Origin: a virus
DNA: 28,296 bases
Virus record (IMG/VR): IMGVR_UViG_3300047564_000547
Coordinates: 1 to 28,296 of that record
Direction: 5' to 3' (one strand)
Made by a program: the position numbers and the translations under genes. Under the pieces are notes generated by a model. The model saw nothing but the letters and a program-made list of their open reading frames with translations, did no database searches and was not told where the DNA came from. Of this stretch, positions 1-28,296 are shown piece by piece; within the stretch, counting starts at the first letter, position 1, and each line of letters begins with the position of its first letter.

Positions 1-135
1 TAAGAAACCTATTTTTTTTAGATTTTTTATCAGATTTATTTTTAAATTATTTTCAAATTTTATTTAGATTTTTATTTAAATTTTAATTAGAATTTTATTC
101 AGAATCTTTTTTAGATTTTATTTGAATTTCTAGTC
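1..135. repeat. AT-rich phased degenerate repeat at the left end
   Basis: This stretch consists of T-tracts broken every 11-12 bp by a short purine kernel (AGAT, AAAT or AGAAT). The rough consensus unit is AGATTTTTATTT, and I count about nine imperfect copies. The first 94 bases hold no ORF in any convincing frame; the right part overlaps the end of the 33-codon ORF. Spacing near one helical turn is the usual layout of intrinsically curved DNA. It could be a replication or packaging site, or only a low-complexity intergenic stretch. No terminator hairpin is visible here. Confidence 0.6.
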
Positions 136-196
136 TGGATACCCTGTATAACAGGAATATAATCACAGCACTCTGGAAAGCATCGTATAGTTCCAT
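95..196 (-). CDS. small membrane-associated protein, 33 aa
   Basis: This short ORF begins at an ATG that shares a base with the stop of the preceding gene (TAATG). A purine-rich Shine-Dalgarno stretch (GAGGAAG) lies about six bases upstream. The peptide starts MELYDAFQSA, continues with a short hydrophobic stretch (VIIFLLY, residues 11-17) and ends in a charged, lysine-rich tail. The hydrophobic stretch is too short to be a confident transmembrane helix, so peripheral or amphipathic membrane contact is as likely. It is the last gene before the AT-rich end. Function is unknown; the coupled start and ribosome site are the main support. Confidence 0.55.
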   Translation of the reverse strand: MELYDAFQSAVIIFLLYRVSRLEIQIKSKKDSE

Positions 197-291
197 TACT
201 TCTTCCTCGACATAAATACTAGTAAGGCTAATACCAATAAGCCCATAAGATAGGCTACTGGTGTTGGAACTGGAGCGTCTAGGTCTATCAT
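196..291 (-). CDS. single-span membrane miniprotein, 31 aa
   Basis: The ATG overlaps the previous stop as ATGA, and GGAG sits seven bases upstream. The peptide begins MIDLDAPVPTP and has one clear hydrophobic helix (about residues 12-27, AYLMGLLVLALLVFMS). It ends in RKK, so the predicted topology is N-out/C-in. The order proline-rich segment, helix, basic end recalls protein-sorting tails of the PEP-CTERM kind, but here it makes up the whole protein. A small phage membrane protein, for example an accessory lysis factor, is possible. No family was recognised. Confidence 0.6.
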   Translation of the reverse strand: MIDLDAPVPTPVAYLMGLLVLALLVFMSRKK

Positions 292-473
292 GACTGCTCT
301 CCGCTAAAACCTTTATTGCACTTATATGGTCCTGGACAACTCATTGTCTCAAAGACATTGCGGTCATGTGCTCTAGCCATGTGTGCTCCATGAACATATC
401 CATCTACCCACACTGTTGAGTATAGATACCTATGAAATATACTGGCTAGTAATAACCTTATTTTCTTATTCAT
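288..473 (-). CDS. hypothetical protein, 61 aa
   Basis: The gene starts at an ATG preceded by AGGAG and shares one base with the stop of the 109-aa gene upstream. The N-terminus is basic and hydrophobic (MNKKIRLLLASIFHRYLY), which could be an amphipathic membrane anchor. The rest is rich in His, Arg and Gly, with two cysteines in the sequence SCPGPYKC that might bind metal or form a disulphide. It sits in a run of coupled small genes at the end of the leftward transcript. I do not recognise the family. Confidence 0.6.
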   Translation of the reverse strand: MNKKIRLLLASIFHRYLYSTVWVDGYVHGAHMARAHDRNVFETMSCPGPYKCNKGFSGEQS

Positions 474-802
474 TATTCTCCTAAAGTAATAATTGTCATA
501 CAGGGATAGGGAATGTAGATTGGCTCTTCTATGCCAGCAATTCTAGCAATCTCATGTACGAGTTCTGTACAATGTGAACATGCTCTGTCATCATACGGAC
601 CGTTCATCGGTGAGTGTAGTTCTCGTACTCTATCCATACCAGCAAGTGGGTGCTCTACATAAGGCTCTTCTCCCCATTCATACCAGTCTATCTCTTCTGG
701 CTTATATCCAGCCTCTCCTGGAAGCCCTGGACAATCATGAGTTAAATAGTCATTTACCTTAGCAAAGTCACCGTTACATCCTGGACATAAAACATCAAAC
801 AT
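473..802 (-). CDS. hypothetical protein with N-terminal zinc-knuckle-like motif, 109 aa
   Basis: The protein begins MFDVLCPGCNGDF. The CPGC pair (residues 6 and 9), followed by HDC near residue 22, looks like a small zinc-binding site. A second cysteine pair (CSHC) lies near residue 75. The middle is acidic and aromatic (WYEWGEEPY). The start overlaps the stop of the deaminase gene (TAATG), with AAAGG eight bases upstream, so the two are translationally coupled. Function is unknown; a metal-binding accessory protein of the nucleotide block is a guess from context only. Confidence 0.65.
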   Translation of the reverse strand: MFDVLCPGCNGDFAKVNDYLTHDCPGLPGEAGYKPEEIDWYEWGEEPYVEHPLAGMDRVRELHSPMNGPYDDRACSHCTELVHEIARIAGIEEPIYIPYPCMTIITLGE

Positions 803-1164
803 TATTTAACCTTTGTTTCTGTGTAAATTACTCTTTTAATTCCGTGAGACTCAATAGCCGTTTGGCATATAATACAGGGCTTACTATCCCTATCATCGCC
901 TTTATTATTAACTCTAGCTACATATAGGATAGCATTCCTTACGCTACCACCAGCATCCCTTATAGCCTCAATCTCAGCGTGTCTGGAGCACGATGTCTTA
1001 ATGTGCTCTGGAGATACAATATTGGGATTATTAGTATTCTTATTGTATCCTGTGCCTAGAACTCTACCACCCTTTACGATGATAGCTCCATGCTTCTTCT
1101 TAGCCTCAGACTTAGTAGCAAAGTATCTTGCTACCGACAAATAGGCATTATCCTTCTTACTCAA
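802..1164 (-). CDS. CMP/dCMP deaminase-family protein
   Basis: This 120-aa protein carries the zinc-deaminase signature. HAE is at residues 62-64 (His zinc ligand and catalytic Glu) and PCIIC at 96-100 supplies the two Cys ligands. Spacing and length fit small dCMP or cytidine deaminases. In phages such enzymes convert dCMP to dUMP to feed dTMP synthesis, but this family also includes tRNA and other base deaminases, so the substrate is inferred. Translation appears to start at a TTG, since no in-frame ATG is suitably placed. A six-codon mini-ORF (1166-1186) bridges this gene to the one upstream. Confidence is high for the fold and moderate for dCMP. Confidence 0.85.
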   Translation of the reverse strand: MSKKDNAYLSVARYFATKSEAKKKHGAIIVKGGRVLGTGYNKNTNNPNIVSPEHIKTSCSRHAEIEAIRDAGGSVRNAILYVARVNNKGDDRDSKPCIICQTAIESHGIKRVIYTETKVK

Positions 1165-1185
1165 ATTAGCGTTGCCCTACCAGCA

Positions 1186-1377
1186 TTATGCTGATTCCTC
1201 CTCAGTTACGATTTCACGCTCATAAAACCCAAAGATATGTAGCATAACCTTTTCACGGATATACTCCATCTCATCCTTTGATGGTGGTCTCTTTAGGTCT
1301 TTCTCAAACTTCTCTACTAGAGCATTGAACATAGATAAGGCATCTTCTGCTAATTGCTCTTCAGTCTTGTTTTCCAT
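1186..1377 (-). CDS. hypothetical acidic helical protein, about 63 aa
   Basis: Two ATG codons are possible. The one at 1377 (MENKTEEQLA) has AAGGA about eight bases upstream and is preferred over 1383, where the site would be too close. The protein is charged and predicted mostly helical, with a KRPPSKDEMEYIREK segment like a small helix-turn-helix or protein-interaction motif. The reading frame overlaps the end of the preceding gene by 17 bases. No known family was recognised and nothing in the neighbourhood defines its role. Confidence 0.6.
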   Translation of the reverse strand: MENKTEEQLAEDALSMFNALVEKFEKDLKRPPSKDEMEYIREKVMLHIFGFYEREIVTEEESA

Positions 1378-1552
1378 CGCCATATTCCTTAACTAATCTT
1401 ACAGTATCACATGGGTATGTGACATATGTTCTTCCTGTATTGTCCCTACAGTATGAACAAAAATCTATTGTACCAAGCCTTTTAACTGTATATGACCAAG
1501 GCTTGTGCATCTCTAAAAGCTTTTGAGAAAGACTATTAGAATAGTTCGTCAT
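1361..1552 (-). CDS. hypothetical protein with CxxC pair, 63 aa
   Basis: This small protein contains a CSYC pair near residues 32-35 and a further Cys near residue 48, so a zinc- or iron-binding knuckle or a disulphide is possible. The start ATG lies inside the end of the coiled-coil ORF upstream, with GAGAGAA as a weak ribosome site. Aromatic and basic residues are spread through the chain and there is no hydrophobic segment, so it is probably cytoplasmic. Function is unknown. Confidence 0.6.
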   Translation of the reverse strand: MTNYSNSLSQKLLEMHKPWSYTVKRLGTIDFCSYCRDNTGRTYVTYPCDTVRLVKEYGDGKQD

Positions 1553-1679
1553 CTGTAAATTCTCTCAAAACATCTTCTGGGAGATTAAGTTCCTTTAGCT
1601 TAGCCTTTAGCTTTTCTAGCTTCTTCTCAAGCTTTTCAATCTTGTTTTGGTAGTAATATTCGGTAGCGTGTCGAAACAT
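1536..1679 (-). CDS. short coiled-coil protein, 47 aa
   Basis: The peptide begins MFRHATEYYYQNKIEKLE. Its centre is a run of K/E/L heptads (about residues 13-32, containing KIEKLEKKLEKLKAKLKEL), which is a strong coiled-coil signature. The ATG overlaps the stop of the upstream gene (TAATG), and AGGGTG lies about eight bases before it, which supports translation. Its end overlaps the next gene by 17 bases. The upstream neighbour also has a coiled coil, so the two may pair. That is inference. Confidence 0.7.
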   Translation of the reverse strand: MFRHATEYYYQNKIEKLEKKLEKLKAKLKELNLPEDVLREFTDDELF

Positions 1680-1870
1680 TAGTTCTTCACCCTCTTGCGA
1701 TTAGAAACCTTTTTAGACGCTACCTCGTCCTCTAATACATTAATACGCAACTTGAGATTAAAGTTTTCTTCCTCAAGGTCTTGAATCTTTGTGCCTGTCA
1801 TCAGTACACCGATGAACCAACCCATTGCTGCGCCAATACTTAATACTAACCAAAATGTTAGAATGTCCAT
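1679..1870 (-). CDS. membrane-anchored coiled-coil protein, 63 aa
   Basis: A single transmembrane helix spans about residues 3-25 (ILTFWLVLSIGAAMGWFIGV). It is followed by a charged heptad-like region (QDLEEENFNLKLRINVLEDEV) and a basic tail ending KRVKN. The layout is that of a bitopic protein with a cytoplasmic coiled coil. Some phage spanins and accessory lysis proteins look like this, but it has no lipobox or partner that would prove it. AAGGAG sits six bases before the ATG, which overlaps the stop of the Cys/His-rich gene. Confidence 0.7.
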   Translation of the reverse strand: MDILTFWLVLSIGAAMGWFIGVLMTGTKIQDLEEENFNLKLRINVLEDEVASKKVSNRKRVKN

Positions 1871-2037
1871 TATTTCTCCTTATGACAAGAGCAGTTACAC
1901 TCTTGTTCTATATTATTCCAGTCTATGTATTTAGTTCTACATGTCTCGTGGTGACCAGTTGTACACCAGCCAAATTTAGTGTTGTGTTTAACTGCGTTGG
2001 GATTTACTCCCTCAGCTCTCTTCCTTCTTCGTGGCAA
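1870..2037 (-). CDS. Cys/His-rich miniprotein, 55 aa
   Basis: Reading begins at a TTG (2037) with AAAGGA seven bases upstream and a stop codon two codons before it, so no earlier start exists. The N-terminus is basic (MPRRRKRAEG). The C-terminal half has C-x4-H-E-x-C-x13-C-x-C-x-C-H, very close to a motif encoded at 16061-16145 in this window. The cysteines and histidines could bind one or two zinc ions. The stop overlaps the next ATG (TAATG) and the start overlaps the previous gene by 26 bases. Function is unknown. Confidence 0.7.
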   Translation of the reverse strand: MPRRRKRAEGVNPNAVKHNTKFGWCTTGHHETCRTKYIDWNNIEQECNCSCHKEK

Positions 2038-2194
2038 GTCTTAATCCTTTTACATCTTCTTGAACTAGGAGTAAAGCATACACGAATCCTTCAAGAAAGT
2101 CAAGGTTAAAGTCCTCATTCTTTCCTGCGCTGTTGATATGTTCATTAATCCTAGTGTATAGCCAAGAAAGACTATCTAAAGTATCTTCCATCAT
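2012..2194 (-). CDS. hypothetical protein, 60 aa
   Basis: The start is one of two adjacent ATGs (2194 or 2191), preceded by GAAGGTAG. The sequence is acidic at first, with a helical middle (SLSWLYTRINEHI) and a hydrophobic segment (FLEGFVYALLLVQE), then a short charged end. The pattern suggests a small helical-bundle cytoplasmic protein. It overlaps the genes on both sides. I do not recognise a family. Confidence 0.6.
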   Translation of the reverse strand: MMEDTLDSLSWLYTRINEHINSAGKNEDFNLDFLEGFVYALLLVQEDVKGLRLATKKEES

Positions 2195-2360
2195 CTACCT
2201 TCATCATATATAGTTCTGCATCGTTAATTGCTCCGTTGTGTGTCCAAGTCCAGCCACCCATGTATGGTCCAGCTATTTCATCGTACACAACCCAATAATA
2301 TCTCTTACTAAATAGGCTACGAATTCCAGTAGTTCTTAATTTAAAAACCTGATACTTCAA
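2172..2360 (-). CDS. hypothetical protein, 62 aa
   Basis: Translation appears to begin at a TTG (2360) inside the end of the repair gene, with AGGGAA upstream. The protein is rich in aromatics and basic residues (SKRYYWVVYDEIAGPYMGGWTW) and probably forms a small beta-rich fold. Both ends overlap neighbouring genes by about 20 bases. No family or function could be assigned; support is the open frame and its place in the packed operon. Confidence 0.55.
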   Translation of the reverse strand: MKYQVFKLRTTGIRSLFSKRYYWVVYDEIAGPYMGGWTWTHNGAINDAELYMMKVDDGRYFR

Positions 2361-2847
2361 GGAATTCCCTTTCTATGTGTGTTGTCCAATAGTATGTACA
2401 CTTGTCGGGACAGCATACATAGTTCATAAATGTTTTACCCTCGTCCTCATACTGAGCATAATGTATGGGGTCCTTTTCCCAGAGACGACCACGATGAGTT
2501 ATAACTACACGATTCCATTCTGAAGCATTAAGCATCCAGTAAGGATACCCCTGAGCATCATTGGCAAAGTGCCTATCATATAGGTCTTGGATGACCGCCC
2601 AATTCTTTTCCCACTTGTAACCACGATTCTGCATTTCATCACGAATCGCACGAAGGTATGAGTATAGGCTAGTTTCGTAGCCTTGAAACATCTTAACTGC
2701 AGGGTGATTATACCAACCCTTGCCAGCCTGTTCTCCAGCCAGTACATTCATAATCTGACGACCTTCAAGTAGTTGCTTGACTAGTCGCTTGGTGTCTAAT
2801 ACTTCTGCACATGCAGCAAAAGTATGTTCTGGTAAAAATACTTGCAT
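2341..2847 (-). CDS. pyrimidine-dimer DNA glycosylase / endonuclease V-like protein
   Basis: The 168-aa protein opens MQVFLPEHTFAACAEVLDTK and has LDTKRLVKQLLEGRQI (residues 17-32) and WYNHPAVKMFQGYE (45-58). These match the layout of the Pyr_excise / MSMEG_6728 family, related to phage T4 endonuclease V. Members cut the glycosidic bond at UV pyrimidine dimers and nick the backbone, which suits a virus exposed to sunlight. The C-terminal 40 residues contain a Cys cluster (VCCPDKC) unlike classic T4 DenV. AAGGA overlapping the previous stop precedes the ATG. Family assignment is good; the activity itself is inferred. Confidence 0.8.
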   Translation of the reverse strand: MQVFLPEHTFAACAEVLDTKRLVKQLLEGRQIMNVLAGEQAGKGWYNHPAVKMFQGYETSLYSYLRAIRDEMQNRGYKWEKNWAVIQDLYDRHFANDAQGYPYWMLNASEWNRVVITHRGRLWEKDPIHYAQYEDEGKTFMNYVCCPDKCTYYWTTHIEREFLEVSGF

Positions 2848-2848
2848 T

Positions 2849-3031
2849 TTATCCTTTTTTCGAAGAGTTAAGTATAAACGATGTTAGTGCGGAAATGTAA
2901 GCTTCCGTGTTGATAAATAGGTCATCAACATGTGTATTAGTATACTCGAAACCACACGCTTTGTCAAGGTGAATCTTTAAAGATTGTGTCAGTAATTCGA
3001 TGAACTCGTCAGTCGAATAGTGTGTTCTCAC
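2849..3031 (-). CDS. hypothetical protein, 60 aa
   Basis: The gene starts at GTG (3031) with AGGAG six bases upstream, inside the end of the preceding gene. It is predicted to be all-helical with one Cys, and has no transmembrane segment or recognisable motif. Its stop falls in the ribosome-binding site of the repair gene that follows, implying tight coupling. Function is unknown. Confidence 0.6.
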   Translation of the reverse strand: MRTHYSTDEFIELLTQSLKIHLDKACGFEYTNTHVDDLFINTEAYISALTSFILNSSKKG

Positions 3032-3269
3032 CAGAGTCTCCTGACGATTCTACATAAATATCCACAATGCCATTTTCCTTTAGCCAATTAAATGTAGACA
3101 TAAGATACTCTCGTGACTCACAAGTGCTGCATCCGCAGTATGGGTCAAAGGATGACCATCCGACTGGCACCTCTTCACCATTTAATTCTTCTAGGCAATA
3201 CATCATGTGTTCTTCAACATGCTGTTCCAGTCTTTCAGCCTCAGACTGTGTTAGTTTAATCTCAATCAT
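3009..3269 (-). CDS. hypothetical protein with CGCSTC cluster, 86 aa
   Basis: The frame is open from 3308, but the ATG at 3269 overlaps the stop of the DUF732-like gene as ATGA and is preferred. The protein then starts MIEIKLTQSEAERLEQHVEE, a helical N-terminus. A YCGCSTCESREYL segment in the middle looks like a small metal-binding knuckle. The C-terminus is acidic. No family was recognised, and the operon context gives no clear role. Confidence 0.6.
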   Translation of the reverse strand: MIEIKLTQSEAERLEQHVEEHMMYCLEELNGEEVPVGWSSFDPYCGCSTCESREYLMSTFNWLKENGIVDIYVESSGDSGENTLFD

Positions 3270-3616
3270 TTTACCCATGCTTCCGTTTGGAATCGATATA
3301 TTGGACAAAAATGCTCAACGCTTTCCTTTACGACAATTGCGCCATAAATAAATGTAGAGTCATTTCTTTTCTTTTGGTCAAACACTACTGCAAAGATTGC
3401 ATCATCTGCACTTTGCCCACCCTCAAGAATGTCGCAAACAAAGTTTGACATAGCCAAAAGCTTTTCGTCACTCTGTAGTTGCACAATCTCATGCTTAGTG
3501 CTTCTAACTGAATCAAGATATTCTTCTTTTAGCTTATTTTTCTCATATGCTGATAGGCTGCTTATAGTTGATGTCATAGCGATTGCAATAGCAATAGTAA
3601 TAAAAAAGTTTTTCAT
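3266..3616 (-). CDS. secreted DUF732-like protein
   Basis: This 116-aa protein has a hydrophobic signal peptide (about residues 1-23), followed by a charged helix. FVCDILEGGQSADDAI (59-74) and a late EHFCPIY segment (101-107) give C61 and C104, which probably form a disulphide. The pair FVC...G and CP resembles DUF732, small exported proteins common in actinobacteria and their phages. It has no ribosome-binding site. Instead a TTGACA-N17-TAACAT promoter ends six bases before the ATG, predicting a leaderless mRNA. Its role is unknown; modification of the infected cell surface is a guess. Confidence 0.75.
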   Translation of the reverse strand: MKNFFITIAIAIAMTSTISSLSAYEKNKLKEEYLDSVRSTKHEIVQLQSDEKLLAMSNFVCDILEGGQSADDAIFAVVFDQKKRNDSTFIYGAIVVKESVEHFCPIYRFQTEAWVK

Positions 3617-3687
3617 AGGATTATGTTACCACTTTCATTCGGTTTTGTCAATAGGAAAACCCTCCCAATGTAGGGAGGGAAATCCAT
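3613..3687 (-). CDS. candidate 24-codon leader ORF
   Basis: An ATG lies seven bases after the -10 of the promoter at 3695-3723. It opens a 24-codon frame (MDFPPYIGRVFLL...) whose TGA overlaps the ATG of the DUF732-like gene. The frame runs through both the terminator hairpin (3656-3680) and the second promoter (3623-3651), so ribosomes on it could disturb the hairpin. There is no other support for translation, so it may be chance. Confidence 0.3.
   Translation of the reverse strand: MDFPPYIGRVFLLTKPNESGNIIL
3623..3651 (-). promoter_or_regulatory. TTGACA-N17-TAACAT promoter for the DUF732-like gene
   Basis: A perfect -35 (TTGACA, 3646-3651) is followed by 17 bases and TAACAT (3623-3628). Six bases later comes the ATG at 3616, so the start site should fall on or next to the A of ATG. 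No ribosome site is present. Confidence 0.75.
3656..3680 (-). terminator. Rho-independent terminator after the holin gene
   Basis: On the minus strand CCCTCCC and GGGAGGG form a perfect 7-bp GC-rich stem around the six-base loop TACATT, followed by TTTT. It lies just downstream of the holin stop, ending the lysis transcript before the promoter of the DUF732-like gene. Confidence 0.75.
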
Positions 3688-3694
3688 GGGTTAA

Positions 3695-3723
3695 AGTATA
3701 CTATCTCTTAGCTCTTTTGTCAA
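3695..3723 (-). promoter_or_regulatory. TTGACA-N17-TATACT promoter at the holin 3' end
   Basis: TTGACA (3718-3723) and TATACT (3695-3700) are separated by 17 bases and lie across the last codons and stop of the holin gene. The predicted start is near 3687, only about eight bases before the terminator hairpin. It would therefore make a very short RNA unless read-through occurs. Confidence 0.6.
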
Positions 3724-3943
3724 CCTTAGCAAAGGCTTCATTTACTTCATCTTTTGAAAGCTTTCCATCTTCAAGGTAAGCTCTGGCTAGAGACTCAACA
3801 ACTGTTGCCACGCCAATGCCACCAGCGAGCACTGCTGCTTGCCAGACTTCAATGCCGACAAGTGAGCCAGCACCGATTACGCTGAGACCAGAGGCTGCAA
3901 ATACTGCAATAATTCTTGAAAGAATATTTTTAACATTATTCAT
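3701..3943 (-). CDS. holin, phage r1t type
   Basis: The 80-aa protein has two hydrophobic segments (about residues 6-27 and 32-50) separated by a short turn with GSLVGIEVWQ. A hydrophilic C-terminus follows, with the characteristic LARAYLEDGKLSKDEVNEAF. This matches the r1t-type holin family of actinobacteriophages, which make holes in the cytoplasmic membrane to release lysin. GGACAAGG precedes the ATG, which lies inside the end of the upstream small membrane gene. A strong terminator follows. The two-helix layout plus the EDGKLSKDE tail make the call firm. Confidence 0.85.
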   Translation of the reverse strand: MNNVKNILSRIIAVFAASGLSVIGAGSLVGIEVWQAAVLAGGIGVATVVESLARAYLEDGKLSKDEVNEAFAKVDKRAKR

Positions 3944-4118
3944 CCTTGTCCTCCTCTCTGATTCCCATAGAGACTAACCAAATTAAAACTGACCAAAGAA
4001 TTGCCCAACCAACTACCGTCTTGGCACTTCCTTCAAGAACTACCCAAGCGATAAACATGCCTAGTAGGGTGAATGTCTGGTTGAGAATCTCTTTAAACCA
4101 ATTAAATAGCCATTTCAT
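3936..4118 (-). CDS. two-span small membrane protein in the lysis cassette, 60 aa
   Basis: Two transmembrane helices (about residues 13-29 and 33-51) follow an amphipathic N-terminus rich in Trp and Phe, and the tail is acidic (REEDKDE). The gene overlaps the holin gene by eight bases and has GGAGG upstream of its ATG. Small membrane proteins next to r1t holins often act as second holins or antiholins, but nothing here shows which. Family recognition is partial; membrane localisation is clear. Confidence 0.75.
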   Translation of the reverse strand: MKWLFNWFKEILNQTFTLLGMFIAWVVLEGSAKTVVGWAILWSVLIWLVSMGIREEDKDE

Positions 4119-5315
4119 CTATCTTATCCTCCCTACCATACTTGTTGTTGTAAGCACCTGACCAGCAATAACTGCTGCTATAACAACTTTCTGAGACTCT
4201 TCTCGCTTTTCTGGTGTCATATCTGCACCAATGTTTGCGAAGGCGGTAAGTGCCTTTCCTGGGTCTGTAAAGACCGCTCCGAGAATCTCTGATGGATTCT
4301 CGAAAACTTGTAGTGCGTCTGCTACCTCTGCCGTCAAAACTACGCCATTTTCTAGGGTGACGGGCTGGTCTGGTGGCAGCTCTGAGTAATCAATTCCCAT
4401 TTCTACAAGAACATCCGCTGGAATTGGCTCAGATTCATATTTATTTAATAATTCATTTATAGTTTCTGGTTCTGGCTTCTCTGTAGGCTGCACAGAAGGC
4501 TCTGGTTGGGGTTCTGGGGCTGTTTCTTCTGGAGTTGGCAATATGGTAGGCTCTGGCTCTTTTGTGGGCTCTATGGTGGGTTCTGGGGTCGGTTCTATGG
4601 TTGGCTCTGGGGTTGGCTCCACAGTAGGTTCTACGGTCTCCGTTGGACTTGGAGTAGGCTCAATTGTCTCTGTAGGGGTAGGAGTAGGCTCTACTGGACA
4701 TTCTGTAATATCAAACACTAGAGAACCATCCCAGCACTGCACATCTGGTTCTGGGACAATTGGGTCTTGTGAGAAAACTGTTGCTGGAACAATCTGAATA
4801 TCCTGTGCAAATGGTGTAGTCCAGAATAATCTAGCATCTGCACCTCCACCAGACTCATGCTGCAAAACCTTTATCTCATAAGAGACTCCAGCCTCCAGCT
4901 CTATCTGACCAGAACCATTGTATAGCCATGCTCCCTGTTCCCACCAACTATATACAACATCAATACCGTTTATTTTAACAATCATTCCATCATCGTTGCT
5001 TGTGTAAAATGTATATAGTCCTGTTTCTGGAGCTGTAATATATCCTATCCATAGGTTTGTAAAGAATTCAGGGTTATCTGGGTTACATTCTGTGGCGTTA
5101 CCGCCCCATGAGTAATCTATTGTGTTTGATACTGTGCAATATGTATAATTATTTGTATCAAAATCTGGGGATATTTGGTCTGTATATGCTACATCTATTT
5201 TTGAATACCATTTAAGTCCAGGCTGCGTGAGAGCATATGTTGGTGAGATAAGAAAAATTAAATAAGAAAGCATTATTGGTGCTAAAGCAACAAAATTTAA
5301 GACCTTCTTCTTCAA
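4119..5315 (-). CDS. secreted PA14-domain protein with Pro/Thr/Glu stalk
   Basis: This 398-aa protein starts at TTG with a strong AGGAGAAAGG site. It has a signal-like hydrophobic N-terminus (about residues 5-28) and a PA14-type beta domain (about 35-180) with the SNDDGMIVKING and ARLFWTTP signatures. A CWDGS...ECP Cys pair (194, 206) follows. Next comes a stalk of repeated EPTPEPT units (about 209-283) and a C-terminal helical region ending with a hydrophobic stretch. PA14 domains bind carbohydrates or act as lectins. Expression from its own promoter beside the holin suggests either a virion adhesin or a product displayed on the cell. The exact role is unknown. Confidence 0.8.
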   Translation of the reverse strand: MKKKVLNFVALAPIMLSYLIFLISPTYALTQPGLKWYSKIDVAYTDQISPDFDTNNYTYCTVSNTIDYSWGGNATECNPDNPEFFTNLWIGYITAPETGLYTFYTSNDDGMIVKINGIDVVYSWWEQGAWLYNGSGQIELEAGVSYEIKVLQHESGGGADARLFWTTPFAQDIQIVPATVFSQDPIVPEPDVQCWDGSLVFDITECPVEPTPTPTETIEPTPSPTETVEPTVEPTPEPTIEPTPEPTIEPTKEPEPTILPTPEETAPEPQPEPSVQPTEKPEPETINELLNKYESEPIPADVLVEMGIDYSELPPDQPVTLENGVVLTAEVADALQVFENPSEILGAVFTDPGKALTAFANIGADMTPEKREESQKVVIAAVIAGQVLTTTSMVGRIR

Positions 5316-5350
5316 TTACCTTTCTCCTAAGCAGAATCACTGCTAGGTTA

Positions 5351-5356
5351 ATTATA
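5351..5356 (-). promoter_or_regulatory. TATAAT -10 box upstream of the PA14 gene
   Basis: A perfect TATAAT lies 35 bases before the TTG start. The best -35 candidate, 18 bases upstream, is the weak TTCGTA. A leader of about 30 bases with AGGAGAAAGG follows, so this gene would be initiated in the ordinary way, unlike the leaderless set. Confidence 0.55.
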
Positions 5357-5376
5357 CTTCAGATTAAGCCTAAATA

Positions 5377-5407
5377 CGAAAAGGGGACAGGAATGCCCTG
5401 TCCCCTT
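5377..5407 (-). terminator. Rho-independent terminator after the transglycosylase
   Basis: AAGGGGACAG and CTGTCCCCTT form a perfect 10-bp stem with a seven-base loop (5381-5407), followed on the minus strand by a short T run. It separates the transglycosylase from the promoter of the PA14 gene. Confidence 0.8.
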
Positions 5408-5425
5408 CTCTGTTGACATTAAAAA

Positions 5426-5959
5426 TCAGTACCAATTTTTTGATTTGAAATGTGCATAAGCACCACAAGGAGTTGTATATCTTAGTTTAATATACTTAGC
5501 ACCCCATCTAATTTGTGTTGCTGGATTAGTCTTCCAGTCTGCTCCTTCACTAGCCATCTTATGACCAGGAAGAGACTGAGGAATTCCGTATGCAGATGAG
5601 CTTGGATTGTCAGCGGTGTGACTCCATCCACTCTCGTGCTGCCATAATGCATCTAAACACTTAAACTGAGAACCATTCCACTTGTACTTTGACTTAATGA
5701 AATATCTAGCATAAAGCTTGTTTGCATTAGGAGTTCCTAGTTTGACTTGAATCGTTGCTGTATTTCTGCTACGGCTTACAGATTCTTTTCGCACTAAAGA
5801 CCTACTAGCAAGGGTCTTGTCTTGACCCTTCAGCTCCTTTAACTTAGCATCAGAGATAACTACTGATGACTTTGCCTCAGAAGCTTGAGCAGGGTCTTGA
5901 CTTTGGTTTGACCCTACTACGGCTAGAGTTACTACAATGAGTGTTGTTGCCATTTTCAT
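5426..5959 (-). CDS. secreted lytic transglycosylase-like cell-wall enzyme
   Basis: The 177-aa protein has a hydrophobic N-terminus (about residues 4-16) as a probable signal peptide, a low-complexity linker, and a C-terminal lysozyme-like domain (about 95-177). That domain contains ALWQHESGW with the likely catalytic Glu at 109, SSSAYGIPQSLPGHKM and a final NWY. Cys101 and Cys165 could form a disulphide. This pattern is typical of small SLT- or Rpf-like transglycosylases of actinobacteria and their phages, which cut glycan strands. It may aid entry or lysis. A purine-rich site (GGTGGTAAGG) precedes the ATG and a strong terminator follows. Confidence 0.8.
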   Translation of the reverse strand: MKMATTLIVVTLAVVGSNQSQDPAQASEAKSSVVISDAKLKELKGQDKTLASRSLVRKESVSRSRNTATIQVKLGTPNANKLYARYFIKSKYKWNGSQFKCLDALWQHESGWSHTADNPSSSAYGIPQSLPGHKMASEGADWKTNPATQIRWGAKYIKLRYTTPCGAYAHFKSKNWY

Positions 5960-5998
5960 AGCCTTACCACCTTTCGCAACCGCCCTCGTAGGACAGTT

Positions 5999-7018
5999 TT
6001 ATCTTATTGCATGTGGAATAGACTCACCTTTTGCGAGGCTTGAAACTTCCACATACATACATTCTACACTAAGGTCTGACAATTTGTCAATCCCAGTGTA
6101 AGAAATGCCTGATTTAATACCATTTTTGAAGGTTTCTAGGGTATCTCTTACATTTCCCTTGTATGGAATTGTGGTAGATACTCCTTCAACTACTGATACA
6201 TTACCTCGTGAACGCTGTGCATCTGCACTAGCCATTCCACGAAATTCTTTACTAATTGGATTACCATTTGAATCGTAATGGGTCTCTCCTGGAGACTGCT
6301 TATGACCTGCTAGTAGTGAGCCCAACATAACTGCATGAGCCCCCGCAGCAAATGCCTTTACAGCATCGCCCGAATTCTTAATACCACCGTCAGCAATAAT
6401 TGCTGCATCCCCATCTTGCCACTTATCTGCAATATCCATAATAGAAGCAAGGGTAGGAATACCATGCCCAGTAACAATACGAGTTGTACAAGCAGAACCA
6501 CCACCAATGCCAACGCGGATTGAATCTGCACCAGCATCACTCAGACGCTTGAATCCATCCCAAGTTGAAACATTGCCAGCCATAATATGCACACCAAGAG
6601 ATGATAGATTTTTTACAGCCTTAATTGCATTTTCATTATGACCATTTGCTGTATCTACAATTAAACCAACTGCACCATTATCAACAAGCCTTTCTGCGTG
6701 TTCAAGATATTTACCCGTAGCACCAACAGCAAAAAATGCAGCATAGTGTCCAAGTGTTGCTAGTATTTCTAATTGTTCTTTCTCAGACATGTATCTGTGG
6801 ATAGAGCCTACTGCGCCTAGGTCTGCTAGTGTTGCAGCCATTTCTTCTCCACACACCGTATCCATCGGTGCTGCAATGATTGGAAATGATAGACCAATCT
6901 TATGCTTCTTACCAAATACCATAGTTAGGTCAATGTCGTGACGACTACTTACATTAGAGTGCTGTGGCACAAGCAAGATGTCATCAAAGGACAAAGCCTT
7001 ATCAATATACTTCTTCAT
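5999..7018 (-). CDS. IMP dehydrogenase / GMP reductase-family enzyme
   Basis: This 339-aa TIM-barrel protein lacks the CBS pair of cellular GuaB. Visible motifs are the N-terminal SFDDILLVP (10-18), a VDTANGH loop (121-127), GIGGGSACTTR with the nucleophile Cys at 177, the ADGGIK phosphate site (209-214) and IPYKG (284-288). IMPDH makes XMP from IMP with NAD, whereas GMP reductase runs GMP to IMP with NADPH. The Arg-Tyr pair of the IMPDH flap is not evident, so the direction cannot be decided. It follows a glycosyltransferase and a methyltransferase with minimal gaps, which hints at guanine-nucleotide supply for replication or sugar donors. Confidence 0.85.
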   Translation of the reverse strand: MKKYIDKALSFDDILLVPQHSNVSSRHDIDLTMVFGKKHKIGLSFPIIAAPMDTVCGEEMAATLADLGAVGSIHRYMSEKEQLEILATLGHYAAFFAVGATGKYLEHAERLVDNGAVGLIVDTANGHNENAIKAVKNLSSLGVHIMAGNVSTWDGFKRLSDAGADSIRVGIGGGSACTTRIVTGHGIPTLASIMDIADKWQDGDAAIIADGGIKNSGDAVKAFAAGAHAVMLGSLLAGHKQSPGETHYDSNGNPISKEFRGMASADAQRSRGNVSVVEGVSTTIPYKGNVRDTLETFKNGIKSGISYTGIDKLSDLSVECMYVEVSSLAKGESIPHAIR

Positions 7019-7024
7019 ATTCCC

Positions 7025-7729
7025 TTATCTATTCCAACATTCTGTGTTGTTAATTGCTAATTCTTTATTGACCCAGATTTGGTCTTCAATTTCCCATCCC
7101 CATTCATAAGATAGGTCTGCAAGATAAAACCCATTATCTTCCATAAACTTCTGAACTTCTAGGTTGTTTCTATGTGCAGGATGCAAGCGATGCTTTTCTG
7201 TTTCTAAATGAAGCAGCTTGACATTACGAAGGTTATCTTTAAATCCCTGGAGAACTTGCCAAGTATAACCTTCTGTATCAACCTTCACAACATCGATGAT
7301 TCCATCGGTCAGACCAATTGTATTCAAAAAGAAGTCCATTGTCAAGACAAAAACTGGAATTTGTTCTATATGACCTTGAAGGTCTGCCTGTCTTGCAATC
7401 TTTTCAGAGTAGAGTGTCGAGCAACCTTCATAGTCTTCTCTTTCATGCGCTACCTTCATAAACATATCGGTCCCATTGAAATCTGAAATAGCATTTGAAT
7501 ATACTTCAAAGAATCCATAGTTATTGATAGTTTTTTCTACTGCTGCTGGATTTGCATCAATTGCAATTAATCTATTAATCTTTTCTTTGCCTAGATTTTT
7601 AGATAGGTAAGCTAAGTCATGCCCATCCCTTGTTCCTACATCAATAATGATTTTAGCTCCATCGCCAAAGAACTTTCTAAAGTTAGTTACCACTGGCTCC
7701 AATGGATTTACATTAGGAAGATGTCCCAC
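7025..7729 (-). CDS. FkbM-family SAM methyltransferase
   Basis: The 234-aa protein starts at GTG with AAGGAG upstream, overlapping the glycosyltransferase gene by 17 bases. It has a SAM-binding motif (DVGTRDG, about residues 31-37), an acidic strand end (IAIDAN) and the VKVDTEGY motif characteristic of FkbM methyltransferases. These usually O-methylate sugars or similar hydroxyls. Overlap with a glycosyltransferase suggests that both modify the same glycan, perhaps on virion proteins or the host surface. The substrate is unknown. Confidence 0.85.
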   Translation of the reverse strand: MGHLPNVNPLEPVVTNFRKFFGDGAKIIIDVGTRDGHDLAYLSKNLGKEKINRLIAIDANPAAVEKTINNYGFFEVYSNAISDFNGTDMFMKVAHEREDYEGCSTLYSEKIARQADLQGHIEQIPVFVLTMDFFLNTIGLTDGIIDVVKVDTEGYTWQVLQGFKDNLRNVKLLHLETEKHRLHPAHRNNLEVQKFMEDNGFYLADLSYEWGWEIEDQIWVNKELAINNTECWNR

Positions 7730-8864
7730 TAATACTCCTTAAATAATCTTTCAATGTTTGTGTTGTTCCGTTCCAAGTCAGACTCTTGTAGCCGTCTCGT
7801 GCGGTTGTTGGGTATTTTACCCTACATGCTTGAGATACAAAGTCTTGAAATTCATATACGCTGTCTGCCACTATAACAAACTCAGATGAAATAAAGTCTT
7901 CGAACCCTCTGAAGGAGGTTGATGTTCCTACTACTGGTCTGCCAGACACAAGAGCTTCTGCTGTTTTAAGATTAGAGCCACCGCCATAAGGGATTGGCAA
8001 AGCAATAACATTTGCAGACTCAACCAATTTATCTAGGTCATCGTCTGATACTTTACCGAGAAAAACAATTCTAGTCTGTCTTTCTTCATTATACTCTTTG
8101 CCAAGATTACCCCTAAGGGCATCGCACATTGTTCCAACAAAAATTAGATTAGTATCTGGTGGAAGCCACTCTGTTGCATCGCTAAGGTATTTAATTGAGC
8201 CTTCAATGTTTGGTGGATGTCCACTTCCAACTATAAGGGCGTAGTGCCTATTAGATGTTACATAACTTAGTTTTGCATTTGTGCCATTGTTTACAGAAAC
8301 TACATTGTTTGCGCCATTTCTTCTAAACCACTCAGCATCTCTTTCAGTTACACAAATAACCAAATCGGACTCCTGAGCAATTTCAATCTCGGTGTCCTCC
8401 AAGAAATCAATTACATCATTAATTGTTTTTTCTGGAAGTCCAACCAATAAGTCTCTCTTAAGCATAAACTCAATGTTGTGGCTTGAATGAATAACTTTAA
8501 CCTCTGGATATCTTTTCTTAAGCTTCTTTACTTCAGTCCACATCCAAGGATGGTCAAAGATAATAGCATCTGGGACTCCATTAAGGAATCCTTCGATACC
8601 CATATCCTTAAACAACATTCTAATATCATCTAACTGACCATGATTAGCCTTCATAAAGTCTGGCATATCTAGCCAAGCAAAGTGCAGTTGATTGCAGTTT
8701 ACTACATATGATTTAGGAAAGACTTCTGCAATTGCCTTACTAATCTCTCTAGACCTTATAGCCCCTCCCCATTCACCGTCTGCTGGGAATGGGGAAAGGG
8801 AAACAACTACAGCATTCTCGGGCAAGCTAAACTGATTGTCTGAATATGCCCTAATTGTTTTCAT
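7713..8864 (-). CDS. glycosyltransferase, GT-B fold, family 4-like
   Basis: The 383-aa protein has two Rossmann halves. The N-terminal half includes DHPWMWTEVKKLKKRYPEV and HSSHNIEF. The C-terminal half has LIVGSGHPPNIEG, NLIFVGTMC and a donor-site segment GGGSNLKTAEALVSGRPVVG. This resembles GT4 or GT1 enzymes that transfer a sugar from a nucleotide-sugar donor. Only one of the usual two glutamates of the donor motif is plain, so the activity is likely but unproven. The start ATG has GGTGG upstream and lies inside the end of the preceding small gene. It leads a glycosyltransferase-FkbM-IMPDH run. Confidence 0.85.
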   Translation of the reverse strand: MKTIRAYSDNQFSLPENAVVVSLSPFPADGEWGGAIRSREISKAIAEVFPKSYVVNCNQLHFAWLDMPDFMKANHGQLDDIRMLFKDMGIEGFLNGVPDAIIFDHPWMWTEVKKLKKRYPEVKVIHSSHNIEFMLKRDLLVGLPEKTINDVIDFLEDTEIEIAQESDLVICVTERDAEWFRRNGANNVVSVNNGTNAKLSYVTSNRHYALIVGSGHPPNIEGSIKYLSDATEWLPPDTNLIFVGTMCDALRGNLGKEYNEERQTRIVFLGKVSDDDLDKLVESANVIALPIPYGGGSNLKTAEALVSGRPVVGTSTSFRGFEDFISSEFVIVADSVYEFQDFVSQACRVKYPTTARDGYKSLTWNGTTQTLKDYLRSISGTSS

Positions 8865-9024
8865 AATCTACCACCTGATACTCAATGAACTCTTCATTCT
8901 CAAGATATTCTTCGTGTTCAATGCCATCTTTAAACCAATGAATTTTTGAAAAGTATGTACCATATTGTAAAATAACTCCAATACATTCTTCATCAAATAT
9001 CCATACCTTATCTCCGTGACTCAT
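8851..9024 (-). CDS. small SH3-like beta-rich protein, 57 aa
   Basis: An ATG overlapping the previous stop (ATGA) with GAGGA six bases upstream opens a 57-codon frame. The peptide alternates hydrophobic and charged residues (SHGDKVWIFDEECIGVILQY, then YFSKIHWFKDG), as expected for a small barrel of the SH3 or KOW kind. It ends acidic. The frame fills what would otherwise be a gap and overlaps the glycosyltransferase start by 14 bases. Function is unknown. Confidence 0.7.
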   Translation of the reverse strand: MSHGDKVWIFDEECIGVILQYGTYFSKIHWFKDGIEHEEYLENEEFIEYQVVDYENN

Positions 9025-9290
9025 TTCATTCCTCTTCCTGGGGGGTCTCCTTTTGCACCATCAAAGAATACCTTTGTTGCGCCAAAGGAAATTAGAATAT
9101 CTCTTAGTTTATGTAGATATTCTAAAACTGAAACCTTTTGTCCATCAGATAGAGCCATAATCTGATTTTCATAGATACGAATTGCTAGGTAGTCTGGAAA
9201 CTCAACTAGGTCAATTGCGATACCTGCATACGGTGGTTTAACAGACCTTACAGCCTTTTTCATTTCTGGAGTAAATTTGTGCTTACTCAT
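9021..9290 (-). CDS. hypothetical protein, 89 aa
   Basis: The start ATG lies inside the last codons of whiB (eight-base overlap) with a weak GGTGAGAG site. The protein looks alpha/beta, with strand-like segments around YLAIRIYENQIM and TKVFFDGAKG and a helix containing VLEYLHKLRDIL. It resembles small proteins often seen in actinobacteriophage accessory regions, but I cannot name the family. It is probably cytoplasmic. Confidence 0.65.
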   Translation of the reverse strand: MSKHKFTPEMKKAVRSVKPPYAGIAIDLVEFPDYLAIRIYENQIMALSDGQKVSVLEYLHKLRDILISFGATKVFFDGAKGDPPGRGMK

Positions 9291-9603
9291 CTCTCACCGC
9301 TGCCAAAATCTCTTCCCAAACTTCTTTAGTCTTGTGTGCATTACGAGACTTGCTAATTTCACCATCAACAAAGAATACTCCACCAAAGACTCCATTAGCC
9401 TTATATGGTTCTTGCATCTGTGTTGCATAATCAAAGCATTCTTTGATTACTGGGCAGTGTAGACAGATAGTATTATCTATTGTTTTTGCTAGGTCTGAAT
9501 CTTCTTCATACTTATCAAAGAATAGATTAATATCTAAACCTACACACTTAGCTTTTAGTCTCCATTCATCATCGAACATATCTCTGTGGAACCTTCCAGC
9601 CAT
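9283..9603 (-). CDS. whiB: WhiB-like iron-sulphur transcription regulator
   Basis: Four cysteines in WhiB order are present. Numbered from the start chosen here they are C20, then C47 and C50 (CLHC), and C56. A G-V-F-G-G turn and a basic C-terminal segment (SRNAHKTK) that would contact DNA follow. Wbl proteins bind a 4Fe-4S cluster and sigma factor, are restricted to actinobacteria and their phages, and often block host promoters or superinfection. The frame is open to 9660, but that would overlap the gene upstream by 92 bases. ATGs at 9603 (weak AGG five bases upstream) and 9579 are more likely. Family call is firm; the start is uncertain. Confidence 0.85.
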   Translation of the reverse strand: MAGRFHRDMFDDEWRLKAKCVGLDINLFFDKYEEDSDLAKTIDNTICLHCPVIKECFDYATQMQEPYKANGVFGGVFFVDGEISKSRNAHKTKEVWEEILAAVRDE

Positions 9604-9778
9604 CTTTGCCTGGAGTGAATCGCTTTTCAAAGCCCCAGCGACCATTGTATCGTGAACCACGCTTATCGTATTCTGCCGATGGGTCGTATTTAAAATCTAC
9701 AATGTCCCAGCCCTCCCAATGAAGAAACTTGTTATTGTTGACAACATTGTGAGCCTGTTCGTAATTAATTGTAATCAT
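9569..9778 (-). CDS. hypothetical basic protein, 69 aa
   Basis: The ATG has only a weak AGAAAG site. The protein starts MITINYEQAHNVVNNNKFLH and is rich in Trp, Lys and Arg in its second half (RGSRYNGRWGFEKRF), which could bind nucleic acid. It overlaps the start region of whiB. The frame is open without other features; no family was recognised. Confidence 0.55.
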   Translation of the reverse strand: MITINYEQAHNVVNNNKFLHWEGWDIVDFKYDPSAEYDKRGSRYNGRWGFEKRFTPGKDGWKVPQRYVR

Positions 9779-9790
9779 TTTATCTTTCTG

Positions 9791-10159
9791 TTAGTATTTA
9801 TAAATGGACGAATCGACCCCAAGAGATTCAGCTTTGTGAATCATGGAATCTAGGGTCATAATAATATCAGACTTCTTGCAGAATAGCAAGACATGATTGA
9901 TATCATATTCTTCAAAGTTTTCCAAAACATGTTTGTGGTTTACCTTTGAAAACTTAATTTTAACTCCCTTTTGACGGAAGTAGCGGATTGTCTTATTGTT
10001 GAACTCTGCAACAAAGTTATTAATGCGGTATGGACCAGCAGTTAATAGTTCGATGGTCTTAGTAGAGTCAGTAATCTGGTTGTCAATGGCAACTACTACT
10101 CCACGCATAAATGTATTATAGTCGTCAAAGTCATGACTACCATAAATAAGGATTTTCAC
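9791..10159 (-). CDS. SLOG / DUF2493-like nucleotide-binding protein
   Basis: The 122-aa protein opens MKILIYGSHDFDDYNTFMRG, close to the GSRDF signature of DUF2493/YspA-type SLOG Rossmann proteins, which bind nucleotides or derivatives. A later ELLTAGPYRINNFVAEF segment and a C-terminal SDIIMTLDSM fit the same fold. The start is GTG with AAAGG seven bases upstream, about 25 bases after the promoter at 10185-10213. As first gene of the accessory transcript it may act early. The precise ligand is unknown. Confidence 0.65.
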   Translation of the reverse strand: MKILIYGSHDFDDYNTFMRGVVVAIDNQITDSTKTIELLTAGPYRINNFVAEFNNKTIRYFRQKGVKIKFSKVNHKHVLENFEEYDINHVLLFCKKSDIIMTLDSMIHKAESLGVDSSIYKY

Positions 10160-10184
10160 TTTCTTACCTTTCAGTTAGGTATAA

Positions 10185-10213
10185 ATTGTATCAAATTATA
10201 ATTGTTATGTCAA
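10185..10213 (-). promoter_or_regulatory. TTGACA-N17-TACAAT promoter
   Basis: TTGACA (10208-10213), 17 bases, and TACAAT (10185-10190) give a near-consensus sigma-70-type promoter. It lies just after the tail-region stop and drives the SLOG-WhiB-glycosyltransferase block. It has a 5' leader with a ribosome site. Confidence 0.85.
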
Positions 10214-10215
10214 GG

Positions 10216-10428
10216 TTATTCGAATGGTAGGAACTGAGTTCCATCCCATTGCTGACCAATGTAAATAGGTTCTGTTGAATTTTCACATACCGCTACATAT
10301 GAAGCTGCTGGATTATTAAATACACAAGCATCATATGCTTCCTGTGTATGTTCCCACATGTCTACCATGTTAAATACAATACCGTTTTCATCAACACATG
10401 CTAGTGGATGATTACCAATGTGTTCCAT
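10216..10428 (-). CDS. small tail-region protein, 70 aa
   Basis: GGAGG precedes the ATG. The protein contains ACVDENGIVFNMVDMW and IYIGQQWDGTQFLPFE, short beta-strand-like segments. The final WDGTQF motif resembles the ends of small proteins that accompany phage tail fibres. It lies eight bases after the glycine-rich fibre and shares its direction. Role as a fibre or baseplate accessory protein is inferred from position. Confidence 0.6.
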   Translation of the reverse strand: MEHIGNHPLACVDENGIVFNMVDMWEHTQEAYDACVFNNPAASYVAVCENSTEPIYIGQQWDGTQFLPFE

Positions 10429-10436
10429 ATTTCCTC

Positions 10437-11624
10437 CTAGTAGTATACATAAATTGCTCCTGCAACTCCAGCACTACCTGCAGCGCCTTGTGCTCCACCT
10501 GGAGACTGAATGCTTCCACCGTTTCCACCAAAACCATATAGTGTAGATGTTACAGTTGCTCCAGCAACTACAGATGGAGATGTTGGACCATATCCACCGT
10601 TTCCAGCGACTGGACTTAAATGATGGTTGGTTGTTGATAGTGGTGTTCCATAAACTGCTGGATAGCCATTAGTTGGACTCACAACTGATGTTGCGGATGT
10701 ATTTCCACTTGCACCAGCCCCTAAAGTTCCAGTTACTTGGTAACCAGCAAGACCAGATGTTCTTGTAATTGAAAAAGAATCAACAAAGTCAAAGTAGTCA
10801 TATACCGACATAGTTCCGCCAGCGCCACCTGCACCACTGCTGTTAGTTGCTGATGTTCCACCAGTTCCTCCAGCTGCAGTTAAAACATTTCTAATTCTAA
10901 GATTTGTAATAGTTCCATTGGTAAAACCAGCTGCATTTAGCTTAATTGCAGTTGAGCTTGTTACCTCAATGACTGTTGCAGTTCCAGTAATAGAACCAGT
11001 TCCGCTAGTTGCTACAACAGACATACCAGGGCTTAGACCATTAGTTGAGGATAGACCAGTCACATTTGCCTGAAAACTTGTAATTGTTGAAACAGTTCCA
11101 GATGCAGAAATTATCTTATCTACTGTAATTGTAGTGCTTCCACCATTTCCACCAGATGTAGGAGAAGCTGACCCAGCAGTTCCAGCAGTGCCAAGTGAAA
11201 GGGTGTAAGATGTGCTTGGGTCAATTGGCACATCCTTATATACTGCAATCTTTCCAGCAGCTCCTCCGCCACCAGCAGCCTTTGTATTTGTGGATGTAGC
11301 AAAACATCCAGCACCTCCACCACCACCGCCAACTATTACGAATGTTGCTGCGGTAACTCCAGCAGGAGATGTCCAAGATGTACCAGATGTAATTGAAGAG
11401 CGATATCTTTGAGCGTAATCATTTACTTGTCTTGAATTGTAAATAAGCTCATCATCACCATTACCAAGGGTAGTGTTTCCATTAACAACTAGGTTTCCAG
11501 AAACTGTAATATTTGAGTTACTATAAGCGTCCCATGTGCTGTTTGTTGAGTTCCAAACCCATGCTTTATCACCTACAGTATATACTTCACCATTGGTTGG
11601 TGAATTTGGGAAATTAATTGGCAT
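10437..11624 (-). CDS. glycine-rich tail fibre / receptor-binding protein
   Basis: The 395-aa protein opens MPINFPNSPTNGEVYTVGDK, with WVWNSTNSTW just after it, a leader shared by many phage fibre proteins. It is followed by a beta-helix-like segment (ISGNLVVNGN type) and a long glycine-rich domain starting FVIVGGGGGGAG. Repeated G-A/T-G blocks continue to the end, which closes AIYVYY. Glycine-rich fibre tips of this type bind host surface sugars or proteins. AGGAG precedes the ATG. Assignment rests on composition and leader motif; the receptor is unknown. Confidence 0.8.
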   Translation of the reverse strand: MPINFPNSPTNGEVYTVGDKAWVWNSTNSTWDAYSNSNITVSGNLVVNGNTTLGNGDDELIYNSRQVNDYAQRYRSSITSGTSWTSPAGVTAATFVIVGGGGGGAGCFATSTNTKAAGGGGAAGKIAVYKDVPIDPSTSYTLSLGTAGTAGSASPTSGGNGGSTTITVDKIISASGTVSTITSFQANVTGLSSTNGLSPGMSVVATSGTGSITGTATVIEVTSSTAIKLNAAGFTNGTITNLRIRNVLTAAGGTGGTSATNSSGAGGAGGTMSVYDYFDFVDSFSITRTSGLAGYQVTGTLGAGASGNTSATSVVSPTNGYPAVYGTPLSTTNHHLSPVAGNGGYGPTSPSVVAGATVTSTLYGFGGNGGSIQSPGGAQGAAGSAGVAGAIYVYY

Positions 11625-11820
11625 TTATATCTCCTAAAAGAATTTGAACTTCTTCTTCTGTTAAACCTAATTTTTGCAAAATCTCTGCTTTTCTATCTTG
11701 TATGTCTTGCTCTTGTTCTTCAACAAAAACTTCTTCAACAATATTATGCAGTGGATGGTCGTGCTCCGCAGAGCAGTCTTCACAATATCCACCAATTCCA
11801 TATGTTACTATATATCCCAT
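11614..11820 (-). CDS. tail-fibre-associated small protein, 68 aa
   Basis: The ATG at 11820 overlaps the stop of the long fibre gene (TAATG) with AAGGAAGG upstream; an earlier start at 11838 is less likely. The protein has CEDCSAEHDHPLH near its N-terminus, a possible zinc site. A helical acidic C-terminus follows (RKAEILQKLGLTEEEVQILLG), like the short helical tails of phage fibre accessory or chaperone proteins. It sits between two fibre genes and overlaps both. Function is inferred from position. Confidence 0.65.
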   Translation of the reverse strand: MGYIVTYGIGGYCEDCSAEHDHPLHNIVEEVFVEEQEQDIQDRKAEILQKLGLTEEEVQILLGDINAN

Positions 11821-14800
11821 TATGCCTTCCTTAACCAAACAGTAGGTGAGTTACCACTAGTACCATTTGTTACGGCAGTAGTAGGGAACGCACCAGTAAT
11901 AGAGTTTTGAGTCCAACCAATTATCTGACCACCACCAGTAGTATTTGTACCATGGAAAGTTTGGTAGTAAGCAGTAATGCTTGTTCTAAAGTTAGGGGTA
12001 GTTCCATTAGTTTGACTATTAAACGCAAGCCAATAAATACCAGCAGATAGTGTTTGATTGATGGTAATTTCATAAGCTGTATTAGAAGCCGTAACAGATA
12101 CTGTTCCAGCATCTAAAATAAGCGAATTAGGCTTTCCACTACTATCATTATAAATACCAAGTCTAACAGTTGAAGTTCCAGCATGGGTAGAACCGCTTCG
12201 ACAAGTAATGCGGTCAAATGTTGTAGTTTCAGGAACAACGAGTGGAAGGAAGTAAATTACATCCTCTGTAACGCTCACTGAAGAGTTAGAGGCAGGTGCA
12301 GTATAGTAGTAGGTACTGACCATTGAAATTGTATCTTTTGGACCAGCTGGACCGACAAACCCATTACCAGAAAAATCTACCCAAGCGGAACTGTCACCAT
12401 CATTTACATAGGTATACATAATACCTGTATCTGAATCTACCCATCTGTCACCAGCCGTAGGAGATGATGGCGCAGTAGCAGAATAAGTATACCCTCCAGA
12501 GCCACCTGTTCCATTGGCTGCCGATGTAATTCTACCCTGAGCATCTACTGTAATATTAGCATTTGTATATGAACCTGCTGTAACTGCAGTATTAGCCAGT
12601 GCAATAGTAACTGCAGAAGAACCATTATATGATGTTCCAGAAAGACCAGTTCCAATAGTCAGAGCATTTAGATTGCTTCCTAGAGAGACACCAGATATAG
12701 TGCTATTTGCAAGTTTTGCATTTGCAATAGAACCAGCAAGCATTGTATTAGTTACAGAGCCTGTATCTCCAGTGGTTACTACAGTTCCAGTCACATCTGG
12801 GAATGTAATTGTTCTATCTGCTGTTGGATTAGTTACAGTAATTGTTGTTTCATTTGCATCATCTGATGAGCCTTCAAATATTAGAACATCTGATGCGCCA
12901 AGAGTTAGATTTCCATTAACCAATACGCTATGGTTAATTGTAGTTGTTCCTGTAGCAGCACCAATTGAAAGTGCTGTTGCTGCACGAGCAAAGTTTACAG
13001 TAGTAGCGGTTGTATTAATAAGGTCAAAGCTAGTAGAGCCAGTTGTAAGACTTGTAGTGATTGCAGGAGATGTGCCAAAAACAAGTGCTCCAGAGCCAGT
13101 CTCACCTGTAACTGCTGCTGCTAGGTTAGCAGATGATGGGGTGGCAAGGAATGTTGCTACACCTGTACCAAGACCAGTAATAGATGTGCCGATTGCATGG
13201 TTATGGCTATCGTCTGATACCGTAACAGAAATTGAGGTAGTTCCAGAACCAGATGCATCTCCAGAAAGAGTAATGGTTTGGTTAGCAGTTAAATATGTGC
13301 TTGTGTCTAGAGACCATGTGTTTGCTGCTGTTTTCTTTAGGAATCCAGATGTCCCAGCCAATCCAGCGATTGCTGTTAGGTCTGCGTCAAGTGGTTGGTA
13401 TGTTGATGCTGCACTAGATGTTGTAAGGTAGTTTGAAGCAGTTTCAGTAGCCATTGTGCCAAGACCAAGAGTTGTTCTTGCTGTAGAAGCATCTGCATCA
13501 TCAACAAGTGAACGACCAAAGGTTGTAAATGTAGCAAGTTCTGCAGTTCCAGAACCAGTGAAATATGGAACTCTGTCTGCTGCAGATGTTAGACCTGCAA
13601 TAGCAGTAAGTTCTGAATCTAATGGCTGGTATGTATTAGATGCAACAGCAATAGTTACTGTATCTGTAGTTGAATCGCCAGTAACAGTAATACCTGTTCC
13701 AGCGGAAAGAGTAAGGGTATCTGATGTTGAATCAGCAACTGGGGATGTTCCAGATGTAGTAGCAATGGTAGTAAATGAATTAGATGCTGAACCACCTGCA
13801 AGATTAGTTCCTGCACTTGCTCCACCAGCAGAAATATCTAGATAGTATCCACGATTTGTTCCGCCAGTTTCAAAGATTCTAACTTTATTTTGAAAAACAT
13901 CAATCGTAACGCCAGTAGTAAGGGTAGTATTCGTTACAGATTTTGAAAGGAAGATTTCTCCACCCTCATCACCAGATGAGTTAGTTGATTTTAACTGAGC
14001 AGATGTTGATACATTTCCAGTAAAATCTGCTCCAGACAGCAGTGCATAGCTTGAAGATGACTGTGTAGCCATTGTTCCAAGACCTAGGGTAGTTCTTGCT
14101 GCTGCAGCATCCGCATCATCTACAAGAGAGCGTCCAAAAGATGTGAAGGTAGCCAAAGAAGCTGTTCCTGAACCAGTAAAATATGGAAGTCTGTCAGCAG
14201 CTGAGGTTAGACCAGCAATTGCTGTAAGTTCTGAATCAACTACTTGATATGTATTTGAATCTACAGAACCATCTGCTTTAAGGAACTGACTTGATGTTCC
14301 ACCCTGCTTAACAATAGAGTTACCATTAATAGTATTACCAAAAATTGTACCCCATCGCTTAGCAGATGTACCAATATTATAGGTATTGTCTGCATATGGT
14401 TGGAATGTACCATACATGTCACCGCCATCGCGACCTAGGAAAACTTCTTTTGCTAGCGTTCCGTTGTATGTAAGAAGCCAAATTTGAGCAATTCTAAATG
14501 CGCTGCCACCAGTAGATGCATAGTCATTAAATGTCCAACGCATCTTAGTAATTCCAGTTGCACCAGCATTTACGCTTGCGGTATATGTTGCATATGCATA
14601 GTTAGTTACAGACTCAACCGTTGTCCATGATGTGCCATTATAAGTTTCAAGGGTGATGCTCTTTGCTCTCCAGCCAGCATTACCAAAAGAAATACCAATC
14701 TTATTTCCATAAGTAAATGTCTTATGAAATGTTAATTCAATAATCAATCCGCCTGGAACATTTGTAGTTAGGTCAGATGGTGTCCAGGTTGCATATGAGG

Positions 14801-16061
14801 GTGAGCCATCGAGAATTGCGGTAGGGAAAGAGCCATAGTTAATAGTGGCACTTCCTCCTCTTAGGGTTAGATAAGCAATATCATTACTAAGGAATGGCAA
14901 TACTGTTGTAGAACCTTCTGGATGAAGTTCGATAAAAGAGTTTTGAACAGAGCCACCAGATATATATCCACCACTATTAATAGCACTTAGGTTTATACCA
15001 CTAGTGGAAAATAGCCCAGAAGAATCTCTAAGGACAACATTAGATGCTGTATTCGAAGATGTAGCATTATATGTTGCTGATGTTCCAAGTCCAAGGGTAG
15101 TTCTAGCTGTAGATGCATCTGCATCATCTATAAGAGAGCGACCAAATGTTGTAAAGGTAGCAAGTGACGCAGTTCCAGAGCCAGTAAAATAAGGTAGTCT
15201 ATCGGCAGCAGATGTGAGACCTGCAATAGCCGTAAGTTCAGAGTCTAGGGGCTGTAGACCTGCTTCTGTGGCAGTTTGATTAATCCAAGTTCCATTTGCA
15301 GAGTTATAAGCTAATACTTCATTATCTGCTGGTGAAGAAATCTGCACATCTACAATGTCATGAAGGTGGCTTCCAGGAATTGCTCGAACTAAAATTCTTC
15401 CAGATGATGCGTTTACTCTTGTAATAGCAGCAACTGGAAATGTCCAGTTAGGTGCTGATGGAGCAACATCTGTTAGTGCTCCTGGGGTGCTTGGGTCAAT
15501 GTATAAAAGGTCTCCAAGTTGCCAGCCAGTTGCTGTTGTGTCAATTTGATTAACAAAACCAAACTGTGTTACAAATCCAAATCCATCTGCTGGAATTTCT
15601 TCTGCTGTAATACCAACAAGTGTGTAAGGTTCGTATGCTGATGTAGAAATAGCTGGTGTAACTGTAACTGTATCACCCGTTGCGCCAGCAAACATAACGG
15701 CTTTACCTTTAGCAATAGCAACAGAGGCAGATGAGTTTTTAACTCTAATTACATGCTCTTGACCAATTTGTAGGTCTACACCAGAGTCCAACTGAATTTT
15801 TAATGTTTCAAAATCTGTGTCCCAAGATAAAGTTCCAACATCAGAAGATGTGGTTTCTGGGGTTGTGTCAAATGTTACATAGTCAGTATTAGTTATAGCA
15901 ACATCGTCAGAGTATGCGAGATTGACCCAATCACCATTCTTATATACCCTAACTCTATCGTCAGTAGTATTGTAATAAACATCTCCCTCATCCGCCGATG
16001 CAGGGTTAGATGCCAAACTCAACAGATTGATTGGAACATTAAATTTACGATTACTAGCCAC
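11820..16061 (-). CDS. very long tail fibre with internal repeats
   Basis: The 1413-aa protein starts at GTG with GAGGT upstream. After an N-terminal region (SADEGDVYYNTTDDRVRVYK) typical of phage fibre or structural proteins come many Thr/Ser/Gly-rich beta segments. A unit of about 58 residues (ELTAIAGLTSAADR, then PYFTGSGTA, then ARTTLGLGT) occurs three times, plus a partial copy. The C-terminal part (STYYYTAPAS, CRSGSTHAG, AGIYWLAFN) looks like a receptor-binding beta domain. Such fibres contact the host. The size and repeats suggest a long trimeric shaft. Opposite-strand ORFs here are shadows. Confidence 0.85.
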   Translation of the reverse strand: MASNRKFNVPINLLSLASNPASADEGDVYYNTTDDRVRVYKNGDWVNLAYSDDVAITNTDYVTFDTTPETTSSDVGTLSWDTDFETLKIQLDSGVDLQIGQEHVIRVKNSSASVAIAKGKAVMFAGATGDTVTVTPAISTSAYEPYTLVGITAEEIPADGFGFVTQFGFVNQIDTTATGWQLGDLLYIDPSTPGALTDVAPSAPNWTFPVAAITRVNASSGRILVRAIPGSHLHDIVDVQISSPADNEVLAYNSANGTWINQTATEAGLQPLDSELTAIAGLTSAADRLPYFTGSGTASLATFTTFGRSLIDDADASTARTTLGLGTSATYNATSSNTASNVVLRDSSGLFSTSGINLSAINSGGYISGGSVQNSFIELHPEGSTTVLPFLSNDIAYLTLRGGSATINYGSFPTAILDGSPSYATWTPSDLTTNVPGGLIIELTFHKTFTYGNKIGISFGNAGWRAKSITLETYNGTSWTTVESVTNYAYATYTASVNAGATGITKMRWTFNDYASTGGSAFRIAQIWLLTYNGTLAKEVFLGRDGGDMYGTFQPYADNTYNIGTSAKRWGTIFGNTINGNSIVKQGGTSSQFLKADGSVDSNTYQVVDSELTAIAGLTSAADRLPYFTGSGTASLATFTSFGRSLVDDADAAAARTTLGLGTMATQSSSSYALLSGADFTGNVSTSAQLKSTNSSGDEGGEIFLSKSVTNTTLTTGVTIDVFQNKVRIFETGGTNRGYYLDISAGGASAGTNLAGGSASNSFTTIATTSGTSPVADSTSDTLTLSAGTGITVTGDSTTDTVTIAVASNTYQPLDSELTAIAGLTSAADRVPYFTGSGTAELATFTTFGRSLVDDADASTARTTLGLGTMATETASNYLTTSSAASTYQPLDADLTAIAGLAGTSGFLKKTAANTWSLDTSTYLTANQTITLSGDASGSGTTSISVTVSDDSHNHAIGTSITGLGTGVATFLATPSSANLAAAVTGETGSGALVFGTSPAITTSLTTGSTSFDLINTTATTVNFARAATALSIGAATGTTTINHSVLVNGNLTLGASDVLIFEGSSDDANETTITVTNPTADRTITFPDVTGTVVTTGDTGSVTNTMLAGSIANAKLANSTISGVSLGSNLNALTIGTGLSGTSYNGSSAVTIALANTAVTAGSYTNANITVDAQGRITSAANGTGGSGGYTYSATAPSSPTAGDRWVDSDTGIMYTYVNDGDSSAWVDFSGNGFVGPAGPKDTISMVSTYYYTAPASNSSVSVTEDVIYFLPLVVPETTTFDRITCRSGSTHAGTSTVRLGIYNDSSGKPNSLILDAGTVSVTASNTAYEITINQTLSAGIYWLAFNSQTNGTTPNFRTSITAYYQTFHGTNTTGGGQIIGWTQNSITGAFPTTAVTNGTSGNSPTVWLRKA
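13453..13629 (-). repeat. tail-fibre repeat, copy 3
   Basis: About 177 bp encoding the ELTAIAGLTSAADR...ARTTLGLGT unit. Similar copies lie at 14071-14247 and 15081-15255, and a partial one at about 13360-13396. Copies differ at scattered positions, so duplication was not very recent. Confidence 0.75.
14071..14247 (-). repeat. tail-fibre repeat, copy 2
   Basis: Second copy of the same unit inside the long fibre gene. It differs in a few residues (SFGRSLVDDADAAAAR where the first copy has TFGRSLIDDADASTAR). Confidence 0.75.
15081..15255 (-). repeat. tail-fibre repeat, copy 1
   Basis: First copy of the unit in reading order, within the N-terminal third of the fibre. It is separated from copy 2 by about 830 bp of unique sequence that contains a predicted beta-sandwich-like segment. 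Confidence 0.75.
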
Positions 16062-16145
16062 TATACCTCATCCCAATGACAATTACATTTGCACACGGTA
16101 ACAGAGTATGATGAGTTACAGACTTCATGCATATTCCCCAAGCAA
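16061..16145 (-). CDS. Cys/His-rich module, start not determined
   Basis: An open frame ends with CLGNMHEVC, then CKCNCH, matching C-x4-H-E-x-C-x8-C-x-C-x-C-H, the same signature as the miniprotein at 1870-2037. No good start codon lies just before the first Cys. A TTG at 16141 would remove it, and earlier ATGs would require a long overlap with the well-supported 64-aa gene. The frame is +1 relative to that gene, so a programmed or accidental frameshift, a rare start, or a sequence error could join them. The stop overlaps the GTG of the long fibre. Confidence 0.45.
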
Positions 16146-16340
16146 CTAAGACTTCTTTCCCTTTGGGAAAAATCTACCTTGCCAGAGTTTTGCGGCTTTG
16201 TCTGCTTCCGATGCGTAAAGAGCCTGTTGCTGATTGAGGGCAGCACCACGAGAGGTATGACACCCAACCACTTCACCATTTTCTTTAACAACTGCATAGC
16301 CTTTACACCCACCATAGTTTCTCTTAATTTTCCACGGCAT
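16146..16340 (-). CDS. small conserved phage-type protein, 64 aa
   Basis: The protein begins MPWKIKRNYGGCKGYAVVKE, followed by a GCH and a helix with AALNQQQALYASEAD. It ends in a basic tail (PKGKKS). This pattern (AVVK...GEVVGCH...A...ALYA) recurs in actinobacteriophage small proteins, often within structural modules, but its function is not known to me. The ATG lies six bases after an extended -10 made from the thioredoxin stop codon, so a leaderless mRNA is likely. The AGG before it is only a weak ribosome site. Confidence 0.7.
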   Translation of the reverse strand: MPWKIKRNYGGCKGYAVVKENGEVVGCHTSRGAALNQQQALYASEADKAAKLWQGRFFPKGKKS

Positions 16341-16346
16341 AGCCTA

Positions 16347-16355
16347 ATTTTATCA
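16347..16355 (-). promoter_or_regulatory. extended -10 promoter TGA-TAAAAT
   Basis: TGA (16353-16355), the thioredoxin stop codon, directly precedes TAAAAT (16347-16352), forming an extended -10. The next gene starts exactly six bases later. No good -35 is seen 17 bases upstream. Confidence 0.5.
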
Positions 16356-16637
16356 CAAGTCTAGGTCTTTTGCGAGAGCATACTTGGGCTTTGCGCCAAT
16401 TACCTGCTTCAAAATCTCGCCATTTTCTACTACCATAATGACTGGAATAGATGTAATTCCAAACTCAGTGGCTAGTTCTTGGTTTTCGTCAACATTGACC
16501 TTAATTAGTTTAACTCCAGCCTCATCTGAGAGCTCTTGTAAAACTGGACCAACCATCTTACATGGACCACACCACTCAGCCCAGAAATCTACAATTGCCT
16601 TGCCTTCGATTCCATTCAGGAATTCTTGCTTACTCAT
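16353..16637 (-). CDS. trxA: thioredoxin
   Basis: The 94-aa protein has the redox motif WCGPC (residues 22-26), the preceding FWAEW strand and the cis-proline loop TSIPVIMV. It is slightly shorter than bacterial TrxA (about 105 aa), mainly at the ends. Phage thioredoxins reduce ribonucleotide reductase or assist replication; no reductase gene is visible in this window, so the partner is unknown. A strong TAGGAGG lies before the ATG. It is the last gene of the transcript that carries tRNA-Thr, -Asn and -Leu. Confidence 0.92.
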   Translation of the reverse strand: MSKQEFLNGIEGKAIVDFWAEWCGPCKMVGPVLQELSDEAGVKLIKVNVDENQELATEFGITSIPVIMVVENGEILKQVIGAKPKYALAKDLDL

Positions 16638-16658
16638 AATAACCTCCTATGTTATTTG

Positions 16659-16738
<80 letters not shown>

Positions 16739-16742
16739 AAGT

Positions 16743-16882
16743 GAAAGGGTAGACTGCAAAATATCCAACTGCACTAAATAGCGTAACGGATTCAGCCTTT
16801 TACGCTGTCGCAGACCAAGACTCTGCGAATGTCGGGATATCGGAATAAGTAACTACACCATCCTAAGATTGTCTACCCTTTC
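16743..16882 (-). ncRNA. candidate structured RNA between two tRNA genes
   Basis: The 140 bases between tRNA-Asn and tRNA-Leu have no ORF but are closed by a perfect 12-bp stem (16743-16754 with 16871-16882, GAAAGGGTAGAC / GTCTACCCTTTC). Inside are a possible 6-bp stem (16761-16766 / 16835-16840) and two adjacent perfect 7-bp hairpins. One is AGCGTAA/TTACGCT at 16780-16806 with a 13-base loop. The other is TCGCAGA/TCTGCGA at 16808-16828 with a 7-base loop. The ends lie one and four bases from the tRNAs, so tRNA maturation would free it. It does not resemble tmRNA, SRP RNA, 6S or a hammerhead. It may be a new small RNA, a decayed tRNA pair or a maturation element. Confidence 0.55.
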
Positions 16883-16883
16883 G

Positions 16884-16955
16884 CTGGAATGATAGGACTC
16901 GAACCTATAACCCGCCGATTAACAGTCGGCTGCTCTGCCATTGAGCTACACTCCA
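16884..16955 (-). tRNA. tRNA-Asn (GTT)
   Basis: Acceptor TGGAGTG pairs with CATTCCA, the anticodon stem GCCGA/TCGGC encloses CTGTTAA (anticodon GTT), and the T arm is ATAGGTTCGAGTCCTAT. CCA is not encoded. Confidence 0.92.
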
Positions 16956-16958
16956 AGA

Positions 16959-16995
16959 GGAAAGATAGATAGTCGTGAGAAATACCTATCTTTCC
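16959..16995 (-). other. inter-tRNA hairpin
   Basis: A perfect 10-bp stem GGAAAGATAG / CTATCTTTCC with a 17-base loop fills nearly all of the spacer between tRNA-Thr and tRNA-Asn. It may be an RNase III or maturation signal. Confidence 0.65.
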
Positions 16996-16997
16996 AG

Positions 16998-17069
16998 AGC
17001 CCCCTTTCGGATTCGAACCGAAGACCGCTCGCTTACAAGGCGAGTGCTCTACCACTGAGCTAAGGAGGC
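16998..17069 (-). tRNA. tRNA-Thr (TGT)
   Basis: Acceptor GCCTCCT pairs with AGGGGGC, the anticodon stem CTCGC/GCGAG encloses CTTGTAA (anticodon TGT), and the T arm is TTCGGTTCGAATCCGAA. CCA is not encoded. Confidence 0.93.
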
Positions 17070-17072
17070 GAG

Positions 17073-17137
17073 TGTGTCCTGCATTAGTAACAAAATACTA
17101 ACCGTGTTTATTCCAGAAGTGGGACACAACCTTCTGG
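17073..17137 (-). other. hairpin and possible pseudoknot upstream of tRNA-Thr
   Basis: CCAGAAG/CTTCTGG (17113-17119 / 17131-17137) forms a 7-bp hairpin. Seven bases of its loop (17122-17128) are complementary to TGTGTCC at 17073-17079, giving a possible pseudoknot. A second small hairpin (TTAGTA/TACTAA, 17084-17101) lies between. It could end the secreted-protein mRNA or position tRNA processing. Confidence 0.5.
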
Positions 17138-17143
17138 GCGCTT

Positions 17144-17539
17144 TTACTTTGTACCGCCAGCGATACAGTAAGTAACTCCAGTTCCCCAACTATCAACCAT
17201 TACGAGTGAATAAACTTCACTAGAAGAAGAGACACTATGCTTAAAAGCAAGCTTTCCCTTCTTATCTGCAATGGCAGACAGGTTTGCAACCTGATATGTA
17301 TTAGGGTATGCATAGTTGATATTCCATTTGCTACCCCTTGGCAATCCAGTAACTACCATAGATGTAGTAACATTATTGCCTGACCTGGACATGGTAAGAG
17401 TCCACGAAGACTCGTTATAGCATGTTCCAGACCAAGAGCTTCTCTGCGATGAAGCAGAGTATGCAGGGACACTAACGCCTAGGATTAGTGTAATTGCTGC
17501 CATAAATACTAAGGCTTTGTTCTTGTTTAGTTTGAACAT
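17144..17539 (-). CDS. secreted small protein with signal peptide, 131 aa
   Basis: A basic start (MFKLNKNKALVFM), a hydrophobic core and an AYSA cleavage-like site at about residues 26-29 form a clear Sec signal peptide. The mature part is Ser/Thr-rich and beta-like, with one Cys near the start (GTCYNESSW) and one near the end (TYCIAGG), probably a disulphide. I recognise no family. There is no ribosome site: a TTGACA-N17-TAAAAT promoter ends six bases before the ATG. Like the DUF732-like gene, it may be an early product that acts outside the membrane. Downstream in the same transcript are three tRNAs and thioredoxin. Confidence 0.75.
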   Translation of the reverse strand: MFKLNKNKALVFMAAITLILGVSVPAYSASSQRSSWSGTCYNESSWTLTMSRSGNNVTTSMVVTGLPRGSKWNINYAYPNTYQVANLSAIADKKGKLAFKHSVSSSSEVYSLVMVDSWGTGVTYCIAGGTK

Positions 17540-17545
17540 AGTACA

Positions 17546-17574
17546 ATTTTACACTATCCTAGAGCGTTTGTCAA
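17546..17574 (-). promoter_or_regulatory. TTGACA-N17-TAAAAT promoter for the secreted-protein/tRNA/trxA transcript
   Basis: TTGACA (17569-17574), 17 bases, TAAAAT (17546-17551), then six bases to the ATG at 17539. It lies just after the lysin stop and predicts a leaderless mRNA. Confidence 0.85.
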
Positions 17575-17578
17575 GGAT

Positions 17579-18808
17579 TTATAGCTTCGGGTCTAAGTCT
17601 TTTCCAGCACTCCATCTGATATTATCTCTAAGTTCAAAATGAAGGTGTGGTCCAGAGGAATTACCAGTATTACCAGTCTTTCCAATTACTTGTCCACGCT
17701 TTACTTTCTGTCCTGGCTTTACCAAAGACTTAGAAAGATGAGCATAGATTACCCAACCCTGTGCGACCTTCTGAATAACATGGGTTCCATATGCGCTTCC
17801 CCAGTTTCCAGATTCAATCTTACCATCTGCTGCAGCAATAACAGTTGTTCCTTCAGGAACAGCAAAGTCTACGCCAGTATGATAACCCTTAGACCACATT
17901 CTACCCTTTTTCTTGTAGGGAGTTGTAATCTTTCCGTTCTTAATTGGGAGGCTTAGCGTAGCCTCATCTGCTTTTTTTGGACTCGCAACACTTGCAGTTT
18001 TAGCCACTGTGGGTTTAGCCACTACTGGTTTTTCTGCAAGCTTCTTAAGAGCAGCAAATGACTTTGGACCAATAATTCCGTCAGCATCGCCAAATGTTGG
18101 GTTAGCCTTCTGCCAAGCAACTACTGCCTTCTTTGTTACTGGACCATATTGACCATCTACATCCTTGCCAGTGAATCCTAAAGCTTTTTGGATTACTTTG
18201 ACATATTCTCCAGTTTCCCCTGGTTGAATTGGGTCATTTGGGTATGCTGCTGGGTCGTGTGGTTTTTCAGCTTTTGGCTTAATTGCTTTTACTGGACCTG
18301 GGAACTTAGGACGACCAAAGCCAACAATGCTGACCTCTACACCCTTCTTGTTCTTCTTGTATCCACGAATCTTCTTCTGAACCATACCACCATTACGCTG
18401 GTCACCAACTGCACCAGAAGTATTACCCTCTACAGTTGTTACAGTTCCATCTCCATTGTCCTTAATGACAATACCAACATGCGAAATTCGATGGACATCA
18501 TCTGAAGGAAAATCAAAATATACGACATCGCCAGGAAGTGGCTTTGCATCTTCCGCGTCCGACCATGATTTTGCCTTTTTAAATGCGTCTGCACCTGATG
18601 GGGTGTAAACAGTAGAGCCTGGAAGTTTAAATCCAGCCTGATTCGCACACCACATAACAAATGAGCCACACCATGGAACAAAGTTAGCACCTGTAAATGC
18701 ACCATACTTTGTTTGATTATCTTTTGGACCTTCGACAACGCCAACCTCTTTGAGAGCAACCTCTACAAATTTTTCGGCAGTGCCAAGCTCCGATGGTTTC
18801 TTAGCCAT
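17579..18808 (-). CDS. endolysin: CHAP, peptidoglycan-binding and M23 domains
   Basis: The 409-aa protein has three domains. Residues about 10-165 form a CHAP amidase/peptidase with FVPWCGSFVMW (Cys47) and SHVGIVI (His110). Residues about 192-257 are a peptidoglycan-binding domain (GEYVKVIQKALG, DGIIGPKSFAALKK). Residues about 290-405 are an M23 metallopeptidase with HTGVD (H310, D314), YAHLS (H357) and the zinc motif HLHFE (H388, H390). Two cutting domains in one chain allow cleavage of two peptide bonds of the wall. There is no signal peptide, so release depends on the holin at 3701. GAGGT precedes the ATG; tRNA-Met lies just upstream. Confidence 0.92.
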   Translation of the reverse strand: MAKKPSELGTAEKFVEVALKEVGVVEGPKDNQTKYGAFTGANFVPWCGSFVMWCANQAGFKLPGSTVYTPSGADAFKKAKSWSDAEDAKPLPGDVVYFDFPSDDVHRISHVGIVIKDNGDGTVTTVEGNTSGAVGDQRNGGMVQKKIRGYKKNKKGVEVSIVGFGRPKFPGPVKAIKPKAEKPHDPAAYPNDPIQPGETGEYVKVIQKALGFTGKDVDGQYGPVTKKAVVAWQKANPTFGDADGIIGPKSFAALKKLAEKPVVAKPTVAKTASVASPKKADEATLSLPIKNGKITTPYKKKGRMWSKGYHTGVDFAVPEGTTVIAAADGKIESGNWGSAYGTHVIQKVAQGWVIYAHLSKSLVKPGQKVKRGQVIGKTGNTGNSSGPHLHFELRDNIRWSAGKDLDPKL

Positions 18809-18851
18809 GTTTTACCTCTTTATCTAATTAGATTTGATAGTTTCCTATCAG

Positions 18852-18922
18852 TGCCTGTACTAAGATTTGAACTTAGTCAGATTCCTTATGAGAGAATCTA
18901 GGTCGCCAGACCGTCTACAGAC
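18852..18922 (-). tRNA. tRNA-Met (CAT), short D arm
   Basis: Acceptor GTCTGTA pairs with TACAGGC, the anticodon arm has a long stem around CTCATAA (anticodon CAT), and the T arm is CTAAGTTCAAATCTTAG. The D region is short, with only a three-pair stem (GGT/ACC) and a six-base loop. CCA is not encoded. A CAT anticodon could also belong to a lysidine-modified Ile tRNA. Confidence 0.72.
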
Positions 18923-18926
18923 TTTG

Positions 18927-18999
18927 CACCCCATACGAGATTCGAACTCGTGGTCTCTTCCGTGAGAGGGAAGCGTCCTAACCGCTAGACCAATGGGGC
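18927..18999 (-). tRNA. tRNA-Glu (CTC)
   Basis: Acceptor GCCCCAT pairs with ATGGGGT (first pair G-T), the anticodon stem CTTCC/GGAAG encloses CTCTCAC (anticodon CTC), and the T arm is ACGAGTTCGAATCTCGT. CCA is not encoded. Confidence 0.93.
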
Positions 19000-19000
19000 T

Positions 19001-19090
19001 TGGCGGAACAAGCAGGATTCGAACCTGCGGTAGATTTTACTCTACGCCTCTTTAGCAAAGAGGTGGCTTAAACCGCTCACCCACTGTTCC
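19001..19090 (-). tRNA. tRNA-Ser (GCT)
   Basis: A class II tRNA with a long variable arm (GTAGAGTAAAATCTAC). Acceptor GGAACAG pairs with TTGTTCC, and the anticodon stem CCTCT/AGAGG encloses TTGCTAA (anticodon GCT). The terminal CCA is encoded. Confidence 0.93.
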
Positions 19091-19115
19091 TTGAGATATA
19101 TATTATATACCTAAG

Positions 19116-19189
19116 TGCGCCTTGGTGGACTTGAACCACCGACCTTCCGCGTATCAGACGGATGCTCTGACCAACTGAGCTAAGGGCGC
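19116..19189 (-). tRNA. tRNA-Ile (GAT)
   Basis: Acceptor GCGCCCT pairs with AAGGCGC-type bases, the anticodon stem TCCGT/GCGGA encloses CTGATAC (anticodon GAT), and the T arm is GGTGGTTCAAGTCCACC. CCA is not encoded. Confidence 0.92.
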
Positions 19190-19190
19190 T

Positions 19191-19265
19191 TGGTACACCG
19201 TGAAGGATTCGAACCTTCGACCCGTGGATTAAGAGTCCACTGCTCTACCGCTGAGCTAACGATGC
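19191..19265 (-). tRNA. tRNA-Lys (CTT)
   Basis: Acceptor GCATCGT pairs with ACGGTGT (first pair G-T), the anticodon stem GTGGA/TCCAC encloses CTCTTAA (anticodon CTT), and the T arm is GAAGGTTCGAATCCTTC. CCA is encoded. Confidence 0.93.
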
Positions 19266-19266
19266 T

Positions 19267-19344
19267 TGGTACGCCGTGTTGGATTTGAACCAACGACTCT
19301 CAGGATATAAGCCTGATGCCAAAACCAGCCTAGGCTAACGGCGC
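19267..19344 (-). tRNA. tRNA-Ile (TAT)
   Basis: Acceptor GCGCCGT pairs with ACGGCGT (first pair G-T), the anticodon stem TCAGG/CCTGA encloses CTTATAT (anticodon TAT), and the T arm is GTTGGTTCAAATCCAAC. CCA is encoded. It reads AUA directly, without needing lysidine. Confidence 0.9.
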
Positions 19345-19349
19345 GTTAG

Positions 19350-19421
19350 CACCCAGACAAGGACTCGAACCTCAACCAATGGAGCCAGAATCCATCGTTC
19401 TGCCAATTAAACTATCTGGGT
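19350..19421 (-). tRNA. tRNA-Gln (CTG)
   Basis: Acceptor ACCCAGA pairs with TCTGGGT, the anticodon stem ATGGA/TCCAT encloses TTCTGGC (anticodon CTG), and the T arm contains GGTTCGAGTCC. CCA is not encoded. Confidence 0.92.
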
Positions 19422-19425
19422 ATAT

Positions 19426-19644
19426 TTAGTCTTGATACATTCTCCAGTGGTATCTGGTTTCTCCAACCCTCCCACAAAGAGAACACACCTTTTCTGTTTT
19501 GGCAATGTTTAGTCTAGAATTTTCTGCTGGAACATATCTATCTTCATAGACATGCTTATGGTCAGACTTCTTAGTCTTGGGCTTTGCCTTTTTCTTACTT
19601 TGACGAATTACTTCGTCTCTTTCATAGTCTTCATATTTTGACAC
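19426..19644 (-). CDS. zinc-ribbon-like small protein, 72 aa
   Basis: The start is GTG (MSKYEDYERDEVIRQ after initiation), two bases after tRNA-Arg. Its AGGGGG ribosome-site-like stretch is the 3' acceptor strand of that tRNA. The protein has a Lys-rich linker, then HKHVYEDRYVPAE and a C-terminal CSLCGRVGETRYHW, a CxxC knuckle that with nearby His residues could bind zinc. The longer open frame reading into the tRNA is an artefact. The role is unknown; nucleic-acid binding is plausible from the basic linker. Confidence 0.65.
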   Translation of the reverse strand: MSKYEDYERDEVIRQSKKKAKPKTKKSDHKHVYEDRYVPAENSRLNIAKTEKVCSLCGRVGETRYHWRMYQD

Positions 19645-19645
19645 G

Positions 19646-19718
19646 CACCCCCTGAGAGATTCGAACTCCCGACCTGTAGGGTAGAAACCTATCGCTCTAT
19701 CCACTGAGCTAAGGGGGC
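19646..19718 (-). tRNA. tRNA-Arg (TCT)
   Basis: Acceptor GCCCCCT pairs with AGGGGGT (first pair G-T), the anticodon arm encloses TTTCTAC (anticodon TCT) with an A-C mismatch at the top pair, and the T arm is GGGAGTTCGAATCTCTC. CCA is not encoded. It reads AGA. Confidence 0.9.
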
Positions 19719-19723
19719 AATAT

Positions 19724-19954
19724 TTAGTTTGCTGCTGGGGATGGTTTGGAGTTAATGAACTCTCTATCGTCAATGATTTCAAATGCATACTCGCGAATTT
19801 TCGCTTCATGCTTAGTAAAATGATGACCACAAAAATATAGGTCACCATTAATACCATTTACCCACACAAATGCCTCAGCATTGCATGAGTCACAGCGGTC
19901 TGCTGTTGTTGTTTGTCTTTGCTTTTCTTCTACTTCTTCCTTGGCATCTGTCAT
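19724..19954 (-). CDS. DUF7455-like zinc protein, 76 aa
   Basis: The ATG at 19954 is chosen over 19972 because a TTGACA-N17-TATACT promoter ends six bases before it. The protein has RCDSCNAEAFVWV (C21, C24) and LYFCGHHFTKHE (C42, H44, H45, H49), a metal site typical of the DUF7455 family common in actinobacteria and their phages. The N-terminal 18 residues are a polar linker. Its function is unknown. It heads the transcript that contains eight tRNA genes and the lysin. Confidence 0.8.
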   Translation of the reverse strand: MTDAKEEVEEKQRQTTTADRCDSCNAEAFVWVNGINGDLYFCGHHFTKHEAKIREYAFEIIDDREFINSKPSPAAN

Positions 19955-19960
19955 AGGAGT

Positions 19961-19989
19961 AGTATATAACAATCTTAGTCAATTGTCAA
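19961..19989 (-). promoter_or_regulatory. TTGACA-N17-TATACT promoter for the DUF7455/tRNA/lysin transcript
   Basis: TTGACA (19984-19989), 17 bases and TATACT (19961-19966), then six bases to the ATG. The -35 lies in the last codons of the upstream gene. A leaderless transcript is predicted. Confidence 0.85.
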
Positions 19990-20256
19990 GTGTTTTTGAA
20001 AGCGAGTATCTGTCAAAGCACCCATTGCCTTTTCAGCTTTTCTCCACTCTTCAGGTAGCATCTCTACCAAACCTAGTGCTCTTGCCCTACGGATAATGTG
20101 TCTACGAGCTGCCTCATAATTTGCAGCGCGACCAACGGACTGAATTGCATTTTCTAAATCTGCTTGGTCTGCAATTGGGAATGAGCCATCTTTCATAGCC
20201 TGTCCATTCGCAGCCATTCTGCGTCTCTGTGATGCGCTATAATCTCTTTTTTCCAT
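19975..20256 (-). CDS. head/packaging-module small protein, 93 aa
   Basis: The ATG at 20256 overlaps the previous stop (TAATG); a GTG at 20265 is less likely. The sequence starts MEKRDYSASQRRRMAANGQA and carries DGSFPIADQADLENAIQS followed by RRHIIRRARALGL. This SxxQRR...DGSFPI...DLENAI...RHI module recurs in phage structural or packaging proteins, often beside or fused to capsid maturation proteins. It is probably a small helical domain that acts with the preceding protein. Its precise role is not known to me. Confidence 0.7.
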   Translation of the reverse strand: MEKRDYSASQRRRMAANGQAMKDGSFPIADQADLENAIQSVGRAANYEAARRHIIRRARALGLVEMLPEEWRKAEKAMGALTDTRFQKHLTID

Positions 20257-20954
20257 TACTTCCACTTCCTCAAGTCAAATGCTGAGCCAGACCACTTCTT
20301 CATATTTTTAATTTGATTCCACTTAGTACGAGACCAAGAGAATCCTGCGTCTCCGCCCCACAAGTCCCAAGCAACTCTACCTGGACTTGGGAAACCCTCT
20401 TCGCCAGAATTAAATCCTGTCGCTTGCTTATCTACTTCGTGACGAGAAAAGAATGAGTACATTCTTGCAACTGTTGAAGGTGTAAGATTAGTTCCATTTA
20501 CAATTTGATTTGCACGAGCAAGACCAACTCTTGTTCCTCCACGCTTTCCTTCTGCTTTCCATGCTAATGCTCTACGAGCAGCAGACTTCATGCCATCAGT
20601 TGGACGAAGATTAATGTCTGCTTTGTATAGCTCATCATACTTATCCCAGTCTTCAAGGTCGTCTTCGTCATCATCCATGTTTTCCATAGAATGACCGTCA
20701 AGTGTTTCTAGTCTTTCTGCATCATTGTGCATCATACCAATACTAAATGGAGTAGGCATCCACTGACCGTCTTCCTCTTCCATATAAACTCTAACAGACA
20801 TTGCTGGGTTTTCTGGTGGCATAGACTCAAGTGCGTATCTATCTCCTGGAGTTCCGAGGGTTCCACCCTCAATCATAATGTGTTCTACACGACCATGAAC
20901 TACTCCAGCAGCAGTTCTGCCCATTACATAGTCGCCTTCTTTAATGTGTGCCAT
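20256..20954 (-). CDS. two-domain structural protein with phage-type C-terminal domain
   Basis: The 232-aa protein opens with a TUDOR-like or hypervirulence-associated beta domain (KEGDYVMGRTAAGVVHGRVE, residues 5-24) that continues to about residue 80. An acidic linker (MDDDEDDLEDWD) follows. Then comes a domain (about 115-220) with SAARRALAWKAEG, GGTRVGLARANQ, VARMYSFFSRHEVDK and AWDLWGGDAGF. This last set is a widespread phage module found in head or portal-associated proteins. The ATG lies four bases after the previous stop. It may act in capsid assembly; this is inferred. Confidence 0.7.
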   Translation of the reverse strand: MAHIKEGDYVMGRTAAGVVHGRVEHIMIEGGTLGTPGDRYALESMPPENPAMSVRVYMEEEDGQWMPTPFSIGMMHNDAERLETLDGHSMENMDDDEDDLEDWDKYDELYKADINLRPTDGMKSAARRALAWKAEGKRGGTRVGLARANQIVNGTNLTPSTVARMYSFFSRHEVDKQATGFNSGEEGFPSPGRVAWDLWGGDAGFSWSRTKWNQIKNMKKWSGSAFDLRKWK

Positions 20955-20958
20955 AACC

Positions 20959-21333
20959 CTATTCTACCACATCTTCCCCAAGTTTAAGCTCCTGATATAG
21001 CTGTATAAACAGGAGAAACTCATCGGCTTCTAGCTCATTTTTGGCAGCAGTAAAGTCTTCACTTTTGTCACAAAGCCTGACATTCCAGTCACCTTCTTCA
21101 TTCATTGGGTTCATCTCAATGAATCCCTTATTCCATAGGTTAAACAGGATATCGTTAGTAATAGCCTCATGAACATCCATAAATTCTGGCATACTCAAAA
21201 GTTCATCAGAGAACTTGTAGAGGGGCTCTCCATCATCGGTTTCCCCCACGATTTCCATAAGACCAACTTCGAGAAGATAGTCTAGCATTTCTGCAATATC
21301 TTCTGGGTCTGGTGCAAATTCGTCTTCCATCAT
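20959..21333 (-). CDS. acidic protein downstream of terminase, 124 aa
   Basis: AGGAG precedes two adjacent ATGs. The protein is strongly acidic, with helices (PEDIAEMLDYLLEVGLMEIV) followed by GEPLYKFSDELLSM, a pattern like a winged helix. Further helices end in FIQLYQELKLGED. It sits between the large terminase and the structural protein, so a DNA-packaging accessory role is plausible. No family was recognised. Confidence 0.65.
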   Translation of the reverse strand: MMEDEFAPDPEDIAEMLDYLLEVGLMEIVGETDDGEPLYKFSDELLSMPEFMDVHEAITNDILFNLWNKGFIEMNPMNEEGDWNVRLCDKSEDFTAAKNELEADEFLLFIQLYQELKLGEDVVE

Positions 21334-21338
21334 ATCTC

Positions 21339-23120
21339 CTAAATCATTCCTAGATTAATTAAATAATCTTTCATACTGTCTGGCATTTCTCTTTTAGGAG
21401 CAAATGTGACATTTCTTTCTTCCATTTCTAGTCTATCTTGTCTCGCTAAACTCTTGTATGTATGAATCTCAATTTCTTTATTCATTACTTTTGGAGTTCC
21501 AGAAATTGCATTGTAGATAGAGCCACACACGGCATCGGAGAGGTCTTTAGAACCTTTTCTCGGGTGGTCAACTTTATCTTTTAGAATACGCAATTGTACC
21601 AGCTCATCCTTGAGCAAGTCAATACTTGGACCAATAACTCTTTCCTCTGATACTAACATTTTCATATCTTCGTAGTGCTTCTTGGCAACGGATAGAATCT
21701 CAGTATTAATACCATAAGCCTTTAGCTCATTCATAATGTCAAAGGAGTTCCATCTATCGAATGTAACCTTCTTAATTCTAAACCCACGATTTCTTACCTC
21801 AAGGATGTAGTTTTTAACATCTGTAAAATCTACAGGCTTATCTGCTGTTGGAGTCCACCAACGAACTGCATCGACAACAACGACAGGTACAACAATATCT
21901 ACCTCGTTGATTGTGTGAGTCTTTACCCACTTTTCAACATGGGCTAGAGATACCGCACAATGGTCATGCTTTTGCGCAAGGTCAACATGCATAAAATAAA
22001 TCTTGTCATCGTCTGGAGTAAACCATTCTGCAAACTGACCATGCTCATTGATTGCAATCTGACTCTGATTAAAGCAGGTATCAACCTTTTCCCTTGATGG
22101 GAAGAACGCATCTACTGCGTCTGGTGGCATACAAGCAAAACGAGACAGGGCATCTGTAGGATTAGTCAAGAATTGAATCTTAAAGTCTGTAATCTTACGA
22201 GTTGGATTTACTTCCCATGTAGGTCTGCGTAAAGCAAATACTCGTGGAATTCTATAAGCATTAATATGGTCTTCTTCCCAATGAATCGAGAATCTATTTT
22301 TCTCATCAAAAACATCTCCATCTTCGTCAATAACAAACTCATACTCACGGATAGTTGTTTCCTTATCCGCCACTACAGCATTGTAACGCTGCTGAATAAA
22401 GTCATTCTTATAGCGAGGGAATGAAAGAAGAATTAGTTTACCAAAGTCTGGGAAACGAGAGTCTACAGATGCACGATACATATCATAGATAGCACCTGCA
22501 GTTTTAGCTTGGTCGTGACCAGTTGTATTTTCAATAGCAAAGCCTGAAATCTCATCGAGGATAACGCAGATAACATTGTAACCTTCGAATGATTCTCTTT
22601 CTGAGTGACCTGAGTAACAGGTTACATTCTTATCAAATTGAATATAGCTTTGCTTTGGGTCGTACTTTCCAGCGAACCAAGGTGAATTTTCAATACGCTT
22701 TTTAAAGTTATCAAAGAAAACTCGCTTTGCTTGGTCGGCGTTGATAGCGATATTAATGATATCAATGGAGTCTCCTGGTGGTTTTCCATAATATCTAGCA
22801 GGGTCTTTTAGACATAGCAACAAATAAACAATATAGGACACCGCAATTGTTGACATATAGTCCTTACCAGAACCCTTGCCTAATTGAAGAATTACTTCAC
22901 TCATTGTCTGTTTCCAGCGAGCATTTGCAACTTCTTCTCCATAAAGATGGATAAGGGTTTCCTTCTTATAGATTTGAGACATTGCTCTAATAGAAGTATA
23001 CTGATGCTCTGATAGAGGAGGTAAACCTAGATAGTCTGGATTAGTTACAAACTCTTCAATTGGGACGGGTCTTTCTTCAAAGTCTTCGCCACCTAGCATA
23101 TCCAGAATATCATCAAACAT
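21339..23120 (-). CDS. terL: terminase large subunit
   Basis: The 593-aa protein has an N-terminal ATPase with a Walker A-type loop (LGKGSGKDY, 80-88) and Walker B (VILDEISGF, 186-194). A C-terminal RNase H-like nuclease supplies acidic residues at D380 (MHVDLAQKHDH), D455 (FDRWNSF) and D526/D529 (KDLSDAV). It pumps DNA into proheads and cuts concatemers. The start ATG overlaps the stop of the probable small subunit. The order and motifs leave little doubt, although the packaging type (cos or pac) cannot be told from sequence. Confidence 0.95.
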   Translation of the reverse strand: MFDDILDMLGGEDFEERPVPIEEFVTNPDYLGLPPLSEHQYTSIRAMSQIYKKETLIHLYGEEVANARWKQTMSEVILQLGKGSGKDYMSTIAVSYIVYLLLCLKDPARYYGKPPGDSIDIINIAINADQAKRVFFDNFKKRIENSPWFAGKYDPKQSYIQFDKNVTCYSGHSERESFEGYNVICVILDEISGFAIENTTGHDQAKTAGAIYDMYRASVDSRFPDFGKLILLSFPRYKNDFIQQRYNAVVADKETTIREYEFVIDEDGDVFDEKNRFSIHWEEDHINAYRIPRVFALRRPTWEVNPTRKITDFKIQFLTNPTDALSRFACMPPDAVDAFFPSREKVDTCFNQSQIAINEHGQFAEWFTPDDDKIYFMHVDLAQKHDHCAVSLAHVEKWVKTHTINEVDIVVPVVVVDAVRWWTPTADKPVDFTDVKNYILEVRNRGFRIKKVTFDRWNSFDIMNELKAYGINTEILSVAKKHYEDMKMLVSEERVIGPSIDLLKDELVQLRILKDKVDHPRKGSKDLSDAVCGSIYNAISGTPKVMNKEIEIHTYKSLARQDRLEMEERNVTFAPKREMPDSMKDYLINLGMI

Positions 23121-23635
23121 TAGAATGCCTCTGCTTTATCTGTTACTTCACTAAGTCTAGCCATTACCTTCGGCTTACAATGGTCACACTGAGACACTAC
23201 ATCTTTAATGATAGATGCAAGTAGTTGCTGCTTTTCTTCCGTAGCAATAATCTTTTCAGCCATCTCATTGTTTTCTAAAACACCTGCTTTTTGCAACATA
23301 TCAATCTGCTTCTGCTGAATATCTGCAACAAGTTTTACTGCAGCAGTTCTTTGTGCAAGGTTGGAGGTATTTGTTGCCTCTTCAATAATATCCCATGCTT
23401 CTTTAATTAACATAGAATAGTGTGCGTCTGCTCCACCCAAGGCTTCACGAGCTCTCATTTGAACTTGACGGTCAGATTGTACGACACCGCGCCATTCGTT
23501 TAGATACTCAATAACATCCTTGCGAGTGAATCCAGTAACCTTGGCAATCCTTGTTGGGTCTGTATTACCCTTCAAAAACTCTGCTACTACTTTATTGATT
23601 CGCTCCCAATGGTCAGCTAATTCTAAATCAGACAT
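23120..23635 (-). CDS. probable terminase small subunit
   Basis: The 171-aa protein has an N-terminal helix-turn-helix (GNTDPTRIAKVTGFTRKDVIEYL is split over residues 24-46). A long helical or coiled region then ends in a CDHC pair (about 150-153). It sits directly upstream of terL and shares a start/stop base. Size, HTH and context fit a small terminase that recognises the packaging site, though no specific family was identified. Confidence 0.7.
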   Translation of the reverse strand: MSDLELADHWERINKVVAEFLKGNTDPTRIAKVTGFTRKDVIEYLNEWRGVVQSDRQVQMRAREALGGADAHYSMLIKEAWDIIEEATNTSNLAQRTAAVKLVADIQQKQIDMLQKAGVLENNEMAEKIIATEEKQQLLASIIKDVVSQCDHCKPKVMARLSEVTDKAEAF

Positions 23636-23906
23636 TCTTTTTCACATACTTTCTCTTGGGCTTTACAATACACTTTAATCTATCAACATAGAAGGCTCTG
23701 TATCCAGTCTTGCTATAGCAGTCAATCCACATTACATCTTTTTCTTTATGATGAACTACTCTCTGAAAAACGAATTCGCCCTTTTCCTTTTTTATTTTAA
23801 TCCTAGTTCCTGGAACGATAACATCTCTTCCGTGTTTATACTCGTACATAATTTCCCAGTTTGGATTAACATAATGTTCGGTTTGAAGCTTTTTCTTTCT
23901 AGCCAT
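23628..23906 (-). CDS. basic beta-rich protein, 92 aa
   Basis: The protein is very basic at both ends (MARKKKLQ and KPKRKYVKKNV). Its beta-like core (GTRIKIKKEKGEFVFQRVVH, then DVMWIDCYS) resembles small SH3-like or DUF7246-type phage proteins. Its ATG has AGGTGGA upstream and overlaps the stop of the FmdB-like gene. It may bind DNA near the packaging proteins. The role is inferred from charge and position. Confidence 0.65.
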   Translation of the reverse strand: MARKKKLQTEHYVNPNWEIMYEYKHGRDVIVPGTRIKIKKEKGEFVFQRVVHHKEKDVMWIDCYSKTGYRAFYVDRLKCIVKPKRKYVKKNV

Positions 23907-24082
23907 TATCCACCTGTGCTATAAAATCCAGAGCCTTTAAATTGGACAGGAGAAGCGCTGAAAACACGCTTCATAATATATCCACACTTTTCGCACATGA
24001 CAGGATTGTCTCTGTCATCAACATGCCTCTTTAAATCTTGAGACAAATCACATTCTATACAAATATACTGGTAAGTAGGCAT
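23906..24082 (-). CDS. FmdB-like zinc ribbon, 58 aa
   Basis: The peptide begins MPTYQYICIECDLSQD and continues to VMCEKCGYIMKRVFSASP. C8/C11 and C30/C33 form the two halves of a zinc ribbon, as in the FmdB family of small regulatory or nucleic-acid-binding proteins. It ends in a Gly/Ser tail. The ATG follows six bases after TATAAT and there is no ribosome site, so the mRNA is probably leaderless. Its stop overlaps the next ATG. Family call is good; function is unknown. Confidence 0.85.
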   Translation of the reverse strand: MPTYQYICIECDLSQDLKRHVDDRDNPVMCEKCGYIMKRVFSASPVQFKGSGFYSTGG

Positions 24083-24088
24083 AATCGT

Positions 24089-24097
24089 ATTATATCA
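24089..24097 (-). promoter_or_regulatory. extended -10 promoter TGA-TATAAT
   Basis: The stop codon TGA of the DUF3310 gene (24095-24097) is followed at once by a perfect TATAAT (24089-24094), and the next ATG lies six bases further on. No fitting -35 is visible. Confidence 0.7.
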
Positions 24098-24388
24098 GTA
24101 GTTTCCTTCAAGACGCTTAATTTCATCTTGAATATAGAAAATAGCCTTCTTCAAATCTTCGATATGCTTTTCTTCATTCTTAAGACCAGCTCTCCAAAGA
24201 TATTTGATTGCGTTTCCAATATTATAGTTACGATGGCGTACAACCTGAATGCACTCAATACCGCTTGGGTCAGATGTATAGTGCTGTGGATGATTTACCA
24301 TATCTGATACATATACTTCTGTATATTTTGAATCCGCGCTGTTTGTTGTTTCTTGATGGTTAGAGTTCCAACCGTGATATTCTTTCAC
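24095..24388 (-). CDS. DUF3310 (SaV-like) protein, 97 aa
   Basis: The motif VNHPQHYT (31-38), then GIECIQVV and a helix with NAIKYLWRAGLKNEEKHIED, define the DUF3310 family. It is very common in phages of Gram-positive bacteria and has an unknown, possibly nucleotide-related role. Translation starts at GTG, overlapping the stop of the glycosyltransferase (GTGA), with GAAGGGA upstream. The TGA stop doubles as part of the next promoter. Family call is firm. Confidence 0.88.
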   Translation of the reverse strand: MKEYHGWNSNHQETTNSADSKYTEVYVSDMVNHPQHYTSDPSGIECIQVVRHRNYNIGNAIKYLWRAGLKNEEKHIEDLKKAIFYIQDEIKRLEGNY

Positions 24389-25416
24389 TTTAATTTCCCT
24401 TCAATTTCTTTAAGTCTAGGTAGAGCATACTTGGTAATCACATCTTCCCAATTCCACTCTTTGTGTATTTTAATAGCCTTACTTGCTGACTCTTTAAACT
24501 CTTGCTCATGGTTCTCATAAACCTCTCGCATAAGTTTTCTTATAGATTCTTTTCTTGGCATGTATATCTCTCCAAGATATGATTCCTTTAGATACTCTGG
24601 AATTCTTTCTGGCACTGGAACAAGGTCACTTTCAATCTTATGCTTAATATCATCCTTGTACTCAGCCCACTCCCAGCTAGAAATAACTGGCATACCAGAA
24701 GCCATAGCTTCTAGTGGCATCATTCCAAAGCCTTCTCCCCACGATGGATATACTAGGCAATGAGTATTGTGTAGCATTTTGAGATAATCACTAAATGATA
24801 ATGAATCTCTAATTACTTTGATATTGCTGTAGATAAGTTCTGGGGCAACCATGTTTCCATCTTTATCTGGAACACGAATTGTATGACCTTGGCTGTAGCA
24901 CTTAATTAAAAGAAGAACATCTGGATTGTCTCCAAACTCTTCAATGAATGCTTCTACAGTTACCTGTCCACCTTTACGAATGTATGGTTCTCCAAGGTGT
25001 AGGAAGATAAACTTATTGTCCTGTAGCTTCCGCTTGGCAGGAATAAACTTTCCTGAAACGCCATGAGGAACTACATAGACTGGCTTACTTACTGTCTTAC
25101 GATATACATCTGCAATCCAAGACGATGTAGCCCAAATCTCATCTCCCTTGTCTAAACATCTAGTCCATCTCTCACAAAGCTCTGTAGTTTCATGAGCAGA
25201 ATAAAGAATATTGTATGCATTAGCAAGTAGAATGTGGTGCTGTGGAACAGCAAATGAAATATTAATCTCTGACTCTTGACTTAGGCGTTGCACATCATAT
25301 CCAGCTTCATACAACTGATTGTATAGATTGCTACTTGCTGTGGCGTATCCACTATCATTTGTTGAGTAATCAGAGTACATGGTTGCCCCTGTTACATTAA
25401 GTTTTACTTTTTCCAT
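24385..25416 (-). CDS. glycosyltransferase, family 4-like
   Basis: The 343-aa protein has a GT-B fold pattern. FLHLGEPYIRKGG (about 134-146) begins the donor half, and EGFGMMPLE is the E-x7-E donor-site motif of GT4 enzymes, followed by AMASGMPVISS. AAGGAA lies about ten bases before the ATG, which overlaps the end of the HTH gene. It sits apart from the other glycosyltransferase (7713-8864), between recombination and packaging genes. It may modify DNA, virion proteins or wall glycans; the substrate cannot be told. Confidence 0.88.
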   Translation of the reverse strand: MEKVKLNVTGATMYSDYSTNDSGYATASSNLYNQLYEAGYDVQRLSQESEINISFAVPQHHILLANAYNILYSAHETTELCERWTRCLDKGDEIWATSSWIADVYRKTVSKPVYVVPHGVSGKFIPAKRKLQDNKFIFLHLGEPYIRKGGQVTVEAFIEEFGDNPDVLLLIKCYSQGHTIRVPDKDGNMVAPELIYSNIKVIRDSLSFSDYLKMLHNTHCLVYPSWGEGFGMMPLEAMASGMPVISSWEWAEYKDDIKHKIESDLVPVPERIPEYLKESYLGEIYMPRKESIRKLMREVYENHEQEFKESASKAIKIHKEWNWEDVITKYALPRLKEIEGKLK

Positions 25417-25565
25417 GAACGCTGATTCCTTATCATTCCATGCTTTTCTAGTGCTCTTTGAATAGTCATATGACTTACTCCTGCTTCCGCTGCCATTTCA
25501 TTGATGTTCTTTCGCTCCACTACATATCTCTTGTGTAGCCACACCTTAGACTCGTGTAGTTTCAT
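25404..25565 (-). CDS. helix-turn-helix protein, 53 aa
   Basis: An ATG overlapping the RuvC-like stop (TAATG) with AAGGAAAAGG upstream opens this frame. Residues about 19-45 (KNINEMAAEAGVSHMTIQ and following) are a classic helix-turn-helix, with basic ends (HKRYVVERK and RNQRSWKK). Short HTH proteins like this in phages may bind DNA as dimers or serve as transcription or recombination partners. It overlaps the next gene by 13 bases. Confidence 0.8.
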   Translation of the reverse strand: MKLHESKVWLHKRYVVERKNINEMAAEAGVSHMTIQRALEKHGMIRNQRSWKK

Positions 25566-26131
25566 TACTTTACCTTTTCCTTATAGGCATAGTAAGCGAT
25601 TCCCATTGCATCTCCAACATCGTTATCATCTACATCCACACCAAATTCCTTAAAAAAGTCCATAGTCTTTTGCTTACGAATTTCGCGAATACGAGCCTTA
25701 ATAAAAGCCTCGCCCTTGCCTGGATACTTAGATTTTACTTCTTCCTTCATAGCCTTCGTAAAATTGTTATTACCAATGTACGACTGCCATTGAATTGGTG
25801 TCAGAGTTACTACCTCTGTCTTCTTATCAAGGATATTGGCGAGTAGTGCTCCGACAACCATTGCAATCTTTAATCCAGCATCTGCAGAGCGAACCATAAT
25901 TGCTTGCTCAATAGCAACATATTCTGGATTTGTTACCTGCTTAATTGCCTTTGCCTTTTGACCAGCATCTTTAATCTTATCGTATATTGTAGCACCAACG
26001 ATAGGAAGCTTACCTATTTTAATAATCTTTCCATCTTCAATTAGACAGAAAGCTACAGAAGCAGTAGACGCATCAATTCCTAGAACTCTTTTTGCTTTTG
26101 TTTTTCTCAAGTCCTGCAATAATGTTTTCAA
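25565..26131 (-). CDS. RuvC-like Holliday-junction resolvase
   Basis: The 188-aa protein has the RNase H-fold pattern of RuvC. VLGIDASTASVAF gives D20, YVAIEQAI gives E75, and the C-terminal DDNDVGDAMGIAYYA provides D171/D174. These would resolve four-way junctions during replication and packaging. The frame opens at TTG (26131) inside the zinc-finger gene; another TTG at 26110 is possible, so the start is uncertain. The overlap of about 58 bases is the largest in this block. Confidence 0.85.
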   Translation of the reverse strand: MKTLLQDLRKTKAKRVLGIDASTASVAFCLIEDGKIIKIGKLPIVGATIYDKIKDAGQKAKAIKQVTNPEYVAIEQAIMVRSADAGLKIAMVVGALLANILDKKTEVVTLTPIQWQSYIGNNNFTKAMKEEVKSKYPGKGEAFIKARIREIRKQKTMDFFKEFGVDVDDNDVGDAMGIAYYAYKEKVK

Positions 26132-26387
26132 TTGATTTCTTTGTCCTTACTGTTCTATTCTTGATTTCTTTTCTTTCACAAATTATGCACTCATCTGATG
26201 CATTATATTTGCTTAGTGGAGCACCACATTTACACAGTCTTTCTTCGCCAGAAAGTCGTCTTCTCTTCTCATAATACTTCTCCATAATTCGCTTATTTGT
26301 AGCGATACGGCAGCACTGATTAGAGCAATACTTTTGATTATGTGTTTTGAATTCAAACTCTTTCTGACATTCTGCACACTTTTTCAT
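26073..26387 (-). CDS. zinc-finger protein with two Cys clusters, 104 aa
   Basis: The first cluster has C4/C7 (CAEC) with CSNQCC at 21-26. The second has CKC at 52-54 with CIIC at 67-70. This pattern resembles small HNH-adjacent or nuclease-associated ribbons. The tail is basic, ending KKSKKSSRN-like. It starts at ATGA overlapping the Cas4-like stop. Association with nucleases suggests DNA binding; the function is unknown. Confidence 0.75.
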   Translation of the reverse strand: MKKCAECQKEFEFKTHNQKYCSNQCCRIATNKRIMEKYYEKRRRLSGEERLCKCGAPLSKYNASDECIICERKEIKNRTVRTKKSIENIIAGLEKNKSKKSSRN

Positions 26388-27172
26388 AACTTCCTAACTT
26401 GAAGAGGCTCAATCTTTGTGCGACCATCGGGCGCTGATTGACAAGCATCGAAGATTGGGCAATACTTACACTGATAAGAAGACTTTGTATAGCCACGCTT
26501 TACATTCTTTTTGTCAACCCAAGCTTGACGAACTTCTCGCATCCAGTCAAAGATGTAGTCTACATACTCTTGGTTTTCTTCTGTCATTAGGACAGGGAAA
26601 GTTGAGATTTCATGAGTATTCTTGTTTTCATATAAGAAGAATCCTTCGTCTGCTCCTACGCCCTTCATGTAGATAAGAATCTGAACAAGGTGTGACTCAG
26701 ATGGTGTCTCAGTCATTTTGCGTAGGTCATACTGCTCGGACTTGATTGTCTTAATTTCTCCAACAACCTCTTCCCCATCAACTTCCATAATAACATCGAT
26801 GAAGCCACGAATTGGTGGGTCTGATATCTTTAACTCTCGTTCAATTTCTTTTACGGTAGCAACCTCAGTTACCTTGCGTAGAGCCTTTTGAATACGGTCA
26901 TGGCTTGCTGTGCCATTCTCCATAGCAGCCATACCTTCTGCGGTAAAAGAATCCTTGAACTCTACACCACTAAACGCAAATTGCCAGTAACGAGGACAGG
27001 TTCCAAAACCATATCCTACCGTAGATGGTGAAAATGAATATTTAGTTTGAATACCATCTCTCTGCTTACCCTCTAGGCTTGCAGCCTTAAGCTCCTTCAT
27101 AAGCTTTTTATGATTTAGCTTAGTCTCTCTCTTGCGATTCTTTAGTGCTTTAATATGATTTGTCGGTGACAT
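26384..27172 (-). CDS. Cas4-like PD-(D/E)XK nuclease
   Basis: The 262-aa protein has an N-terminal basic helix, then a core with C59 (GTCPRYW), H91 (TASHDRI), D126 (GFIDVIME) and E139-K141 (VGEIKTI), and a QILIYMKG helix with Q164. C235, C238 and C244 (CKYCPIFDAC) with C59 match the iron-sulphur ligands of Cas4/RecB-family exonucleases. In phages these proteins act with RecA-type recombinases. No Cas1, Cas2 or CRISPR array is seen here. Family call is firm. Confidence 0.9.
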   Translation of the reverse strand: MSPTNHIKALKNRKRETKLNHKKLMKELKAASLEGKQRDGIQTKYSFSPSTVGYGFGTCPRYWQFAFSGVEFKDSFTAEGMAAMENGTASHDRIQKALRKVTEVATVKEIERELKISDPPIRGFIDVIMEVDGEEVVGEIKTIKSEQYDLRKMTETPSESHLVQILIYMKGVGADEGFFLYENKNTHEISTFPVLMTEENQEYVDYIFDWMREVRQAWVDKKNVKRGYTKSSYQCKYCPIFDACQSAPDGRTKIEPLQVRKL

Positions 27173-27179
27173 TTTTCTC

Positions 27180-27506
27180 CTAGTAAGTCTTTGTAGTATA
27201 TTTTAGTGCGCCTACAAGCTTATCTATTGTATCAGACATTGTGTAGTAGACATTCTTCTTTGTGTGATTCACCGAACCGCTTGGACCCTTTGCAACTGTT
27301 GTATACCATGTTGCAAGAATCTGAAACTTAGCAGACATCGCCTGAAGTTTTGTGATGAGTGAAACGGCTTGCATTGCAGGGACATCTGGCTTCATAAGAA
27401 GCTTGACGACAATTGCTAACGCTTCGTCTAGGTCATCGTCCTTCATGAACTCATGTAGGTCATTGAACTCTGTGATTTTACTAATGTAATCAAGACTGGT
27501 TTCCAT
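27180..27506 (-). CDS. hypothetical helical protein, 108 aa
   Basis: The protein is mostly helical (MKDDDLDEALAIVVKLLM, then QAVSLITKLQAMSAK) with a Lys/Tyr-rich end. It starts with GAGGAAG upstream, overlapping the resolvase-like gene by 17 bases. Small helical proteins in this position accompany recombination genes in many actinobacteriophages, but I know no function. Confidence 0.65.
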   Translation of the reverse strand: METSLDYISKITEFNDLHEFMKDDDLDEALAIVVKLLMKPDVPAMQAVSLITKLQAMSAKFQILATWYTTVAKGPSGSVNHTKKNVYYTMSDTIDKLVGALKYTTKTY

Positions 27507-27816
27507 ATAATTCTTCCTCTAATTCCTTAATTCTTTCTTCCATTTGCTCAAGAATAGCCCACTCAATCACGGCTAGACGGGTCTTATATTTATCCCCCAA
27601 TACTACCATAAGAGCAGGGGATTTGTCAAGGTCTGTCCGTAATGCGTCAGTTACAATCTTAGCCCAGTTATCCTGAGACAAAGAGTATGACTTTGAGTAT
27701 TCTTTTACATCGATGATGAATCCTTTCCAGGTTGCATCACCCTTCTGATACTGACCACGACCAGAGTTCTTATGCGCCTTAGCACCAATCTTTTTTAGTT
27801 CTCCGCGCTCACTCAT
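27490..27816 (-). CDS. Holliday-junction resolvase-like PDDEXK protein
   Basis: The 108-aa protein has a basic start (KKIGAKAHKNSGRGQ), a GDATW turn (D27) and IDVKEY with a D-x-K pair (36-38), then a LSQDNWAKIV helix. This pattern resembles archaeal Hjc / VRR-NUC-type nuclease domains. The likely role is cutting of branched DNA, perhaps together with the RuvC-like enzyme nearby. Its ATG overlaps the previous stop as ATGA. The fold is moderately supported; the substrate is not. Confidence 0.7.
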   Translation of the reverse strand: MSERGELKKIGAKAHKNSGRGQYQKGDATWKGFIIDVKEYSKSYSLSQDNWAKIVTDALRTDLDKSPALMVVLGDKYKTRLAVIEWAILEQMEERIKELEEELYGNQS

Positions 27817-28007
27817 AGCCTAGCCTCCGAATAGTGTTCATTTGAGCAAGACCAAGTAATCTTCATCTTAGTTTCATTAAGTCTTGCAGAGTTACAAATC
27901 TCATTGCACTCTTGACAAACAAATGTTCCAGAGATTTGAACTGAGTCATCTGATTCTTCTTGCTTTGTTTGAGTTTGTTTATTTAAAAACTCTTTAGGGT
28001 CTATCAT
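27813..28007 (-). CDS. zinc-ribbon protein, 64 aa
   Basis: After a polar linker, CQECNEIC (C31, C34, C38) and a later SCSNEH (C54, H57) suggest one zinc site. The start ATG overlaps the RecA stop (ATGA) and the stop overlaps the next start. It might help RecA or the nucleases bind DNA; this is inferred from context. Confidence 0.65.
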   Translation of the reverse strand: MIDPKEFLNKQTQTKQEESDDSVQISGTFVCQECNEICNSARLNETKMKITWSCSNEHYSEARL

Positions 28008-28296
28008 ACCTTCTCGTACACCAAAGCCTTTAGCTGGTCAAACATTTCTTGGTTGTTACGAACTAAATCTACAACCTTTGCACGACCCTGTACTCGTTCT
28101 CCTAGAACCGTATACCAAGCACCACCGCGCTCGATTACACCCATCATTTCTGCTGTGTCAACTAGGTCTGCAACCTCGTCCACACCAACATGGTCTCCTT
28201 GGAAATAGAAGTCATATGCTCCTGTAATAAACTGTGGACCAGTCTTATTGTAGTCAATAGTCCAGTTTACAGGACGACCAACCTTCTGCTCAATCA
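28004..28296 (-). CDS. recA: RecA-like recombinase, C-terminal part (5' end outside the window)
   Basis: The open frame enters from the right edge and reads IEQKVGRPVNWTIDYNKT. It continues through DEVADLVDTAEMMGVIE and GGAWYTVLGERVQGRAKVV to ALVYEKV and a stop. This matches the end of the RecA core plus the C-terminal domain (K/GGAWY...G...GR). About 96 residues are visible. Phage RecA supports recombination-dependent replication and repair. It overlaps the zinc-ribbon gene by four bases. Confidence 0.85.
   Translation of the reverse strand, partial: IEQKVGRPVNWTIDYNKTGPQFITGAYDFYFQGDHVGVDEVADLVDTAEMMGVIERGGAWYTVLGERVQGRAKVVDLVRNNQEMFDQLKALVYEKV

Follow-up and report, generated by a model that had tools for sequence, protein, structure and literature searches.

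A structured RNA family of actinobacterial viruses with predicted pairing to helix 69 and neighbouring segments of host 23S rRNA

The spacer between two tRNA genes of an actinobacterial virus carries a member of an RNA family that we propose to be a phage-encoded, trans-acting small RNA, which would base-pair with domain IV of host 23S rRNA and interfere with subunit joining, a reading to which we assign a probability of roughly 0.6. The pairing with 23S rRNA is strongly supported by sequence, and from it we infer the effect on the ribosome. Comparative evidence indicates that the family is a discrete structured RNA, read from the strand antisense to 23S rRNA, and that it is virus-only, its carrier here being an actinobacterial virus.

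The window (the whole virus record analysed, 28,296 bases long) was found with ARAGORN to hold tRNA-Asn, tRNA-Leu, and nine further tRNAs, all on the minus strand, on which its main genes also lie. Both tRNAs flanking the spacer are on this strand, and the RNA is therefore a minus-strand product. Read from 16882 to 16743, the spacer lies 0 nt from tRNA-Asn and 4 nt from tRNA-Leu. The extent of the whole RNA is based on the flush tRNAs, the fold z-score, and syntenic homologues in four contigs (L002, L003, L083, and L084). Its features are as follows:

16739..16882, minus strand: entire RNA expected after tRNA processing, ~140-144 nt, with its 5' end at 16882 and its 3' end at 16739-16743
16883..16955, minus strand: tRNA-Asn(GTT), from ARAGORN; its 3' end abuts the 5' end of the RNA
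16658..16738, minus strand: tRNA-Leu(TAG), from ARAGORN; an RNase P cut at its 5' end would set the 3' end of the RNA
16871..16882, minus strand: 5' arm of the closing stem P1, GAAAGGGUAGAC, 12 bp, from fold and covariation
16743..16754, minus strand: 3' arm of P1, GUCUACCCUUUC, 12 bp, from fold and covariation
16849..16867, minus strand: antisense core, CUUAGGAUGGUGUAGUUAC, complement of 23S rRNA 1920-1929 plus 1910-1916 (E. coli numbering) in the actinobacterial form
16764..16829, minus strand: second antisense arm, UUCGCAGAGUCU...GUUACGCUAUUUAGUGCAGUUGGA, antisense to 23S rRNA 1956-2014
16808..16828, minus strand: 7-bp hairpin UCGCAGA-GUCUUGG-UCUGCGA within the second arm, from sequence and fold
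16780..16806, minus strand: 7-bp hairpin AGCGUAA...UUACGCU within the second arm, from sequence and fold
16760-16766 with 16835-16841: 6-7-bp stem, AATATCC with GGATATC

All of the structural elements named in the first-pass annotation (a perfect 12-bp stem, two 7-bp hairpins, and a 6-bp stem) are present in the sequence; in plus-strand letters, P1 is GAAAGGGTAGAC at 16743-16754, pairing perfectly with GTCTACCCTTTC at 16871-16882. The minus strand folds to -49.6 kcal/mol compared with -32.5 +/- 3.5 kcal/mol for 200 dinucleotide shuffles (z = -4.87), none of which was as low. By a rough calculation, a perfect 12-bp stem spanning at most 150 nt is expected about 0.25 times by chance in 28 kb and is not very rare, so the proof that the stem is real has to be comparative. 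Immediately 3' of tRNA-Leu is a thioredoxin-domain gene (16353-16637, minus strand), and a thioredoxin gene is likewise found directly 3' of the RNA in L002 and L083/L084. Elsewhere in the window, a 339-aa protein (5999-7018, minus strand) matches PHROG 9582 (dehydrogenase), apparently the product of a nucleotide-metabolism type gene.

Close relatives were retrieved through the thioredoxin and terminase of the window, and the spacer is kept in them, following tRNA-Asn in L083/L084 and L002 and lying between tRNA-Gly and tRNA-Asn in L003. The closing stem of L083/L084 (GAGGGTGGCGGAT/ATCCGTCACCCTC) is wholly unlike that of the window in sequence and still paired, and a 21-mer common to these two contigs is also present in L087 with the order of parts changed. 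Searches of IMG/VR for the exact core, CUUAGGAUGGNNUAGUUAC (17-19 nt), which select for core invariance, returned 153 stretches, 62 of them from a scan with the exact 18-mer and 91 added by CTTAGGATGGNHTAGTTAC; three contigs found by the thioredoxin rather than the core search (L040, L061, and L062) have a core with AT in the middle. Nearly all cores are enclosed by a closing stem of 12-15 bp, the exceptions being truncations at contig edges and two or three stemless chance matches. Two arrangements were found, type A (P1 - core - interior - P1', ~75-150 nt) and its circular permutation, type B (P1 - interior - core - P1', 79-103 nt).

Compensatory change, to which the first-pass annotation had looked in all four stems, is massive in P1 and supports its interpretation of a structured RNA with no ORF. 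Standard pairs make up 98.8% of the outer 11 positions in 66 distinct P1 stems of type A, with four to six pair types at each, compared with a mean of 46% and a maximum of 55% when partners were re-dealt in 500 runs; the 98.8% is flattered by the choice of P1 as the best stem, a choice made equally in the swap control of stem scores (own partners 32.2 +/- 2.4, swapped 18.7 +/- 4.8, shuffled 16.6), and the sequences are related and hence not independent. The 6-bp stem and hairpin 2 (16780-16806) vary little among the four closest relatives, and hairpin 1 (16808-16828) is rebuilt as a different hairpin in L002/L003. L084 and L002 additionally contain a second candidate spacer RNA of ~190-200 nt between tRNA-Thr and tRNA-Asn (L084:14548-14746, L002:5574-5764), which is well conserved and has several apparent hairpins; no match antisense to rRNA was obtained for it, and in the window this interval measures just 41 nt. 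Genes for tmRNA, with tags such as GVTQNALALAA, were found in related actinophage contigs (L002:4259-4517, L006:2760-3008, L010:1981-2234, and L031:3016-3269), and ARAGORN detected none in the window.

The RNA had been said to match no known family, which was borne out by cmscan with Rfam 15 (tmRNA, 6S, SRP, GOLLD, ROOL, ribozymes, and riboswitches): no match was obtained on the window region at E-values up to 5, and 11 family loci searched at E-values up to 1 yielded tRNA and chance matches only. The YrlA model gave one sub-threshold overlap, on the tRNA array of L118, and none on the element, and the TROVE/Ro protein (PF05731) was found in 0 of 50 contigs, with a control match in Deinobacterium, so that an identity as a Ro-associated Y RNA was rejected. 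A CsrA sponge was likewise rejected (the motif AGGAUG is single copy and hosts are actinobacterial), as was a tRNA-like D-arm (GGUGUAGUUAC...), which is true of one subfamily only; a self-cleaving ribozyme, prompted by the circular permutations, was set aside as improbable once the core had been recognised as complementary to 23S rRNA. The core 19-mer is absent from 84,980 GTDB genomes, in which a degenerate core pattern gave two matches, both without a stem, and blastn of family members against cultured phages gave chance words only. The terminase of the window is nearest to those of Streptomyces phages (60-62% identity), among them Gilson (Stanwilliamsviridae), the nearest cultured lineage by terminase, in which no element is recognisable. 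Among the many contigs whose thioredoxin is ~60% identical to that of the window, most are absent from the core matches, and this wider group can therefore do without the RNA.

Release by tRNA processing without a promoter of its own, as first suggested, fits part of the family. The 34 elements that begin within ~2 nt of the 3' end of an upstream tRNA have a TATAAT-like box in just two cases (last 18 nt), whereas 57 of the 66 elements without an upstream tRNA have a -10 box, a median of 6 nt before P1, compared with 20 of 66 in the reverse-strand control. Because the two routes, tRNA end and -10 box, yield the same 5' end, they speak for a discrete RNA, and they also set its strand.

The reverse complement of the core, GUAACUA-NN-CCAUCCUAAG, corresponds to 23S rRNA 1910-1929 in E. 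coli numbering, for which an annotated 23S copy of 2,898 nt was used with an offset of +6, in agreement with the known positions of m5U1939 and m5C1962. The target thus comprises the helix 69 loop and 3' strand, plus the strand after it, in the CCAUCC form, and two nucleotides of the RNA always stand opposite three rRNA nucleotides, 1917-1919. Over a 72-nt stretch with the CCAUCC form, Tsukamurella, Streptomyces, Actinomyces, and Nonomuraea show 100% identity, as does a single 2.4-kb record bearing the label Acinetobacter. The E. coli form is CGGUCC, and identity does not exceed 97.2% for proteobacterial records, save for a 1.4-kb record labelled Pseudomonas (98.6%). The core duplex is calculated at -26.6 kcal/mol with actinobacterial rRNA versus -23.2 kcal/mol with that of E. 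coli.

A second region of complementarity was found in the remainder of the RNA. With P1 and the core removed, the best of 427 rRNA windows for the window interior was 23S 1956-2014 in all four actinobacterial species, which together with E. coli made up the references. Its score of 34 was reached by none of 500 shuffles (14.1 +/- 2.1) and fell to 19 against E. coli 23S. The same result was obtained for L083, L178, L091, and others, and the best or tied best window lay at the predicted place for 40 of 85 distinct interiors, and for 26 of the 40 that are at least 50 nt long, compared with 2.3% by chance; E. coli 23S scored below the best actinobacterium in 10 of 10 interiors tested. The second arm was undetectable in several members (L095, L153, L163, and L196). 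When 7-mers of the Streptomyces rrn region were scanned after masking of the core, GCACGAA (1964-1970) ranked first, being found in 21 of 88 elements versus 0.6 expected, and complements of other rRNA 7-mers off the predicted site occurred in up to 13 of 88, in related RNAs; as such off-site words are frequent, short words alone are no proof of a target. A 23S-like match of 26-33 nt in L187, L151, and L231 turned out to be Hsp20-like coding sequence, hence chance; in all three, no more than a few hundred bases separate that gene from the short-form RNA.

Type B, as in L091, runs collinear with the antisense, type A being its permuted form, and in both cases rRNA 1930-1955 would loop out at the position of P1 or a linker. 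With a 150-nt piece of 23S, unaided binding is predicted at -39.6 kcal/mol for L091, -14.2 for the window RNA, -1.7 for L040, and 0.0 for L101. Cofolding of the window RNA favours the target, given that 60 other pieces, of which some possibly overlap it, averaged -1.6 kcal/mol and went no lower than -11.6. The weak or nil cofolding of some short forms implies that opening of the free structure may need helpers or co-transcriptional timing.

Complementarity also tracks variation in the target. If the core is matched to the rRNA of the host, phages of hosts with CGGUCC are predicted to carry CTTAGGACCGNNTAGTTAC; ten such stretches were found, and among 11 other two-base combinations searched, only TC, which is wobble-compatible, occurred in the same scaffold as the CCG core. 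This scaffold, for which no Rfam match was found, is unrelated to the first: a short covarying stem (ACACC/GGTGT, ACTCAC/GTGAGT) presents the core in its loop, and the complement reaches 13 + 9 nt, a single nucleotide being absent between the two parts, opposite U1917. In L274 both arms are kept and the middle differs, and L253 is an exception, with the CCG core in another context. A match to WhiB, a marker of actinobacteria, was found in 37 of 40 ATGG-core contigs versus 0 of 10 CCG-core contigs, groups of unequal contig size in which several of the CCG contigs are short. The polymerase of L248 is nearest to those of Sinorhizobium, Agrobacterium, and Cronobacter jumbo phages. For the freshwater contigs, Nanopelagicales are a probable host type. 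The ATGG core goes with WhiB-bearing contigs, the CCG/TCG core with relatives of proteobacterial phages, and the fit is poorer with E. coli rRNA. The CCG/TCG scaffold (L246, L247, L248, L251, L266, L270, L274, and L275) further contains a conserved hairpin loop, GGCUGCUG, complementary to 16S rRNA 519-528 (530-loop region), and a conserved AGUGAGC, part in L266 of a longer, 11-nt stretch complementary to 23S ~1097-1107 (GTPase-associated centre); both are short words that may serve only as a lead.

The sequences show that P1 joins two arms, one complementary to 1910-1929 and the other antisense to 1956-2014, beyond helices 70-71. Followed round through P1, these arms stand in the antiparallel order that rRNA pairing requires, with 1930-1955 looping out opposite P1, a geometry that types A and B, as circular permutations, both keep. 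In the proposed mechanism, the RNA would be produced from the phage tRNA transcript or from its own promoter. The RNA would then invade helix 69 in the free or immature 50S subunit, 30S-50S joining through intersubunit bridge B2a may be blocked or delayed, and host translation could be held back or re-routed during infection. Interference at bridge B2a appears the likeliest effect because the most invariant contact is the helix 69 loop and 3' strand. Two toxins of M. tuberculosis, MazF-mt3 and MazF-mt6, cut helix/loop 70, MazF-mt6 acting on 50S and not on 70S, and the helix 70 region is required for 50S-30S association, which one mutation there can abolish (PMC5408214). Since the region is open to MazF-mt6 in 50S and closed in 70S, pairing is most plausible in the free or immature subunit. 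A block of all ribosomes would harm the phage too, so timing or partial action must be assumed.

The same target data would suit a shield or chaperone that pairs with helices 69-72 and guards them against host ribosome-cutting toxins, or guides assembly, leaving ribosomes usable by the phage. The hosts are actinobacterial, and MazF-type enzymes cut helix 70 at UUCCU; in M. tuberculosis, MazF-mt3 and MazF-mt6 cut helix/loop 70 (PMC5408214). We nevertheless consider this role unlikely, as the window RNA leaves 1930-1955, with the UUCCU site, unpaired, P1 replacing exactly that part, and as helix 69 rather than helix 70 is the most invariant contact. Slightly less likely still is a guide RNA whose duplexes flank unpaired 1917-1919 and direct or block modification there (Psi1917, Cm1920, etc.) by a host or phage enzyme. 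The constant two nucleotides opposite three, the unrelated CCG scaffold being likewise short by exactly one nucleotide, and the retention of both arms in L274 around a differing middle would all be consistent with guiding, but the bulged nucleotides in nearest-neighbour duplexes differ with NN, inspection by eye showed neither C/D nor H/ACA-like features, no protein partner was identified, and the arms of type A are not ordered like those of an H/ACA pocket.

Circular permutation around a short invariant core is typical of ribozymes and aptamers, and the core might bind a phage or host protein or ligand, or self-cleave, its rRNA complementarity being incidental. This we judge improbable: a 17-nt complement with a single gap is hard to obtain by chance, a second collinear arm extends over ~60 nt and fits actinobacterial better than E. 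coli rRNA, host-matched changes recur in an unrelated scaffold, and no Rfam ribozyme or riboswitch matched. That the opposite strand, which by definition holds 23S-like sequence, acts as a 23S-fragment mimic decoying ribosome factors is very improbable, given that tRNAs and -10 boxes fix the antisense strand and that the partner strands of helices 69 and 71 are not preserved.

Phage T4 encodes the species I and II RNAs (RNA C and D), stable RNAs of unknown function in its tRNA cluster that are processed from the phage tRNA transcript. The window RNA is of roughly their size, and its tRNA-spacer geometry would fit the same processing, whereas its family also has members with their own promoter and is antisense to 23S rRNA; we know of no sequence link between the two. 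Trans-acting phage sRNAs such as the c4 RNA of P1/P7, covered in a review whose main text does not mention rRNA (PMC12197685), are similarly structured and present complementary segments to another RNA, but the predicted target of the window family is host rRNA. Antisense-to-rRNA segments held by a terminal stem are shared with the box C/D and H/ACA guide RNAs of archaea and eukaryotes, which differ in arm order and size and of whose C/D or ACA motifs none was seen by eye here, the present family being found in bacterial viruses. MazF-mt3 and MazF-mt6 attack the same helix 69-71 region of 50S but are RNA-cleaving proteins, whereas the window RNA is predicted to pair. GOLLD, ROOL, and Y RNA (YrlA) are likewise structured phage RNAs beside tRNAs, and the window family differs in lacking both an Rfam match and, in the 50 contigs, a TROVE/Ro protein. 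We found no phage RNA targeting rRNA in the open-access literature, and to our knowledge none has been described.

More broadly, we regard it as an even bet that host-matched antisense RNAs have been acquired by actinobacterial viruses and, independently, by other phages, and that they invade functional centres of host rRNA (23S helix 69, to which the second scaffold may add the 16S 530 loop) and thereby control the ribosome through RNA alone. Our results also suggest screening unexplained phage RNAs in general for complementarity to conserved rRNA. Should the pairing prove real, the family would give phages a programmable handle on the ribosome, one that tracks the rRNA sequence of the host and recurs in two or more unrelated scaffolds, and would point to a precise site of host takeover at helix 69 and intersubunit bridge B2a.
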